A stretch of 64,000 nt of DNA from Thermobrachium celere DSM 8682. GTDB taxonomy: Bacteria > Bacillota > Clostridia > Clostridiales > Caloramatoraceae. The DNA is taken from positions 980,929-1,044,928 of the forward strand of contig NZ_HF952018.1 of the NCBI RefSeq assembly GCF_000430995.1, given 5' to 3'. The translations under genes and the position numbers were made by a program. Positions 1 through 64,000 of this stretch are shown here, piece by piece. The stretch's first letter is position 1. Each line of letters opens with the position of its first letter. The notes under the pieces are model-generated. The model saw only the letters and a program-made list of their open reading frames with translations, had not been told where the DNA came from and did no database searches.

Positions 1-140
1 CCCAACTACCGTTGGTCTTTTTGTCATGCAAACTTTTAGGCAAACTCCCTCAAAACCAATTTATCTTTCTAAAATTCCTCTCAAATAAGAAAGGACAGGC
101 ATTCTAAATGAATACCCGCCCCAACTATTGACAAAGAACC
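1..140 (-). mobile_element. possible end of an ISL3-like insertion sequence, cut by the window edge
   Basis: No gene is visible here. Read on the minus strand from 140 inward, the sequence begins GGTTCTTTGTCAATAG, which resembles from memory the terminal inverted repeats of ISL3-family elements (GGCTCTTTGTCAA-like). The interior would extend past position 1, so no transposase or second end can be seen. The call rests only on that short terminus. Confidence 0.25.
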
Positions 141-142
141 AT

Positions 143-202
143 AAATAAAAGTGCCACAAATCAATTTTAATAACTTTAATCAAAATTGTTTGTGGCACTT
201 TT
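143..202 (-). terminator. rho-independent terminator after yhbY
   Basis: A long inverted repeat has arms AAAAGTGCCACAAA (147-160) and TTTGTGGCACTTTT (about 189-202), with further pairing inside (CAATTTT/AAAATTG). On the minus strand it is followed by a T-rich tract. It lies just past the yhbY stop and closes the spo0B-obg-yhbY transcript. The near-symmetry would let it also act on plus-strand transcripts. Confidence 0.8.
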
Positions 203-212
203 ATTATTTAAT

Positions 213-512
213 TTATTTTTTACTTGGTAATTCTATTTTAGGTTTATTTTTGGATGGTCTATAAATTACAAATTTATTTCCAATAACTTGTACTGGTTCA
301 GCCTTTAAAGCTTCACAAACTATATCACAGGCCTCTCTAGCTGTTAATAACGAATTTTTTAACACATTTAACTTTATTATTTCTCTAGCTTCTAAAGCTT
401 CATCAATTTGATGCAATACTCTTTCGTCTATTCCTTCTTTTCCTATTTGAACTATAGATTCAATACCATTTGCTAAACCTCTTAAGTAGCTTCTTTGCTT
501 GCTTGTAATCAT
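213..512 (-). CDS. yhbY: YhbY-type CRM-domain RNA-binding protein
   Basis: This 99-residue protein consists of one CRM (YhbY) domain, which in bacteria associates with pre-50S ribosomal particles and aids assembly. The N-terminus (SKQRSYLRGLANGIESIVQIGK) and the central GKEGI segment fit the family, whose usual length is about 95-100 residues. A GGGAGG site lies about 12 bases before the ATG. It is the last gene of the spo0B-obg-yhbY transcript, 19 bases after the obg stop and before a strong terminator. Pairing with the ribosome-assembly GTPase Obg is consistent with a shared role in 50S biogenesis. Confidence 0.9.
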   Translation of the reverse strand: MITSKQRSYLRGLANGIESIVQIGKEGIDERVLHQIDEALEAREIIKLNVLKNSLLTAREACDIVCEALKAEPVQVIGNKFVIYRPSKNKPKIELPSKK

Positions 513-531
513 TTTATTATATAAACCTCCC

Positions 532-2354
<1,823 letters not shown>

Positions 2355-2389
2355 CTTAATCACCTGCTTACATGTGTATTACCAATACA

Positions 2390-2418
2390 ATAATACACTA
2401 CATATCCATATAATGCAA
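2390..2418 (-). promoter_or_regulatory. sigma-A promoter for spo0B-obg-yhbY
   Basis: On the minus strand TTGCAT (2413-2418), a 17-base spacer and TATTAT (2390-2395) form a good sigma-A promoter about 36 bases upstream of the spo0B start. The -35 box overlaps the T-tract of the rpmA terminator. Confidence 0.7.
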
Positions 2419-2446
2419 TAAAAATGCACCCTAATGGGTGCATTTT
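2411..2446 (-). terminator. terminator after rpmA
   Basis: Stem arms AAAATGCACC and GGTGCATTTT (2421-2446, with one extra C-G pair closing a TAAT loop) lie right after the rpmA stop. On the minus strand they are followed by TTTTTATTGCATT. Confidence 0.85.
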
Positions 2447-2448
2447 TA

Positions 2449-2715
2449 TTATTGAGCAACTTCAACTGGATATACGCTTACTTTCTTTCTATCCTTTCCG
2501 TATCTTTCAAATCTTACAACACCATTTATTAATGCAAATAGAGTATCGTCTTTTCCTCTACCTACATTTTCACCTGGATGTATCTTTGTTCCTCTTTGTC
2601 TTACAAGTATGTTTCCTGCAAGAACAAATTGTCCATCTGCTCTCTTGACACCAAGTCTTTTGGATTCACTATCTCTACCGTTCTTGGAGCTTCCGACACC
2701 TTTCTTATGAGCCAT
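2449..2715 (-). CDS. rpmA: 50S ribosomal protein L27, short N-terminus
   Basis: This 88-residue L27 has the conserved body [19 protein letters not shown] and the [15 protein letters not shown] segment. Its N-terminal tail reaches the peptidyl-transferase centre. The start is ATG at 2715, seven bases after AAGGAGG, giving MAHKKG as in Escherichia coli. An in-frame GTG six bases earlier lies too close to the ribosome site. Most Firmicute L27 proteins carry an N-terminal extension ending in an LQ(L/F)FA motif that the Prp protease removes. That extension is absent here, and there is no prp gene between rplU and rpmA. Confidence 0.97.
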
Positions 2716-2749
2716 AATCACACCTCCTTATAAGAAAGCTCTATGTTAA

Positions 2750-3061
2750 TTACGCTTCGATCTTTTCAATCTTAATTTGAGTATATGGTTGACGATGACC
2801 TTGCTTTCTTCTATAATCCTTCTTAGCCTTGAACTTGAAAACTATAACCTTCTTTGCCTTTCCATGCTTTACTACTCTTGCAACAACCTTTGCACCCTCA
2901 ACTGTTGGAGCACCTACAGTTAACTTACCATCCTTTGAAACAGCAAGTACTTCATTAATTTCAACAGTTGAGTCAACATCTGCATTTAGCTTTTCAACGA
3001 ATAGTAGGTCACCTTCTTGAACTTTGTATTGCTTTCCACCTGTTGCTATTATTGCGTACAT
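2750..3061 (-). CDS. rplU: 50S ribosomal protein L21
   Basis: The 103-residue protein [17 protein letters not shown] is a typical L21, a 23S rRNA-binding protein of the large subunit; the C-terminus has the usual GHRQPYT motif. Two adjacent ATG codons follow GAGGAGGTGTA, and the second (3061) has the better spacing. The open frame continues upstream through the structured leader, so longer starts are artefacts. Only 34 bases separate its stop from the rpmA start, leaving no room for prp, which normally sits there in Firmicutes. It is probably transcribed with rpmA from the promoter at 3146-3173. Confidence 0.97.
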
Positions 3062-3064
3062 CAT

Positions 3065-3139
3065 TACACCTCCTCTACCCAGTCTCGCCGTGGATCTAGG
3101 CACCATAAGGTTTTAAGCCCGTCCCGTGCGGTCTACAAA
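3065..3139 (-). promoter_or_regulatory. ribosomal protein L21 leader RNA
   Basis: Between the rplU promoter and its start lies a compact GC-rich stretch that stands out from the AT-rich surroundings. On the minus strand it contains GACCGCACGGGACGGGC, then GGTGCCTAGATCCACGG, then CGAGACTGGGTAG just before the ribosome site. Position, length (about 75 nt) and sequence fit the L21 leader family known upstream of rplU in Firmicutes, which is thought to mediate autoregulation. The match is from memory; a covariance-model search against the L21 leader family would settle it. Confidence 0.7.
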
Positions 3140-3145
3140 AGGTAG

Positions 3146-3173
3146 TTTATCATATATAAAGCCATTATGTCAA
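3146..3173 (-). promoter_or_regulatory. sigma-A promoter for rplU-rpmA
   Basis: TTGACA (3168-3173), a 16-base spacer and GATAAA (3146-3151) on the minus strand put the transcription start near 3139, at the beginning of the L21 leader. The -35 box overlaps the stop codon of the upstream RNase gene, and no terminator separates the two. Confidence 0.7.
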
Positions 3174-4561
3174 CACCTTTTTAATTTTATTTGAATAAAA
3201 TCTCCTTCTTCCTTTAACTCATAAATACTTAAATTATTAAATGCAAGTTTCCAATCTTCCTTTTCTAAGTATTTATACGATTCAATTTTTGCGGGTAAAA
3301 CTTTAATTTCACATTTATATTTTTTCTTTAATGATTTGGTTTTAGTAAAAATCAGGTTATAAAACTCATTAAACATGTGTTGATTAATCCAAAAAATATG
3401 CTCATTTTTATTGTATTTTGATATATATATTTCAAACTCCCTTAAAATTGTATGTATATTTTTTGTTTTAAAATCTGAAAGATAATATTTTTCAAAGAAG
3501 CTTTTAGAAAATCTTTTTCTTGATAGTTCTAAAATGCCTAAATTAGAAAATCCAAAAATATTAATATCTATATTCTTTTTATTAAAACTTTCTCTAATTG
3601 CGTTTTCTAAATAGAGTCTTTGTTTTCTATTAATATCAATAAAATCAATCAATATGTTACCTGTTAAATCATATCTGTTTATATAATCTGCAATAATAGA
3701 ACAAGCTTCTTGATTTACCTGTAATGCATCTAGTCTTGTTGCTGATTCATCTGAATTTACATCTATTACAGTACATGCTTCCGTAAAATCAACAACTATA
3801 TTCCCACCTGATTTTAATTTAATATATCTATTTAAATTTGCATCTATTAAGCGGTCTACTTTTAAAAATAATTTTTCGTCTAATTTAAAAATTAAATTTC
3901 TTAAGTCTTCATATTGAGTTAAGCTTTTAATAACTTCTTCACTATTTGTTTCAATTTCAAAAACATCTTCATCAATTAGTTCGTAATAAATATTTTTTAA
4001 AAATGAATTGCTTTTATATATCAAACTTGGTGATTTTAAATATTTATAGGAGTTTAATATATCTTCTGCTAAATTACATAATTTATAATATTCTTCCTTT
4101 GCATATTTTAAATCTTCCTTCTTAGTTCTACTTCTAATAATACAACCATATTTTCCTTTAAATTCAGTAGTATTACTATGTTCTAGAAATTTATTTTTAT
4201 TAGATATTATCACTTCATTATTATTTAATTGCAGTATTATATATCTTCCTTTTAGTTGAATATTATGTTTTAGCCTTGGTCCTTTGTTTGATTTTGATTC
4301 TCTATTTACTTGAACAAGTATATCCTGATTAATTTTTAAATTGTAATCAGAAAAAAGAGGCAAGATAGCCTCTTTTTTAATACCAATATCAACAAAAGCT
4401 ACATTCATTTTATTAGAAATACCTTTAACTTTACCAACGTATATGTTATCACATATATCCTCTTCTAATTCATTTTCTATATAAATCTTTTGAATTTGAT
4501 CATCTTCTAACAAGATAGCCCGATTTTGGATTTCATTGTAGTCAATTAATAACTTTTTCAA
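3170..4561 (-). CDS. rng: ribonuclease E/G family protein lacking the zinc-link
   Basis: The 463-residue protein has an N-terminal S1-type RNA-binding region (about residues 40-110, IYVGKVKGISNKMNVAFVDIG) and the RNase E/G catalytic core. The two metal-binding aspartates are present in VIDVNSDES (about D267) and LIDFIDIN (about D306). The start is a TTG at 4561 after AAAGGGTGTG, four bases past the preceding stop; the frame upstream of it lies inside the neighbouring gene. After NIFGFSNLGILELSRKR the usual CPxC zinc-link that joins RNase E/G dimers is missing. It probably processes or decays RNA as an endonuclease, but the C-terminal third is divergent. Confidence 0.85.
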   Translation of the reverse strand: MKKLLIDYNEIQNRAILLEDDQIQKIYIENELEEDICDNIYVGKVKGISNKMNVAFVDIGIKKEAILPLFSDYNLKINQDILVQVNRESKSNKGPRLKHNIQLKGRYIILQLNNNEVIISNKNKFLEHSNTTEFKGKYGCIIRSRTKKEDLKYAKEEYYKLCNLAEDILNSYKYLKSPSLIYKSNSFLKNIYYELIDEDVFEIETNSEEVIKSLTQYEDLRNLIFKLDEKLFLKVDRLIDANLNRYIKLKSGGNIVVDFTEACTVIDVNSDESATRLDALQVNQEACSIIADYINRYDLTGNILIDFIDINRKQRLYLENAIRESFNKKNIDINIFGFSNLGILELSRKRFSKSFFEKYYLSDFKTKNIHTILREFEIYISKYNKNEHIFWINQHMFNEFYNLIFTKTKSLKKKYKCEIKVLPAKIESYKYLEKEDWKLAFNNLSIYELKEEGDFIQIKLKRC

Positions 4562-4565
4562 ATTA

Positions 4566-5255
4566 TCACACCCTTTTATAATACTTATCAAGGGGTATAA
4601 ATTCACTATCCTTTTCAGCATACATTTCAATTCTTCTAACAACTGGCTGACCAAATGCCCCAACTTCCTTCAACAAATCAGCTAAAATTTCTGGACTTAA
4701 ACTACCTGAATTTGATGTTTTTATAGTGCATTCTACAATAAAATATTCATCAGCCACTTCCTTTAATTTTAAATCATATATCATTTCTCTAATATTTACA
4801 AGTTTTTCTCCAGACTTTGATTTTTTAGTTCGAATGATTTCTTTAGAATTTATTATATCTTTAATTTTTGCTTCTATGTTCTTTATATCATCATATTTCA
4901 ATTTAATCTCATATTTTGCTACTTTAACTGCTGCCATTGATGTAGGCATTTTTTCTTTTATGTGTATTGCCTCAATAATCTCTAAACCTGATGGCATGTT
5001 ATCATTAATTTTATTCTTTATTTCATTTGTATCAATAATTTTATCAAATTCTATATCTACATACTCTGCTAAACTCTCTACTCCTACTGATAAAGGAGCT
5101 GCAAATGAAATACTTGGATGTGGATTAAACCCCTTTGAGTATGTTATTGGTAACTCCGCCCTTCTAATTGCTCTGTGCAGAGTTCTCATTGTATCAAGAT
5201 GAGATATATATTTAATATCCCCTATCTTCTTTAGTTTTAAAACATACCTATTCAT
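4566..5255 (-). CDS. radical-SAM-associated protein of the DUF2344 (TIGR03936) family
   Basis: This 229-residue protein begins MNRYVLKLKKIGDIKYISHLD and carries RAELPITYSKGFNPHPSISF, both typical of the DUF2344/TIGR03936 family that nearly always follows a TIGR03960 radical-SAM gene. Its biochemical function is not established to my knowledge; a role in RNA or ribosome modification has been suggested only by context. The start ATG at 5255 overlaps the stop of the radical-SAM gene (TTTAATGAATAG), which indicates translational coupling. The RNase E/G gene follows four bases after its stop. Confidence 0.88.
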   Translation of the reverse strand: MNRYVLKLKKIGDIKYISHLDTMRTLHRAIRRAELPITYSKGFNPHPSISFAAPLSVGVESLAEYVDIEFDKIIDTNEIKNKINDNMPSGLEIIEAIHIKEKMPTSMAAVKVAKYEIKLKYDDIKNIEAKIKDIINSKEIIRTKKSKSGEKLVNIREMIYDLKLKEVADEYFIVECTIKTSNSGSLSPEILADLLKEVGAFGQPVVRRIEMYAEKDSEFIPLDKYYKRV

Positions 5256-7089
5256 TAAAGCATTTACCACCTTTCAAAAGCTTAGTAATTCCGCAGCCTG
5301 TACATCCTAATCTACAATCATGGGTTAATATAGCCTTCTCTGCCTTTTTATATTCATTTATTAGATAACTTTTGCTTACACCAACATCAATAAAATCCCA
5401 AGGTAAAACTTCATCTAAGTCTCTATGTCTTGTTGCATAAAAATGAGGATCAATATTGCATTCTTCAAATGCCTGCATCCACTTATTAAATTTAAAGTGC
5501 TCCTGCCATCCATCGAATTTACAACCAAGTTCCCAAGCTCTAATTAGCACCTTTGTTAATCTTCTATCTCCTCTTGCAAATACTGCCTCTAGAAAACTAA
5601 TTGGAGTTTCATGCCAATTGTAAGTTATAAATTTACTCTTTATCTTTTCCTTTAATAACCTTTGCTTTTCATATAATTGTTCCATAGTATTTTGTCCAAA
5701 CCACTGAAAAGGAGTAAAAGGTTTAGGAACAAAAGAAGAAGTACTAACTGTAACATTTAATCCTTTTTGCCTTTTTTCTTTTGGTACATTAAAATATTCA
5801 TCTACTACCTTATAAGCAAGTTCAGCAATACCCTCAATGTCTTCATTCGTTTCAAATGGTAATCCGATCATAAAATACAACTTAATATTATTCCATCCTA
5901 ACTCAAAGGCACTTCTAACTGATTTAATAAGATCTTCTTCAGTAACACCTTTATTTATTACATCCCTCATCTTTTGTGTACCTGCTTCTGGCGCAAATGT
6001 TAAGCCTGTTTTTCTAACCTTTTGTATTTCATTTATTAAATTAACAGAAAATGAATCTATTCTAAGGGAAGGCAATGAAATTCCAACATTACTTTCCCTA
6101 TATTTTTCAATAAGCGTTTTTACTAAGTTTTCAATATCTGAATAATCACATATACTAAGAGATGTTAATGATATTTCATCATACCCAGTTGACTTTACTA
6201 ATCTATCAGCTAAATCTACTAATTTACTTGTACTTCGCTCTCTTATTGGCCTATATATCATACCTGCTTGACAAAATCTGCATCCTCTTGTACAACCTCT
6301 AAATGTTTCTAACATTATTCTATCATGAACTACTTCAGTAACTGGAACAATCATTTTTTCAGGATAATATGATTTATCTAAATCCCTAACTATCCTTTTT
6401 GTAATCTTAGTTTTGTAATTAGATTTTTTGGGAACCATCTGCTTTATAGTACCATCGTCATTATATTCTATATAATAAAGTGATGGAACGTATACACCTT
6501 CTATTTCACTTACTTTTTCTAAAAATTCCTTTCTTGATGCCTTTGATTCTTTCCAAACTAAATAGAGATCTAGTACTTCATTTAATACTTCCTCAGCTTC
6601 ACCTAGTATAAAGAAATCTGCGATATCAGCAAGTGGTTCTGGATTATATGCACATGGTCCACCAAAAACAACAAATGGATGATTATTTCTTTGTTCTGAT
6701 AATAAAGGTATGCCTGCTAAATCAAGCATATTTATAACATTTGTATAACTCATCTCATATTGCAATGTAAAACCAACAAAATCAAATTCACTAAGTGGGT
6801 CCTTTGTTTCAAGAGCATAAAGCGGTATATTTTTTTCCCTCATAATATTTTCCATATCACTCCAAGGAGCAAAGGCCCTCTCACAATAGCAATCTTCTCT
6901 TTCATTTAACATATGATATATTATTTTTAAACCTAAATGAGACATACCAACTTCATATACATCAGGAAAACAGAAAGCAAATCTTATTTTAACGCTATTT
7001 TTATCCTTTTTAACACAATTTACTTCATTCCCAACATACCTAGCTGGTTTCTGTACACTATTTAATATTTCTTCATTTAGTATTACCAT
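5248..7089 (-). CDS. B12-binding-domain radical SAM protein (TIGR03960 family)
   Basis: The 613-residue protein has an N-terminal cobalamin-binding-like region (about 20-200, with PDVYEVGMSHLGLKI and FVVFGGPCAYNPEP). A radical-SAM core follows, whose cluster motif is RGCTRGCRFCQAGMIYRP (CxxxCxxC). The C-terminus adds a second cysteine set, HDCRLGCTGCGITK, which may bind another metal centre. The start ATG follows AGGAGGAATTAATA. It forms a coupled pair with the DUF2344 gene. The substrate is unknown. The co-occurring RNase E/G gene suggests an RNA-linked role, which is inference. Confidence 0.9.
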   Translation of the reverse strand: MVILNEEILNSVQKPARYVGNEVNCVKKDKNSVKIRFAFCFPDVYEVGMSHLGLKIIYHMLNEREDCYCERAFAPWSDMENIMREKNIPLYALETKDPLSEFDFVGFTLQYEMSYTNVINMLDLAGIPLLSEQRNNHPFVVFGGPCAYNPEPLADIADFFILGEAEEVLNEVLDLYLVWKESKASRKEFLEKVSEIEGVYVPSLYYIEYNDDGTIKQMVPKKSNYKTKITKRIVRDLDKSYYPEKMIVPVTEVVHDRIMLETFRGCTRGCRFCQAGMIYRPIRERSTSKLVDLADRLVKSTGYDEISLTSLSICDYSDIENLVKTLIEKYRESNVGISLPSLRIDSFSVNLINEIQKVRKTGLTFAPEAGTQKMRDVINKGVTEEDLIKSVRSAFELGWNNIKLYFMIGLPFETNEDIEGIAELAYKVVDEYFNVPKEKRQKGLNVTVSTSSFVPKPFTPFQWFGQNTMEQLYEKQRLLKEKIKSKFITYNWHETPISFLEAVFARGDRRLTKVLIRAWELGCKFDGWQEHFKFNKWMQAFEECNIDPHFYATRHRDLDEVLPWDFIDVGVSKSYLINEYKKAEKAILTHDCRLGCTGCGITKLLKGGKCFNE

Positions 7090-7091
7090 TA

Positions 7092-7868
7092 TTAATTCCT
7101 CCTGTTTTGTATATTAATCAATTCCTCAAGTGTTATATTCCCATACATCTGAAAGAAATGTACAATATCATATTCAGTTACTTTTCCTAATAAATTTGAA
7201 TTTTTAAATACGTATATCACATAATAATTATTAAAGCAGAAACTTTGGATAATATCAAGAATTTTATTGTTGAACTGTACTCCTTTTAATTTTATTTTAA
7301 TAACTTTTTTGTTTTTTAATAAATAATTTTTTAAATACATATCTTTAAGAACATAAATAATTCTGTTCTTATAATCCAACATACTTTCTATGATTATATA
7401 AATACATAAAATCATTACTAAGATATAATTAATTTTTTTTATATTTATTGTTGCTAAAATAAATAATATTGATGAAAATATAATACTAGAAATATTAACT
7501 ATAAGAAAAGACCTATAAAATCCCACATAGTATTTTAATATAATTTTTAATATCCTACCTCCATCAGAAAAATTAAATGGTAACATATTAAATGTAAATA
7601 AAACTAAATTAACTTTAAACATAATTTTATTAGGATAAATAAATTTAAATATAATTAAAAATAATAAATTTGCTAAGGGTCCACTAAAAGATATTAAAAC
7701 ATCATGTAAAGGTAATATGAATTCGTTTTTATAATTTATATTGAATCCAATCCATTTAAATTTTATACAGTCAATTTGATATCCCAAAACTAATGAAGTA
7801 AATAAATGAAAAATTTCATGTAAACAATAAAAGAAAAAATAATAAAATATTAATTTCATCTCAGCCAT
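7092..7868 (-). CDS. spoIVFB: SpoIVFB-type intramembrane site-2 metalloprotease
   Basis: This 258-residue membrane protein has the M50 zinc motif HEIFH in its first transmembrane segment (about residue 17) and the second motif NMLPFNFSDGGRIL that supplies the aspartate ligand. The C-terminal part after about residue 190 looks like a partial CBS-type region, as in B. subtilis SpoIVFB. That enzyme cleaves pro-sigma-K at the mother-cell outer forespore membrane. It lies directly after the SpoIVFA-like gene, 9 bases apart, which supports the assignment. Whether pro-sigma-K is the substrate here cannot be judged from the window. Confidence 0.85.
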   Translation of the reverse strand: MAEMKLIFYYFFFYCLHEIFHLFTSLVLGYQIDCIKFKWIGFNINYKNEFILPLHDVLISFSGPLANLLFLIIFKFIYPNKIMFKVNLVLFTFNMLPFNFSDGGRILKIILKYYVGFYRSFLIVNISSIIFSSILFILATINIKKINYILVMILCIYIIIESMLDYKNRIIYVLKDMYLKNYLLKNKKVIKIKLKGVQFNNKILDIIQSFCFNNYYVIYVFKNSNLLGKVTEYDIVHFFQMYGNITLEELINIQNRRN

Positions 7869-7877
7869 GTTATACCT

Positions 7878-8534
7878 CTATTCAGTGCTCATTAACTTAA
7901 GAGGGTCAACAAAATTGTTATTGAATAATACCTCAAAATGGATAGTTTTATTCTTTTCTTTATCTATTTGGCCTATTACGTCACCTTTTTTTACATCTTC
8001 TCCAATATCCTTTAACAGCTCAGATATATTATAATATTTGGTTTTGTAATTTCCACTGTGGCTAATAGTAACTACTATACCATTATCTTTTGTATTTTCA
8101 ACCTTTTCAATTTTACCATCAAAAACACAGCGAACATTTAAATCATCCTTAATTTCTATGTCAACACCATTATTAAAAAAGCTCTTTTTTGTTTTAGCAT
8201 CTACATATTCACCAAAAGGTCTTACTATATTACCTTCAACTGGCATTACCTCAATTGAAAAAGATTTTTGTTCTTTTTTTAATACCTTATTAGAAAATGT
8301 CTGTATTATATCACTATCTTTCATAAATCTATCTGCATATTCTGTGTAATCTTTATTTAAGTAGTTCTCTACCTTAAAAATTAAAGTACTCCCATTGTAA
8401 TAATTAGTTACTTTTAATAATAAAGCCAATAGAAAAATCAACGTTGCAACTGCAAACCTTTTAGTTAGGCTATCTAAATATTTATTTCTTTTAATTCGAT
8501 TATATTTATTGTAGGGATTGTTATAGTAATTCAA
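7878..8534 (-). CDS. spoIVFA: SpoIVFA-like membrane protein with degenerate M23 (LytM) domain
   Basis: The 218-residue protein has a basic N-terminus, one membrane segment (about residues 28-45) and a C-terminal M23/LytM-like domain (about 95-215, PVEGNIVRPFGEYVD through KTIHFEVLF). In catalytic M23 enzymes an H-x3-D motif binds zinc; here the matching stretch FNNGVDIEI has asparagine in place of histidine, and the later HxH is HFE. It is therefore probably not a peptidase but a scaffold, as B. subtilis SpoIVFA is for SpoIVFB. The start is TTG at 8534 after GGAGGTGG. It is the first gene of the spoIVF pair, beyond the rodA terminator. Confidence 0.75.
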   Translation of the reverse strand: MNYYNNPYNKYNRIKRNKYLDSLTKRFAVATLIFLLALLLKVTNYYNGSTLIFKVENYLNKDYTEYADRFMKDSDIIQTFSNKVLKKEQKSFSIEVMPVEGNIVRPFGEYVDAKTKKSFFNNGVDIEIKDDLNVRCVFDGKIEKVENTKDNGIVVTISHSGNYKTKYYNISELLKDIGEDVKKGDVIGQIDKEKNKTIHFEVLFNNNFVDPLKLMSTE

Positions 8535-8582
8535 TCAAACCACCTCCATTTTTATCTACTATAATATTTATTTATACATAAT

Positions 8583-8610
8583 AAAAAAATGCATGCAAAA
8601 CGCATGCATT
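8583..8610 (-). terminator. terminator after rodA
   Basis: AATGCATGC and GCATGCATT (8588-8610) form a 9-bp stem followed on the minus strand by TTTTTTATTA. The stem begins at the rodA stop codon and separates rodA from spoIVFA. Confidence 0.85.
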
Positions 8611-9736
8611 AAAAATTTATTTTTTTCCTTCTCATACTAACATTTATTATAAGACCAATAGCAATTACATTAGTTAATAGTGATGTTCCTCCATAACTCA
8701 TAAATGGTAATGGTATTCCTGTAATTGGCATCAGCCCTATGTCCATACCTATATTTTGAAAAACTTGAAAGCCTATCATTGTAACTATCCCAACTACTAA
8801 ATATTGCCCAAATTTATCTTTTGCAACCTTTGATATTTTTATAGCTCTATATAAGATATTAAAATACAACAATAATAATATTATACTACCTAAAAAACCC
8901 CAGTTTTCAGCAAATACTGCAAAAATAAAATCTGTATGTGCTTCTGGTATAAACTTACCTGATGAAAGCTCAGTATTACTCCTAAATATATCTGCTAGTG
9001 AATTCTTTGGAAAAAACTTACCTGAAGCTATTGCAAGTTTTGCCATGGCAGCATTATAACCAATTCCTAGTTTATCTAGTTCTGGATTCAAAAATACTAA
9101 TATTCTATGCTTTTGATGTTTAGCAATTAAATCTAGTTTCCATGCTATTGGAATAAATACTGCCATTATTGAAGCAGGGATATAAATAAATTTTAAATCT
9201 AACCCTGCAACAAATAAGATCCCTAAAACTATTACTGCAATAATCATATTAGTGCCTAAATCTGGCTGTAGTTGAATTAACGCCATTGGTATAATTACAT
9301 AAATAAATATTCGCTTCAACACATCAAATTTATTGACTTCGTCTACCTCTTCAAGTATCTTTGCTAACCCAATAATTATTGACAGCTTTGCAAATTCAGA
9401 AGGCTGAATACCAAAAGGGCCTACACCCAACCAAGCTTTAGCTCCATTTACCTCTTTTCCAAATAACAATACTGCAACTATTAATAAATTAGTGGCAACA
9501 TATATAAATTTATAATATGAACCTATGGTTGTATAATCAATTAAAATAACAAAACAAAATACTATTAAAGAAACAATCAATATAATTATTTGAGCAACTG
9601 TATTTCTATAATTCCCTGTCTCTAGAGCATTATTTGCAAAAAATATAGTTGAAATACCTAAAAAACATATAATAATCATGCTTATAAAAATATTTAAATC
9701 GAAATATCTAAATAATTTTTTATTTATAGTAATCAT
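8609..9736 (-). CDS. rodA: SEDS glycosyltransferase RodA
   Basis: The 375-residue polytopic protein belongs to the SEDS family (RodA/FtsW/SpoVE), which polymerises lipid II into glycan strands. The hallmark C-terminal segment GIPLPFMSYGGTSLLTN and QPSEFAKLSIIIGLAK are present, with about ten hydrophobic segments. RodA is favoured over FtsW by context: the minCDE, PBP2 and mreBCD genes lie immediately upstream, and PBP2 is the usual transpeptidase partner. The ATG at 9736 follows GAGGAGGTGTAAT. The gene lies between two terminators, so it may have its own promoter in the short gap upstream, where a TATAAT box occurs. Confidence 0.92.
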   Translation of the reverse strand: MITINKKLFRYFDLNIFISMIIICFLGISTIFFANNALETGNYRNTVAQIIILIVSLIVFCFVILIDYTTIGSYYKFIYVATNLLIVAVLLFGKEVNGAKAWLGVGPFGIQPSEFAKLSIIIGLAKILEEVDEVNKFDVLKRIFIYVIIPMALIQLQPDLGTNMIIAVIVLGILFVAGLDLKFIYIPASIMAVFIPIAWKLDLIAKHQKHRILVFLNPELDKLGIGYNAAMAKLAIASGKFFPKNSLADIFRSNTELSSGKFIPEAHTDFIFAVFAENWGFLGSIILLLLYFNILYRAIKISKVAKDKFGQYLVVGIVTMIGFQVFQNIGMDIGLMPITGIPLPFMSYGGTSLLTNVIAIGLIINVSMRRKKINF

Positions 9737-9765
9737 ATTACACCTCCTCTAACTAATATATTATA

Positions 9766-9801
9766 AAACAAAAAGGAAGATAAGAAAACATCTTATCTTC
9801 C
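9766..9801 (-). terminator. terminator after minE
   Basis: GGAAGATAAGA and TCTTATCTTCC (9775-9801) form an 11-bp stem with a TGTTT loop, followed on the minus strand by TTTTTGTTTT. The stem includes the minE stop codon. Confidence 0.85.
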
Positions 9802-10065
9802 AAACTCCTTCATTTTTTTAATTGGAATATTTGCTACAAGGGCTGGTGAAGAAGTTCCATGTTCACCTGCTCGAGTTAATTTTATTTCTAATCCTGATTC
9901 ATCTATTTCAGCGTAATCTGAAATTACCCTTATTATATCTCCTTTTACCATTTCTAAAAACTGTGGAGATACATTTGCTCTATCATGAATTAATATAAGC
10001 TTTAATCTCTCTTTTGCTACATCTTTAGAAGGAGTTTCTCTACTAAAAAACTTAAACAAATCCAT
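9793..10065 (-). CDS. minE: cell division topological factor MinE
   Basis: The 90-residue protein has the MinE layout. A short N-terminal amphipathic and anti-MinCD region (MDLFKFFSRETPSKDVAKERL, here FKFFSR at the tip) is followed by a dimerisation domain (IHDRANVSPQFLEMVKGDI). MinE stimulates MinD ATPase and drives pole-to-pole oscillation of MinCD, restricting FtsZ rings to mid-cell. Many sporulating clostridia have MinE while B. subtilis uses DivIVA/MinJ. It is the last gene of minCDE, 11 bases after minD. Confidence 0.95.
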   Translation of the reverse strand: MDLFKFFSRETPSKDVAKERLKLILIHDRANVSPQFLEMVKGDIIRVISDYAEIDESGLEIKLTRAGEHGTSSPALVANIPIKKMKEFGR

Positions 10066-10076
10066 AGTAACACCCC

Positions 10077-10874
10077 TTACTTCTTAAATAATAACTTTTT
10101 AATTGAAGCAAAAAATCCTGTTGGTTCTTCTTCTAACTCAATAAATGGTACATCTTCACCCATAATTCTTCTTGCTACATTTCTATAAGCTCTACCAGCT
10201 TTTGAGTTTTCATCTGTTACAGCTGGTTCACCTCTATTTGTTGATATTACTATTTTTTCATCTTCTGGAATAATTCCAAGTAACTTTATTGCTAATATAT
10301 CAGTCATGTCGTCTATATTTAACATCTCACCCTTCTTAGTCATTTCATACTTTATTCTATTAATTATAAGCTGATGATCCTCTAAACCTTTTGCTTCTAA
10401 CTTACCTATTATTCTATCTGCATCTCTTACTGCAGAAACTTCAGGAGTAGTAACAACAATTGCTCTATCTGCACCTGCAACTGCATTTTCAAATCCATGT
10501 TCAATACCAGCTGGACAATCAATTATTACATAATCAAATTCCTTCTTTAAATCATCAACTAGCTTTTGCATTTGTTCAGGTGTAACTGCTGTTTTATCCT
10601 TTGTTTGCGCAGTTGGAAGTAAGAATAAATTATCAAACCTTTTATCTTTAATCAAAGCTTGTTTTAACCTACAAACTCCTTCAACAACATCTACTAAATT
10701 ATAGACTATCCTATTTTCTAGTCCTAAATGTAAATCTAAATTTCTTAATCCTGTATCTGCATCAACTACAACAACTTTTTGACCCATCATCGCCAATGCA
10801 GTTCCAATATTTGCTGTTGTTGTCGTTTTACCGACTCCACCCTTACCTGAAGTCACAACTATTGCCACTCCCAT
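10077..10874 (-). CDS. minD: septum site-determining ATPase MinD
   Basis: The 265-residue ParA-like ATPase has the deviant Walker A motif SGKGGVGKTT near the N-terminus, the VVDADTGLRNLDLHLGL switch region, and IIDCPAG. The C-terminal membrane-targeting helix FFASIKKLLFKK is intact. ATP-bound MinD dimerises on the membrane, recruits MinC to block FtsZ, and is released by MinE. It lies between minC (18-base gap) and minE in the same transcript. Confidence 0.98.
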   Translation of the reverse strand: MGVAIVVTSGKGGVGKTTTTANIGTALAMMGQKVVVVDADTGLRNLDLHLGLENRIVYNLVDVVEGVCRLKQALIKDKRFDNLFLLPTAQTKDKTAVTPEQMQKLVDDLKKEFDYVIIDCPAGIEHGFENAVAGADRAIVVTTPEVSAVRDADRIIGKLEAKGLEDHQLIINRIKYEMTKKGEMLNIDDMTDILAIKLLGIIPEDEKIVISTNRGEPAVTDENSKAGRAYRNVARRIMGEDVPFIELEEEPTGFFASIKKLLFKK

Positions 10875-10892
10875 TGCTTTCTCCCTCCATCA

Positions 10893-11513
10893 TTAGTAAA
10901 ATTTATTTGGTAAATATGGCTCTATTACAATATAATTTTCCTTTACCTTTGCCACTTCTGGTGTTTTTGGTTTTATTTTTTCATCTGGAGCTCTTGAGGT
11001 AACATCAGCAATTTTTAATAAAGTTGGCTGAAGCATGTACGCAGCAACTATTGCTCTCCTATTTCCATTAGCTCCTGCGTGAACAACCCCCCTTAAAACA
11101 CCTAATACTATTACATTTCCATAAGCTATAATTTCAGCTCCAGAATTAACATCACCAATAATTACAACATTTCCATTGTATGTAATTCTCTGTCCTGATC
11201 TAACAGTATTTTTGACAAACTTTGTTCTACCTTCATATATGCCCGAAAATACCTTTTCGTTTTCTTCTTTCTGCTTCTTAAAATCACAATATACATTAAT
11301 ATTATACTTTTCTTTTAAAATATCCTGTAACTGTTTTATAAAATCATCATCTAACGTATTTAGTTTGTCCACTAATTTAATAGTACTTCCTCTAAAGAAT
11401 TCTTTAGCATTATCTAATTTGTTTAATATCTCATTTAAAACTATCTGTCTTTCACTACTATTAATATAGATAACCAGCCCATCTTTTGTTCCCTTCATTA
11501 CAATGCTACTCAT
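10893..11513 (-). CDS. minC: septum formation inhibitor MinC
   Basis: This 206-residue protein has a variable N-terminal FtsZ-inhibiting domain (about 1-95) and a conserved C-terminal beta-helix domain from about residue 100. The marks of the latter are TVRSGQRITYNGNVVIIGDV, GAEIIAYGNVIVLG and LRGVVHAGANGN. The C-terminal domain dimerises and binds MinD. The start is set at ATG 11513, directly after TTGGAGGGTAAA, giving MSSIVMKGTKDG; an upstream in-frame ATG lacks a ribosome site. It is the first gene of minCDE, separated from PBP2 by a terminator. Confidence 0.94.
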   Translation of the reverse strand: MSSIVMKGTKDGLVIYINSSERQIVLNEILNKLDNAKEFFRGSTIKLVDKLNTLDDDFIKQLQDILKEKYNINVYCDFKKQKEENEKVFSGIYEGRTKFVKNTVRSGQRITYNGNVVIIGDVNSGAEIIAYGNVIVLGVLRGVVHAGANGNRRAIVAAYMLQPTLLKIADVTSRAPDEKIKPKTPEVAKVKENYIVIEPYLPNKFY

Positions 11514-11632
11514 TTTACCCTCCAAGGTCATCTATTAATATTATTCAACATACAACTTAAAATTCCTTCTAAAAAATTACGACATATTTATATTTTAACA
11601 TACAAATTAGTTTTAAAAAACAGATTTTTTGA

Positions 11633-11656
11633 TAAAAAAAGCTGCCGAATGGCAGC
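11633..11656 (-). terminator. terminator after the PBP2 gene
   Basis: GCTGCC and GGCAGC (11641-11656) with an ATTC loop are followed on the minus strand by TTTTTTTATC. This separates mreBCD-mrdA from minCDE. Confidence 0.88.
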
Positions 11657-11662
11657 AAAGGT

Positions 11663-14167
11663 TCATTGTGTAGTATTATTCTGATCAACATTATTTTGCT
11701 TATTTAAACCAAAATACTCATCATATATATCCTTTACAACTTTTGCACATGATGAACCATGTGCAGAGTTAAAAACTAGTGCAACAACTACAATCTGTGG
11801 ATTATCAATAGGTGCAACCCCCACATACCATCCATTAGCAACAACTCCATCTGCTTGTGCTTGTTTTTTAAGCTCTGGCTTATTTGAACTTATAACCTGT
11901 GCTGTACCTGTTTTACCTCCGTTTGGTATAGGGTAGTTTCTTAATATACTTGCTGCTGTTCCTTCTTCTGCAACCTTTTTTAATCCTTCCATTACAGCTC
12001 GATAATTTTCTGGCTTTATATCTACCTTACTTAATACTTCTGGTTCCACCTTATATTTCACTGAACCATCAGGATTTAAGATTTCCTTAACAAGATGCAA
12101 CTTATATCTATAACCACCATTTACTACTGTCATATAAAGCTGAGCTATTTGTAATGGAGTAAGTTGGTTAGCTCCTTGACCTATAGATGCATTTAAAAGC
12201 TCACTTAAGTTTTGAGTTTCATTTAAAAATATTTGATATTGTCTATATATATATTTCTTTTGATTTTCGCTTAAGCCTGCTAATCTTTCTTCATTTAAAT
12301 TCTGCTTTAAAAACATCTCCTTTATATCCAATAATAACTTGTCATCTTCTTTTATTTTTAATTTCGCAGCTATCTGTTTTATACTTGCACCTACCTTATT
12401 TTCCATATTCTTCTGAACACTAGCTGCACTTCCTACTTTTTCTTCAATCTCAATACCTGTTGGATTTTCATTGTCTTTTGTATTTACTAATCCAAATTTT
12501 TCTAGCCATTTATTAAATCTTTCCCAACCTAGCTTATGTCCAACTGCATAATAAAAATAGTTACATGAAACTTGTAGAGCCTTTACAACATTTACAGGTC
12601 CATGGGTTGAATGTTTTTCATTATAAATCCAACAATTACCTGTAAAGTTCGGAAGCTCTCTATATGCACCCTTATCAACAATTATAGTATCTGGAGTTAT
12701 TACACCTTCTTCTAATCCAGCAATTGATGTAAACAATTTAAATGTTGAACCAGGGGGTATTGCCGCTTTTGTGGCATAATTGAAGCTTGGTTTTGCTATT
12801 ATATCAGTATAATTTTGATAAAATTCCTCTTTTGGTGAAACAAATTTTTCAGGATTTGTTATTTTAAGTCTTGTTTCTTCATCTTTAATTGTACCAAACT
12901 CTGCAAACAGATTAGGATCAAATGCTGGTCTACTTACTAATGCAAGTATCTCACCTGTTTTTACATCTACTACAACAACAGCACCTCTGTTTGCATATGG
13001 CCTCGGTGTACCATCTGCCTTACCAGACTGTAAATCACTTAACAGTTTATCAAAGGATTCTTCTGCAACCTTTTGTAAATTATAATCTATTGTTGTTACA
13101 ATTGTATCTCCTGGAATTCCTTCAACTTCACCTATCAATTTTAATTGATTTCCAAATTTATCGACAGTGATATATTTTTCCTTAGGTTCACCTCTTAACG
13201 AAGCATTATATTGATTTCGTGTTTGAGTTATATTTTCAAATGTATTTTCTAAGCCTAACGCACCAATTAGTTCACTATTTATGTCATATCCTAAATTTTT
13301 ATATTTATCAGCTTCACTATCTCCTATTCTTTTTAAATGACCTATTACATGGGCTGCCATAATACCGTTTGGATAATATCTTAATGGTTCTTCTATAAAA
13401 GTTATATTGGGTAATTCCTCAGACTTTGTGGCTATATAAAAAGCAGTCTGTCTTGTTACATTTCTTGCAATTACAGCAGGCTTATACTTGTAATATTTGT
13501 TTTTATCTATTTGAATTCTTAAAGCCAATAAATCTCTTGCTTCTTCTAAGCTCATATCTTGAATAAATGAATAGCTTTCACCTGTCTTGTTTGCTATTTT
13601 AAACTTTACAAGCAACTCATAAAAAGTTGTATTTGCATCTAAATTTAATGGAAGATTATAATCCTTTTTAAATCTTTCTTCTTTAGCCTTTAGCAATGCC
13701 TTTATTTTTTCTTCTCTTTTCTTAATTGCTTCCATCTGCTTTTCAGGATCATTTTCTACAGTTTCATCTTCTTCTGGAACGTATACTGTGAAACTAAACT
13801 CTATTTTATTATTTACTACCTTAAAAGGTACTGTATCTAACATAAACTTATTATAATCTTGTGTATTATTTTTAATAAGCCTCATTAGTTTTAATAAAAC
13901 TATCGGAATGTCCTTTTCTGGTACTACCTTTCTATTATCTGTATAAACTATATTAAAACTTTGAATATTTGTAGCTAATTTTTGACCATCTCTAGTTAAT
14001 ATCTCACCTCTTGGGGACTTTTGACTATAAACCCTACTAAATACTGCTTCTGCCTGTTGACTATAATAATCACCATTTAATATCTGTAAAAATGCCAAAC
14101 GTAATGTCAAAATTATAAACATAAAGATTAATATAATAGAAAAATATCTTATTCTATTATTTTTCAT
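11663..14167 (-). CDS. mrdA: penicillin-binding protein 2 (elongasome transpeptidase)
   Basis: The 834-residue class B penicillin-binding protein has an N-terminal membrane anchor (about 8-26), a dimerisation/pedestal region and a transpeptidase domain. All three catalytic motifs are present: PPGSTFK (STFK serine), VSCNYFY (SCN) and GGKTGTAQ (KTG). It is longer than the typical 600-700 residues; the extra length sits in the pedestal (the EDETVENDPEKQ region) and between the SCN and KTG motifs (the EEKVGSAASVQKN region). It crosslinks lateral-wall peptidoglycan with the SEDS enzyme RodA, encoded 2 kb downstream. It is the last gene of mreBCD-mrdA, with a ribosome site AGGTGA before ATG. Confidence 0.93.
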   Translation of the reverse strand: MKNNRIRYFSIILIFMFIILTLRLAFLQILNGDYYSQQAEAVFSRVYSQKSPRGEILTRDGQKLATNIQSFNIVYTDNRKVVPEKDIPIVLLKLMRLIKNNTQDYNKFMLDTVPFKVVNNKIEFSFTVYVPEEDETVENDPEKQMEAIKKREEKIKALLKAKEERFKKDYNLPLNLDANTTFYELLVKFKIANKTGESYSFIQDMSLEEARDLLALRIQIDKNKYYKYKPAVIARNVTRQTAFYIATKSEELPNITFIEEPLRYYPNGIMAAHVIGHLKRIGDSEADKYKNLGYDINSELIGALGLENTFENITQTRNQYNASLRGEPKEKYITVDKFGNQLKLIGEVEGIPGDTIVTTIDYNLQKVAEESFDKLLSDLQSGKADGTPRPYANRGAVVVVDVKTGEILALVSRPAFDPNLFAEFGTIKDEETRLKITNPEKFVSPKEEFYQNYTDIIAKPSFNYATKAAIPPGSTFKLFTSIAGLEEGVITPDTIIVDKGAYRELPNFTGNCWIYNEKHSTHGPVNVVKALQVSCNYFYYAVGHKLGWERFNKWLEKFGLVNTKDNENPTGIEIEEKVGSAASVQKNMENKVGASIKQIAAKLKIKEDDKLLLDIKEMFLKQNLNEERLAGLSENQKKYIYRQYQIFLNETQNLSELLNASIGQGANQLTPLQIAQLYMTVVNGGYRYKLHLVKEILNPDGSVKYKVEPEVLSKVDIKPENYRAVMEGLKKVAEEGTAASILRNYPIPNGGKTGTAQVISSNKPELKKQAQADGVVANGWYVGVAPIDNPQIVVVALVFNSAHGSSCAKVVKDIYDEYFGLNKQNNVDQNNTTQ

Positions 14168-14179
14168 TGTATCACCTAC

Positions 14180-14686
14180 TTAAAACTTCCATTCCCTCTT
14201 TAGTGTTTCTGAATTCATCATTCTTTTAACATAATTATAGACAATAACTGCTAAAGCTGAATTAAATAAAGTTTCAAAAACTACAGTCTTTCCAATATAA
14301 TTATAATTAGTACCTAATATACCTGTTGGTAATAAAAACAGCAATGTAATAGCTAATTTAATTAGTGTTGCAAAAAAAGTAAATATCATAGGTATAATTA
14401 TCGTATCTTTGTAAATCTTTTTTTCTATCATGCATACTATTAGAGATACTAATACTAAAATTAAAGTATTTAAACCAAAAACATAAGGAAAAAAGGCATC
14501 TTTTACAATGCCTATTGGTAATACAGTAAATATAATGTCTGTTTTATCAATAAACATGGAAATGCTAACAATAAAAATTAAAAGTAAATCTATTTTAATA
14601 CCAAATAAGCTTATATTCATTATTACTGTTTGCTGTAATATTAAAATGATCAATCCTACTAATGCTATTATAAAATTCCTCTTCAC
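14180..14686 (-). CDS. mreD: rod shape-determining protein MreD
   Basis: The 168-residue hydrophobic protein has five or six membrane segments and the family feature of an N-terminal NFIIALVGLIILILQQT helix. MreD belongs to the elongasome and bridges MreC with the synthetic enzymes at the membrane. The start is GTG at 14686 after AAGGGG with 8-base spacing. It lies between mreC and mrdA in the canonical order. Confidence 0.9.
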   Translation of the reverse strand: MKRNFIIALVGLIILILQQTVIMNISLFGIKIDLLLIFIVSISMFIDKTDIIFTVLPIGIVKDAFFPYVFGLNTLILVLVSLIVCMIEKKIYKDTIIIPMIFTFFATLIKLAITLLFLLPTGILGTNYNYIGKTVVFETLFNSALAVIVYNYVKRMMNSETLKREWKF

Positions 14687-14699
14687 AGCGTCTACCCCT

Positions 14700-15521
14700 T
14701 TATTTAACTATAACTTGTACCTTCGTAACTTTATAAAAATTAACAGCTGGTTTTATATATGCTGTTTTTGATAAGTTTATTTTTTCATATTCTATTTTTT
14801 CTATTGTCCCAACAATTATGCCACTTGGTACAACAACATCAGCATTATTTGTAATATTGCTTGTAATAACTAAATTGCTTACAGTTGATTTTGTATCGTT
14901 TGGCAAATATGATACTTTACATGTATTGCTGTTGTTATTACCGACTAGTAGTCCTTCTTCTAATGTTTCATTAATAACAACAGGTATTTTTATATTCTCA
15001 TCTAATATAGTCATAACTTTAGATGTGTTTGAAGAAACTTCTATTACCTTTCCAACTAATCCATCGGCTGCTCTTACATAACAACCTTTTTTAACTCCAT
15101 CATTTTGACCTGCATCAATTATCAAAACATTAAACCAATTATCTCCTACTTTACCTATAACATTAGCTGAAATCAGTTTAAAATTATTGTCTGGCCTAAA
15201 TTGTAATAATTTACGCATTTCTTCATTTTCAGTTTTTATTTTTTGATAATCCACCAATTTATTTTTCAAGTCTTGTACTTGAGATTTTAATTCAGCATTT
15301 TCCTTTCTCAGTGTAGAAATAGATTTTATAAAAGAAAAAATATTTGTTATTCTTTGCCCTGCGATATAAATTTGTTTTTGAATGGGGGCTATAGTTGAAG
15401 TTATAACCCCCTGAAAAAAGCCTTCATTATTTTTATTATTGGCTGTTACTCCAATAAAAATTGTTAGTACAAGGCAAAGAACAAGTATAATTGTTAATAA
15501 CTTGTTCTTTAAAAAATCCAT
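14700..15521 (-). CDS. mreC: rod shape-determining protein MreC
   Basis: The 273-residue protein has an N-terminal membrane anchor (about 6-25), a coiled coil (about 65-105, ISTLRKENAELKSQVQDLKN) and a C-terminal double beta-barrel domain (about 110-270, with VIGKVGDNWFNVLIIDAG). MreC is the bitopic elongasome scaffold that activates PBP2-RodA. Its ATG follows GAGGGAGCTAA, 14 bases after mreB. Confidence 0.95.
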   Translation of the reverse strand: MDFLKNKLLTIILVLCLVLTIFIGVTANNKNNEGFFQGVITSTIAPIQKQIYIAGQRITNIFSFIKSISTLRKENAELKSQVQDLKNKLVDYQKIKTENEEMRKLLQFRPDNNFKLISANVIGKVGDNWFNVLIIDAGQNDGVKKGCYVRAADGLVGKVIEVSSNTSKVMTILDENIKIPVVINETLEEGLLVGNNNSNTCKVSYLPNDTKSTVSNLVITSNITNNADVVVPSGIIVGTIEKIEYEKINLSKTAYIKPAVNFYKVTKVQVIVK

Positions 15522-15535
15522 TTAGCTCCCTCTTT

Positions 15536-16573
15536 CTATCTATTCTTTTGTGGGAAACCAAAACCTCTATTTAGGCCTAGCTTATCTATGTTGTCTAGAG
15601 CTTTTCCAGCCCCTATTGCAACACAATCCAATGGATTTTCAGCTATATGAACAGGCATATGAGTTTCCTTGTTTATAAGCTTATCTAATCCTTTAAGCAA
15701 TGCTCCTCCACCAGTTAACATAATACCCTTATCCATTATATCTGCAGCTAATTCTGGTGGTGTTTTCTCTAATGTTGACTTTATAGCATCAATTATTGCT
15801 GCTACAGGTTCTTTAATTGCCTCTCTAATCTCTGCAGATGATACAGTTATAACCTTTGGCAGACCTGATATTAAATCTCTACCCTTTATGTCCATTGTAA
15901 CTTCTTCTTCATCTGGGAAGGCAGATCCAATTTCCATCTTAATTTGCTCAGCTGTTCTTTCTCCTATCATTAGATTATATTCCTTCTTTATATATTGTAC
16001 AATTGATTGATCTAGTTCATCTCCAGCTATTCTTAAGGATTTGCTAGTTACTATACCTCCTAATGAAATTACAGCAACTTCTGTTGTACCTCCACCAATA
16101 TCTACAACCATACTTCCTGTTGGTTCGCTAACTGGAAGTCCTGCCCCAATTGCAGCTGCCATCGGTTCTTCCATTAAATAAACCTCTCTAGCACCTGCAT
16201 GCTTAGTTGCTTCCTCAATGGCTCTTTTTTCAACCTCTGTAACCCCTGAAGGGAAGCAAACTACTATTCTCGGTTTAACAAATGAACTATTATTAGTAAC
16301 TTTTCTTATAAATTTATTTAGCATAGTTTGAGTAATATCAAAATCAGCTATAACACCATCCTTTAAAGGTCTAATAGCAACTATATTGCCAGGTGTTCTA
16401 CCTATCATTTCTTTTGCTTCATCTCCAACTGCTAAAACCTGTTTAGTATTGTCATTTCTAATAGCTACAACAGATGGCTCTCTAAGTATGATGCCTTTTC
16501 CCTTTAAGTATATTAAAGTATTAGCTGTACCTAAATCAATACCCATATCCTTTGAAATTCCAAATAGTCCCAT
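15536..16573 (-). CDS. mreB: actin-like rod shape protein MreB
   Basis: The 345-residue actin homologue has the phosphate-1 loop [13 protein letters not shown], the phosphate-2 loop [19 protein letters not shown] and the adenosine motif [13 protein letters not shown]. The short amphipathic N-terminus (MGLFG) fits membrane-bound MreB of Gram-positives. MreB filaments organise circumferential wall synthesis. A closely similar sporulation paralogue, Mbl, cannot be excluded from sequence alone, but the mreB-mreC-mreD context favours MreB. Confidence 0.95.
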
Positions 16574-16595
16574 TATTCATTCTCCTTTCGTGATG

Positions 16596-17285
16596 TCATA
16601 TGATATTTTTTTCTTTTAAACTAATATATTTTCCATCTCCTATAATAAGATGATCTAAAACTTCTATACCCAATATTTTTCCTGCATCTATAAGCCTTTT
16701 TGTAATATTTATATCTTCACTGCTTGGATTAGGATCACCTGAAGGGTGGTTATGACACAATATAATAGATGCAGAACTCTGCTTAATAGCTTCTAAGAAA
16801 ACCTCTCTTGGATGTACAATTGAGGAATTTAAGCTACCTATAGAAATATCTTTAACTTGAATTACATAATTTTTTGTATTTAAAAATATAACTCTAAAAT
16901 GTTCCTTAGTTAAAAATCTCATTTCATCCATTACAAGCAGCGCTACATCCTCTGGACAAGTTATTTTTACTTTTTCCTGTCCTTTAAATGAATTTAACCT
17001 CTTTCCCAATTCAATACATGCCTTAATCTGACACGCTTTTGCAAAACCTATGCCTCTTATTTTACTCAATTCAAATACTGAACTATTTGCAAGAAAGGTT
17101 ATACCACCATACATTGATAGAATCTTCTTGGCTAAGTCTAATGCGCTTTCTGACTTCGTTCCTGTTCTTAAAATTATAGCTAATAATTCAGCATTTGATA
17201 AGGCACTCTCACCATATTTAATTAATCTTTCTCTAGGTCTTTCTTCAATGGGGATATCCTTTATCCTTATGCAGTATTCATTCAT
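16596..17285 (-). CDS. radC: RadC family JAB1/MPN-domain protein
   Basis: The 229-residue protein starts with IPIEERPRERLIKYG, has a UPF0758-type helix-hairpin-helix region (about 10-80, KIRGIGFAKACQIKA) and ends in a JAMM metalloprotease-like domain with HNHPSGDPNPSSED. Despite the historical name, a direct DNA-repair role is doubtful and the function is not settled. Its ATG overlaps the end region of maf (ribosome site inside the maf 3' end), and mreB follows 22 bases downstream; this maf-radC-mre order is widely conserved in Firmicutes. Confidence 0.95.
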   Translation of the reverse strand: MNEYCIRIKDIPIEERPRERLIKYGESALSNAELLAIILRTGTKSESALDLAKKILSMYGGITFLANSSVFELSKIRGIGFAKACQIKACIELGKRLNSFKGQEKVKITCPEDVALLVMDEMRFLTKEHFRVIFLNTKNYVIQVKDISIGSLNSSIVHPREVFLEAIKQSSASIILCHNHPSGDPNPSSEDINITKRLIDAGKILGIEVLDHLIIGDGKYISLKEKNII

Positions 17286-17289
17286 AAAA

Positions 17290-17865
17290 TCATTCTCCTT
17301 TTAATATATTAATCCCCATCCTTTTAATGTTATCATACAATTTACTAATAGGTAAACCAACAACATTAAAATAACAGCCCTCAATTTTCTCAACAAAAAT
17401 GCTACCATAACCTTGAATAGCATAAGCCCCTGCTTTATCAAATGGTTCCTTAGTGTTAATATAATATTTAATTTCTTCATCACTCAAATTTTTAAAATAA
17501 ACATATGTACATTCATAATCATTGATAACTTTGCCATTATATATTAAGCTTAATCCCGTGTACACCTCGTGCTTTTGACCACTCAAAAGCTTCAACATTC
17601 TATATGCATCAATTTCATTTTTAGGCTTTCCTAATACTTCTCCATCCTTGTATACAATAGTATCAGCCGCTATGATCAATGAATCTTTTTGTACCCTACT
17701 TTCCACATCTAATGCTTTATTATATGCAAAATTTTTAACTAATTCAACAGGATTACTTAAATTAATATTTTCTTCAAAATTTGAGGGTACTACATCGAAT
17801 TCTAAATTTAAATTTCTAAGCAACTCTATTCTTCTTGGAGAAGATGATGCCAAAACTATTTTCAT
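17290..17865 (-). CDS. maf: Maf nucleoside triphosphate pyrophosphatase
   Basis: The 191-residue protein has the Maf signature LASSSPRRIELLRN at the N-terminus, IAADTIVY and GLPISKLYDNI. Maf enzymes hydrolyse non-canonical or dTTP/UTP-type nucleotides and are linked to arrest of septation in B. subtilis. The start is placed at ATG 17865 after ATAGGTGATAGAT; a GTG nine bases upstream lies in the ribosome site. It precedes radC and follows the DUF4321 gene with a few bases between. Confidence 0.95.
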   Translation of the reverse strand: MKIVLASSSPRRIELLRNLNLEFDVVPSNFEENINLSNPVELVKNFAYNKALDVESRVQKDSLIIAADTIVYKDGEVLGKPKNEIDAYRMLKLLSGQKHEVYTGLSLIYNGKVINDYECTYVYFKNLSDEEIKYYINTKEPFDKAGAYAIQGYGSIFVEKIEGCYFNVVGLPISKLYDNIKRMGINILKGE

Positions 17866-17870
17866 ATCTA

Positions 17871-18128
17871 TCACCTATACTTTTTTATTAGTATTATTCC
17901 TATAAGTAAACCTAAAAATGATATAAAGCTTAAATTTAATGTTAATCCAAAAACTAAATTAAACATTTTTAAATCAACGTTTATAGGTTTTGGAGTGCCT
18001 ATAATAAGCTCAGTAGTAATAAATTTCAAACTTTTAAAGTTCTTAAGAGCATTATTTAATGCCTCTGAAGCCAGTAAGCATATAACGATAATAATTGTAT
18101 TCTGTAACTTATAATTCACCTTACCCAT
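17871..18128 (-). CDS. DUF4321 small membrane protein
   Basis: This 85-residue protein has two membrane helices (about 10-27 and 58-80). The C-terminal half, FNLVFGLTLNLSFISFLGLLIG, matches my recollection of the DUF4321 family, which sits next to maf in many Clostridia. The function is unknown. The start ATG 18128 follows AAGGGGGAAAATA; longer in-frame starts lack ribosome sites. The stop precedes the maf start by 5 bases, so the two are cotranscribed. Confidence 0.75.
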   Translation of the reverse strand: MGKVNYKLQNTIIIVICLLASEALNNALKNFKSLKFITTELIIGTPKPINVDLKMFNLVFGLTLNLSFISFLGLLIGIILIKKYR

Positions 18129-18254
18129 TATTTTCCCCCTTAAGAATTTTAACAAAAAATAAAAACTTTAAACATATAAATACATAATAAGTTTATCATT
18201 TATGATTAATCACTACAATACTTAATGTGCTCTTAATAAAAATTTAATAAATAA

Positions 18255-18920
18255 TTACAACTCTCCTTTAGAAAGTATAGCAACATTTTTAATTAGAGCA
18301 CTAATTATTTCTTGACTACTGTTTATCTTATAGGCTTGATCATAGTTTTTTAAATATTTTATTATATTCTCCATTTTTTTATCATTCATATATCTTTTAT
18401 AAAACTGTTCTGATATTAACTTGTAATCATCTAATGAAACTTGGCCATCTTTTAATTTGATTTGAGCTATTACTATTTCATACATATCTTTATTTAAATC
18501 ATTTTTATTTTCAAAATTTATTTCCTTGATTATACACTTTAATCCTTTTTTTTCTAACTCATTCTTTCTTTTTTCAATTGAATCAGAACTTGTAGATATG
18601 TCTGTAATAATGCGATAGATATCATTATCTTTATAATAGTAACTATAGATATCTATTTTTTTTAAATTATCTATCAATACTTTTGCATTAGCTTCATTTG
18701 AAAAAACTCCTAATTGTAAAAGATAAATTTTTTGATCTTTTTTAATATTATTAGTTACTACGCTGTTTTTATCTAGTGGATTCAATCTAAGCATAATAAA
18801 TTTGCTAATATACCAACCAAATAATATGGATATTATTGGTATTAAAATAAAAAAGCAAATATAAATTTTTTGTGCCTCTGTCATTTTCTTACCACCAATT
18901 TCAAGTCTTGTGTACTTCAT
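18255..18920 (-). CDS. SPOR-domain membrane protein
   Basis: The 221-residue protein has one N-terminal membrane helix (about 17-40) and a SPOR domain (about 62-130, YLLQLGVFSNEANAKVLIDNL and IYRIITDIST). SPOR domains bind peptidoglycan stripped of stem peptides at division sites. The C-terminal 80 residues are helical and unrecognised. The position upstream of the DUF4321-maf-radC-mre block, behind the terminator of the NlpC gene, suggests it heads this cluster. ATG follows GGAGGGGGATAAAAA. Confidence 0.8.
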   Translation of the reverse strand: MKYTRLEIGGKKMTEAQKIYICFFILIPIISILFGWYISKFIMLRLNPLDKNSVVTNNIKKDQKIYLLQLGVFSNEANAKVLIDNLKKIDIYSYYYKDNDIYRIITDISTSSDSIEKRKNELEKKGLKCIIKEINFENKNDLNKDMYEIVIAQIKLKDGQVSLDDYKLISEQFYKRYMNDKKMENIIKYLKNYDQAYKINSSQEIISALIKNVAILSKGEL

Positions 18921-18995
18921 TTTTTATCCCCCTCCATTTCAATTTAATTATATTAAAGTAATCTAAAAAATATTAATGATGAAATGCTATTTTTA

Positions 18996-19030
18996 TTATA
19001 AAAATAGAGCCCATACTAGGGCTCTATTTT
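18996..19030 (-). terminator. terminator after the NlpC/P60 gene
   Basis: AAAATAGAGCCC and GGGCTCTATTTT (19001-19030) form a 12-bp stem, followed on the minus strand by TTTATAATAAAA. It starts at the stop codon of the hydrolase gene. Confidence 0.85.
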
Positions 19031-19625
19031 ACTTTATTATTCTAACTGCACCTCTATATCTTGGTTTATAATATGATGAATTTAAATCGGAAATTTTTAC
19101 TTTATAAGATGAGCCTGAGGAAGCATGTATAAACTGACCATTTCCAATGTAAATCCCAACATGTGATATACCTGCTCTTACTGTCTCAAAAAATACTAGA
19201 TCTCCTGGTCTTAAGGATTCTTTTGAGACAGCTAGTCCCACTTGCGCCTGTTCACTTGCTGTTCTAGGTATGTTAACTCCTATTTGTCTATATACATATT
19301 GAGTAAATCCTGAACAGTCAAAACCATTTAATGTAGTACCACCATAACGATACCTTATTCCTTGTAGAGACAAAGCAATATTAATTAACTCGCTTACATT
19401 TCCTTCAGCTAAAACACTTCCTGATCCTCTTGAATAAATTCTTCCTCTTGATGCTGATCTTTTTAAGTTTTTCTTAACTGTTTTTCTTGTTTTGGTTATC
19501 CTTCTTGTTGATGTAATCTTTCTAGATTGTCTTGTACTTTTTTTGGCAGCTTGTACATTAATTATTGGGAAAGACGTAAATGTTAATGCAAGTGCCAATG
19601 ATAAGGATATTAATTTTTTATTCAT
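19029..19625 (-). CDS. secreted NlpC/P60 cell-wall hydrolase
   Basis: The 198-residue protein has a signal peptide (about 1-26, cut likely after NVQA), a very basic serine/threonine/arginine linker (about 27-70) and a C40 NlpC/P60 domain. The catalytic cysteine is in GFDCSGFTQYVY and the histidine in GISHVGIYIGNGQFIHASS. Such enzymes cut gamma-D-glutamyl-diamino acid bonds of peptidoglycan stems. No SH3 or LysM domain is seen; the basic linker may bind wall polymers. Expression is very probably controlled by the c-di-AMP riboswitch directly upstream. A monocistronic unit is indicated by its own promoter and terminator. Confidence 0.93.
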   Translation of the reverse strand: MNKKLISLSLALALTFTSFPIINVQAAKKSTRQSRKITSTRRITKTRKTVKKNLKRSASRGRIYSRGSGSVLAEGNVSELINIALSLQGIRYRYGGTTLNGFDCSGFTQYVYRQIGVNIPRTASEQAQVGLAVSKESLRPGDLVFFETVRAGISHVGIYIGNGQFIHASSGSSYKVKISDLNSSYYKPRYRGAVRIIK

Positions 19626-19639
19626 AAATACACCACTCC

Positions 19640-19752
19640 TTCTACGCCTCCGGAGTTAGCTGACGGGTTAGGGAGAAGGTGTCCCCGCTATTTTAAATAG
19701 CTTCACCCCAAAAACTTGGTTCCTCCGTACCCTTATGGGATTCGGCAATATT
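19640..19752 (-). promoter_or_regulatory. c-di-AMP riboswitch (ydaO/yuaA type)
   Basis: The minus-strand leader of the NlpC/P60 gene contains the ydaO-family landmarks in order: GCCGAATCCC, GGTACGGAGGAACCA, TTTTGGGGTGAA, GGGGACACCTTCTCC, CTAACCCGTCAGCTAACTCC and GGAGGCG. This class binds cyclic di-AMP and commonly switches off cell-wall hydrolase and potassium/osmolyte genes. No intrinsic terminator lies between the aptamer and the ribosome site AAGGAGTGGTG, so control may be by masking that site; this last point is inference. Confidence 0.93.
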
Positions 19753-19785
19753 ATCATAATATAGTATATGAAATAGCTATTGACT

Positions 19786-19814
19786 ATTATACTATAAACA
19801 AATTAAAAATTCAA
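19786..19814 (-). promoter_or_regulatory. sigma-A promoter for the riboswitch-NlpC unit
   Basis: TTGAAT (19809-19814), a 17-base spacer and TATAAT (19786-19791) on the minus strand lie just past the LUD gene stop and about 35 bases before the aptamer. Confidence 0.75.
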
Positions 19815-19816
19815 CT

Positions 19817-20458
19817 TTAATAACCTAATTCATCTTTAACAATTATTACTATTCCTCTTCCTTTTACATTTTGTCTATAAGTAACTACATAATGGTTGCA
19901 AATCCTATCATTAGAATTACAATCTAAACAATAACCTGTTTCACAGCATGGAGTTCTTCTATTTAATCTCTTAGCATTAATAGGTGAAGCATAGTTTCTA
20001 ACTCTGTCATATGCTTCTTCTAGGTCTTTAACTAATTTATTTTGTCCAACAATTACAATAACTTTTTTAGGACCAAAAATCATTGCTGCAACTCTATTTC
20101 CATTACCATCTAAATTTACCAATTCTCCATTTTCTGTTACTGCATTACTACTAGTTATATAATAATCTGCAAAGAATGTTTCCCTATAAAGATTTGCTAT
20201 TTCATCACCAGTTAATCCCTCTTTATATCTATCAAGTAATTTTATATCCTTTTTTCTTAGTTCATCTAATATACCTGAATTAACTAACGTCATTGATCCG
20301 CCGAATGAAACTGTACTCTTATCCTGTATTAATTCAAGCACTTTTTCCTTCATTTCATCAACATTATTTACAACATATACCTCATAGTTATTCTTTTCAA
20401 GTGCTTTTTTTGTTCTTTCTATTTTTTTATCAAAATACCAACTTGTATTAAAATCCAT
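19817..20458 (-). CDS. LUD-domain protein (LutC/YkgG family)
   Basis: This 213-residue protein has a LUD domain (about 10-190). Its landmarks are STVSFGGSMTLVNSGILDEL, the VTENGELVNLDGNGNRVAAMIFGPKKVIVIVG block and a cysteine-rich end (TPCCETGYCLDCNSNDRIC). LutC-type proteins take part in lactate oxidation with LutA/LutB, but no lutAB is near, so the role of this solo copy is unknown. The cysteines could bind a metal or cluster, which is inference. It is coupled to the GNAT gene upstream. Confidence 0.85.
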   Translation of the reverse strand: MDFNTSWYFDKKIERTKKALEKNNYEVYVVNNVDEMKEKVLELIQDKSTVSFGGSMTLVNSGILDELRKKDIKLLDRYKEGLTGDEIANLYRETFFADYYITSSNAVTENGELVNLDGNGNRVAAMIFGPKKVIVIVGQNKLVKDLEEAYDRVRNYASPINAKRLNRRTPCCETGYCLDCNSNDRICNHYVVTYRQNVKGRGIVIIVKDELGY

Positions 20459-20459
20459 A

Positions 20460-20954
20460 TTATCCTCCCCTTCTTTTTGTGTATATATGTGAATTTAAAT
20501 AGCCATCTGTATAATTCATTTTTCTATTAAACAAATATCCATTTTCAATCCAAAATTCACTGTTATCTTCATTTATTACTACATTAAAGGTATTAACCCT
20601 ATATAAATTCGCTAAATATTCTTCAAAAATACCTAAAACATCACCTTTATAACGATTAAACTCATTTTTCATATACAATGCCATTAACCATGACTCCAGC
20701 TTATTTTTAATCTCTAACCTACCTTTTAAAAAACCAATTATGTTATCGTTCTTAAGTATTATACAGAAGTATTCCATAGAATTAGCTAATGTTTCTATGT
20801 ATCTTGATTTAATATACTCATAATTCAATTCTTCCTGTTTAACTAATTGTTCATAATGATTTAGATCTTGAATTAATCTATATATGTTATCTAAATCGTT
20901 TTTTGTAATTGACCTAATTGTTAAGTCATCCTTTATAATATTTACTGGTATCAT
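20460..20954 (-). CDS. GNAT-like N-acetyltransferase
   Basis: The 164-residue protein looks like a GNAT fold: an N-terminal strand-helix unit (LTIRSITKNDLDNIYRLI), the central strand YFCIILKNDNIIGFLKGRLE and a C-terminal ENGYLFNRKMNYT strand. The canonical acetyl-CoA loop RxxGxG is poorly kept, so activity and substrate are uncertain. The ATG at 20954 follows AGGTGATAATT, and the stop abuts the LUD gene. Confidence 0.6.
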   Translation of the reverse strand: MIPVNIIKDDLTIRSITKNDLDNIYRLIQDLNHYEQLVKQEELNYEYIKSRYIETLANSMEYFCIILKNDNIIGFLKGRLEIKNKLESWLMALYMKNEFNRYKGDVLGIFEEYLANLYRVNTFNVVINEDNSEFWIENGYLFNRKMNYTDGYLNSHIYTKRRGG

Positions 20955-21045
20955 AATTATCACCTAACTTATCTTATATATTTTTTATATTCTATATAAC
21001 TATCTAAATTCCTTCTGGTTTATTTAAACATATTTTATAAGTCAC

Positions 21046-21080
21046 AAAAACAAAAATAGTCCTCTAAAACTTAGAGGACT
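21046..21080 (-). terminator. second terminator downstream of tRNA-Leu
   Basis: AGTCCTCTAA and TTAGAGGACT (21058-21080) form a 10-bp stem, followed on the minus strand by ATTTTTGTTTTTG. It lies in tandem with the hairpin at 21100-21127, before the GNAT gene. Confidence 0.8.
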
Positions 21081-21099
21081 TAATTTATAAATCGGCATA

Positions 21100-21127
21100 T
21101 AAAAATAAAAGGCCTTTTAAGGCCTTT
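21100..21127 (-). terminator. first terminator downstream of tRNA-Leu
   Basis: AAAGGCC and GGCCTTT (21108-21127) are followed on the minus strand by TTATTTTTA, about 11 bases after the tRNA CCA end. Confidence 0.8.
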
Positions 21128-21138
21128 AGATTCACAAT

Positions 21139-21222
21139 TGGTGCGGAGAGCGGGACTTGAACCCGCACGGGATACCCACACGCCCCTCAAACGTGCGCGT
21201 CTGCCGATTCCGCCATCTCCGC
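21139..21222 (-). tRNA. tRNA-Leu (anticodon GAG)
   Basis: The 84-nt minus-strand sequence folds as a class II tRNA. The acceptor stem is GCGGAGA/TCTCCGC with discriminator A and an encoded CCA. The D-arm is TGGCGGAATCGGCAGACGC. The anticodon stem CACGT/GCGTG carries the loop TTGAGGG, so the anticodon is GAG. A long variable arm and a GGTTCAAGTCC T-arm follow. It reads CUC and CUU leucine codons. Confidence 0.97.
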
Positions 21223-21232
21223 TTACAACTTT

Positions 21233-21261
21233 ATATTATCATCCATTTTATTATTTGTCAA
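21233..21261 (-). promoter_or_regulatory. sigma-A promoter for tRNA-Leu(GAG)
   Basis: TTGACA (21256-21261), a 17-base spacer and TAATAT (21233-21238) on the minus strand end 10 bases before the tRNA. The -35 box lies inside the 3' end of the transglycosylase gene. Confidence 0.85.
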
Positions 21262-21796
21262 TATCAATATAGATATATCTGTATAATTTGTAATATTTTC
21301 TTATTTTCTTTACATACCATTTGGTTTCATTAAATGGAATATCCTCAATATCAAGTTTACCTTTAGCATTATCTAACCACTTATTAACATTACCACATCC
21401 AGCATTGTATGCCATTAGAGCAACATCTATATCCCCATTATACATTTCAATCATTTTTTTTAAATAAAAGCACCCATATCTAATATTTAAATCTGGATCA
21501 AATAATTTACTTTTATCAAAACTATCATCCTTTAATAAATTAGAAATATATTCAGCTGTACTAGGCTTTATCTGCATTAATCCAACTGCCCCTTTGTTTG
21601 AAACAGCATTTTTATCAAAATTACTTTCAACTTTTATAACTGCAAAAACTAACATAGGATCTAAATTATAGTATTTAGAATACGTATATACTTGTTTTTG
21701 GTAACTTAATTTAAATATTTTTTTTAATATGAATTTATGATTAATAGCAACTACTACTAATAAAATCAAACACAAAATTCTTAGGAATTTGTTCAT
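21251..21796 (-). CDS. membrane-anchored lytic transglycosylase (SLT domain)
   Basis: The 181-residue protein has an N-terminal membrane anchor or signal (about 5-22) and an SLT/lysozyme-like domain. The catalytic glutamate is in VIKVESNF, and the family motifs GAVGLMQIKPSTA and VALMAYNAGCGNVNKW are present. It cleaves glycan strands to 1,6-anhydro products at the membrane face. Its ATG overlaps the coaE stop (ATGA), so it is translationally coupled to coaE, and both belong to the polA transcript. Confidence 0.93.
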   Translation of the reverse strand: MNKFLRILCLILLVVVAINHKFILKKIFKLSYQKQVYTYSKYYNLDPMLVFAVIKVESNFDKNAVSNKGAVGLMQIKPSTAEYISNLLKDDSFDKSKLFDPDLNIRYGCFYLKKMIEMYNGDIDVALMAYNAGCGNVNKWLDNAKGKLDIEDIPFNETKWYVKKIRKYYKLYRYIYIDIDK

Positions 21797-22398
21797 TTTT
21801 TTCCTCCATTGAGTGCTATATTTAATAATATGTCTACTTGTTCATATGTATATCTAATACTTGAATTATTATCAATTATAAAATCTGCATATTTTACCTT
21901 TTCTTCAAAAGGCATCTGTGCTTTTATTCTATTAATAGCCTCCTCTTTACTAATTTTATCTCTTTCAATAAGTCTTTTAATCTGTGTTTCTCTATTTACA
22001 TATACTAACCATTTTAAATCAGTTACTTTATACCATCCACTTTCAATTAAGAGTGCTGCATCTAAAACGCATATGTTACTTCCTTGTATTGTAAGTTCCA
22101 TTATTTGTCTTTTAATTTCATCAAATATAATAGGATGTGTTATCTTATTTAATATATTTAATCTTTCTTTATCAGCAAACACTATATTCCCTAATTTTCT
22201 TCTATTTATAGTTTTATCGTCATTTAATATTTCAACACCAAACTCCTTTACAACTGATACATAAGCTTTACTGCCTATATCATATATACTTCTAGAAATT
22301 TTATCAGCATCAATTATTTTTATTCCTTTTGATGCTAAATAATTAGATACAGTAGATTTACCTGAAGCTATCCCTCCTGTTAAACCTATTATCTTCAC
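21793..22398 (-). CDS. coaE: dephospho-CoA kinase
   Basis: The 201-residue kinase catalyses the last step of coenzyme A synthesis, phosphorylating the 3'-hydroxyl of dephospho-CoA. The P-loop GLTGGIASGKSTV and the CoA-domain segment LVYVNRETQIKRLIERD fit the family. The start is taken as GTG 22398 after AGGTGG with 5-base spacing, giving MKIIGLTGG; a GTG nine bases upstream overlaps the ribosome site. It follows polA directly, a common Firmicute order. Confidence 0.95.
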   Translation of the reverse strand: MKIIGLTGGIASGKSTVSNYLASKGIKIIDADKISRSIYDIGSKAYVSVVKEFGVEILNDDKTINRRKLGNIVFADKERLNILNKITHPIIFDEIKRQIMELTIQGSNICVLDAALLIESGWYKVTDLKWLVYVNRETQIKRLIERDKISKEEAINRIKAQMPFEEKVKYADFIIDNNSSIRYTYEQVDILLNIALNGGKK

Positions 22399-22407
22399 AA
22401 ATACCAC

Positions 22408-24957
22408 CTACTTCGCATTATACCAATTTTCTGCCCATTTAATATCAACTACTAATGGTACCTTTAGTTCTACTGCCTTCTCCATTTCATTCTTTACAAT
22501 ATTCTTTATATCATCTAATTCATCCTTATGAACTTCTAATACTAATTCATCATGAACTTGTAGTATTAACTTTGATTTATAATTACCTTGTTTTAATCTA
22601 TTATAAACGTTAACCATAGCAATTTTAATTATATCGGCCGCAGAACCTTGTATAGGAGTATTCATAGCTAATCTTTCACCTAACATCTTTACGTTTCTAT
22701 TGGATGAATTTATCTCTGGTATAAACCTTATTCTATTCATAATTGTTTTTACATATCCATTACTTTTTGCCTGATTTATAACATCATCTAAATATTTTCT
22801 AACTCCTGTATATCTCTTAAAATAATTATCTATATATTCTTTAGCTTCCTTTCTAGTTATCTTTAAATCCTGCGCTAGTCCAAAATCACTTAGTCCATAA
22901 ACAATACCAAAATTAATAGCCTTTGCCCTACTTCTCTGTAAAGGTGTAACTTCCTCAATCGGAACATTAAAGACTTCTGAAGCAGTCCTTTTATGAATAT
23001 CTTCTCCTCTAATAAAAGATTGAATTAAGTTTTCATCACCTGATATATGTGCTAAAACTCTTAATTCAATTTGTGAATAATCTGCAGTTAATATAACAAA
23101 ATCATTGTTTTCAGCCTCAAAAGCACGTCTTATTTCTCTTCCCTGCTCTAATTTTATTGGTATATTTTGTAGATTTGGTTCTGTGCTAGAGATCCTACCC
23201 GTAGCTGTTACCATCTGATTAAAGCTTGAATGAATTTTGCCATCATTTTGTATAGCATTAATTAAACCATCAATATATGTAGTTTTTAATTTGACAAGCT
23301 GTCTATATGTAATAATTTTTGATACTATTTCATGTTTATCCTTTAACTCTTCTAGCACCTCTGCATTTGTAGAATATCCAGTTTTTGTTTTCTTAATTAC
23401 AGGTAAATTTAACTTTTCAAATAAAATTACTCCCAACTGTTTTGGTGAATTTATATTAAATTCCTCTCCAGCAATGTCATATATCTCACTTGTTAACTTA
23501 TCAATTTCTTCTGTAATTTTAAATCCAATCTGATGCAAAACCTCTTTGTTAACCTTAAAGCCATGGTACTCCATAGAAGATAAAACTTCAATTAATGGTA
23601 TTTCAACTTCGTATAATAATTTTTCTAATGAATATTCTCTAATTGTTTTAACTTTTTCCTCAATAATTCTGTTCATATTATTGACAAAGAGCGCAATACT
23701 TTTAATTGTAATTGTTTTTTGATTTATTAACTGTGAAATCACTTCTTCATTTGATGAAAAATCCTCTGTTGGATTCAAAAGATAAAGTATAAGACCTAAA
23801 TCATTTTTTAATCCATTAAATTTAATATCATTTTTATTTAGAAGGTTATAAACTGATTTAGCATCATATGTATTCTTTTTTATATTTATGTCTTCAAATA
23901 TGTATTTTAGTTCTTTAACATCATTTTCTTTTATAGCGTAACCATCTTCAAAAACAATAACTCCATCCTTTTTAGAATAGTAAAGACTTATTTCATTTTT
24001 ATCTTTTATTTTTTCCTTTAATTGTGTAATATCAAACTTCAACTCTATTTCTTCTTCATTCTCAACTATATCTTGTTCACATTTTGCCTCTTCTTTATTT
24101 GGTAATTTTGAAAGTAAACTTTTAAATTCTAATTCCTCAAATATTCTTCTAACCTCTGTAAAATCACAGTTTTGAATATCCATTTCATTTAACTCAAAAT
24201 CAATAGGTACATCTCTATTAATTGTAGCTAATTTTTTACTTAAAAAAGCACTCTCTTTATAAGAGATTAGATTTTCCTTAACCTTTTTCGCTGTAATATT
24301 GTCTAAATTTTCATATATGTTTTCAATGCTACCAAATTCCATTAATAATTTAATAGCTGTTTTTTCACCAATTCCTGGCACACCTGGTATGTTATCCGAA
24401 GAATCTCCCATCAAACCCTTTAAATCTATTATTTTTATTGGCTCTAATCCATATTTTTGCTTTATATGTTCAACATCATATATTTCTAAGTCAGTAATTC
24501 CCTTTTTAGTTATCATAACCTTTGTATTATTAGAAACAAGCTGAAGCGAATCCTTATCACCAGTTAGTATTAAAATTTCATATCCCTGTTCTTCGAATTT
24601 TTTACTAATTGTTCCAATTATATCATCAGCCTCATATCCTTCAATTTCATATATTCCAACATTAAATGCCTTTAAAAGCTCCTTTGCTATTGGAAACTGT
24701 TGCGATAACTCATCTGGCATTTTTTTTCTCCCAGCTTTGTATTCTTCAAATTCAATATGTCTGAATGTCGGTGCCTTTTTATCAAAAGCTGCAGCAATAT
24801 ATCTAGGGTTAAACTCCTTTACAATTTTTAAAAGTATAACTGATAATCCATAAATAGCATTTGTATGTCTTCCATCTCTTGTATTCATTGGAGGTAATGC
24901 ATAAAACACTCTATTTAAAAGACTATTAGCATCTATTATTAATAATTTTTTATTCAT
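22408..24957 (-). CDS. polA: DNA polymerase I without functional proofreading site
   Basis: The 849-residue protein has a 5'-3' exonuclease domain (about 1-290, IIDANSLLNRVFYALPPM, LTGDKDSLQLV, DNIPGVPGIGEKTA). A degenerate 3'-5' exonuclease domain covers about 315-460, and a family A polymerase domain follows (TADYSQIELRVLAHISGD, RSRAKAINFGIVYG, LQVHDELV). The metal-binding DxE of the proofreading domain is replaced (around EISLYYSKKD), so that activity should be lost, as in Bacillus and Thermus enzymes. It serves Okazaki-fragment maturation and repair, and heads a polA-coaE-transglycosylase transcript. Confidence 0.97.
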   Translation of the reverse strand: MNKKLLIIDANSLLNRVFYALPPMNTRDGRHTNAIYGLSVILLKIVKEFNPRYIAAAFDKKAPTFRHIEFEEYKAGRKKMPDELSQQFPIAKELLKAFNVGIYEIEGYEADDIIGTISKKFEEQGYEILILTGDKDSLQLVSNNTKVMITKKGITDLEIYDVEHIKQKYGLEPIKIIDLKGLMGDSSDNIPGVPGIGEKTAIKLLMEFGSIENIYENLDNITAKKVKENLISYKESAFLSKKLATINRDVPIDFELNEMDIQNCDFTEVRRIFEELEFKSLLSKLPNKEEAKCEQDIVENEEEIELKFDITQLKEKIKDKNEISLYYSKKDGVIVFEDGYAIKENDVKELKYIFEDINIKKNTYDAKSVYNLLNKNDIKFNGLKNDLGLILYLLNPTEDFSSNEEVISQLINQKTITIKSIALFVNNMNRIIEEKVKTIREYSLEKLLYEVEIPLIEVLSSMEYHGFKVNKEVLHQIGFKITEEIDKLTSEIYDIAGEEFNINSPKQLGVILFEKLNLPVIKKTKTGYSTNAEVLEELKDKHEIVSKIITYRQLVKLKTTYIDGLINAIQNDGKIHSSFNQMVTATGRISSTEPNLQNIPIKLEQGREIRRAFEAENNDFVILTADYSQIELRVLAHISGDENLIQSFIRGEDIHKRTASEVFNVPIEEVTPLQRSRAKAINFGIVYGLSDFGLAQDLKITRKEAKEYIDNYFKRYTGVRKYLDDVINQAKSNGYVKTIMNRIRFIPEINSSNRNVKMLGERLAMNTPIQGSAADIIKIAMVNVYNRLKQGNYKSKLILQVHDELVLEVHKDELDDIKNIVKNEMEKAVELKVPLVVDIKWAENWYNAK

Positions 24958-25002
24958 AATTCCACTCCACTCTCCATATAGTTTTATTATTAGTTATAAA
25001 AT

Positions 25003-25031
25003 ATAATAACATTATATTTTTTAATCTTCAA
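25003..25031 (-). promoter_or_regulatory. sigma-A promoter for polA
   Basis: TTGAAG (25026-25031), a 17-base spacer and TATTAT (25003-25008) on the minus strand lie about 45 bases upstream of the polA start in the divergent gap. Confidence 0.65.
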
Positions 25032-25043
25032 TTACTTTAAATA

Positions 25044-25071
25044 TAGAAAAATTTTTTGAAATTGATATAAT
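25044..25071 (+). promoter_or_regulatory. extended -10 promoter for the small membrane protein gene
   Basis: TGATATAAT (25063-25071) is an extended -10 box, with TAGAAA (25044-25049) at 16-base spacing as a weak -35. It lies 22 bases before the start codon. Confidence 0.6.
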
Positions 25072-25093
25072 ATAAAAAGAAGGAGGGTATAAA

Positions 25094-25420
25094 ATGGCAA
25101 TATTATATCAAATTTTTATTATCATTGTTTTAACATTTGTTTCATTAGGAATTTTTAATCTATCAAAACCCTATTTAATCAACTTTTTCAAAAAGAGAAA
25201 GTGGTTATTATTTATTGTTATGTTTCTTGTATTATTTATACCAATATTCTTCAAAACATATTACGTTAAATCTTTAGCATTTCAATATCTTCAAACAACT
25301 TTATTTGTTGTAACATTCTTAACTTATTTTGAGTTGTTAAGACTTGCAAAAATTGAAAAACAAAAACCTATCGTAGGTCGTCCTAAACCAAAACCAAATA
25401 GAATTAAAAAGGGGCAGTAA
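25094..25420 (+). CDS. small membrane protein of unknown function
   Basis: I do not recognise this 108-residue protein. It has three predicted membrane segments (about 4-20, 37-52 and 65-82) and a basic, proline- and lysine-rich C-terminal tail (about 88-108, GRPKPKPNRIKKG). ATG follows AGGAGGGTATAAA. It has its own promoter and terminator and stands between polA (divergent) and tRNA-Leu(CAA). Codon use matches its neighbours. The tail suggests a cytoplasmic nucleic-acid or phospholipid headgroup contact, which is speculation. Confidence 0.75.
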   Translation: MAILYQIFIIIVLTFVSLGIFNLSKPYLINFFKKRKWLLFIVMFLVLFIPIFFKTYYVKSLAFQYLQTTLFVVTFLTYFELLRLAKIEKQKPIVGRPKPKPNRIKKGQ

Positions 25421-25440
25421 ACAATTTGCCCCTTTTATAT
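25407..25440 (+). terminator. terminator after the small membrane protein gene
   Basis: AAAAGGGGCA and TGCCCCTTTT (25407-25436) form a 10-bp stem ending in TTTTATAT; the stem includes the stop codon region. Confidence 0.85.
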
Positions 25441-25451
25441 ATTAAAACATA

Positions 25452-25480
25452 TTGACAAAATTTCATATTCATGCTATTAT
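25452..25480 (+). promoter_or_regulatory. consensus sigma-A promoter for tRNA-Leu(CAA)
   Basis: TTGACA (25452-25457), a 17-base spacer and TATTAT (25475-25480) end 12 bases before the tRNA. This is among the best sigma-A matches in the window. Confidence 0.9.
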
Positions 25481-25492
25481 CAAATTGTTCTT

Positions 25493-25579
25493 GCCGAAGT
25501 GGTGGAATTGGCAGACGCGCCGGACTCAAAATCCGGTGGGGTAACACCCGTGCGGGTTCGACCCCCGCCTTCGGCACCA
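25493..25579 (+). tRNA. tRNA-Leu (anticodon CAA)
   Basis: The 87-nt sequence is a class II tRNA with acceptor stem GCCGAAG/CTTCGGC, an encoded ACCA end and a GGTTCGACC T-loop. The anticodon stem CCGGA/TCCGG has the loop CTCAAAA, giving anticodon CAA, and a long variable arm follows. It reads UUG leucine codons. Confidence 0.97.
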
Positions 25580-25606
25580 AGGCTGCATTTGCAGCCTTTT
25601 ATTTTT
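25579..25606 (+). terminator. terminator after tRNA-Leu(CAA)
   Basis: AAGGCTGC and GCAGCCTT (25579-25598) with a short ATTT loop are followed by TTATTTTTG, starting at the final A of the tRNA. Confidence 0.85.
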
Positions 25607-25681
25607 GTATCTTCACTAACTTCGTGTTATTTGTTAGAATTTATTTGTAATAAATACTGAAATTAAGAAAGGAAGATAAAT

Positions 25682-26779
25682 ATGAAGCTTGGTATTGTCG
25701 GACTACCTAATGTAGGTAAAAGTACTTTATTTAATGCAATAACACAAGCTGGAGCTGAATCAGCTAATTATCCATTCTGTACAATTGAACCAAATGTTGG
25801 TGTAGTTTCTGTGCCTGATAAGAGACTTGAAAAACTTGCTGAAATGTACAATCCTGAAAAGGTAACTCCTGCAATTGTTGAATTTTATGATATAGCTGGA
25901 CTTGTAAGAGGTGCAAGCAAAGGTGAAGGTCTTGGAAATAAGTTTTTATCTCATATAAGAGAAGTAGAAGCAATTGTTCACGTTGTACGTTGTTTTGAAG
26001 ATACAAACATTGTACACGTTGAAGGATCTGTTGATCCAATTAGAGATATAGAAACAATAAATCTTGAGCTTATCTTCTCTGATATGGAAGTTCTTGAAAG
26101 ACGTATGGACAAAACAAGAAAAGCAGCAAGATCTGGTGACAAAAAAGCACAAGAAGAATTAAGCTTTATGGAAAGATTAAAAACTCATCTTGAAGAATTT
26201 AAACCTGCAAGAACACTAGAAATGACTGAAGATGAAAGAGAAATGTTAAAACAATATTTCTTACTTACATCTAAACCTGTATTATATGTCGCAAATCTAT
26301 CTGAAGATGATATAATAAATGGGTATGCCGATAATCCTTTATTAAATAAAGTAATTGAATATGCTAAAAATGAAAATTCTCAGGTTATTCCTCTATGTGC
26401 AAAACTAGAGGAAGAAATATCTATGCTTTCTGATGATGAAAAGCAAGAATTTTTAAAAGACTACGGACTTGATGAACCTGGTCTTAACAAACTAATAAGA
26501 GCAAGCTATAGTCTACTTGGCTTAATAAGTTTCTTAACAGCAGGACCAAAAGAAGTTAGAGCTTGGACTATTAAGAGAGGTACAAAGGCACCACAGGCAG
26601 CAGGTAAAATTCACTCAGATATTGAAAGAGGTTTTATACGTGCAGAAGTTATATCATTTGAAGATTTAGTAGCTTGTGGATCAGAAGTAGTTGCAAGAGA
26701 AAAAGGACTTATAAGGCTTGAAGGAAAAGATTATGTAGTACAAGATGGAGATGTAATAGTATTTAGATTTAATGTATAA
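25682..26779 (+). CDS. ychF: YchF/Ola1-type P-loop ATPase
   Basis: The 365-residue Obg-family protein has the P-loop GLPNVGKSTLFN, the DIAGLVRGASKGEGLG switch region, a coiled-coil insertion (about 120-210) and a C-terminal TGS domain (AWTIKRGTKAPQAAGKIHSD). YchF prefers ATP over GTP and binds ribosomes; it has been linked to redox stress and control of leaderless translation. ATG follows AAAGGAAGATAAAT. It is monocistronic, between tRNA-Leu and a convergent protease gene. Confidence 0.97.
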   Translation: MKLGIVGLPNVGKSTLFNAITQAGAESANYPFCTIEPNVGVVSVPDKRLEKLAEMYNPEKVTPAIVEFYDIAGLVRGASKGEGLGNKFLSHIREVEAIVHVVRCFEDTNIVHVEGSVDPIRDIETINLELIFSDMEVLERRMDKTRKAARSGDKKAQEELSFMERLKTHLEEFKPARTLEMTEDEREMLKQYFLLTSKPVLYVANLSEDDIINGYADNPLLNKVIEYAKNENSQVIPLCAKLEEEISMLSDDEKQEFLKDYGLDEPGLNKLIRASYSLLGLISFLTAGPKEVRAWTIKRGTKAPQAAGKIHSDIERGFIRAEVISFEDLVACGSEVVAREKGLIRLEGKDYVVQDGDVIVFRFNV

Positions 26780-26813
26780 TAGGCTGCAATTTGCAGCCTA
26801 TTCCTTTTTTTGT
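26778..26813 (+). terminator. terminator after ychF
   Basis: AATAGGCTGCA and TGCAGCCTATT (26778-26802) form a long stem, followed on the plus strand by CCTTTTTTTG. The convergent Lon-like gene ends inside the stem, so the hairpin probably serves both, although the minus-strand T-tract is weak. Confidence 0.85.
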
Positions 26814-29158
26814 TTCTCTTTATTATCCTTAAACTTATTTAGCCTTTTTAAAATTTTTTCTTCAACATAATCAAAATTATTTGTCTTTCTTCCTTTTTTA
26901 ATAGACGCAGGTAGTAAAATATCAAAACAATCTTCAACACTATTAACTGTATATATATTAAAATTACCTTCTTTTACTGCTGTAAGTATTTCATCATCCA
27001 AAACTAAATCATCAACATTAGATTCAGGTATTATAACACCTTGAGAACCATCTAATCCAAATATTTTGCATATATCAAAATAACCCTTAATTTTAGTATT
27101 AACTCCTCCAACAGCTTGAACTTCACCTTTTTGATTAACTGATCCAGTAATTGCTATTCCTTGATTAATAGGAACTTCTGCTAAACTTGAAAGTAATGCT
27201 ACAGTTTCTGCCAACGTTGCACTATCACCGTCAATCTCTCCATACATCTGTTCAAAGCATATACTTGCATTAAAGGATAAGTTACCAGTTTGTGCAAATT
27301 TCTCGCCAATATAACCTGTTAAAATCAATATTGCTTTATTAAAAATATTACCACTTAAACCCACTTCTCTATCTATATTTATAATATTTCCATTACCACA
27401 AAATGTATTTACAGTCACTTTATTAACTCTACCAAATTCAAAATCACCATAATCAACAACCGACAATGCATTTATTTGTCCTATCTTAAAGCCCGTTACA
27501 TCAACAATATATTTATTTTGTCTATATAAACTTAAAATCTTGTCTTTTATTAAAGAGTTTCTCTTGTTTTTATTTTCTATTGCCAATTTAATATCATTTT
27601 TATCAATATACCTATTCTTATTATCTTTTGCTATTTGGTTTGCCTGTTCTAAAATTTCTATTATTGATGAAATATTGGTTGTTAAATATTTTTTACTCTC
27701 TGCTTTGCGTTTTGCATAAGCTGAAATTTCTTGTATACCATCAAATGTAATATCTTTTAAATTCTTTTCTTGAACTATATATTTAATTAATTTTACAAAT
27801 GTTATCATATTTTCATTATTATCTTCAAATTCATAATCAAAATCTGCTTTAATCTTAAATAGTTTTCTAAATTCCTCATCATAGTTATATAAGATGTAAT
27901 ATATTTCTGGTGTTCCAATCAATATAACTTTTGTTTTTATTGGGATTGGTTCTGGTTTTAAATTTACTATTGGTATTATATCTAATTGATTTTTTAGGTT
28001 TTCTATTATAATTTTATTTAAAAGTAAACATCTCTTTAAAGCTTCATAGCCAAAATAACTTTCTAGCAGCTTTCTTGCATCTAAAACCAAATAACCCCCA
28101 TTAGCTAGATGTAGGCTACCTGGTTGTATCATGGTGAAATCTGTTACTAAATTTCCTGATTTATTCTCATATTCAACTAAACCAATTAATTTTTGATATT
28201 CAGGTGTTTCTTCTATTACTACTGGTGCTCCCTCAATTGAATTATTAACCATAACATTTACTTCATATCTGTTTATGAAATTTTCAACAAACTCTTTATC
28301 TAAATTTTCAAATTCAACAAATACATCTATATTTTCTATAATATCCAACTTTAAATTGTTTAGATATTGCTTAATTTTATCACTATAACTATATTTTTCA
28401 ATTAAATTACTCATCTTACCTTCGATATATAGTGTACATAAACTGTTTTCAATATCTTTAATCTTTTGATTCAATTCTTTTTTTATATTTCTAGTTTTTC
28501 TTATAACATCATAGGCAGCAGATTTTAACTCATTTACATTTTTATTTATTTCATCTCTATCTTCATCACTCAATTCCAAATATTCCTGTTCAGTCATCTC
28601 TTTATTATTTTTGTTTATTGGAATGAATGCAAATCCATCATTAGTGTATTTAAAAACCAAGTTCTTTTCTTTACATTTTTCATTTATTTCATTTGATAAA
28701 TCTAAAATAATCTTCTCGTAATATTCTATTAATTCATTTCTCTTCTTTTCAAATTCCTCACTACTTATAAATTCAGGTAATTCTTCAATTATATTATCTA
28801 TAAAATCGTTTATATCTTGTTTGAATTCATATGCTGTTCCAGGTTTAAGTTCAAGTGCTATAGGTTTATAAATATCCTCAAAATTATATACATAGACCCA
28901 ATCAGAAGGTGTTTTTTCTTTTTTGGCTCTTTTCTTTAACATATCAATTAGATAACTTCTTTTACCAATACCTTCATATCCACAAACATATATATTGTAT
29001 CCAAATTGGTCCATTTCAAGTGCAAAATTTATTGCTTCAATTGCCCTTTTTTGCTCAATTAATTGATATTCAGGCTTTATCTCACTAGTATTTTTAAACT
29101 TAGGTAAATTGAATACAGTTTTTAATTGTTCATATGATAGTTTTTTTATTGGTGACAT
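26798..29158 (-). CDS. Lon-like ATP-dependent protease (COG1067, LonBA/YcbZ type)
   Basis: The 786-residue protein has an N-terminal region with a Walker A-like GYEGIGKRSYL (about 58-69), a long helical insertion (about 125-330), an AAA-type core and a C-terminal Lon protease domain. The catalytic serine lies in GEIDGDSATLAETVALLSSLAE, and the partner lysine in GGVNTKIKGYFD. It differs from classic Lon in lacking the LON substrate domain. Family members are soluble proteases of little-known substrate. ATG follows AAGGAGGTGAAGGC. It is monocistronic. Confidence 0.9.
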   Translation of the reverse strand: MSPIKKLSYEQLKTVFNLPKFKNTSEIKPEYQLIEQKRAIEAINFALEMDQFGYNIYVCGYEGIGKRSYLIDMLKKRAKKEKTPSDWVYVYNFEDIYKPIALELKPGTAYEFKQDINDFIDNIIEELPEFISSEEFEKKRNELIEYYEKIILDLSNEINEKCKEKNLVFKYTNDGFAFIPINKNNKEMTEQEYLELSDEDRDEINKNVNELKSAAYDVIRKTRNIKKELNQKIKDIENSLCTLYIEGKMSNLIEKYSYSDKIKQYLNNLKLDIIENIDVFVEFENLDKEFVENFINRYEVNVMVNNSIEGAPVVIEETPEYQKLIGLVEYENKSGNLVTDFTMIQPGSLHLANGGYLVLDARKLLESYFGYEALKRCLLLNKIIIENLKNQLDIIPIVNLKPEPIPIKTKVILIGTPEIYYILYNYDEEFRKLFKIKADFDYEFEDNNENMITFVKLIKYIVQEKNLKDITFDGIQEISAYAKRKAESKKYLTTNISSIIEILEQANQIAKDNKNRYIDKNDIKLAIENKNKRNSLIKDKILSLYRQNKYIVDVTGFKIGQINALSVVDYGDFEFGRVNKVTVNTFCGNGNIINIDREVGLSGNIFNKAILILTGYIGEKFAQTGNLSFNASICFEQMYGEIDGDSATLAETVALLSSLAEVPINQGIAITGSVNQKGEVQAVGGVNTKIKGYFDICKIFGLDGSQGVIIPESNVDDLVLDDEILTAVKEGNFNIYTVNSVEDCFDILLPASIKKGRKTNNFDYVEEKILKRLNKFKDNKEKQKKE

Positions 29159-29211
29159 GCCTTCACCTCCTTACTTAATATATAATATTCTAAAACCTCA
29201 ATTTTAAGGAT

Positions 29212-29253
29212 AAAAAAATATAAAAAAGAGCTGTAATTCACAGCTCTTTTTTT
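29212..29253 (-). terminator. terminator after deoC
   Basis: GAGCTGT and ACAGCTC (29228-29246), extended by A/T pairs, are followed on the minus strand by TTTTTTATATTTTTTTA. It lies at the deoC stop, upstream of the Lon-like gene. Confidence 0.88.
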
Positions 29254-29929
29254 AATATGACTTTTCTTCATTTGATTTTCCAATAATCTTTAGAGATGAA
29301 CTTGCACCGATTCTATTAGCTCCTGCTTCAATCATTTTAACTGCATCTTCAAAACTATGTACACCACCTGATGCCTTTACTCCTTTTTCTGGTCCAACTA
29401 CCCTTCTCATTAATTTAACATCTTCTTCTTTAGCTCCCCATTTGCTAAATCCTGTAGAAGTTTTTACAAAGTCTGCACCAGCTTCAACAGAAAGCTTACA
29501 TGCAATCTCTTTTTCCTCATCAGTTAAAAGACAAGTTTCTATAATAACCTTAACTAAAGCTTTACCCTTTGCGGCATTTACAACAGCTTCTATATCCTTT
29601 TTTACGTAATCATAATTTTTAGCCTTTAACATACCAATATTAATAACCATATCAACTTCTTGTGCACCATCTTCTATCGCCTTTTTTGTTTCAAAAGCTT
29701 TAACATCTGAAGTTGTTGCTCCTAATGGGAATCCAATAACAGTACATACCTTTACATTTGAATCTTTTAATTCTTCTGCAGCAAGCTTAACATAACAAGG
29801 ATTTATACATACTGATGCAAATCCATTTTCTTTTGCCTCATTGCAAATTCTTTTAACATCATCTGGTGTTGTTTCTGCTTTTAATATTGTGTGGTCAATT
29901 ATTGATGCTACGTATTCTTTCGTAATCAT
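29252..29929 (-). CDS. deoC: deoxyribose-phosphate aldolase
   Basis: The 225-residue TIM-barrel class I aldolase splits 2-deoxyribose 5-phosphate into glyceraldehyde 3-phosphate and acetaldehyde during deoxynucleoside breakdown. The Schiff-base lysine lies in FVKTSTGFS, with [12 protein letters not shown] and [10 protein letters not shown] as further signatures. ATG follows AAAGGAGGAGTAGT. No other deo genes flank it; it has its own promoter and terminator. Confidence 0.97.
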
Positions 29930-29959
29930 ACTACTCCTCCTTTCAAAGTTGCATAAATT

Positions 29960-29988
29960 ATTTTAATATAAAATTATTAAAATTTCAA
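29960..29988 (-). promoter_or_regulatory. sigma-A promoter for deoC
   Basis: TTGAAA (29983-29988), a 17-base spacer and TAAAAT (29960-29965) on the minus strand lie about 30 bases upstream of deoC. Confidence 0.65.
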
Positions 29989-30027
29989 ACACTTTGTTTT
30001 TGTTATAAATTAAATAATATTAATATA

Positions 30028-30069
30028 TAATTTTAAATAAAATGAGGTCCCAATAAAGGACCTCATTTT
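30028..30069 (-). terminator. terminator of the hyp-mbh operon
   Basis: AAAATGAGGTCC and GGACCTCATTTT (30039-30069) form a 12-bp stem, followed on the minus strand by ATTTAAAATT, right after the mbhN stop. It ends the 13-kb hydrogenase transcript. Confidence 0.85.
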
Positions 30070-30072
30070 GAT

Positions 30073-30516
30073 TTATTTATTCTCTTCTTTTGGCTGATCA
30101 TTTTGTGCTACTGGTTTTGGTTGAACTGGTGGAACAGGTGGTTTTGGAGGAGCCTTCTTTATGAAAGTACCTCTAACCATTAAATCCTCTTCATTCTCTG
30201 CAATCATTAAATATTCCTTTGTTAATTCGATAGCCTTTCTTGGACAAAAGTCTTGACATAATTGACAAAATGTACATTGTCCTAAATAAAATTGAAATGT
30301 TACTTTATCACCATCTTCAACCTTTTCAATTGTTCTTGTAATTGCACCAGGTGCACAAACTCTTATACACATTCCACAATTCACGCATTTATCTGGATGA
30401 AATACAATTTTCCCTCTATATCCTTCTGGTGCTTCTTTTACTTCCTTAGGGAAATTTTCAGTTGAAGGCTTTGAAAATAATGATTTAACAGCTTCTTTTA
30501 AATATGGAAATTTCAT
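30073..30516 (-). CDS. mbhN: hydrogenase 2x[4Fe-4S] subunit MbhN (NuoI-like)
   Basis: The 147-residue protein holds two 4Fe-4S motifs, CVNCGMCIRVCAPGA (about 43-57) and CTFCQLCQDFCPRKA (about 78-92). These match the ferredoxin-like subunit of group 4 hydrogenases and complex I NuoI. It should accept electrons from reduced ferredoxin and pass them to MbhJ. The C-terminal 25 residues form a proline-rich tail (KAPPKPPVPPVQPKP) not usual in the family. Its ATG overlaps the mbhJ stop. It is the last gene of the operon. Confidence 0.9.
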   Translation of the reverse strand: MKFPYLKEAVKSLFSKPSTENFPKEVKEAPEGYRGKIVFHPDKCVNCGMCIRVCAPGAITRTIEKVEDGDKVTFQFYLGQCTFCQLCQDFCPRKAIELTKEYLMIAENEEDLMVRGTFIKKAPPKPPVPPVQPKPVAQNDQPKEENK

Positions 30517-30956
30517 TTCATTGCCCTCCTTTTTTCCTTAAGTATCTCAACAGCTCTCACTAATCCTGCCATTATAGCTTCTGGTTTTGGAGGACAACCC
30601 GCAATTGATACATCTATTGGTGCATATTTATCTAATGGACCTTCAACACAATAGCTTCCATTAAATACATTACATGATCTTGGGCATGATCCTAGTGATA
30701 CAACAACTTTAGGTTCTGGTACCTGTGCTAAAGTTCTTATAAGCCTGTCTCTAGATTGTGACGTTATTGGCCCTGAAACCACTATTATATCTGCATGTCT
30801 CGGAGAACCTGCAATCTTAAAACCAAATCTCTCTGCATCATATCTTGGAGTAATAACTGACACAAGCTCTATGTCACATCCATTACAAGAACCTGTATTT
30901 AAATGATATAACCATGCTGATTTTTCTAATCCTTTTTGAATTAGCTTTTCAAACAT
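30513..30956 (-). CDS. mbhJ: hydrogenase small subunit MbhJ (NuoB-like)
   Basis: The 147-residue protein is the small subunit of an energy-converting NiFe hydrogenase. The ligands of the proximal [4Fe-4S] cluster are seen in HLNTGSCNGCDIELVS, GSCPRSCNVF and AGCPPKPEAIM. It lacks the medial and distal clusters of uptake hydrogenases and is close in length to EchC/MbhJ. It links MbhN to the NiFe site in MbhL. Its ATG follows AGGAGGTGTTTGA, 16 bases after mbhM. Confidence 0.93.
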   Translation of the reverse strand: MFEKLIQKGLEKSAWLYHLNTGSCNGCDIELVSVITPRYDAERFGFKIAGSPRHADIIVVSGPITSQSRDRLIRTLAQVPEPKVVVSLGSCPRSCNVFNGSYCVEGPLDKYAPIDVSIAGCPPKPEAIMAGLVRAVEILKEKRRAMK

Positions 30957-30972
30957 TCAAACACCTCCTAAA

Positions 30973-31935
30973 TTACAACCCAAAGTAAACAAGAATTAAG
31001 CTTAATAATGCTAGGGCTGTAGGGTAAGTCCAATAAAATCTTAATGTTTGTTCTACTCTTAATCTTGCTGTAATAGCTTTTAATATAGTAATTGAGAAGA
31101 ATACAACAACAATACTTAATATAAATTGTAAAATAGCATCTACTGCCAATATACCTGTTCCTGAACCACTTAAAAATAGTGTCACGAAAAGTGAAGTCAT
31201 TACTAGCATTTTTATAGCATGGTTAAGCTTAAAGATAGCAAGTGGTGCACCACTATATTCAACAAGAGGACCTTCACAAATCTCTATTTCAGCTTCAGCT
31301 ATATCAAAAGGTAAGCTTCCTACTTTACATGGTATAACAAGAAGCATTGCAATAAAAGCTGGAATCATGCTTAACTTTGTAAATAGTGGTCCATTTTGCG
31401 CTTGATATTCTACAATTTGTGATAGTGAGAAAGTCATTATCCCATTATTTAATTCTAATCCTACTTTTTTCGCAATAGCCAACAATGATATTACCATTGG
31501 AAGCTCATATGATATTATAGCAACCATTTCTCTTGATATACCAACACCTGCATAAGGTGAACCTGAAGCTGATCCTCCAACAATCAATGCAACAGCAGGA
31601 ATTGTTAGAAGATATATAACAACAATTAAATCTGCATATGTGCTAAATGGACTAAATTTAAATACAGGTATAAATAATGAAACTGTTATTAAACTTATTA
31701 GCCCAATAACTGGAGCTGCTAGGAATGCTCTCTTAGCAGCATTTCTTGGTACTATTGTTTCTTTACCTAAAAGTTTAAAGAAATCATAAAATGGCTGCCA
31801 AATTGGTGGACCTACTCTTTTTTGCATTCTTGCTAATAATTTTCTATCTATACCTGCTAACACTAAACCTCCAACAAAACAATAAAGTAGGCCTGGATAA
31901 AATAATATATATAATATTCTTTTTAGTAATTCCAC
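30973..31935 (-). CDS. mbhM: membrane anchor subunit MbhM (NuoH/EchB-like)
   Basis: The 320-residue protein has about eight membrane helices and the NuoH signatures RMQKRVGPPIWQPFYDFFKLLGKE and ISREMVAIISYELPMV, plus PFDIAEAEIEICEGPLVEYSG. These acidic loops contact the hydrophilic arm in complex I and MBH. The start is GTG 31935, seven bases after AAGGAGGG and 13 bases beyond the mbhH stop; an upstream in-frame ATG would overlap mbhH. It couples the redox module to the antiporter module. Confidence 0.93.
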   Translation of the reverse strand: MELLKRILYILFYPGLLYCFVGGLVLAGIDRKLLARMQKRVGPPIWQPFYDFFKLLGKETIVPRNAAKRAFLAAPVIGLISLITVSLFIPVFKFSPFSTYADLIVVIYLLTIPAVALIVGGSASGSPYAGVGISREMVAIISYELPMVISLLAIAKKVGLELNNGIMTFSLSQIVEYQAQNGPLFTKLSMIPAFIAMLLVIPCKVGSLPFDIAEAEIEICEGPLVEYSGAPLAIFKLNHAIKMLVMTSLFVTLFLSGSGTGILAVDAILQFILSIVVVFFSITILKAITARLRVEQTLRFYWTYPTALALLSLILVYFGL

Positions 31936-31948
31936 ACCTAGTCCCTCC

Positions 31949-33844
31949 TTATCTAACAAATGTGAAAACATATAATAATACAACAGCAGCTGTTAATACA
32001 ACTGAGAGGGCGTAATCATTTACTACTCCATTGTGAATCTTATGCATTAAATCAAAGTAATGTCTAAATTGATATTTTAAGCCCCAGAACAAGTCACTTC
32101 CACCAACATGTGAAAACTCAGCTGATTCACCACTATAGAATACATCATATTTAGCATCTTCTTCATCTGAATAGCTAAAGTGTTTTGGATTAAATCCACC
32201 TAGCAATGCTACTAATGTAAATGCTAATAACAATATTCCAAATAGTATTAACCATGCGATTGGTTGCCAATATCCAGCTAATTTATAATCAATTACTGGT
32301 GCATTTCCTAAATTGTTATAGAATTTTGACGCAAATTCTGGTCCCATCATTACTTCAACATACTTTGCTGAATTCATAACTGCATTTGCAGCTGGAGTTA
32401 TCAAGTATTTTGTAAAGCTTGATGGGAATATTCCACCAACTATACATAAAATAGCCATTATCCACATTGGTACCCTCATTGAAAGAGGTACTTCTTCAAC
32501 ATTTTTAAACTCTTTTGGTAATTGTCCAAAGAAAGCTGATTGAGCAACTTTTATAAAAGAAGCTAATGTCATAACACTTACTATTAAAGCAATTATTGTA
32601 ACAGGAGCATATCCTGCTTCATATGATGCTTGATAAATTATCCATTTTGATACAAAACCATTAAATGGAGGTATACCACTAATTGAAAAAGCACCAATTA
32701 TAAATATTAAAGCAGTTTGTGGCATTCTTTTAGCTAATCCACCAAGTTTATCTAAATCTGTTGTTCCTGTTGCATAGTAAACTGCTCCAGCACATAGGAA
32801 CAATAATCCTTTGAATAAAGTATGGTTCAAGGCATGATATAATCCACCAGTAATACCTAAAGCTGTTGCTAAACCAATACCTGTAATTACATAACCAATT
32901 TGTGAAATACTGTGGAATGCCAATAGCCTTTTAAAGTCGTGTTGTGCTAATGCCATTGTTACACCAATAAACATAGTAACAGTTCCCCAGAATATTAGCA
33001 TAAATTGTACAGATGGAAGATTCATACTTTGATAAACTACATATAGTACTCTTAAGATACCATATACAGCTGCCTTATTAACAATACCTGAAAATAACAT
33101 TGATATTGATGAAGGTGCTGTCATATATGCATCTGGAGCTACAAAGTGTGTAGGTACAGCAAACACCTTAACTGCATAACCTACTACCATTAATGCTAAT
33201 GCAAACAATGTTGTAATTGTATAATTATTATGCAGTTCTCCTGCTATTTGTGCAAGATTCAATGTATGGAATTGTGCATAAATTATAACAGTAGCAAGTA
33301 GTATTAGTGATGAACCAATAGATCCTATAGCAATATATTTAAAACCAGCTTCAACAGCTTCTGGCTTATTGTTTCTAAAAGCCGTTAATGCTACCGAAGC
33401 AAATGTCATAATTTCTATCATAACATACATATTAAATAGGTCGCCAGTAAATATAAAGCCCATTACACTCGCTGACATCATTAAAAATAAAACATAGTAC
33501 TTATCTTTTCCAGTCTCTTTTTCTATATATTTAAAAGAATATAATGCTGACAATACAATAGATAATGAAATAAATAAACCAAAGAATAAGCTTAATTGAT
33601 CAACTTCTAATCCAATACCTATAGCCCAATTTTGTACAGGTTCCCAATTACCCATCCAGTAAGTAATTATATTTCCTTCACCAATTATTGGTTTGTACAT
33701 CATTAAAGTAAATATAAAAGACATAAATGTTGCAATTAATACAACCGTATTTCTTAATACCTCATTTTTCTCTTTAATTAGTGCAACAATAAAGGCACCA
33801 ATAAAAAGTGTAATAATAGCTAATATAGGTAAATGTTGTGTCAT
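31949..33844 (-). CDS. mbhH: antiporter-like subunit MbhH (MrpD/NuoL-like) with a probable MbhI extension
   Basis: The 631-residue protein is an ion-translocating antiporter-like subunit with about fourteen core helices. Family marks include the glutamate motif YVMIEIMTFASVAL and the lysine-bearing segments AYMTAPSSISMLFSGIVNKAA and HDFKRLLAFHSISQIGYV. Archaeal MbhH is about 510 residues. The additional C-terminal stretch of about 120 residues has another membrane helix, then FYSGESAEFSHVGGSDLFWG and a last helix near the terminus. No separate mbhI gene is present, so I infer that MbhI is fused here. The stop lies 13 bases before the mbhM start. Confidence 0.88.
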   Translation of the reverse strand: MTQHLPILAIITLFIGAFIVALIKEKNEVLRNTVVLIATFMSFIFTLMMYKPIIGEGNIITYWMGNWEPVQNWAIGIGLEVDQLSLFFGLFISLSIVLSALYSFKYIEKETGKDKYYVLFLMMSASVMGFIFTGDLFNMYVMIEIMTFASVALTAFRNNKPEAVEAGFKYIAIGSIGSSLILLATVIIYAQFHTLNLAQIAGELHNNYTITTLFALALMVVGYAVKVFAVPTHFVAPDAYMTAPSSISMLFSGIVNKAAVYGILRVLYVVYQSMNLPSVQFMLIFWGTVTMFIGVTMALAQHDFKRLLAFHSISQIGYVITGIGLATALGITGGLYHALNHTLFKGLLFLCAGAVYYATGTTDLDKLGGLAKRMPQTALIFIIGAFSISGIPPFNGFVSKWIIYQASYEAGYAPVTIIALIVSVMTLASFIKVAQSAFFGQLPKEFKNVEEVPLSMRVPMWIMAILCIVGGIFPSSFTKYLITPAANAVMNSAKYVEVMMGPEFASKFYNNLGNAPVIDYKLAGYWQPIAWLILFGILLLAFTLVALLGGFNPKHFSYSDEEDAKYDVFYSGESAEFSHVGGSDLFWGLKYQFRHYFDLMHKIHNGVVNDYALSVVLTAAVVLLYVFTFVR

Positions 33845-34191
33845 CCTTTTAACCTCCTTACCTTATCGGTATCAAGAGTACCATAATGTTTATTTATCAT
33901 AATAACTAGTGCTAAAGCTAATGCAGTTACACAAGCACCAATTACGATTGATGTAAGAGTTAATGCCTGTGGTACTGGATCAACAAAAAAGGATGTTCTA
34001 TCAAGCTCTGAAATTGTAAATATAGGTGCGGTACCCCCTGCTTTAAATCCTACACTTATAAGTAATAGATTTATGCCGTAATCTAGTAATCCCATACCAA
34101 TAACTATCTTCATAGCATTCTTTTTAGTAACAATAGTATATAAACCTAAAACTATAAGAATTATACATGTAATATAATTCATTAATAACAT
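33841..34191 (-). CDS. mbhG: hydrogenase subunit MbhG (MrpC/NuoK-like)
   Basis: The 116-residue protein has three membrane helices and the MrpC/NuoK segments IVIGMGLLDYGINLLLISVG and DPVPQALTLTSIVIGACVTA. It forms part of the ion path between MbhF and MbhH. ATG follows AGGGGTGATTAA. It overlaps the mbhH start by ATGA. Confidence 0.92.
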   Translation of the reverse strand: MLLMNYITCIILIVLGLYTIVTKKNAMKIVIGMGLLDYGINLLLISVGFKAGGTAPIFTISELDRTSFFVDPVPQALTLTSIVIGACVTALALALVIMINKHYGTLDTDKVRRLKG

Positions 34192-34205
34192 TTAATCACC
34201 CCTAT

Positions 34206-34658
34206 CTATGCTTCTTTATTTGCAAGAAGTCCAAACATTAGTAGAATTAAAAATCCTACTCCTGTTAAAACCTTATATCCTACTGCAAAATTCATTAAGA
34301 AAATTGTACCTGAGCTAAATAAATCACCAGGATTTCCTACATTATAAAATACATTTCTACAGAAGTTTGCAGCATAAAATATACCAAGTAATGCAAAGAA
34401 TGAATACATTAAAGCACCTATAGCTTCACTCTTTTTAAGTAAATTTGGTTTTAAAGTATTTGTTGCAGTTTCATAACCATATCCTAAATAAATTAGTACT
34501 GCTGCTGAAGCAACTATAACACCACCTTGGAATCCTCCACCAGGGCTAAGATGTCCATGTAAAATTATATAAATACCTAATATTAATCCTATTGGTGCAA
34601 AAAAGTCTGCAGCAGATTTAATGATATATTCTTTAACCTTAACATTCTTATTGCTCAT
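34206..34658 (-). CDS. mbhF: hydrogenase subunit MbhF (MrpB-like)
   Basis: The 150-residue protein has four membrane helices and the MnhB signature GHLSPGGGFQGGVIVAS. MrpB-like subunits are essential structural parts of the Mrp antiporter and of MBH. The N-terminus NVKVKEYIIKSAADFFAPIGL fits the family. It follows mbhE with one base between. Confidence 0.93.
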   Translation of the reverse strand: MSNKNVKVKEYIIKSAADFFAPIGLILGIYIILHGHLSPGGGFQGGVIVASAAVLIYLGYGYETATNTLKPNLLKKSEAIGALMYSFFALLGIFYAANFCRNVFYNVGNPGDLFSSGTIFLMNFAVGYKVLTGVGFLILLMFGLLANKEA

Positions 34659-34659
34659 A

Positions 34660-35001
34660 TTAATCTGCCCTTCCTTTCATAGCATTTCTTAATATAACAA
34701 CTGTACCTGAAATGGCAGTAAATAGTACAAATGATTCACCTAATGTATCGTATCCTCTAAAGTCAAAAACTATTGCTGTAACAGCATTAATTGCATGAGT
34801 TTTATCAATAGTTTGTTTTACCATTAAATTGGCTACTCCATCCGCATCATTATTTTCATATTTACTTGGATTGTTATATAACTCAACAACATTTACTTTT
34901 TCACCATTGAAGGTAGGAGACAATTTTGACATTTCAATTGCTGTGTAACAACCAATTATTAAAAATACTGTAAGTGCAAAGTAAGTGAAAAACTTCTTCA
35001 T
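34660..35001 (-). CDS. mbhE: hydrogenase subunit MbhE (MrpA C-terminal-like)
   Basis: The 113-residue protein has two membrane helices flanking an extracytoplasmic loop of about 60 residues, and carries the conserved NAVTAIVFDFRGYDTLGESFVLF. That motif also closes MrpA of Mrp antiporters, so MbhD and MbhE together equal the MrpA C-terminus. Its ATG overlaps the mbhD stop. Confidence 0.88.
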   Translation of the reverse strand: MKKFFTYFALTVFLIIGCYTAIEMSKLSPTFNGEKVNVVELYNNPSKYENNDADGVANLMVKQTIDKTHAINAVTAIVFDFRGYDTLGESFVLFTAISGTVVILRNAMKGRAD

Positions 35002-35246
35002 TTTCTAACCCCCTTTACTTTTCTAAGGGCTACAATAAATATAACAGGTTGTAGTACAACTCCTACTGCAGCCTCTGCAATTGCAACATCTGGTGCATGT
35101 AACATTATAAACTCTAAAGTAACAAAGGCCCCTACAGCACCTAATGCTATAATTGATGAAAGAAGGTCATCAAAATATACTGTTAAAACTGCTGATACTA
35201 AGATACCTATCAATATTAATGTATTTAATAAAACAATATTATTCAT
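34998..35246 (-). CDS. mbhD: hydrogenase subunit MbhD (DUF4040, MrpA-type)
   Basis: The 82-residue protein has three hydrophobic segments and the DUF4040 pattern DDLLSSIIALGAVGAFVTLEF and HAPDVAIAEAAVGVVLQP. The start is ATG 35246 after GGGAGGGATTTTCCTA; the longer frame upstream lies in mbhC. It overlaps mbhC by 8 bases. Confidence 0.9.
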   Translation of the reverse strand: MNNIVLLNTLILIGILVSAVLTVYFDDLLSSIIALGAVGAFVTLEFIMLHAPDVAIAEAAVGVVLQPVIFIVALRKVKGVRK

Positions 35247-35574
35247 TAGGAAAATCCCTCCCATAATCATCACATGTCAAATTATCAGCCTTTACGCCAG
35301 ACTTATAAGCTGCTTTACAAATAGCATGTCCAGCCACTGGATTTGTAATAATTATAAAAATTGCTATGAATAAAATTTTTATTGCCATTGATGTATTTTT
35401 TAATGTTAAAGCAAATAAAAATCCACCAAGAAGAGCACCTAGGGTACCTAGTGTTGCAATATTTGTACTTGACTGCATTCTACAATATGAGTCAGGCATT
35501 CTTAAAACACCAACAGTACCTGCAAAGGCAAAAAAACAACCTATTATCATGAATATATAAGCTACATATATCAT
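35239..35574 (-). CDS. mbhC: hydrogenase subunit MbhC (MrpG-like)
   Basis: The 111-residue protein has three membrane helices and the MnhG landmarks GVLRMPDSYCRMQSSTNIATLGTL and NPVAGHAICKAAYKSG. MrpG-like subunits complete the antiporter membrane arm. The ATG overlaps the mbhB stop (ATGA). Confidence 0.93.
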   Translation of the reverse strand: MIYVAYIFMIIGCFFAFAGTVGVLRMPDSYCRMQSSTNIATLGTLGALLGGFLFALTLKNTSMAIKILFIAIFIIITNPVAGHAICKAAYKSGVKADNLTCDDYGRDFPNE

Positions 35575-35831
35575 AGTTTTCCCTCCAGATACTTTGAAAT
35601 TAGTAGTGTTCCTATGAAACCTAGAATTGCTAAAGTTAATGCAATATCAAGATATATACCTCTTTTGCTGTATACAGAAAATAATACTAATGCTACTACT
35701 GTTAGTAAATCAATACTATCTGCAGCAACAACCCTATCAACAACATTTGGACCTTTTAAAACTCTATATAATAGGATTATTGATAATATAATATAAAATA
35801 TTGATACAAATATTAAACTATTCACTTCCAT
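35571..35831 (-). CDS. mbhB: hydrogenase subunit MbhB (MrpF-like)
   Basis: The 86-residue protein has three membrane helices and the MrpF motif VLKGPNVVDRVVAADSIDLLT. Its ATG, after AAGGAGGAT, lies inside the end of mbhA (10-base overlap), so translation is coupled. Confidence 0.93.
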   Translation of the reverse strand: MEVNSLIFVSIFYIILSIILLYRVLKGPNVVDRVVAADSIDLLTVVALVLFSVYSKRGIYLDIALTLAILGFIGTLLISKYLEGKL

Positions 35832-36340
35832 ATCCTCCTTATCCAGTTTTCTAAAGTACCTTTTATTGCTTCTCCAGCTTTTTCTCTGTTTGTTTCAGCA
35901 ACATCTATCCAATGTATATAGTAATAGTTTTTACCATTTTCTTCTACTATCTCCATTGTTATTGTCCCTGGAGTTAACGTAATTGAATTAGCAAGCATAG
36001 CCATTCCATATTCTGACTCTAAATTAACAGGTACTTTTACAATTCCTGGATTAACAGGTAAATTTGGATTTAGAGCTCTTTTTGCAACATCAACATTTGC
36101 CTTCCATAGCTCTTTTAAAAATACAAATACATAAAGAATTAAATTTATAAACTTTGCAGGATTAAATAGATGAAAAGCATTTTCATGGATGAAGAATCTT
36201 GAAACTAAAGTTGCAACTAATAAGCTTACAACTGCTCCTGCTAAAAGCTCTTGTGTTGTAAATGTCCATGTAAATAATATCCACAAGAGATAACAGAAGA
36301 TGAATGTTGAAATAATTGAGCTAAATTTTGTTGGTTTCAA
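35822..36340 (-). CDS. mbhA: hydrogenase subunit MbhA (MrpE-like)
   Basis: The 172-residue protein has two or three N-terminal membrane helices and a cytoplasmic domain with the MnhE features NPGIVKVPVNLESEYGMAM, ANSITLTPGTITME and YYIHWIDV. Start is TTG at 36340, six bases after GGGGGG. It opens the antiporter block, immediately after hypB. Confidence 0.93.
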   Translation of the reverse strand: MKPTKFSSIISTFIFCYLLWILFTWTFTTQELLAGAVVSLLVATLVSRFFIHENAFHLFNPAKFINLILYVFVFLKELWKANVDVAKRALNPNLPVNPGIVKVPVNLESEYGMAMLANSITLTPGTITMEIVEENGKNYYYIHWIDVAETNREKAGEAIKGTLENWIRRIWK

Positions 36341-36352
36341 TTAAAGCCCCCC

Positions 36353-37012
36353 TTACTTTTTTATTTTTTTATCAATTGCATTTTTCAATGCATTGACTAG
36401 CTCATTAAGTCCTTCTTTTGTTTTGTTGGATACTCTGAAAATGTTAATGTTTGGATTTAACTCTCTTGCAACAGATTCAACCTTTTTATCATCGAAGTCA
36501 AAATAAGACTTCATATCATATTTATTTAATACTAATATTTCTGAAGTTGAAAACATTAGAGGATACTTTTCTACTTTATCATCACCCTCTGGTATGCTTA
36601 AAATTGCAACTCTTATATCTTCTCCAATGTTAAATTCTGCTGGGCATACCAAGTTACCTATATTTTCTACAATAATCACATCAATTTCGTCTAAATTAAA
36701 ATACTGAAGTATGTGTTTTATTGACATAGCCTCAATATGGCATGCTCCATCAGTATTTAATTGAACTACTGGTATATCCATCTTTTTTATCTTTTCTGCA
36801 TCTATTTGACCAGCAATATCTCCTTCAATTACTGCTATTTTATAGTACTTTCTAAGCTCATTTATTAAGTTTACAATAAGGCTCGTTTTTCCTGCTCCAG
36901 GTGATCCCATCACATTTATCATATAAATATTCTTTTTTTCAAATGTATCCTTTATCTCATTGCTGCAATCCTCATTCCATTCAAGTATTTGTTTTACTAC
37001 TTTTATTTCCAC
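36353..37012 (-). CDS. hypB: nickel-insertion GTPase HypB
   Basis: The 219-residue SIMIBI GTPase has the P-loop MGSPGAGKTSLIVN, EGDIAGQIDAEKI and the metal-site region TDGACHIEA, with NKYD as the guanine motif. It delivers nickel to the hydrogenase large subunit with HypA. There is no N-terminal histidine-rich nickel store. The start is taken as GTG 37012, nine bases after GGAGG; a TTG at 37021 directly abuts the ribosome site. It overlaps the hypA end region and precedes mbhA. Confidence 0.94.
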   Translation of the reverse strand: MEIKVVKQILEWNEDCSNEIKDTFEKKNIYMINVMGSPGAGKTSLIVNLINELRKYYKIAVIEGDIAGQIDAEKIKKMDIPVVQLNTDGACHIEAMSIKHILQYFNLDEIDVIIVENIGNLVCPAEFNIGEDIRVAILSIPEGDDKVEKYPLMFSTSEILVLNKYDMKSYFDFDDKKVESVARELNPNINIFRVSNKTKEGLNELVNALKNAIDKKIKK

Positions 37013-37013
37013 A

Positions 37014-37355
37014 TCAATCAACCTCCAAACTATCCACGTAAAATTCCTTGCCAGCTGTTATTCTTACATTTAAACTACCACAATTTTTACATCTTAATCT
37101 ATGTCTCTCAATAATACTTTCATTTCCACATTCATTACACTTCATTCTTGCTTCAACTCTACGTATGATAAGCTCTGCCCCTTCTGCAATTGTACCTCTA
37201 CTTGCTATATTAAAGTACTCTTGAATTAGTTGGGGAAATACACCTGATAGTTCCCCAACTACTAACTTTATAGAATTTACCTTGTTAAAATGATGTTTTT
37301 TTGCTTCACTTTCAACTATTTTTATAATTCCTTCAGTAATTGATAACTCATGCAT
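37014..37355 (-). CDS. hypA: nickel metallochaperone HypA
   Basis: The 113-residue protein starts with the nickel-binding MHELSI and carries the structural zinc site CNECG...CKNCG (about 73-92). It works with HypB to load nickel into the NiFe centre. The gene lies 7 bases after mbhL, inside the structural operon rather than with the other hyp genes. Confidence 0.97.
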   Translation of the reverse strand: MHELSITEGIIKIVESEAKKHHFNKVNSIKLVVGELSGVFPQLIQEYFNIASRGTIAEGAELIIRRVEARMKCNECGNESIIERHRLRCKNCGSLNVRITAGKEFYVDSLEVD

Positions 37356-37362
37356 TTTATCA

Positions 37363-38445
37363 CTACCTATCTAAACATGAGAAGCAAGGATCTATTGATG
37401 CAATTATTAAACCTGCATCTGCTACTGTATTATTTTTTAACATATAAGGTACAGTTGGAGCAGTTTTAAAGGTTGGAACATGTATACTTATTCTATAATT
37501 TGTTTGTCCTCCATCAGTTACTACATAATAAATTACTTGACCTCTTGGTGCTTCGTGTCTTGCTGTAAATTCTCCAGCTGGAACCTTAGGAAGTTTATTA
37601 CCTAAATTTATTGGACCTTCTGGAAGGTTTTCTAACGCCTGTCTAATTATCTTTACACTTTCTTCTATTTCTAAAACTCTAACTACAACTCTTGCCCAAA
37701 CGTCACCATCTTCTAATACAGGTATGTCAAAATCAAATTCATCATAACATGAATAAGGAGCATCCTTTCTAACATCAACTCTTATTCCTGACGCTCTAGC
37801 GTGTGGTCCAATTGTTCCCATTCTTTCTGCTACATCCTTTGGTAATACCCCAACGCCTTTAGTTCTTAAAGCAGCTGTTTTATCATTTAAGAATATTTCC
37901 TTCATTCGATTGTGTGGTTCATTTAAATCATCTAGCATCTTTAAAACCTTTCTTCTCATTTCATCGTTAATATCTCTTCTTGAACCACCAATTATAACCA
38001 TACCGTAGTTTACTCTATTACCTGAAATTTCTTCTAGTATATCCATAACTTTTTCTCTAGCATCCCATACATACATAAATAGTGAATCATATCCTATTAA
38101 GTGGCAAGCTAATCCTATCCATAGATAATGTGAATGTAATCTTTCAAGTTCAGCCATAATAACTCTTATATATTGACCTCTTTTTGGCACTTCCATTTGT
38201 GCTATGTTTTCAATTGCCATAGCATATGTAAATGGATGTGAATGTGAACATATTCCACATACTCTTTCAACTAAAGTTAATGTCTGAATGAAATTTCTTT
38301 CAGTTGCTAATTTTTCTATTCCTCTATGGTTATATCCTATAAATACTTCTGCGTCCTTTATTACTTCACCTTCAGTATATAACTTAGCATGAATTGGTTC
38401 TTCCAAAGATGGATGATATGGACCTATAGGTATTGTATAACCCAT
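37363..38445 (-). CDS. mbhL: NiFe hydrogenase catalytic large subunit MbhL (NuoD-like)
   Basis: The 360-residue protein has the four nickel-iron ligands in RVCGICSHSH (about 62-71) and DPCFSCLDR at the extreme C-terminus, so it should be catalytically competent, unlike complex I NuoD. It belongs to group 4, the ferredoxin-linked membrane-bound H2-evolving enzymes. The protein stops directly after DPCFSCLDR, leaving no tail for the usual maturation endopeptidase. Its ATG, after AAGGAGGGAGAATA, overlaps the mbhK stop (TAATG). The neighbours hypA and hypB follow within a few bases. Confidence 0.95.
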   Translation of the reverse strand: MGYTIPIGPYHPSLEEPIHAKLYTEGEVIKDAEVFIGYNHRGIEKLATERNFIQTLTLVERVCGICSHSHPFTYAMAIENIAQMEVPKRGQYIRVIMAELERLHSHYLWIGLACHLIGYDSLFMYVWDAREKVMDILEEISGNRVNYGMVIIGGSRRDINDEMRRKVLKMLDDLNEPHNRMKEIFLNDKTAALRTKGVGVLPKDVAERMGTIGPHARASGIRVDVRKDAPYSCYDEFDFDIPVLEDGDVWARVVVRVLEIEESVKIIRQALENLPEGPINLGNKLPKVPAGEFTARHEAPRGQVIYYVVTDGGQTNYRISIHVPTFKTAPTVPYMLKNNTVADAGLIIASIDPCFSCLDR

Positions 38446-38834
38446 TATTCTCCCTCCTTAAGTGTCTTCTTCCTTAATTCTTCTAATGGTGTTACTATAA
38501 TATGTCCTTGTCCTTCAAGCATTGTGTCTGGCAGGAATAGTCTTCCCCTCATTTTTAAACCTTCAAATTTTACTCCCATAAGCTCATATAATTCTTCTTC
38601 AGGCCATGCTGCTGCAACATCATATATTTCAGAAATTGATGGTAAAGTGTCTTCTCCTACAACTTTGTAGGATTCAATACAATTGCCTACTTCATATTGG
38701 TAGTTAACTACATGTTTTCCTTCTTTGTCAACATAGCCATGAATCATTACAAGCCTATGTCCCTTTTCTCTCATTCTTTGAGCTAATGGAACTATTTCTT
38801 CTTTTTTAATTTCAATTGATTTAAATTCCTGCAT
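38445..38834 (-). CDS. mbhK: hydrogenase subunit MbhK (NuoC-like)
   Basis: The 129-residue protein matches the 30-kDa/NuoC family: VNYQYEVGNCIESYKVVGED, a PSISEIYDVAAAWPEEELYELMGV segment and GRLFLPDT. In MBH it caps the large subunit MbhL. The start ATG 38834 follows AGGAGGTGCATTT; upstream in-frame starts lie in hypE. It is coupled to mbhL and follows hypE. Confidence 0.9.
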   Translation of the reverse strand: MQEFKSIEIKKEEIVPLAQRMREKGHRLVMIHGYVDKEGKHVVNYQYEVGNCIESYKVVGEDTLPSISEIYDVAAAWPEEELYELMGVKFEGLKMRGRLFLPDTMLEGQGHIIVTPLEELRKKTLKEGE

Positions 38835-38854
38835 AAATGCACCTCCTATGTACT

Positions 38855-39859
38855 TTAACATATTCTCGGCAATTGAGCACCTGTTAATTTTGTAAGTACT
38901 CTACTACCACCAAGATTTGTATTTAACACAACCTTTGAAGGAAAGTTTTTTGTAACTTTCCCTATTATGGCTGCATCCTTGCCTAATTCAATATTTCTTA
39001 AATCATTAATTAAACTTTCTGCAATACTATAATCAACAACAGCTAATATTTTTCCCTCATTTGCTGAGTATAAAGGATCAATTCCTAATATTTCACACAA
39101 ATTGTTTGTTTTAACGCTAACTGGAATGTCCTCCTCATTTATTTCAATTGAATACTCTGTTCCTTCAACAAACTCATTTAATGTTGTTGCCACTCCACCT
39201 CTTGTAGGATCACGCATAATCTTTACTTTATTACCATATTGTAATATACATTGTGCTAATTCATATATTGGTGCACAATCAGATATCACTGAAAACTCAT
39301 CAACTAGATTGTTTCTTGCAGCCATAATTGAAGCTCCATGATCGCCTACTGTTCCAGTAACTATAACCACATCATTTTCTGCTATTTTATCTTTCCCCAA
39401 AAATTCATGTGTTAAAACTCCTATACCAGAAGTATTTATATAAATACCATCACCTTTGCCTTTTTCAACTACCTTTGTATCCCCAGTAACAACTTTTACA
39501 TTGCATTTTTCTGCTGTTTCTTTTATAGAATTTATTATCTTCTTTAGATCCTCCAGCTTAAATCCTTCTTCAATAATTAAACTTAAACTCAAAAACTTAG
39601 GTACAGCACCACAAACGGCTAAATCATTTACTGTACCACAGACAGCTAATTTTCCAATATCCCCTCCTGGAAAAAAGTAAGGGCTAACCACAAAACTGTC
39701 TGTAGAAAATACAAATTTATTTGAATCTAATTCTAATATTGCGCCATCTGACAAAGCATTAAGCTCATTACAAGCAAATGCTGGAAGAATTAGATTTTCA
39801 ATTAATTGTGAAGTTTTTTTACCTCCACTGCCATAAGATAGCGTAATTATTTCGTCCAT
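38855..39859 (-). CDS. hypE: hydrogenase maturation protein HypE
   Basis: The 334-residue PurM-like ATPase ends in the hallmark PRIC, whose terminal cysteine carries the carbamoyl group from HypF and is dehydrated to thiocyanate as the cyanide source. N-terminal LSYGSGGKKT and the central DPTRGGVATTLNEF fit. ATG follows AGGTGATTAA, ten bases after hypD. Confidence 0.97.
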   Translation of the reverse strand: MDEIITLSYGSGGKKTSQLIENLILPAFACNELNALSDGAILELDSNKFVFSTDSFVVSPYFFPGGDIGKLAVCGTVNDLAVCGAVPKFLSLSLIIEEGFKLEDLKKIINSIKETAEKCNVKVVTGDTKVVEKGKGDGIYINTSGIGVLTHEFLGKDKIAENDVVIVTGTVGDHGASIMAARNNLVDEFSVISDCAPIYELAQCILQYGNKVKIMRDPTRGGVATTLNEFVEGTEYSIEINEEDIPVSVKTNNLCEILGIDPLYSANEGKILAVVDYSIAESLINDLRNIELGKDAAIIGKVTKNFPSKVVLNTNLGGSRVLTKLTGAQLPRIC

Positions 39860-39868
39860 TTAATCACC

Positions 39869-40957
39869 TCAAAATTGTAAATATTTATAATACGCTGCAC
39901 AAGCTCCTTCACTTGAAACCATACAAGGCCCAACTGCATTTTCTGGAGTACACAATCTACCAAAGAGCGAACACTCATTAGGCTCAATTTTTCCTTTTAT
40001 TACATCACCACACCTACATGCTGTTGTCTTATTATTCTCTCTTAAAGTTATGTTAAACCTTGTAATTGCATCAAATTTTTCATACTCTTTTTTTAACTTA
40101 AGACCACTATTTTTAATTAAACCAATTCCTCTCCATAAATCATCTGAAACTTTAAAATACTTTTCTACTTTTTCTTTTATAATTTTATTACCCTCTGTCT
40201 TTACAACTCTTTTATACTCATTCTCTAGTTTAACATCATTATTTATAATTTGATTAATTATCTTAAATATCCCAATTAAGATATCTCCAGCTTCAAATCC
40301 ACAAATAACTGAAGGTTTTTTATATTCATCAACTAAAAATCTAAATCCCTCTTCTCCTATGACTGCACCTACGTGACCTGGGCAAATAAACCCATCTATA
40401 TCAAAATCAGGTTGTTCTAGTAGTGCCCTTAACGCAGGTTCAACTAATTTATGCATTGAATAGATATAAAAATTATTTATGTTATTATTAATGGCTTCTT
40501 CTAAAGCTAATATAGTTCCCGGAGTTGTAGTTTCAAATCCTATACCTAAAAAAACAACTTCTCTATCTTGATTATTCTTTGCTATTTCTACTGCATCTAA
40601 TGCTGAATAAACAATTCTAATATCGCTTCCCAATGCCCTTAATTTTTCTAGACTTTCTCCTACATTTGTACCAGGCACCTTCATCATGTCACCATAAGTA
40701 GTTATTATTAAATCTCTATTTTTTCTACAAAGCTCTAAAATTGCATCTATTTCTTCAGAAGGTGTCACACAAACAGGACATCCAGGACCTGATATTAATT
40801 TTATATTTTCAGGTAGCAAACCCTTAATCCCAGATTTTGCAATCGCCATTGTGTGTGTCCCGCACACTTCCATAATTTTTATTTTTCTATCTATCTTTTT
40901 CAGAAACTTTATAACCCTATCAATATCTTGAGGTTTTCTAAATTCATTTAAGTGCAT
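39869..40957 (-). CDS. hypD: hydrogenase maturation protein HypD
   Basis: The 362-residue iron-sulphur protein assembles the Fe(CN)2CO unit with HypC. It shows MEVCGTHTMAIAKSG, ISGPGCPVCVTP and GFETTTPGT. The C-terminal cluster ligands are ACRCGDVIKG, CSLFGRLCTPENAVGPCMVSS and the final EGACAAYYKY. Its ATG follows AAGGAGG and overlaps the hypC 3' end by 14 bases. Confidence 0.97.
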   Translation of the reverse strand: MHLNEFRKPQDIDRVIKFLKKIDRKIKIMEVCGTHTMAIAKSGIKGLLPENIKLISGPGCPVCVTPSEEIDAILELCRKNRDLIITTYGDMMKVPGTNVGESLEKLRALGSDIRIVYSALDAVEIAKNNQDREVVFLGIGFETTTPGTILALEEAINNNINNFYIYSMHKLVEPALRALLEQPDFDIDGFICPGHVGAVIGEEGFRFLVDEYKKPSVICGFEAGDILIGIFKIINQIINNDVKLENEYKRVVKTEGNKIIKEKVEKYFKVSDDLWRGIGLIKNSGLKLKKEYEKFDAITRFNITLRENNKTTACRCGDVIKGKIEPNECSLFGRLCTPENAVGPCMVSSEGACAAYYKYLQF

Positions 40958-41165
40958 CAGTAACCTCCTTAATAAGACGTAGATTTTCTATAGCATCTTC
41001 TTCCTTTAATTTTTCTATTGCAAATCCAGCATGTACTATAACATAGTCTCCAACTTTTACGTCTTTAACAAAATCTATTCTAATTGTTCTTTTAACTCCC
41101 TCTATTTCAGCTTGAGCTGTATTTCCCTCTATATTAACCACCTTCAATGGTACTGCTAAACACAT
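40944..41165 (-). CDS. hypC: hydrogenase maturation chaperone HypC
   Basis: The 73-residue protein starts MCLAVPLKV, whose second-position cysteine is the functional residue that holds the iron ligand complex and the immature large subunit. The later GDYVIVHAGFAIEKL is typical. The ribosome site and start lie inside the end of hypF, overlapping by 10 bases. Confidence 0.97.
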   Translation of the reverse strand: MCLAVPLKVVNIEGNTAQAEIEGVKRTIRIDFVKDVKVGDYVIVHAGFAIEKLKEEDAIENLRLIKEVTDALK

Positions 41166-43414
41166 CTCATACCACCTCCATTTGCAACAACAGCAAGCTG
41201 ACCTAATGATATACCTTCATCATTTGTTGAAACTCTTTTATGAATGTATACATTAAATCCATCACTTTGCAATCTTGTATATATTCTATCGAGCAAATAC
41301 ATATTTTGAAAAACGCCACCTGATATTACAATATCTCTACAATTAGTCTCTGACTCTATTTGTTTAACAGATTTAACAGCAAAATCAACCAATGTATTCA
41401 TAAATTTAGCTGATATTATATTTATTGATACACCTCTACCAATATCTAAAACAATTTCTCTTATCATTGGTCTCCAATCAAACTCTAGTAAATCACTTTG
41501 CTCTAAATTGTAAGTATACACTCCATTTTCATTCAACTCTGCAGTTTTCTCTAAAAGTATTGCACCTTGTCCCTCATAGCTTGCATAATGCCTTAATCCT
41601 AATAATGATGAAACTCCATCAAAAAGTCTACCAATACTTGAGGTAAGGTATGTATTCACATTGTTTTCAATCATTTTATTTATTATTTGGCTATTTTTCA
41701 TATCTAAAATATTTTTATCTACATTGCCAAAGGTTTGATACAAAAGATCATAAGCAATTCTATCAATTTCCTTTATCGCTAAATCCCCACCTACTAATCT
41801 AATCTTTCTTATTGTTGCTCTTCTTTCAAATTCTCTATAATTTCCATATAGTATTTCTCCACCCCAAAGTGTATTATCTAATCCAAGTCCTGTACCATCC
41901 CAAGTTATTGCAATAACATTTCCATTTAAATTATTATCAGCCATACATGAAGCCATGTGAGCATGATGATGTTGAACCATATAGACTTCTTTATTATGTT
42001 TTTCACCTATGTCTATAGCATATTCTGTTGACATATAATCTGGATGATAATCACACACAATCTTTTTAGGATTAATATCAAAAAGCTTCTTAAAATGCTC
42101 TATTTGACTAATATAATTATTGTATGTTTCTATATTTTTTAAATCTCCTATATGTTGACTTAAAAATGCATAATTCTTTTTCAGTAAACAAAATGACGCT
42201 TTTTGTTCTGCTCCACATGCTAAAATATCTTCAGCTTCAAATTCAACTTTTATAGGGAATGGGGTATACCCCCTAGAACGCCTTATAAAATATTCATTTC
42301 CCTTATATACAAAAATTAATGAATCATCACACCTAACATATATATCTCTATTATGCAAAAGGAAACCATCTGCTACTTCTTTAAGTTCTATTGTTGCTTC
42401 ATCATTATCTTTGATTATAGGTTTATCCTTCATATTTGCACTTGTCATTACTAAAACATCTAATTCATCATCAAAAAGAAGAAAATGTAAAGGTGCATAA
42501 GGTAACATAATACCTAAATAGTTATTATCTATTGATATATAATCAAATATTTCACTTTTCTTTCTTAATAATACTATAGGTCTTCTAAAACTTGTTAGGT
42601 GTTCCTCTTCTTCTTTAGAAACTATACAAAACTGTCTAACTGTTTTTATGTCTCTACACATAAGTGCAAAAGGTTTTTCTTCTCTATTTTTTCTCTGTCT
42701 TAACTTTTCAACAGCAATTTTATTTTTTGCATTACATGCTAGATGAAAGCCACCTATACCCTTTATAGCAATTATTTTTCCTTCCTTTAAATCATTCTTA
42801 ACACTTTCTATTACATTTTCCTTTATAATAATGTTATCAGAATTTAAATAATATATATTTGGTCCACAATCAAAACAACAATTGGGTTGTGCATGATATC
42901 GCCTATCCTCTATATCTTTGTATTCACTCAAACAACTATCACACATTTTAAATTTGTTCATTGTTGTTTTTTCTCTATCGTATGGTACATCCTTTATTAT
43001 TGTAAATCTCGGACCACAATTTGTACAATTTATAAATGGAAATTTATATCTTTTGTCATTTTTATCATTTAACTCTCTTAAGCAATCATCACATATAGCT
43101 ACATCAGGAGAAATTAGCGTAAACTTTGTAGTATCATTGGTACTTTCAATTATTCTAAATTCATTATAACCTAGCAATTCATCATACACAGTTAAATTTA
43201 TACTTTCAATTACAGAAAGCTTTGGTTTTTTTATCTTAATATCTTCAACAAAACAATGTATCTTGTCTAACTCTCCCTCAACTTCTATTACTACTCCACT
43301 TGATGTGTTTTTAACCCAGCCCTTCAATTCATATTCCGATATTAGTTTATGAATAAAAGGCCTGAAACCTACTCCTTGCACTATTCCGTTTACTACTATA
43401 TTTGCTCTTTTCAA
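41156..43414 (-). CDS. hypF: carbamoyltransferase HypF
   Basis: The 752-residue protein has the four HypF parts. An acylphosphatase domain (NGIVQGVGFRPF) comes first. Two zinc-finger pairs follow (CDDCLRELND, CTNCGPRF, CDSCLSEY, CFDCGPN). Next is a YrdC-like domain, and last a Kae1-like carbamoyl-transfer domain with HHHAHMASCMADN and the DGTGLGLDNTLWGGE metal site. It moves carbamoyl from carbamoyl phosphate to HypE. The start is best placed at TTG 43414, six bases after AGGTG; ATG 43420 abuts the ribosome site and remains possible. It is the first gene of the hyp-mbh operon. Confidence 0.95.
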   Translation of the reverse strand: MKRANIVVNGIVQGVGFRPFIHKLISEYELKGWVKNTSSGVVIEVEGELDKIHCFVEDIKIKKPKLSVIESINLTVYDELLGYNEFRIIESTNDTTKFTLISPDVAICDDCLRELNDKNDKRYKFPFINCTNCGPRFTIIKDVPYDREKTTMNKFKMCDSCLSEYKDIEDRRYHAQPNCCFDCGPNIYYLNSDNIIIKENVIESVKNDLKEGKIIAIKGIGGFHLACNAKNKIAVEKLRQRKNREEKPFALMCRDIKTVRQFCIVSKEEEEHLTSFRRPIVLLRKKSEIFDYISIDNNYLGIMLPYAPLHFLLFDDELDVLVMTSANMKDKPIIKDNDEATIELKEVADGFLLHNRDIYVRCDDSLIFVYKGNEYFIRRSRGYTPFPIKVEFEAEDILACGAEQKASFCLLKKNYAFLSQHIGDLKNIETYNNYISQIEHFKKLFDINPKKIVCDYHPDYMSTEYAIDIGEKHNKEVYMVQHHHAHMASCMADNNLNGNVIAITWDGTGLGLDNTLWGGEILYGNYREFERRATIRKIRLVGGDLAIKEIDRIAYDLLYQTFGNVDKNILDMKNSQIINKMIENNVNTYLTSSIGRLFDGVSSLLGLRHYASYEGQGAILLEKTAELNENGVYTYNLEQSDLLEFDWRPMIREIVLDIGRGVSINIISAKFMNTLVDFAVKSVKQIESETNCRDIVISGGVFQNMYLLDRIYTRLQSDGFNVYIHKRVSTNDEGISLGQLAVVANGGGMRCV

Positions 43415-43458
43415 CTTCATCACCTATTTAATTAAATATTTAACAAACTGCAAACTAT

Positions 43459-43487
43459 ACTATAACAGTTAAAACCTGTACTATCAA
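43459..43487 (-). promoter_or_regulatory. sigma-A promoter for the hyp-mbh operon
   Basis: TTGATA (43482-43487), a 17-base spacer and TATAGT (43459-43464) on the minus strand lie about 45 bases before hypF. No other convincing promoter or internal terminator was seen down to mbhN. Confidence 0.65.
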
Positions 43488-43603
43488 TATTTCTTGACAT
43501 CTATTGCAATAATTTAATCTTTCTGTTATTATTATAATACAAAAAATCAATTAATTCAAACAAATAAATTTATTAATTTTTTCTATGTGGGAAAAATAAA
43601 ATA

Positions 43604-43612
43604 TGATATAAT
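43604..43612 (+). promoter_or_regulatory. extended -10 promoter
   Basis: TGATATAAT (43604-43612) is an extended -10 element 42 bases before the start of the following gene; no good -35 box is seen. Confidence 0.5.
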
Positions 43613-43654
43613 AAATTATTGCAATAATAAATTTTATAGAAAAGGGGAGTTATT

Positions 43655-44059
43655 ATGAGTTTTAGAGAAACACTAGCTAAAAAATATGCTGAGGTATATT
43701 TTAAAAAATATGGAGACAGACTTACTCAAATCAGTGGCCATGTTTTAAGTATAAAAACAACAACAAAAACTATCCTTTGGATTTTTAATATTTTAACAGT
43801 AGATATAGTAGTTAAGCCTGAAAGAAGCAAATCTGTAATTAAATGTAGATATAAAGCTAAAAAATGGTTTAAAATGCCTACATTCATAGATGTAAGACAA
43901 GGTCATAGCGTAATTATTCAAGGCTTAAAACCAAAGAAAGGTAAAGAATCTACTGAATCAATTCAAATAATAAATGTAAGAAACCTTACTACAAAGAAGG
44001 ACTTAATCCCAATCGATCAAGAAATAAAAAGAGTTCAACAAAGACAGTACATAAAATAA
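43655..44059 (+). CDS. unrecognised small basic protein, OB-fold-like
   Basis: I cannot assign this 134-residue protein. It is strongly basic, has no signal or membrane helix, and the pattern of short strands from about residue 28 to 112 (GHVLSIKTTTK, VDIVVKPE, VIKCRYKAKK, GHSVIIQGLKPKKGK, SIQIINVRNL) resembles a five-stranded OB fold. An N-terminal and a C-terminal helix flank it. ATG follows AAAGGGGAGTTATT. It has its own promoter and terminator, so it is a genuine gene. Nucleic-acid binding is inference from fold and charge only. Confidence 0.75.
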   Translation: MSFRETLAKKYAEVYFKKYGDRLTQISGHVLSIKTTTKTILWIFNILTVDIVVKPERSKSVIKCRYKAKKWFKMPTFIDVRQGHSVIIQGLKPKKGKESTESIQIINVRNLTTKKDLIPIDQEIKRVQQRQYIK

Positions 44060-44090
44060 AGCATGTGGACAACCATATGCTTTTTAAATT
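44058..44090 (+). terminator. terminator after the OB-fold-like gene
   Basis: AAAGCATGTGG and CCATATGCTTT (44058-44083, one G-U pair) with an ACAA loop are followed by TTTTAAATT on the plus strand. Confidence 0.8.
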
Positions 44091-44121
44091 ATAAAAGGGG
44101 CTATCTGCCCCTTTTATAATT
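44088..44121 (-). terminator. terminator after the Ca2+ ATPase gene
   Basis: ATTATAAAAGGGGC and GCCCCTTTTATAAT form a 14-bp stem with the Ca2+ ATPase stop codon in its loop. On the minus strand the T-rich 3' arm runs on into TTTAAAAAG. It also backs up the convergent plus-strand terminator. Confidence 0.8.
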
Positions 44122-46719
44122 TATTAAACTTGATATTAATGAAATCAAGCCTGAACACAATAAAACAAGAATCCAATTTGATGTATTTAAAGGTTTTGTA
44201 CTAAATATTCCTTGCAAATATGGTATATATATTATTGAAATAAGCATTATAAATGATATTAATACAGAAATCACCAAGTACATATTTGTGAATATACCCA
44301 AATTTAGTATAGATTGCCTTTCACTTCTGCATTCAAAAACATGGAATAATTGTGATAAAATCAATGTACTTAATGCTACGGTTCTTGCCAAAGTTATATC
44401 TGAATTAAATTTAACAAGAGTATATACAAACGACAATACCGTACATATTCCAATTAGCATACCTCTATTTAATATTTTGAACCAAAGACCATCGGAAAAA
44501 ATGCTCTCTTTTCTATCCCTAGGTCTTCTTGTCATAATATCATCTTCTGCTCCTTCTAAACTCAATGCCATAGCAGGTAGCCCATCAGTCGCTAAGTTTA
44601 CAAATAATATCTGTATAGGAATCAAAGGAACTGGTAATTTTAAAAGGGACGATAAAAACATAGTTAGTACTTCACCAATATTACATGACAATAAATATCT
44701 AATAAATTTTCTTATATTATCATATATTACTCTACCTTCACGTATAGCTTCAACAATAGTTGCAAAATTATCATCCATTAAAATCATTGCTGCAGCCTCT
44801 TTTGTAACATCTGTTCCTTGTATACCCATAGCAATACCAATATCTGCTTCTTTCACAGCAGGAGCATCATTTACTCCATCTCCAGTCATGGCAACAACAT
44901 AACCCTTCTTCTTATACGCTTTGACAATTCTATATTTATGTTCAGGTCTTACCCTTGCAAATACTGAAACCTTATCAATAAAACTAACTAATTTTTCGTC
45001 AGATAGTTTATCTAACTCATCACCAGTTATAACCATTTCATCACTGTTTATTATCTTTATTTCTTTCGCTATTGCTTGAGCCGTTAATTTATGATCTCCT
45101 GTTATCATAACTGGTTTAATACCTGCAGCCCTACACTCTAGAACAGAATTTAATACTTCCCTTCTTGGAGGATCGATCATACCAACTAATCCAACATATA
45201 TTAGGTTATCTTCTGTATATGAATTACTGTCAATTATTTTGTATGCAAAAGCTATTACTCTTAAAGCAGTTGATGCCAATTTATCATTCATTTGAATAAT
45301 TTTACGCTTTAGATCTGTATCAAGAGGCATAACCTTACCATCAATGTCTATATACCTACATGATTTTAGAACAGATTCAACTGCTCCTTTGGTATACATA
45401 TATTTACTATTACTGTTTGTAACTATCACAGACATCATTTTCCTATCTGAATCAAATGGAATTTCTCTTATTCTCTTAAAATAACTTCTATATTTATTTA
45501 AACTTAAACCTGCCTTTTCAGCTAACACAATTAGAGATATCTCGGTTGGATCTCCATAAAATACATATCTATTTTTTTCATAGTTGTAATAAGAGTTATT
45601 ACAAAGCAACCCAATTTCTAATAGCCTATGTAAAGTACTATTTTTATTGTTTAAAATATCTCTTTTAACTCCATTTTCAATAAAATCTCCTTTAAACTCA
45701 TAACCTGTTCCTGTAACATCATATTCCTTATTTGCTAATACTATCTTTTTTACAGTCATTTTGTTTTGAGTTAATGTACCTGTCTTATCTGAACATATTA
45801 CATTTGTACAACCTAATGTTTCTACAGCAGGCAATTTCTTTACAAGTGCATTTTTCTTTACCATTCTTTGAACGCCTAGAGCTAAAGACACAGTAACAAT
45901 GGCTGGTAACCCTTCAGGAATAGCTGCAACAGCTAGGCTAACTCCAATTAAAAACATATCATATATATTTTCTCCTCTAAGCACTCCAGTTACAGTAACA
46001 ACACCACAAACAATCAAGCAAATATAAACTAGATATTGTCCTAATTTATCTAGCCTTTCTTGTAATGGTGTTCTAAACTCTTCTATGCTTTGAAGCATAT
46101 TGGCTATTTTACCCATTTCTGTATTCATTCCTGTAGCTACAACCTTTGCTAGAGCCCTTCCATTAGTTATAGTACATCCCATATAAATATAATTACTTTT
46201 ATCATTCATTTTACCTGAAAAAGCTTTCTTTTCCACTGAAACTGATTCACCAGTAAGAATAGATTCGTCACATTTTAAAGATTCACTAAATATAATTAAT
46301 GCATCTGCAGGTACCCTATCACCTGATTCTAACTCAATAAGATCCCCAATTACAATTTCACCTGCATCAATTATAATCTGCTTACCATCTCTTATAACTT
46401 TTGCAGTTGGTGCAGAAAGTTTCTTTAAAGCTTCTAATGACTTTTCTGTTCTATATTCTTGAATAAATCCTAAAATAGCGTCAAGAATAATTATAGCTAT
46501 TATAGTTATTGCGTCTGCCTTTTCTCCCATTATCCCTGATATTATAGTTGCAGCAATCAAAACCCATACTATAAAATCATTAAATTGAGACAATAAAATT
46601 TTAATTTTTGATATTTTTTTAGTAGTATTAATTTCGTTGCGACCAAATTTGTTCAGCCTTTTTTTTGCTTCTTGACTAGTTAAACCAGTTGTATCAAGTT
46701 TTTGATATTCCATTTGCAA
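44101..46719 (-). CDS. Ca2+-translocating P-type ATPase
   Basis: The 872-residue P2-type ATPase has an N-terminal cation-ATPase domain, ten expected membrane helices, the phosphorylation site CSDKTGTLTQNKMTV, the TGES actuator loop (ILTGESVSVEK), the nucleotide-domain motif KGAVE and the hinge MTGDGVNDAPAVKEADIG. The helix-4 site VAAIPEGLPAIVTV is the calcium-binding PEGL of SERCA-like pumps. It exports Ca2+ from the cytoplasm. The start is TTG 46719 after GGGGGTGATAT, with ATG 46713 as alternative. It is monocistronic and divergent from the pyrophosphatase gene. Confidence 0.92.
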   Translation of the reverse strand: MQMEYQKLDTTGLTSQEAKKRLNKFGRNEINTTKKISKIKILLSQFNDFIVWVLIAATIISGIMGEKADAITIIAIIILDAILGFIQEYRTEKSLEALKKLSAPTAKVIRDGKQIIIDAGEIVIGDLIELESGDRVPADALIIFSESLKCDESILTGESVSVEKKAFSGKMNDKSNYIYMGCTITNGRALAKVVATGMNTEMGKIANMLQSIEEFRTPLQERLDKLGQYLVYICLIVCGVVTVTGVLRGENIYDMFLIGVSLAVAAIPEGLPAIVTVSLALGVQRMVKKNALVKKLPAVETLGCTNVICSDKTGTLTQNKMTVKKIVLANKEYDVTGTGYEFKGDFIENGVKRDILNNKNSTLHRLLEIGLLCNNSYYNYEKNRYVFYGDPTEISLIVLAEKAGLSLNKYRSYFKRIREIPFDSDRKMMSVIVTNSNSKYMYTKGAVESVLKSCRYIDIDGKVMPLDTDLKRKIIQMNDKLASTALRVIAFAYKIIDSNSYTEDNLIYVGLVGMIDPPRREVLNSVLECRAAGIKPVMITGDHKLTAQAIAKEIKIINSDEMVITGDELDKLSDEKLVSFIDKVSVFARVRPEHKYRIVKAYKKKGYVVAMTGDGVNDAPAVKEADIGIAMGIQGTDVTKEAAAMILMDDNFATIVEAIREGRVIYDNIRKFIRYLLSCNIGEVLTMFLSSLLKLPVPLIPIQILFVNLATDGLPAMALSLEGAEDDIMTRRPRDRKESIFSDGLWFKILNRGMLIGICTVLSFVYTLVKFNSDITLARTVALSTLILSQLFHVFECRSERQSILNLGIFTNMYLVISVLISFIMLISIIYIPYLQGIFSTKPLNTSNWILVLLCSGLISLISSLINYKRGR

Positions 46720-46818
46720 AATATCACCCCCACATGCATCTGATAATATATATATTTAATTTTTAAATTTACTATAACATTTTATTTTTTTTAATTTTCT
46801 ATAATTTTTCATTTGTAT

Positions 46819-46847
46819 TTACTATTTTATAGTACTTAAGGTATAAT
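46819..46847 (+). promoter_or_regulatory. sigma-A promoter for the pyrophosphatase gene
   Basis: TTACTA (46819-46824), a 17-base spacer and TATAAT (46842-46847) lie 34 bases before the start codon; the -10 is perfect, the -35 weak. Confidence 0.55.
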
Positions 46848-46880
46848 TATTTAATGTAATTTTATTAGGAGGTGAATTAA

Positions 46881-48512
46881 TTGAAGGATGTTATATATGT
46901 AACAGGACACAGAAATCCAGATTCAGACTCAATCTGTTCTGCAATTGCTTATGCTGAATTAAAAAGAAAATTAGGTTATAATGCTGAACCAAGAAGACTT
47001 GGTGAAATAAACAGAGAAACAGAATTCATATTAAATTACTTTAACATACCAGTACCTGAATATCTTCCAACAGTAAAACCTCAAGTAGCTGACTTAAACA
47101 TGGATAAAGTTGTTCCTGTATCAAAAGATATTTCACTAAAAACAGCATGGTCACTTATGAAAAAAAATAATATTAAGTCACTTCCTGTAGTTGATGATAA
47201 TGAAAAACTAATAGGTATTGTAACTTTATCTGATATTACTAATAATTACATGAGTACTTTAGATACAAACGTACTTGCAACAAGCAAAACTCCTCTTGCT
47301 AATATTGTTGAAACACTAAATGCAAAAGTGCTAACAGGAAGTCAAGAAATATTTAATACAAGTGGTAAAGTTGTTGTTGCAGCAATGGCACCAGAGCAAA
47401 TGAAACCTTTTGTAGACAAAGGGGATATAGTTATTGTTGGTAATAGAAGTGACAACCAAAGAGTTGCAATTGAAACAGGTGCAAATCTTTTAATAGTAAC
47501 TGGTGGTTGTGAAGTAGATGATGAAATTATAAAGCTTGCAGAAGAAAGAAAATGCATTATTTTAGTTACTCCAAATGATACATTTACAACATCAAGATTA
47601 ATAAATCAAAGCGTTCCAGTTAAATATGTTATGACAAAGGAAAACATTGTAAGCTTTAATCTTGATGACTTTGTAGATGAAATAAAAGAAAAGATGCTTC
47701 AAACAAGATTTAGAAGCTATCCTGTTGTTGATGATAACAATAAATTAGTAGGTACGATATCAAGATATCATCTAATATCTCAAAAGAAGAAAAAAGTTAT
47801 ATTAATGGACCATAATGAAAGAGCTCAATCTGTACATGGAATTGATGAGGCAGAACTTTTAGAAATAATAGACCATCATAGAATAGCTGACATTCAAACT
47901 GGTAAACCAATTTATTTTAGAAATGAAACTGTTGGAAGTACATCCACAATAGTTGCTAATATTTATTTTGAAAATGGTATAAGACCTTCAAAACAAATAG
48001 CAGGTATTTTATGTGCAGCAATACTTTCAGATACCCTTAAGTTTAAATCACCAACTTGTACATATATAGATAAAATGACAGCAGAAAAATTAGCTGAAAT
48101 CGCTGGTATAGATATAGATAAATTTGCTGATGAAATGTTCAAAGCTGGTACATCATTAAGTGGAAAAACTCCAGAAGAAATATTCTATCAAGATTTTAAA
48201 GAATTTACACTAGGTAAATATAAAATAGGTGTAGGTCAAGTTAATACTATGGATACTGATGCTCTTAAGGATTTAAAGAAAGATTTACTAGACTTTATGA
48301 ATAATTTATGTAAGTCTAAGAACTATAATCTATTAATGCTTCTTTTAACAGACATAATAAAAGAAGGTTCAGAAGCCCTATTTGTTGGTGAGGATAAAGA
48401 ACTAATTGCAAAAGCATTCAATGTAACACTAGGTGAAAACAGTGTATACTTACCTGGTGTTGTTTCAAGAAAGAAACAGGTTATACCACCTCTTTCAGCT
48501 GCAGTTGAATAA
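46881..48512 (+). CDS. Mn-dependent inorganic pyrophosphatase with CBS-DRTGG-CBS regulatory insert
   Basis: The 543-residue family II pyrophosphatase has the DHH core split by a regulatory insert. The N-terminal metal motif is TGHRNPDSDS. Then come a first CBS domain (about 75-130), a DRTGG domain (about 140-245), a second CBS domain (about 250-305), the core DHH motif IDHHRI and the DHHA2 domain (about 420-540). Such enzymes hydrolyse PPi and are inhibited by AMP/ADP and activated by ATP or diadenosine polyphosphates through the insert (known from the family). The start is TTG 46881 after AGGAGGTGAATTAA. It is monocistronic. Confidence 0.95.
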   Translation: MKDVIYVTGHRNPDSDSICSAIAYAELKRKLGYNAEPRRLGEINRETEFILNYFNIPVPEYLPTVKPQVADLNMDKVVPVSKDISLKTAWSLMKKNNIKSLPVVDDNEKLIGIVTLSDITNNYMSTLDTNVLATSKTPLANIVETLNAKVLTGSQEIFNTSGKVVVAAMAPEQMKPFVDKGDIVIVGNRSDNQRVAIETGANLLIVTGGCEVDDEIIKLAEERKCIILVTPNDTFTTSRLINQSVPVKYVMTKENIVSFNLDDFVDEIKEKMLQTRFRSYPVVDDNNKLVGTISRYHLISQKKKKVILMDHNERAQSVHGIDEAELLEIIDHHRIADIQTGKPIYFRNETVGSTSTIVANIYFENGIRPSKQIAGILCAAILSDTLKFKSPTCTYIDKMTAEKLAEIAGIDIDKFADEMFKAGTSLSGKTPEEIFYQDFKEFTLGKYKIGVGQVNTMDTDALKDLKKDLLDFMNNLCKSKNYNLLMLLLTDIIKEGSEALFVGEDKELIAKAFNVTLGENSVYLPGVVSRKKQVIPPLSAAVE

Positions 48513-48542
48513 AAAAGTGCCATATAAATGGCACTTTTTTAT
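48510..48542. terminator. bidirectional terminator
   Basis: AAAAAAGTGCCA and TGGCACTTTTTT (48511-48540) with a TATAAA loop lie between the convergent pyrophosphatase and ispH genes. Both strands end in a T-rich tract. Confidence 0.9.
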
Positions 48543-48545
48543 TCT

Positions 48546-50447
48546 TTATGCAATCAATGATAGTGAAACTCTCTTCTTTTCATAGTCAATTCCAACTATC
48601 TTTGGCTTTACTACTTGACCTATTTTTAAAAAGTCTGTTGGCTTGTCAATTCTTCTTGTGGTAATTTGTGAAATATGTATTAGACCTTCTACTCCCTCAA
48701 TGAGTTCAACAAAAGCTCCATAATCGGTAAATGCAACAACCTTACCAGTTACTACATCTCCCTCTTTGTATTTTAAAATAAACTCATCCCATGGTTCCTT
48801 CATTGTCCTCTTAATACTTCCAGAAACCTTATTTTCTTCTTTATTTATTTTTGTAACGACAACATTAATCTCTTGATTGATTTTAAACTCCTTTTGAGGT
48901 TTAACTTTTCTATCCCATGAAACTTCAGAATTTGGAACAAATATATCTATAGGACCAACATTAACAAATATTCCTGAATCAATAAAAGATTTTATTCTTC
49001 CATTTAAAACCTGTCCAAAAGATAACTCATCAATAAACCTACGTTTTTCCTCTTGAAGCTTATTCTTTAATATGCTCTTTCTTGAAACTATTAACTCTAT
49101 AGTATCATTTTTTTGTAGCTTTACATCAATTATATTTACTTCAATTTCTTTTCCTATGATATTTTTTATATCATCTTTAGTTGTAATTCCTGAATGTGAT
49201 TCTGGTAAGAATGCCTTTATGTTATTATATGAGCATTCATATCCACCTTTTATTTCACCTAACAATTTAACTTTAATTATTTTATCTTCATTTTTAGCCT
49301 TTTCCAATTCTTCAATAATATCATATTTTTCGATATTTATTCTACTTAATACAACATTTCCCTCTTTATCTGATAATTTTACAACTTCTAAATCATACAC
49401 GTCTCCAACTTTAAATACGTCCTTTAAATTTATTTCTTTATTTGATGCTAATTCCTTTGGAAGTATTCCATCTGATTTATATCCTATATCAAAGAACACC
49501 TCATCTTTTGTTACATGAATAACTTTGCCCTCCACAATTTCTCCAACTGTTAATTTTTTAAATTCATAATCTAATTCATGTTCTTCATTTTTTGCATCAT
49601 CTTCTATTTTTTCAATATCAACTGAGTGTAGCTTATCTATAACAGCTTTGATAGTATAATCTGGTGTAGATGCACCAGCAGTAATACCTACTTTACTTAA
49701 TCCTTTAATATCATTTAAATCTAGTTCACTTTCATCTTCTATAAAAATAGCTTTTTTACAGTTTTCTTTACATATCTCATATAATTTTCTTGAATTTGAA
49801 CTATTCTTTCCTCCAATAATAATCATAGCATCAACTTGTTTTGATAATTCTATTGCTTCGTTTTGTCTTTCATCAGTTGCAGAACAGATGGTATTATAAA
49901 TTATTATCTCCTTTGCTCTTTTTATTATTTCTGAGGATAAATTATACCACTTATTTTGATTGAATGTTGTTTGTGCTACCAAACAAACTTTTCCTAAATT
50001 TTGGTTTAATTTTTCAATATCATTTACATCACTAATTATTGTAGCAGTATTGTCACACCAACCATTTATTCCCTTTACTTCAGGATGATTTTCATCTCCA
50101 ACAATTATTATTTTATACCCTTCACTATATCTCTGCTCAACAATCTTATGTATATGTTTAACATAAGGACAAGTTGCATCTACTATAATAGCTCCCTTTT
50201 CTTCTAATTTTTTGTATTCATTCTTTGGTATTCCATGAGATCTTATTATTACTTTATCTTTAGGCTTTATATTTTCTAAATCCTCTACTACTTCAATTCC
50301 TCTATTTTTTAAATCCTCTACTACCTGCTTATTATGAATGATTGGTCCATATGTAAAAACTCTTTCTCCATTTTCATTAAATGCTTTTTCTATTGCTTTT
50401 TTAACACCAAAACAAAATCCTGCTGATTTAGCTACCAAAATCTCCAT
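48546..50447 (-). CDS. ispH: IspH fused to ribosomal protein S1
   Basis: The 633-residue bifunctional protein has an N-terminal HMBPP reductase (about 1-280). The three cluster cysteines are in AGFCFGVKKA, DATCPYV and TICSATDERQ. The C-terminal half carries four S1 RNA-binding repeats (about 300-370, 385-455, 470-540 and 555-630; the last with GKVVAFTDYGAFVELIEGVEG). The reductase makes IPP and DMAPP in the non-mevalonate pathway; the S1 part helps mRNA binding at the ribosome. This fusion is common in Clostridia. It follows plsC and cmk, an order typical of clostridial cmk-plsC-ispH loci. Confidence 0.97.
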   Translation of the reverse strand: MEILVAKSAGFCFGVKKAIEKAFNENGERVFTYGPIIHNKQVVEDLKNRGIEVVEDLENIKPKDKVIIRSHGIPKNEYKKLEEKGAIIVDATCPYVKHIHKIVEQRYSEGYKIIIVGDENHPEVKGINGWCDNTATIISDVNDIEKLNQNLGKVCLVAQTTFNQNKWYNLSSEIIKRAKEIIIYNTICSATDERQNEAIELSKQVDAMIIIGGKNSSNSRKLYEICKENCKKAIFIEDESELDLNDIKGLSKVGITAGASTPDYTIKAVIDKLHSVDIEKIEDDAKNEEHELDYEFKKLTVGEIVEGKVIHVTKDEVFFDIGYKSDGILPKELASNKEINLKDVFKVGDVYDLEVVKLSDKEGNVVLSRINIEKYDIIEELEKAKNEDKIIKVKLLGEIKGGYECSYNNIKAFLPESHSGITTKDDIKNIIGKEIEVNIIDVKLQKNDTIELIVSRKSILKNKLQEEKRRFIDELSFGQVLNGRIKSFIDSGIFVNVGPIDIFVPNSEVSWDRKVKPQKEFKINQEINVVVTKINKEENKVSGSIKRTMKEPWDEFILKYKEGDVVTGKVVAFTDYGAFVELIEGVEGLIHISQITTRRIDKPTDFLKIGQVVKPKIVGIDYEKKRVSLSLIA

Positions 50448-50448
50448 A

Positions 50449-51036
50449 TTACATCCCCTCTTTTAATTTTTTTATTTCATTCATTACAATTTGACTTAAT
50501 TCCAAGTAATCAGAATTACTCATTTTTTCCTTTTTATATTGCGTAAAATCAATAGGCTGTCCAATTTTTATAATAATTTTTGTAAAAGGCTTATAGTTAC
50601 CAATAATACAAACTGGTATTACAGGCTTGGCAGATTTTATTGAAAACATCGCAACTCCAGCATTAGCTTCCCCAAGCTCTCCTGTTTTTGAACGAGTTCC
50701 TTCTGGAAATAGACCAACTAAATTATCTTCTTTTAATAACTTAAGTGCTGTTTTAACTGCATTTAAATCTGCCTCATGTCTTCTAACTGGAAATGCTCCT
50801 AACTTTTTTAAAAATTTATTTAATAACTTATTATTAAATAATTCATATTTTGCCATAAATCTTATTTGTCTATCTATATATACACCCACAACTATTGGAT
50901 CCATCCAATGAAAATGGTTAGGGCTTATTATTGCTCCCTCGTGTTTTGGTATATTTTCTTTTCCATAAATTTCTACTCTGTACACAAACATAAACAAAAA
51001 CTTTACTATTTTCTGACATAACTTATAGAGACTCAT
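50449..51036 (-). CDS. plsC: 1-acyl-sn-glycerol-3-phosphate acyltransferase
   Basis: The 195-residue membrane-associated enzyme has an N-terminal hydrophobic segment, the catalytic motif NHFHWMDP (an NHxxxxD form) and the FPEGTRSKTGELGEA block. It acylates lysophosphatidic acid to phosphatidic acid in phospholipid synthesis. Its ATG overlaps the cmk stop (ATGA) and its stop abuts the ispH start, so the three genes are coupled. Confidence 0.95.
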   Translation of the reverse strand: MSLYKLCQKIVKFLFMFVYRVEIYGKENIPKHEGAIISPNHFHWMDPIVVGVYIDRQIRFMAKYELFNNKLLNKFLKKLGAFPVRRHEADLNAVKTALKLLKEDNLVGLFPEGTRSKTGELGEANAGVAMFSIKSAKPVIPVCIIGNYKPFTKIIIKIGQPIDFTQYKKEKMSNSDYLELSQIVMNEIKKLKEGM

Positions 51037-51695
51037 AGGTTAGCACCTTCTTTAATAATACTTATTATTTCATCTACAACTTGTTGTATTGATTTTCCGG
51101 TTGTATCAACAAGTACTGCATCATCAGCTTTTCTTAACGGATTAACCTCTCTATTGGTATCAATATTATCTCTATTTTTAATATCATTACATATTTCCTC
51201 AAATGTAACATCAATACCTTTGTTTTTCAATTCTATGTATCTTCTTTTGGCTCTTTCTTCAACTGACGCAGTCAAATATATTTTAACCTCTGCATCCTTT
51301 AAAACATTTGTACCAATATCTCTACCATCCATTATTACACTTGTTTTTTTAGCCATTTCCCTTTGCAAATGAACAAGTCTTTCTCTCACACAAGGTATAG
51401 CTGCTACATCTGAAACCTTTGCACTTACATATGGCATTCTAATTTCTTCTGTTACATCAATTTCATCTAAATACACTCTACCATTTACCAGTTCAACTTT
51501 TGTACTATTAACAATATCCTTTACTTTTTGTATATCTGATATATCTACCCCTTTATTAATTAATTTTAATGTAATTGCCCTATACATAGCCCCTGTGTCT
51601 ATGTATTCAATTCCCATTTTTTCTGCAATTAATCTTGATATCGTGCTTTTACCTGCACCAGCTGGTCCGTCAATTGCTATAGCAATCCTATTCAT
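51033..51695 (-). CDS. cmk: cytidylate kinase
   Basis: The 220-residue kinase has the P-loop AIDGPAGAGKSTISRLIAE, the YIDTGAMYRAITLKL acceptor segment and MDGRDIGTNV. It phosphorylates CMP and dCMP to the diphosphates. ATG follows GGAGGTAAAAT. It begins the cmk-plsC-ispH group, 41 bases after aroH. Confidence 0.97.
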   Translation of the reverse strand: MNRIAIAIDGPAGAGKSTISRLIAEKMGIEYIDTGAMYRAITLKLINKGVDISDIQKVKDIVNSTKVELVNGRVYLDEIDVTEEIRMPYVSAKVSDVAAIPCVRERLVHLQREMAKKTSVIMDGRDIGTNVLKDAEVKIYLTASVEERAKRRYIELKNKGIDVTFEEICNDIKNRDNIDTNREVNPLRKADDAVLVDTTGKSIQQVVDEIISIIKEGANL

Positions 51696-51736
51696 ATTTT
51701 ACCTCCTATATATATAAAATTTATTCTATATAAAAA

Positions 51737-52099
51737 CTAAAATTCCTTCATTAAATCAGGTCTCAAATTTTTAGCTTTTTTTAAAAAAATATGCTTTACT
51801 TCATTTTGTTTTTTATTTCCATTTACTAACATTAAAACCCTTATGCACTTTTCTAATGAATTCTCCACAAACATTTCTTGAAAACACAATAAACTTGCAT
51901 ACTTTATTCCTATATTTCTTGCTGCTTCAGCAGGATATGCAGTTGTTAAGTCTTTAGTTGCTGTAAATAATACAGCTACTATGTCTTCAATATCTATTTC
52001 ATTTGCTTTTAACATTTCATTTAGTAGATTTTCAGTTTCCTTTATTATTTCTTCACTTTTATTGTTATCAACAGTTATAGCTCCTCTAATTGAATACAT
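51737..52099 (-). CDS. aroH: chorismate mutase, AroH type
   Basis: The 120-residue protein matches the monofunctional AroH class: SIRGAITVD at the N-terminus (catalytic arginine), TATKDLTTAYPAEAAR, CIRVLMLVN and the C-terminal LRPDL. It converts chorismate to prephenate for phenylalanine and tyrosine synthesis. No other aromatic pathway genes are near. ATG follows GGAGGTAAAAA, ten bases after the FAD oxidoreductase gene. Confidence 0.95.
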   Translation of the reverse strand: MYSIRGAITVDNNKSEEIIKETENLLNEMLKANEIDIEDIVAVLFTATKDLTTAYPAEAARNIGIKYASLLCFQEMFVENSLEKCIRVLMLVNGNKKQNEVKHIFLKKAKNLRPDLMKEF

Positions 52100-52109
52100 T
52101 TTTTACCTC

Positions 52110-53333
52110 CTAACAATGCATGCCTGCACAATAACCTGTACTAAAAGCAATCTGTAGATTAAACCCACCTGTTAATGCATCTACATCCAAAAGCTCACCT
52201 ACTATAAAAAGTCCTTTTATCTTCTTTGATTCCATTGTTGAAGGGTCAACTTCTTTAACACTGACTCCTCCTCTAGTAACAATAGCCTCTTCTATTGGTC
52301 TAGTATCAATTACTGTTACTTTAAATGATTTAATAAGATTTACTAAATTGCTTCTCTCCTTTTTAGTTATGGAATTTACAACCTTATCTTGAGGAATTCC
52401 ACTTAGCTTTACTATAACAGGTATGAGCTTTTTAGGAAGTAAATCATCTAACGCATTTTTAAATTGTTTATTTATATACTTTTGAAAATCTCTCAATATT
52501 CTTTTATCTAATTCATCATGATTTAATGCAGGTTTTAAGTCAATAAAAATTTCTACCTCATTTGGTAAAATATCTGATACTTTTCTACTTGCTGAAAGTA
52601 TTATTGGTCCAGAAACACCAAAATGAGTAAATAACATTTCTCCAAAATCTTCATATATTGTCTTACCTTTATACTTTACATCAATACTTACATTTTTTAA
52701 TGATAACCCCATTAAATCCTTTATCCATTCTTCTTTACAAACCAAAGGAACTAATGATGGTCTAATATCCACTATAGTATGACCTAGTTTTTTAGCAAAA
52801 ACATATCCATCTCCTGTCGATCCAGTACCAGGATATGATTTTCCTCCTGTTGCAAGTACAACTGAATCACACCTGATTATCTGCTTGTTGTTAATTTCTA
52901 CACCAAATATTTTATTATCCTTTGCTATAATATCAGTAACTTTCGTATTTAGCAATATTTCAACATTATTTTCCTTTAAATATTCTTCAAAGCACTTAAT
53001 TATATCACTTGATTTATCAGACTCTGGAAACACCCTATCTCCTCTTTCAATCTTCAACTTCACACCCTTTTTTTCAATCATCTGCATTAAATCATAATTA
53101 GAAAAAGTATAAAGGGAACTATACATAAACTCTCCATTTCCAGGTATATTTTGTATTATATCTTCAATATCTTTACTACTTGTTACATTACATCTACCTT
53201 TTCCAGTTATAAATAACTTCTTACCTAGCTTTTCATTCTTTTCTATTAATGTTACCTTCTTTCCTCTTTCAGCAGCCTTTATTGCTGCCATCATTCCTGC
53301 AGCGCCACCACCTACAACAACTACTCTGTTCAT
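52110..53333 (-). CDS. HI0933/BaiN-like flavoprotein oxidoreductase
   Basis: The 407-residue flavoprotein has the N-terminal dinucleotide motif VVVGGGAAGMMAAIKAAERG, KLGKKLFITGKGRCNVTS and the family block LATGGKSYPGTGSTGDGY. The C-terminal DVDALTGGFNLQIAFSTGY is the HI0933 signature. Some family members are annotated as bile-acid-related BaiN, but the true substrate is unknown for most. Its ATG follows AAGGGGAGAAAAAC. It heads a likely oxidoreductase-aroH-cmk-plsC-ispH transcript. Confidence 0.9.
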   Translation of the reverse strand: MNRVVVVGGGAAGMMAAIKAAERGKKVTLIEKNEKLGKKLFITGKGRCNVTSSKDIEDIIQNIPGNGEFMYSSLYTFSNYDLMQMIEKKGVKLKIERGDRVFPESDKSSDIIKCFEEYLKENNVEILLNTKVTDIIAKDNKIFGVEINNKQIIRCDSVVLATGGKSYPGTGSTGDGYVFAKKLGHTIVDIRPSLVPLVCKEEWIKDLMGLSLKNVSIDVKYKGKTIYEDFGEMLFTHFGVSGPIILSASRKVSDILPNEVEIFIDLKPALNHDELDKRILRDFQKYINKQFKNALDDLLPKKLIPVIVKLSGIPQDKVVNSITKKERSNLVNLIKSFKVTVIDTRPIEEAIVTRGGVSVKEVDPSTMESKKIKGLFIVGELLDVDALTGGFNLQIAFSTGYCAGMHC

Positions 53334-53411
53334 GTTTTTCTCCCCTTACTGCTTTTTATGTTATTATATCTAAAACATCGCCATACAATACAATACCACA
53401 TAATATGCAAA

Positions 53412-53440
53412 AAATAAATAAAAAGCCCATAGGGCTTTTT
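53412..53440 (-). terminator. terminator after the RpiR-type regulator gene
   Basis: AAAAAGCCC and GGGCTTTTT (53420-53440) with an ATA loop are followed on the minus strand by ATTTATTTTTTGC, separating the regulator from the flavoprotein gene. Confidence 0.88.
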
Positions 53441-54320
53441 ATTCATTATTAAATTTATTTTTATAATTATATACATTGTGTTCTTCCCAAATTTCTTCAA
53501 GAGTCTTAAATGTTTCTTGTGTTTTATCCTTTTCCTTCAATCCAACTGCAACCACAAGTGCATTAATTAAACTTAGTGGTGCAACAAGTGAATCAACAAA
53601 TGAAACCATATTACTTTGTGCAATTAGAGTATAATCAGAATAAGTAGCAAGTGGTGATAATAGACTATCTGTAATAGTAATTACCTTGGCACCCCTGCTT
53701 TTTGAAAATTTCATAGCTTCAATAGTTCTTGCTGAATATCTTGGAAATCCTATTCCTATTACAAGGTCATCTTTTCCAACCCTTAAAAGCTTTTCAAAAA
53801 CATCACTAATTCCAGTAGAAACTATTCTTACATTATCTAAAATCAAGTTTAAATAGAATCCTAAAAATTCAACAAGAGCTTGTGAACTTCTAAAACCAAC
53901 TATATAAATTCTTTTGGCATTAAGAATTTCATTAACAGCTGCATCAAATGTGTCTGTATTAATTTTTTCTAATGTTGCCCTTAGATTTTCCATATCAGCC
54001 TTTAATACGCTTTTTAATGGGTTTTCTTCAATGAAGTAATCATTTGAAATTTCTATTCTTTGCACACTTGTAAGCTTATTCTTTATAAGTTCCTGAAGTG
54101 CCTTTTGTAATTTTGGATATCCACTATATCCTAGTTCATTTGCAAATCTAACAACCGTTGATTCACTAACACCAACTGTTGTTCCAAGCTTTGCTGCCGT
54201 CATAAAAGCTGCTTTATCATAATGCTTTAAAATATATTCAGCAATTAACTTTTGACCCTTACTTAATCTTGGAAATTTAAGTTGAATTAATTTCATTAAA
54301 TCCTGTTTGTTCTCCTGCAT
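53439..54320 (-). CDS. MurR/RpiR family transcriptional regulator
   Basis: The 293-residue protein has an N-terminal HTH_6 domain (about 1-80, KLGTTVGVSESTVVRFANELGY as the recognition region) and a C-terminal SIS sugar-isomerase domain (about 120-260, RIYIVGFRSSQALVEFLGFYL). Such regulators sense phosphosugars such as N-acetylmuramic acid 6-phosphate. No sugar-uptake or catabolic genes adjoin, so the target is unclear. The start is set at ATG 54320 with GAGGG nine bases upstream. Confidence 0.9.
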   Translation of the reverse strand: MQENKQDLMKLIQLKFPRLSKGQKLIAEYILKHYDKAAFMTAAKLGTTVGVSESTVVRFANELGYSGYPKLQKALQELIKNKLTSVQRIEISNDYFIEENPLKSVLKADMENLRATLEKINTDTFDAAVNEILNAKRIYIVGFRSSQALVEFLGFYLNLILDNVRIVSTGISDVFEKLLRVGKDDLVIGIGFPRYSARTIEAMKFSKSRGAKVITITDSLLSPLATYSDYTLIAQSNMVSFVDSLVAPLSLINALVVAVGLKEKDKTQETFKTLEEIWEEHNVYNYKNKFNNE

Positions 54321-54360
54321 GTTAACCATCCCTCTTTTATGTCAAATTTAGTCTAGATTC

Positions 54361-54389
54361 ATTTTAGCATTTTTTTCGTTAAATTGCAA
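54361..54389 (-). promoter_or_regulatory. sigma-A promoter for the RpiR-type regulator
   Basis: TTGCAA (54384-54389), a 17-base spacer and TAAAAT (54361-54366) preceded by TGC give a -35 plus extended -10 promoter on the minus strand, 40 bases before the start. Confidence 0.75.
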
Positions 54390-54438
54390 TAATATTTGCA
54401 AATGAATAAAATAATGTTACAACTTCATCATTAATTTT

Positions 54439-55212
54439 TCATTTAATGTTTCCAACTCTATTAAATTCATTCTCTACTTTTTTCATTAATTTAAAATTTG
54501 TTAAATCATAATGCAATGGTGTTATTGTGATATACCCTAAATTTATAAAATAAACATCGGTATTTTCTACAACATCTCCAATTGGAGTTCCTTTTATTTC
54601 ATATGTTTTTTCATATTCATTACTATTCTTTTCTATAAATACATTTGAATAAATTCTTGTTCCTAAGTTGCAAACCTTATAACCTTTTATTTTTTCATAT
54701 TCTAAATTTGGTACATTAACATTTAAAACAACATCTTTGCCTATATTTTTAACATCTATTTTTTTTAACATTTCTTTAATAAACATTGCTGCGGAAAAAT
54801 AATTTATTTTCCCATTTTCTCTATCTATTGAAACTGCAATAGATGGTACATTGTAAATTGCTCCTTCGATTGCAGCCGATACAGTTCCTGAGTAAAGCAC
54901 ATCTGTTCCAACATTTAATCCATTATTTATACCTGAAATAATAACATCAACCCTATCTTCAATTATTTTATTTATGCCTATTTTTACACAATCTGCAGGT
55001 GTGCCGTCAACAGAGTAGCACTTAGAATTTAAACCTTCAATTTTAACTTCTTTTATAGTAAGTGGTTTGTATATAGTAATTGAATGACCACATGCACTTC
55101 TTTGTACATCAGGTGCTATTACAGTTATATCATGTTCCTTTTCAAGAAGACTCGCTAATGTTATTATACCTTCAGCTTTTATACCATCATCGTTTGTAAT
55201 TAATATCCTCAT
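54439..55212 (-). CDS. surE: 5'/3'-nucleotidase SurE
   Basis: The 257-residue metal-dependent phosphatase starts MRILITNDDGIKAEGI, with the DD metal site, and has VDGTPADCVKIGI, SGINNGLNVGTDVLYSGTVSAA and the C-terminal DVYFINLGYITITPLHYDLT. It hydrolyses nucleoside monophosphates. ATG follows AGGGGTGATGTT. No terminator was seen between it and the regulator gene downstream. Confidence 0.97.
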   Translation of the reverse strand: MRILITNDDGIKAEGIITLASLLEKEHDITVIAPDVQRSACGHSITIYKPLTIKEVKIEGLNSKCYSVDGTPADCVKIGINKIIEDRVDVIISGINNGLNVGTDVLYSGTVSAAIEGAIYNVPSIAVSIDRENGKINYFSAAMFIKEMLKKIDVKNIGKDVVLNVNVPNLEYEKIKGYKVCNLGTRIYSNVFIEKNSNEYEKTYEIKGTPIGDVVENTDVYFINLGYITITPLHYDLTNFKLMKKVENEFNRVGNIK

Positions 55213-55290
55213 AACATCACCCCTATTTTATTATATAATGTGCATTTTTTATACATAATATAAATAAACACCAAAGAAAGGAGCTACATC

Positions 55291-55941
55291 ATGATACAAA
55301 TAGACGATGCAGGAAGTGGAAGCTTAGTTGGCGGTACTGCAATTGGTATATTAAGAGTAGAAACTAACGAATATCTTTGGGATATAATACCAATAAAATA
55401 CTTTACTAGTCCATATTTTGAAAACAAGCGTTACGAAGACTATACATTATCTATGATAAAAAAATATATAAAGGAACTAAATATATCTAAAAATGAACCT
55501 ATTGAAATTTGTCAAGGCTATATATTTAATAAAACCAGAAAGTATCTACAAGAAAATAATTATAATATTATAAGTTCTAAAATATCTGACCCTCTACAAT
55601 CACTAATTGAAAATTCATTTATTGATTATTGTACACAAATTGGTATACCTTATGATTATTTAAGGTATACCAAATATCCATTTCACTTCCATAAAATGTT
55701 GCGATGGGTTTTCGCTGATAAAAAAAACAGAATAAAATTATGTAAAACTGCTTGGAGTAGTTGGAAAAAGTATTCTGATACTCCATTAAAAATACATTAT
55801 GATTATATTGTTTCAGGTAACTATATATGTTTAAAATGTGGAAGAAAAATACAATGTCCTTCAAGAATAAAGGTTATTGAATTTATAACTAATAAAAAAC
55901 AATTTATATATCTTCACGAAGATTGTCGTTTTTCTCAATAA
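55291..55941 (+). CDS. conserved-looking protein of unknown function with cysteine-rich C-terminus
   Basis: I do not recognise this 216-residue protein. The N-terminus IQIDDAGSGSLVGGTAIGIL, an acidic strand followed by small residues, resembles the first strand of RNase H-like folds, and PIEICQGYIFNKTRKYL could supply another acidic strand. The C-terminus carries ICLKCGRKIQCPS plus HEDC, a likely zinc site (CxxC...C...HxxC). No signal or membrane segment is seen. ATG follows AAAGGAGCTACATC. The fold idea is inference. Its last 38 bases overlap the convergent mnmM gene. Confidence 0.75.
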   Translation: MIQIDDAGSGSLVGGTAIGILRVETNEYLWDIIPIKYFTSPYFENKRYEDYTLSMIKKYIKELNISKNEPIEICQGYIFNKTRKYLQENNYNIISSKISDPLQSLIENSFIDYCTQIGIPYDYLRYTKYPFHFHKMLRWVFADKKNRIKLCKTAWSSWKKYSDTPLKIHYDYIVSGNYICLKCGRKIQCPSRIKVIEFITNKKQFIYLHEDCRFSQ

Positions 55942-56482
55942 CAATCAAAAATGGTGCATTTTTTCTATTAATAAAATTTATTTTCATAATAGAATAACAT
56001 TTGGAATCTATCTGACTAACATATTTCACAACTTCCTCTGCTTCCTTCTCTCCCTCATCATGCCCAATATAAGCTGCTATAGTCATAATTCCTCCAGGAC
56101 TTAATATATTAAGTCCCTTTTCAACTGCCTTTAGAGTTGTATCACTTTTAGTTGTAACTGTCTTATCTGAGCCTGGTAAATAACCTAAATTGAACATTAT
56201 TGCCTTAACCTTTGTTTTTATATATTTATCCATATTTTCATGTCCATCGTGAATTACCTCTATATTTTTTAAATTTTTTTCCTCTATTAAACTTCTAAAT
56301 TTATCTACTGCATGTTTTTGTACTTCAAAGCTATAAACAATTCCATTCGGAGTCAACGAATTTAAAAATATTGTATCATTTCCATTACCTAAAGTTGCAT
56401 CAACTACACAGTCACCATCAACTACTACTTTTTTAACTATATCGTGAGCTAAAGTTGTTGCTTTTAGAACTACTTTATACAT
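55904..56482 (-). CDS. mnmM: tRNA methyltransferase MnmM (YtqB family)
   Basis: The 192-residue Rossmann methyltransferase of the MraW_2/YtqB family shows the SAM motif VVDATLGNGNDTIFL, NLGYLPGSDKTVTT and AAYIGHDEGEKEA. B. subtilis YtqB (MnmM) methylates 5-aminomethyl-2-thiouridine at tRNA position 34. The GYLPGSDK loop is typical of this family. ATG follows AAAGGAGTGGTTTT. It lies between the cstA terminator and an overlapping convergent gene. Confidence 0.9.
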   Translation of the reverse strand: MYKVVLKATTLAHDIVKKVVVDGDCVVDATLGNGNDTIFLNSLTPNGIVYSFEVQKHAVDKFRSLIEEKNLKNIEVIHDGHENMDKYIKTKVKAIMFNLGYLPGSDKTVTTKSDTTLKAVEKGLNILSPGGIMTIAAYIGHDEGEKEAEEVVKYVSQIDSKCYSIMKINFINRKNAPFLIVIEKNDNLREDI

Positions 56483-56493
56483 AAAACCACTCC

Positions 56494-56537
56494 TTTAAAA
56501 AAATATATGAGGATGGCTAACCATCCTCATATATTTT
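56494..56537 (-). terminator. terminator after the CstA-type transporter gene
   Basis: AAATATATGAGGATGG and CCATCCTCATATATTT (56501-56536) form a 16-bp stem with a CTAA-type loop, followed on the minus strand by TTTTAAAGG. Confidence 0.88.
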
Positions 56538-56544
56538 ACATCTT

Positions 56545-57987
56545 TTATTTTGTTGTGGCTACCTCTTCATTAACATTCTCAATGGTTTTGGCAAAACTTG
56601 ATGCTTTTGTTAAGAATAGTACTAGTAATATTCCTGCAACAACTAATCCTATTATATTTGATATACTAGCTGGCATTTTAAATCCTTCTTTTGCTTGCAT
56701 TATATAACTTACAGACACATAAGACATAAATACAGCTGGAATTACAGCAATCCAATAATTTTTATTATATTTTAGAAGATATACAGCTGTTGCCCATAGT
56801 GTAACCATTGCAAGTGTTTGATTTGCCCATGCAAAATATCTCCATATTATATCAAAATTAATGAAGGTTAAAGCAATTCCTATTGCGAAAAGTGGTAAAG
56901 CTAATGCCAATCTCTTTACTATTTTATCTTGTGGAACTTTAATCATATCTGAAAGCATTAGTCTTGCCCCTCTAAATGCCGTATCCCCTGATGTAATTGG
57001 ACAAGCTACAACACCTAACATTGCTAAAACTCCACCAACTGGTCCTAAAATAGTCTTTGTTATCTCAAGAACAACACCACTAGGTCCAACCTTTCCTAAC
57101 ACTGCTGCAAGACCAGGTACACCTTTATAGAAAGCCATACCAGCAGCTGCCCAAACTAATGCAATTATTCCTTCTGCTATCATAGCTCCATAGAATACAC
57201 TTCTTCCATATTTTTCGTTCTTCATACATCTTGCCATTAATGGTGATTGTGTTGCATGGAAACCAGATATTGCACCACATGCAATTGTAATAAACATCAT
57301 TGGGAAGATAGGTAATTTCTTTGGATGCAAGTTTGCCATTGTTATTTCAGGAATATGATAACCCTTTAATATTATACCTCCACCTACTCCAACAGCCATT
57401 ACTACAAGTGCTATACCAAATAGAGGATATAAATTACCAATTACAACATCTATTGGTAATATTGTTGCTAAGAAATAATAAGCAAATACTACAACAACCC
57501 AAAACGTTAATGTCATATGAGATGGTGTAATTGCTGCTAAAAGCTTTGCTGGACCTGTAACAAATACTACGCCAACTAATACTAGAAGAACTATAGTAAA
57601 TATTCTCATTACATTTTGAACCTTTTTTCCTAAATAAATACCTTGTATTTCTGAAAGGCTGGCACCCTTATGTCTTATTGAAATCATACCTGAAAGATAA
57701 TCATGCACTGCACCTGCAAATATACTTCCAAATACAATCCATAAAAATGCTGCTGGACCAAATAGCGCACCTTGAATTGCCCCAAATATTGGCCCTAATC
57801 CTGCTATGTTAAGTAGCTGAATTAAATATACTTTCCATGTAGGCATTGGTACATAATCTACTCCATCCTGTAAAGTATATGCTGGAGTCATTCTTTTTTC
57901 GTCAACACCAAATTGTTTTTCAACATATTTTCCATAAACAATATAACCAAGTACTAAAAGTATAATACCAAAAATAAATGAATACAT
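56545..57987 (-). CDS. cstA: CstA-family transporter (probable pyruvate or peptide uptake)
   Basis: The 480-residue polytopic protein belongs to the carbon-starvation CstA family, short clostridial form (E. coli CstA is about 700 residues). Signatures include FGAIQGALFGPAAFLWIVFG, IRHKGASLSEIQGIYLG, HATQSPLMARCMKNEKYGR and CPITSGDTAFRGARLM. E. coli CstA and BtsT import pyruvate and are controlled by LytS/LytTR-type systems; a similar sensor-regulator pair lies directly upstream here. Pyruvate as substrate is therefore an inference from family and context. ATG follows AAAGGAGGGTTAAA. Confidence 0.9.
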   Translation of the reverse strand: MYSFIFGIILLVLGYIVYGKYVEKQFGVDEKRMTPAYTLQDGVDYVPMPTWKVYLIQLLNIAGLGPIFGAIQGALFGPAAFLWIVFGSIFAGAVHDYLSGMISIRHKGASLSEIQGIYLGKKVQNVMRIFTIVLLVLVGVVFVTGPAKLLAAITPSHMTLTFWVVVVFAYYFLATILPIDVVIGNLYPLFGIALVVMAVGVGGGIILKGYHIPEITMANLHPKKLPIFPMMFITIACGAISGFHATQSPLMARCMKNEKYGRSVFYGAMIAEGIIALVWAAAGMAFYKGVPGLAAVLGKVGPSGVVLEITKTILGPVGGVLAMLGVVACPITSGDTAFRGARLMLSDMIKVPQDKIVKRLALALPLFAIGIALTFINFDIIWRYFAWANQTLAMVTLWATAVYLLKYNKNYWIAVIPAVFMSYVSVSYIMQAKEGFKMPASISNIIGLVVAGILLVLFLTKASSFAKTIENVNEEVATTK

Positions 57988-58076
57988 TTTAACCCTCCTT
58001 TGTATTTTTTGAATGTTTGTACAATTTTAATAATATAATAACATTACGCTTGATTAAATTCATTTATTTGAGGGTA

Positions 58077-58089
58077 AAATGTATCATTT
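58077..58089. promoter_or_regulatory. candidate operator between the LytTR regulator and cstA
   Basis: AAATGTATCATTT is a perfect 5-3-5 palindrome about 90 bases upstream of the cstA start, in the only gap between the response-regulator gene and cstA. It may be a regulator site; nothing else supports this, and the LytTR consensus is usually a direct repeat. Confidence 0.25.
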
Positions 58090-58139
58090 CAAATCTAAAT
58101 AGCAATATTTTTAATGTATTTTGCATTAATTTTTTATAA

Positions 58140-58904
58140 TTATAAATTATAATAATCTTTTACCAACTTAGCTTTACTTCTACTAACAGGTATCTCTGAC
58201 TTTTTATCATCTTTCATAATCAATTTGTATGTACCATTAAACCATGGGTGTATTTCTTTTACTTTATTAGGATTTACCAAAAAGCTCCTGTGAGTTCTTA
58301 AAAAATCTGTCATCTTCTCAAGTTCATTAAGAGTATAATTTATCTCATATTGATTAGATGAAGTCTTTAAGAATGTTTTATCGTTTTCAATAAAAAAATA
58401 AAATACTTCATTAATATCTATTAATATTATCTTTCCATTAATTTCACACGGAATAGTTCTTTCTTTTTGCTTTATAACCTTTTTTAAAATATTTTCTAAT
58501 TCCAAACTAGAAATTTTATTGTTTCCTCTTTTATATTTAAAAATATCCCTTAATCTATTTATTGTTTCATCAAATCTTTTTTCATTAATTGGTTTTAAAA
58601 CATAATCTACTGCTTTAAACTCAAAAGCCTTTACTGCGTACTCATCATACGCAGTTATAAATATAATTTCCGCTCTATTTTGTTTATTTTTTATAATATT
58701 ACAAAGTTCTATTCCGCTTCCCCCTGGTATATTTATGTCAAGGAAAGCAACATCAAAATCTAAGTTATTTATTTTTTCAACTGCATCCTTCATATTATTT
58801 GCACAATCTATTATCTTAAAATCAGGATATTTGGATAAGTAATATTTTATTTCTTCAATTGCAGGCAATTCATCCTCTACAATTATACATTTAATTTCAT
58901 CCAT
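58140..58904 (-). CDS. LytTR-family response regulator
   Basis: The 254-residue protein has a receiver domain (about 1-120; EDELPAIEEIKYYL, phospho-acceptor in VAFLDINIPGGSGIEL, ITAYDEYAVKAFEF, YVLKPINEKRF) and a LytTR DNA-binding domain (about 150-252, FLRTHRSFLVNPNKVKEIHPW). It is the partner of the LytS-like kinase one base upstream and probably controls the cstA gene that follows. Confidence 0.95.
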   Translation of the reverse strand: MDEIKCIIVEDELPAIEEIKYYLSKYPDFKIIDCANNMKDAVEKINNLDFDVAFLDINIPGGSGIELCNIIKNKQNRAEIIFITAYDEYAVKAFEFKAVDYVLKPINEKRFDETINRLRDIFKYKRGNNKISSLELENILKKVIKQKERTIPCEINGKIILIDINEVFYFFIENDKTFLKTSSNQYEINYTLNELEKMTDFLRTHRSFLVNPNKVKEIHPWFNGTYKLIMKDDKKSEIPVSRSKAKLVKDYYNL

Positions 58905-58905
58905 T

Positions 58906-60510
58906 TTATCCCTCCAACATAGGTATTTTTATAATTGTTTTTGTGCCTTCTTCTATAGAACTACTTATATCAAATATGTAATTTTCACCATAATATAAAT
59001 TCAATCTTTCCTTTATGTTTGTTATACCTATTCCTTCACCCTTTATAAAATTATCTTGTGGATTAAAACCAACTCCTGTGTCTTCAATTATAAAAATTAA
59101 ATATCCTTCTTTATAAGATCCTTTTAAAAAGACACTACCACCAACTGCTTTAGGAGAAATACCATGTTTTATTGAATTTTCAACAATTGGCTGTAGCATA
59201 AATGATGGTATTTTTTCATCTAAAATTCTATCATCTATCTCATAAAAATAATTCAACCTCTCTCCAAACCTAGCTTTTTCAATTGATATATAGGAATTGA
59301 TTAGATCTATTTCATCTCTAACTTTAACAAAGTCCTCATTTCTTTTTAATGTCCCTCTAAAGTAATCAGATAAATTTAAAATTAGTTCTCTTGCTTTTAA
59401 TGGATTTGTTCTGCAAAAGGATGCTATTGTATTTAGGGCATTAAACAAAAAATGCGGATGAATTTGTGCTTTTAAGGCTTTAAGCTCTGCCCTTGATATG
59501 TTCTGTGCTATCTTATTTAACCTAAATATTTCAATTTGAGTTGATAAGAGTTCTGCTAACTCATCTAAAAAGTCTAGATAATATTTATCAACACTATAAT
59601 TATTCTTTATACTTAAACCAATAAGACCTACATTTGTACTATTGAATTTTAAATTTTTAATGTAAAAATAAGCTCCTTGATGCTCAATCATTTCTGAATT
59701 ATTACTATCGTTAAACTTCTTTATAACTTCTTTAATAAATAACTCATCATAACAAGTTGTATATAAAACATCATTATTATCGCAAATAAAAACACATTTT
59801 GATCCTGTTTCGTTAGAAATTATTTCACAAATTTCTCTTGCAGTTTCTCTATTAAAACCTAATTTTATATAAAGGGATGTTTGTTTTGCAATACTTAAAG
59901 CCTTATAAGCATTAAATGCCGCAACTTTATTAAAGTCTTCCTTAACATTATTTAAAATATTTATAAATAGAGCCACACCTAATGAATTAATTATAATCAT
60001 TGGTAGGCCAATGTTTTTTTCAAGTTCTAATGCTGCACTATAAGGTTTTGCCATAAGTAATACAATTACTACTTGTATAACTTCAGCTAAAATGCCAACA
60101 AAAAAACTAATTAATACCTTATGCTTAGTTTTAATTAGTGCTGACTTTAAAAAACCTCCTGTTAATCCCTCTGCAACTGTTGAAAAGGCACAAGCTAAAG
60201 CAGTAAAACCACCTAAAGTATATCTATGTAATCCTGCTATCAAACCAACTATAGCTCCAATTAGAGGACCTCCTATAAGTCCAGCTACAATAGCGCCTAT
60301 TGGTCTTATATTTGCAATGGCTCCACCTTGAACTTTTATTCCAAGATACGTACCTAATATTGATAAAAATGAAAAAAATACAACCAATATTAATTTGTCT
60401 TCATTAGTAAATTTTTTTGTGAACATCCTTTTAAAAAATATAGTTTGTGAAAATATGTAGGCTGCCAAACCTATAATAGACATACGTTCTAACAATTGTA
60501 AATACAGCAT
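58906..60510 (-). CDS. LytS-like sensor histidine kinase
   Basis: The 534-residue protein has an N-terminal 5TMR-LYT membrane domain (about 1-190, GGAIANIRPIGAIVAGLIGG and AGLHRYTLGG), a GAF-like region (about 210-330) and a LytS-type kinase core. The phospho-acceptor lies in KAQIHPHFLFNALNTI and the ATP-binding part includes PIVENSIKHGI and EDTGVGFNPQ. BtsS, YpdA and B. subtilis LytS of this class sense extracellular pyruvate; that ligand is inferred here from the adjacent CstA-type gene. ATG follows GAGGGGATACT, 12 bases after rluB. Confidence 0.93.
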   Translation of the reverse strand: MLYLQLLERMSIIGLAAYIFSQTIFFKRMFTKKFTNEDKLILVVFFSFLSILGTYLGIKVQGGAIANIRPIGAIVAGLIGGPLIGAIVGLIAGLHRYTLGGFTALACAFSTVAEGLTGGFLKSALIKTKHKVLISFFVGILAEVIQVVIVLLMAKPYSAALELEKNIGLPMIIINSLGVALFINILNNVKEDFNKVAAFNAYKALSIAKQTSLYIKLGFNRETAREICEIISNETGSKCVFICDNNDVLYTTCYDELFIKEVIKKFNDSNNSEMIEHQGAYFYIKNLKFNSTNVGLIGLSIKNNYSVDKYYLDFLDELAELLSTQIEIFRLNKIAQNISRAELKALKAQIHPHFLFNALNTIASFCRTNPLKARELILNLSDYFRGTLKRNEDFVKVRDEIDLINSYISIEKARFGERLNYFYEIDDRILDEKIPSFMLQPIVENSIKHGISPKAVGGSVFLKGSYKEGYLIFIIEDTGVGFNPQDNFIKGEGIGITNIKERLNLYYGENYIFDISSSIEEGTKTIIKIPMLEG

Positions 60511-60522
60511 AGTATCCCCTCA

Positions 60523-61230
60523 CTACAATGACTTCAAATACTCAATTTCATTTTGATTTAAATATCTCCATTCTCCCTCTTTTAAATTTCCTAGTTCTAT
60601 TTCACCAATTTTAATCCTTTTTAATTTGATCACCTTATGTCCAATTGCATCACACATTTTTCTTACCTGTCTGTTTCTTCCTTCATGTATTATAACTTCA
60701 ATTACACTAGTTCTTCCTAAATTCTTTAAAATCTTAATATCAGCTGGTGCTGTAACATAATCTTCTATTTTTAGCCCTCTTTTAAATTTATCCATTTCTT
60801 GTTTTGTTGGAACACCTAAAACCTCTGCAACATAAACTTTGTTAACTTCTTTAGATGGATGCATAAGTTTATTTGCAACTTCACCATCATTTGTTAAAAT
60901 TATTAAACCTGAGGTATCATAATCTAACCTTCCTACAGGGAAAATCCTTTCTTTAACATTTACTAAATCTAAAACTGTTCTTCTTCCAAACTGATCTTTA
61001 GCAGATGTTATGACGCCAGTTGGTTTGTTAAGCATTATGTATACTCTTTTTTCCTCTGGTTTAACCTTTTTCCCTTCGACTTCTACAGTGTCTTTTTCTG
61101 GATCTATTAATATTATTTCTTTTATTACGCTTCCATTAACCTTAACTTTTCCACTTAAAACCAATTCCTCTGCTTTTCTTCTAGAGGCAACTCCACACCT
61201 TGCTAAATACTTTTGAATTCTTTCCTTCAT
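60523..61230 (-). CDS. rluB: 23S rRNA pseudouridine synthase RluB family
   Basis: The 235-residue protein has an N-terminal S4 domain (about 1-60, QKYLARCGVASRRKAEEL) and a pseudouridine synthase domain with the catalytic aspartate in GRLDYDTSGLIILTNDGE and the NRQVRKMCDAIGHKV motif. It modifies a uridine of 23S rRNA. RsuA or RluE-type specificity cannot be excluded. It heads the transcript containing the LytS-like kinase and regulator, an unusual company probably due to read-through. Confidence 0.92.
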   Translation of the reverse strand: MKERIQKYLARCGVASRRKAEELVLSGKVKVNGSVIKEIILIDPEKDTVEVEGKKVKPEEKRVYIMLNKPTGVITSAKDQFGRRTVLDLVNVKERIFPVGRLDYDTSGLIILTNDGEVANKLMHPSKEVNKVYVAEVLGVPTKQEMDKFKRGLKIEDYVTAPADIKILKNLGRTSVIEVIIHEGRNRQVRKMCDAIGHKVIKLKRIKIGEIELGNLKEGEWRYLNQNEIEYLKSL

Positions 61231-61254
61231 CTTTCCACTCCCTTCTTGTATTTA

Positions 61255-61283
61255 ATTATAAACTCAAAATTTAATTTAAACAA
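61255..61283 (-). promoter_or_regulatory. sigma-A promoter for rluB and the two-component genes
   Basis: TTGTTT (61278-61283), a 17-base spacer and TATAAT (61255-61260) on the minus strand lie 25 bases before rluB. Confidence 0.65.
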
Positions 61284-61365
61284 CAATATAAAAATATACT
61301 CATCAACAACAAACTAAGTAACATAAATATATACTAAATAAAAACTGTAATTGTTTTTATTTTAA

Positions 61366-61374
61366 TGTTATAAT
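61366..61374 (+). promoter_or_regulatory. extended -10 promoter for the exonuclease gene
   Basis: TGTTATAAT (61366-61374) is an extended -10 element 31 bases before the start codon; no clear -35 box accompanies it. Confidence 0.5.
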
Positions 61375-61405
61375 AACAATTAGTCTAATAAAAGGAGCTG
61401 AAAAA

Positions 61406-61966
61406 ATGTCAATAAAGAAGATTCAATATACTAATACAATATATAGAACATTTGTTGCACTTGACTTTGAAACAACAGGATTAAAACCAGATAAAGACAA
61501 AATAATAGAAATTGCTGCCATTAAATTCATTGACAATAATATCGTAGATAAGTTTCATTCATTAGTTAATCCACAAATTGAAATACCAGAGTTTATAACT
61601 TCAATAAATGGTATTACCAATGAAATGGTTAAAAATAAACCAACAATTGATTTATTAATACCTAAGCTTTTAAACTTTATTGGGGATCTTCCTATTGTTG
61701 CCCATAATGCTGGGTTTGATGGCAAATTTTTAAAATATGCTGTCTACAACCTTTATGGTAAAGATATAATAACAAACTTATTTATTGACACAGTTAAAAT
61801 TGCAAAACAAATATACCCTTATCTTCCAAACCATAAATTAGAAACAATAAAAAATCATTATAAATTAAATCTTATAAGCCATAGAGCTTTAGATGATACA
61901 ATAGTCGCAGCCAACATATATATAGATTATTGTAATATGATGAAAAACAATTCATGCATAAAATAA
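61406..61966 (+). CDS. DEDDh 3'-5' exonuclease (DnaQ/PolC-epsilon type)
   Basis: The 186-residue protein is a stand-alone DnaQ-like exonuclease domain: Exo I ALDFETTGLKPDKDKIIEI, Exo II VAHNAGFDGKFL and Exo III SHRALDDTIVAANIY, so all DEDDh residues are present. It has no polymerase, helicase or BRCT extension. It could act in repair or as an accessory proofreader, but no polymerase gene adjoins. ATG follows AAAGGAGCTGAAAAA. Confidence 0.93.
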   Translation: MSIKKIQYTNTIYRTFVALDFETTGLKPDKDKIIEIAAIKFIDNNIVDKFHSLVNPQIEIPEFITSINGITNEMVKNKPTIDLLIPKLLNFIGDLPIVAHNAGFDGKFLKYAVYNLYGKDIITNLFIDTVKIAKQIYPYLPNHKLETIKNHYKLNLISHRALDDTIVAANIYIDYCNMMKNNSCIK

Positions 61967-62019
61967 AAAAAGCCCCATGTAAGAAGTTTATAAAAACAAT
62001 TAAACATTGCATGGGGCTA
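61960..62019 (-). terminator. terminator after the FAD oxidoreductase gene
   Basis: AGCCCCATG and CATGGGGCT (outer arms, 61971-62018) enclose a smaller GTTTA/TAAAC stem and are followed on the minus strand by TTTTTTTATTTTATG. The plus-strand side has no T-tract, so it serves the minus-strand gene. Confidence 0.8.
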
Positions 62020-62061
62020 AAATATGCACTTAATTATTGTCACTTATTAAAATTTATAAAT

Positions 62062-63339
62062 TCAAATTAATTTTTCTTTAAACATGTCATTTAATAATAG
62101 TTTTCTTACTCTTCTTTTGATTTCATCTACATCTACAGTATATAGGTTCAAAGACTTCATTCTTTCAAAATACTCTGCTCCTGCAAAGGTATATCTTTTT
62201 CTTAAGCCGTCCTTCTTCTTTTTACTTTCATTTTCAAATTTAATTATATCTCCTACTGCCAATGAAGAAGGTAATTCGATACATTTTAAACCTATTACAT
62301 GCCTTACTGCATTATAGCCTGCTAATGTTCCTGTTACTATAGCTTCTGTATGTCCTACAAATAGGCCACTCTTTTCTCCTCCGACAAATAAATTATCTAG
62401 TCCTATTACTTTCATTGTATCATCCCTTGGAGCCATTGATAAATATCTTATTGAATTAGCTTTTCCACCAGCATATGGATCAATAAACCTAGCGTTTTCA
62501 AAACCCTTTATTTTTCTAAGTTTTTCAAGTGGATAATAACTTGTCATAAGCTTAGCATGTCCTGTATCCAATAGTATTATTTTTTCTGCAAATTCCTTTA
62601 GTGCATACTGCTGACAAACCTTCATTTTTAGTTTTTCAGTATTTATATCTTCTTTAGGTACATCTATTATATAAACTCCTTTTGAATCAAGTTCATTCCT
62701 AATGTCTTCAGATAAAGATGATTTATCTAACTTACAAGAACCGCTCATGGCTCCAAATACTCCATCATCTCTCATCCCTAGTATGTCCTCAATACCTGCT
62801 CTTTGACTTATACTTATTCTTGGACCATATGCAGGGCATCTTAATATACACATTGAACAGCCCTTTCCATATCTAATACAGTTACCCATAGGTCCAGTTG
62901 ATCCTGTTGTTTCAATATAAACGTCTCCTTCAACTTTATCTCCATTGTGAAGATAAATTGCATTAATATGATTATTATCCACATCAACATCAACAGCTCT
63001 TGTCTCAAATAAAATTTTTATACCCATATCTAATAAAAATCTTCTTACATTTGCTTCTATTATTGTTACATCATAAAGGTATGCATGTTTATGACCAGGA
63101 AACTCAACATTTCTATGTCTTGTACATTTATCAATTATTCTAAACAAATCGTCTGCCCCAAGTTCAATAAGTTCTTCTGCAGCAGTAAACCTTCCATTAT
63201 TTCTCATTATTCCACCAACATTACCTAAACCTAGTAACATGTCTGTTCTTTCAATTAAGACAACATCAGCACCACATTTTTTTGCTTGTATAGCTGCTGC
63301 ACATCCTGCCCATCCACCGCCAATTACAACAACTTTCAT
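62062..63339 (-). CDS. FAD-dependent oxidoreductase with internal cysteine motif
   Basis: The 425-residue flavoprotein has the FAD-binding motif VVVIGGGWAGCAAAIQAKK with LIERTDMLLGLGNVGGIMRN. Its C-terminal part contains GLDNLFVGGEKSGLFVGHTEAIVTGTLAGYNAV, as in FAD-dependent oxidoreductases of the GidA/HdrA-like group. A four-cysteine stretch CIRYGKGCSMCILRCPAYGP (about 154-173) could bind a cluster or form a redox disulphide. The physiological substrate is unknown. It is coupled by an ATGA overlap to the PyrK-like gene upstream, so the two probably form one enzyme. Confidence 0.8.
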   Translation of the reverse strand: MKVVVIGGGWAGCAAAIQAKKCGADVVLIERTDMLLGLGNVGGIMRNNGRFTAAEELIELGADDLFRIIDKCTRHRNVEFPGHKHAYLYDVTIIEANVRRFLLDMGIKILFETRAVDVDVDNNHINAIYLHNGDKVEGDVYIETTGSTGPMGNCIRYGKGCSMCILRCPAYGPRISISQRAGIEDILGMRDDGVFGAMSGSCKLDKSSLSEDIRNELDSKGVYIIDVPKEDINTEKLKMKVCQQYALKEFAEKIILLDTGHAKLMTSYYPLEKLRKIKGFENARFIDPYAGGKANSIRYLSMAPRDDTMKVIGLDNLFVGGEKSGLFVGHTEAIVTGTLAGYNAVRHVIGLKCIELPSSLAVGDIIKFENESKKKKDGLRKRYTFAGAEYFERMKSLNLYTVDVDEIKRRVRKLLLNDMFKEKLI

Positions 63340-64000
63340 TCTAAATCATCCTCCACTAAATAATACTCTAGGGGATTATACTGTTGCTTACATGAGCGAA
63401 TGTATTTTCCAGATAACTCTATTTGACAGCTACCACATATTCCTTCTCCACAGCACATTATACTGTTATTAACACTTGCAAAGTACATATCTTTCTTAAT
63501 TCGATAAATGTAATTTATTATTTTTCTATTAAACTCATCATCACCTGCAACTAAAATAACTTGGATATCCTTTGTAGCTAATAATTCGTTAATTCTTAAC
63601 TTAAATGCTTCTGTAATCTTTTTGCTTTTATAATCAATTATACTTAAATTCTCAACTTCTGCTTTGTATTTAAGATAGTATTCTGTGCATGCATTTTGAA
63701 TGCTTTTACCAGGATCTAGCATTACATACACATTATTATTATTTATATTTAACTTTCTTGATCCTAAAACTCCTGGTGCTGCAGCTACACCTCTACCAAT
63801 TATTAAAACATCCTTGTTTATTAAATTTCTTAGAAATCTTTGTCCTTGAATTCCATTCCAATAGGGACCTTTAACCATAATCTTATCATTACATTCTATT
63901 ATATCTTTTGTTTTTACTCCATGAACTTTAATCAAAATTTTAATTGTTAATTTGTCATAGTCAACATCCATGATAGATAATGGTGTACTAAAATAATCTG
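63336..64000 (-). CDS. PyrK/SudB-like FAD and 2Fe-2S electron-transfer protein, partial at its 5' end
   Basis: At least 221 residues are visible, and the frame stays open to the window edge without a convincing start. The ATG at 63971 lies inside a family-typical stretch (YFSTPLSIMDV), so the true start is outside. The part seen has a ferredoxin-reductase-like NAD-binding region (VLIIGRGVAAAPG) and a C-terminal [2Fe-2S] motif, CGEGICGSCQIELSG with a later C in IRSC, as in dihydroorotate dehydrogenase B subunit PyrK and sulfide dehydrogenase. It should carry electrons between NAD(P)H and the FAD partner encoded next. Confidence 0.85.
   Translation of the reverse strand, partial: DYFSTPLSIMDVDYDKLTIKILIKVHGVKTKDIIECNDKIMVKGPYWNGIQGQRFLRNLINKDVLIIGRGVAAAPGVLGSRKLNINNNNVYVMLDPGKSIQNACTEYYLKYKAEVENLSIIDYKSKKITEAFKLRINELLATKDIQVILVAGDDEFNRKIINYIYRIKKDMYFASVNNSIMCCGEGICGSCQIELSGKYIRSCKQQYNPLEYYLVEDDLE

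Follow-up and report, generated by a model that had tools for sequence, protein, structure and literature searches.

A hydrogenase large subunit of Caloramator celer, encoded in the 64,000-nt window that we analyzed (contig C32, positions 980929 to 1044928), is encoded without the C-terminal tail that a HycI-type peptidase would remove. Going by its sequence and that of its relatives, it is very probably the catalytic subunit of a ferredoxin-linked, Mrp-module group 4 [NiFe]-hydrogenase, translated at its mature length with no HycI step. The gene, for an MbhL-like protein of 360 amino acids (37363..38445, minus strand), closes with ...IIASIDPCFSCLDR and then TAG; the last residues of the protein are ...ADAGLIIASIDPCFSCLDR, with TAG next. 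An earlier note on this DNA had claimed that the stop codon directly follows the second nickel-binding motif, DPCFSCLDR (37363..37392, minus strand), and this proved exact; as detailed below, the position of the stop right behind the motif is conserved. Together with the N-terminal motif RVCGIC (38248..38265, minus strand), both CxxC motifs are complete, with all four cysteines present (C63, C66, C354, and C357). The nickel ligands conform to the group 4 patterns RxCGxC and DPCxxC, and kinship to the Complex I 49 kDa/NuoD family and an operon with membrane subunits likewise speak for group 4. Pfam matches are to Complex1_49kDa (PF00346, E = 4e-76) and NiFeSe_Hases (3e-14), and the best solved relative is Pyrococcus furiosus MbhL (6cfw_L, E = 4e-89), whose PDB chain ends in DPCLSCTDR. 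We nevertheless use MbhL as a loose name, since the protein belongs to a clade distinct from that of the Pyrococcus subunit. Its terminal arginine aligns with the final residue of mature Escherichia coli HycE, which is cleaved after Arg-537 (PMC7654741). Trimming by one or two residues through an unrelated peptidase would be invisible at the DNA level.

The gene neighborhood, all on the minus strand, is that of a complete membrane-bound hydrogenase with its own assembly factors. Upstream of mbhL lie hypF (41156..43423), hypC (40944..41165; 73 aa, starting MCLAVP; TIGR00074 and PF01455), hypD (39869..40957; PF01924, E = 2.4e-146), hypE (38855..39859), and the gene of an MbhK-like subunit of the Complex I 30 kDa/NuoC type (38445..38861; PF00329). 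Downstream, hypA (37014..37355; TIGR00100) starts a few bases past the mbhL stop and is followed by hypB, encoding the nickel GTPase (36353..37021; TIGR00073). The series continues with membrane subunits resembling Mrp antiporters of the MrpE, F, G, B, and C types (33841..36340), an MrpD/MbhH-type membrane subunit (31949..33844), the NuoH-like membrane subunit MbhM (30973..31983; PF00146, E = 5e-71), the hydrogenase small subunit MbhJ (30513..30956; PF01058, E = 5e-27), and MbhN, a ferredoxin subunit with two [4Fe-4S] clusters (30073..30516; Fer4_7, E = 1e-12). Of these, hypF, hypE, and the Mrp-like reading frames including MrpD/MbhH were named by sequence recognition; hypF is conserved in relatives, hypE is conserved there upstream of mbhL, the order of the MrpE-to-C-type genes is conserved as well, and relatives also carry the MrpD/MbhH-type frame. 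Thus, all six hypABCDEF genes are present in the cluster, as the earlier note had it, and its observation that the operon lacks an endopeptidase gene extends to the whole window: we found no HycI-family gene there, the sole match in the genome lying elsewhere. The cluster itself (TCEL_00187-00205) has already been published as a putative MBH-like, ferredoxin-dependent hydrogenase (PMC3986597); in the published C. celer papers on it we found no mention of the missing tail.

The tail-less end is shared by window-type loci of relatives. Among named relatives from Caloramator, Fervidicella, Clostridium, many Lachnospiraceae and Oscillospiraceae, and one member of the Coprothermobacteraceae, all 66 loci with a complete C-terminus end in the same way, with the consensus DPC-x-SC-x-D plus one residue; this last residue alone varies, being R or, rarely, K, D, C, or V. 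Within the order, 29/29 loci had this end too; some loci belong to both sets, which together give about 95 relatives. When a tail was sought after the stop in other genera, the sequences there differed and none contained one. In the C. celer assembly itself, a 3.7-kb contig (C50; L008:3423-3686) carries an 86-residue piece of mbhL, 98% identical, next to a long stretch of N and sequence of other origin, which probably is an assembly artefact.

By family search, the C. celer genome encodes one HycI-type peptidase (C32:1429573-1429971), about 410 kb from the mbhL of the window. This 131-aa protein keeps the residues that are invariant in the family alignment (D14, D15, D56, and H83), and its gene overlaps the 3′ end of that for a second large subunit of 432 aa, which ends in DPCVSCATH-LVSKNGEFLNENYFMHR, i.e., with a 17-residue tail. 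Small subunit, tailed large subunit, and overlapping HycI make up a second [NiFe]-hydrogenase (L007:7362-9969, about 1427361-1429968 of C32), which is missing from the metabolic paper, where a single [NiFe] cluster is listed (PMC3986597). Elsewhere in the order, large subunits of this second type extend 5 to 24 residues past the motif, usually with HycI adjoining. Pfam HycI (PF01750) alone proved too insensitive for such searches, giving the C. celer peptidase a score of just 25 bits and missing those of G004, G012, and G014; we therefore built a profile from 20 sequences (A1), with which E. coli HycI and HybD as well as further HycI-family structures in the PDB are found. Matches to DUF1256/YyaC were dropped as peptidase candidates, being sporulation-type proteins of another family.

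Searching with profile A1 the 30 genomes of the order that carry the window-type subunit, we found HycI to track the tailed enzyme. That is, HycI was found in 17 of the 18 genomes that encode a tailed large subunit as well, compared with 2 of the 12 lacking one (Fisher p = 2e-5, uncorrected for shared descent, the counts not being independent because the compared genomes are related). The coupling is imperfect, given one genome with a tail but no detected HycI (G022) and one with HycI alone (G087); in G044, which likewise lacks an intact tailed subunit, HycI lies beside a decayed one, and the peptidases of G044 and G087 look like orphans. The large subunit of G022 (L219:1509-2924) has a 14-residue tail and HypD is broken by stop codons in the assembly, possibly reflecting a non-functional system or assembly errors. 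HycI was not found with profile A1 in nine genomes, two of them incomplete assemblies (G013 and G059) and the other seven (G003, G026, G037, G041, G057, G058, and G223) near-complete; G077 contains only a HycI remnant. HypD is kept in all seven near-complete genomes and was present in every HycI-less genome tested for it. In G003, the second large subunit (L218:5680-6948) ends in DPYVSCATH, having lost the tail and one nickel cysteine along with HycI, and looks like a decaying enzyme. From this distribution across relatives, the window hydrogenase would seem to have no need of HycI.

Could the tail merely be hidden? Errors that might mask one do occur, as illustrated by a frameshift inside mbhL in the neighboring Caloramator assembly G015, and programmed readthrough would have the same effect. 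However, about 95 relatives stop at the identical place, and in C. celer AGG is followed in frame by TAG TGA TAA, all ahead of the hypA start codon at 37355, so that a tail would not come to light through leaky readthrough or the correction of one sequencing error. This triple stop is kept in several Caloramator species, and in many relatives hypA starts within a few bases of the mbhL stop. A frameshift or sequencing error, which the earlier note had set against its own reading, was tested and is excluded by the conserved loci together with the extra stops; an encoded but masked tail of any kind thus has a vanishingly small probability.

It is also very unlikely that the single HycI of the genome acts on the window subunit, for example by trimming near its C-terminus. 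The peptidase has kept its invariant residues, and one such enzyme is able to serve two group 4A hydrogenases (PMC7654741), but the subunit has no residues past the usual cleavage site, the gene of the peptidase is placed with its tailed partner, and the same subunit occurs in genomes devoid of HycI. Hence, of the question that the earlier note had raised about a HycI-type peptidase, the existence of one in the genome was borne out, while its action on this subunit was not, the gene overlapping the tailed one. Alternatively, the subunit might be non-catalytic or sensory and not need full maturation: H2 sensors commonly lack a tail (PMC7294309), and NuoD-like proteins without nickel ligands share this end position. 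Here, too, the chances appear slim, given the presence of all four nickel-ligand cysteines, an operon comprising a complete membrane complex plus six hyp genes, and a flux model of C. celer that depends on the TCEL_00187-00205 complex to oxidize ferredoxin (PMC3986597). We infer that the window enzyme is active.

Across the phylum, C-termini of group 4 large subunits separate into tailed and tail-less types. Mbh-type subunits of other families, 43 to 53% identical to that of the window, have tails of 28 to 47 residues, and hycI accompanies them in the cluster in all 16 of these genomes, where it is located downstream of mbhN, in one case on the other strand; HycE-like enzymes extend 33 residues past the motif. 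Like the window type, CO-type and Ech-type subunits are tail-less, ending in CISCTER and forming clades of their own. HycI was not found in any of the 14 genomes with Ech-type subunits (for ten of which the absence of a tail was deduced from frame length rather than read), nor in G293, the sole genome outside the order with a window-type subunit. Several CO-type genomes do hold HycI, mostly adjoining other, tailed hydrogenases. In the tree, the subunits of the window type, except for one from the Coprothermobacteraceae, are united with support (96/94) in a clade distinct from the tailed Mbh enzymes, among which P. furiosus MbhL is placed. A topology that unites the window type with tailed Mbh is rejected, if weakly (AU p = 0.031). 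Tail presence requires at least two changes on the tree, whose deep branches are open and compatible with either loss or gain.

Maturation without proteolysis, as the earlier note had proposed for this subunit, is thus well supported, if by inference only, through a conserved absence of the tail and seven near-complete host genomes without HycI. Judging from the gene set, HypABCDEF would build and insert the NiFe(CN)2CO center. The step in which a HycI-type peptidase cuts off a C-terminal assembly peptide once nickel is in place would then be omitted, as there is no peptide to remove, and the mature C-terminus would be fixed by the stop codon. Closure over the filled site, or a check of its filling, would therefore have to come about by another route; for instance, the small subunit might refuse an empty large subunit, as has been proposed in the form of small-subunit proofreading for the regulatory hydrogenase of Ralstonia, which has no tail either (PMC7294309). 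Going further, we lean toward the idea that a clostridial Mrp-linked energy-converting lineage, distinct from the MBH of Thermococcales, functions and undergoes quality control with no maturation peptidase at all, and that its comparison with tailed, hycI-carrying relatives of the same phylum would show the purpose of the tail.

The absence of a tail is not new in kind, since tail-less [NiFe] large subunits have been described for groups 2b, 2d, 4c, 4e, and 4g (PMC7294309; also PMC12134894, without 4g), in agreement with the earlier note, which had placed them among sensory and some energy-converting enzymes. What is added here is a clear and well-populated example, along with the contrast at the operon level. 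That group 4 hydrogenases depend on a hycI-like gene was the conclusion of a study on group 4A enzymes (PMC7654741); the clostridial lineage qualifies this statement, several of its members having no HycI anywhere in the genome. The lineage is widespread, occurring in Caloramator, Clostridium, and many rumen Lachnospiraceae, and offers a convenient natural comparison of tailed versus tail-less membrane hydrogenases. As a practical hint, tail-less enzymes could be made in another host without a matching peptidase.

Among known systems, the MBH of P. furiosus and Thermococcus (group 4d) is a complex of the same type, with Mrp-like, NuoH-like, small, and ferredoxin subunits. However, Thermococcus MbhL is a cleaved precursor (PMC4549637) whereas the window subunit has no extension; the clade of P. 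furiosus MbhL excludes the window subunit, setting it apart from the group 4d Thermococcales; and hypAB directly follow mbhL in the window, different from the archaeal operons. A third C. celer complex with Mrp-like subunits (L006:5309-13000, about 1652308-1660000 of C32) has a NuoD-like subunit in which one cysteine per motif is retained; its best match is the MBS subunit of Pyrococcus (6u8y_L, E = 8e-106), and the complex is probably of the MBS/Mbx type, here in a bacterium. Groups 4c (CO), 4e (Ech), and 4g (uncharacterised) reportedly combine Hyp machinery with the lack of a C-terminal extension, although the CISCTER end of the CO and Ech types differs from the DPCFSCLDR of the window type. 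The latter may correspond to HydDB group 4g, as suggested by the literature on Clostridium 4g in the rumen (PMC6776011). E. coli HycE (hydrogenase-3, group 4a) is also a group 4 large subunit whose mature form ends at the same residue, yet it has a 32-residue extension and a dedicated HycI (PMC7654741), neither of which belongs to the window subunit. Finally, HoxC of the regulatory hydrogenase of Ralstonia eutropha (group 2b) is matured by Hyp proteins without proteolysis (PMC7294309), much as we propose for the window subunit, but HoxC is an H2 sensor of another group, while the window enzyme is of the membrane-bound, energy-converting type.
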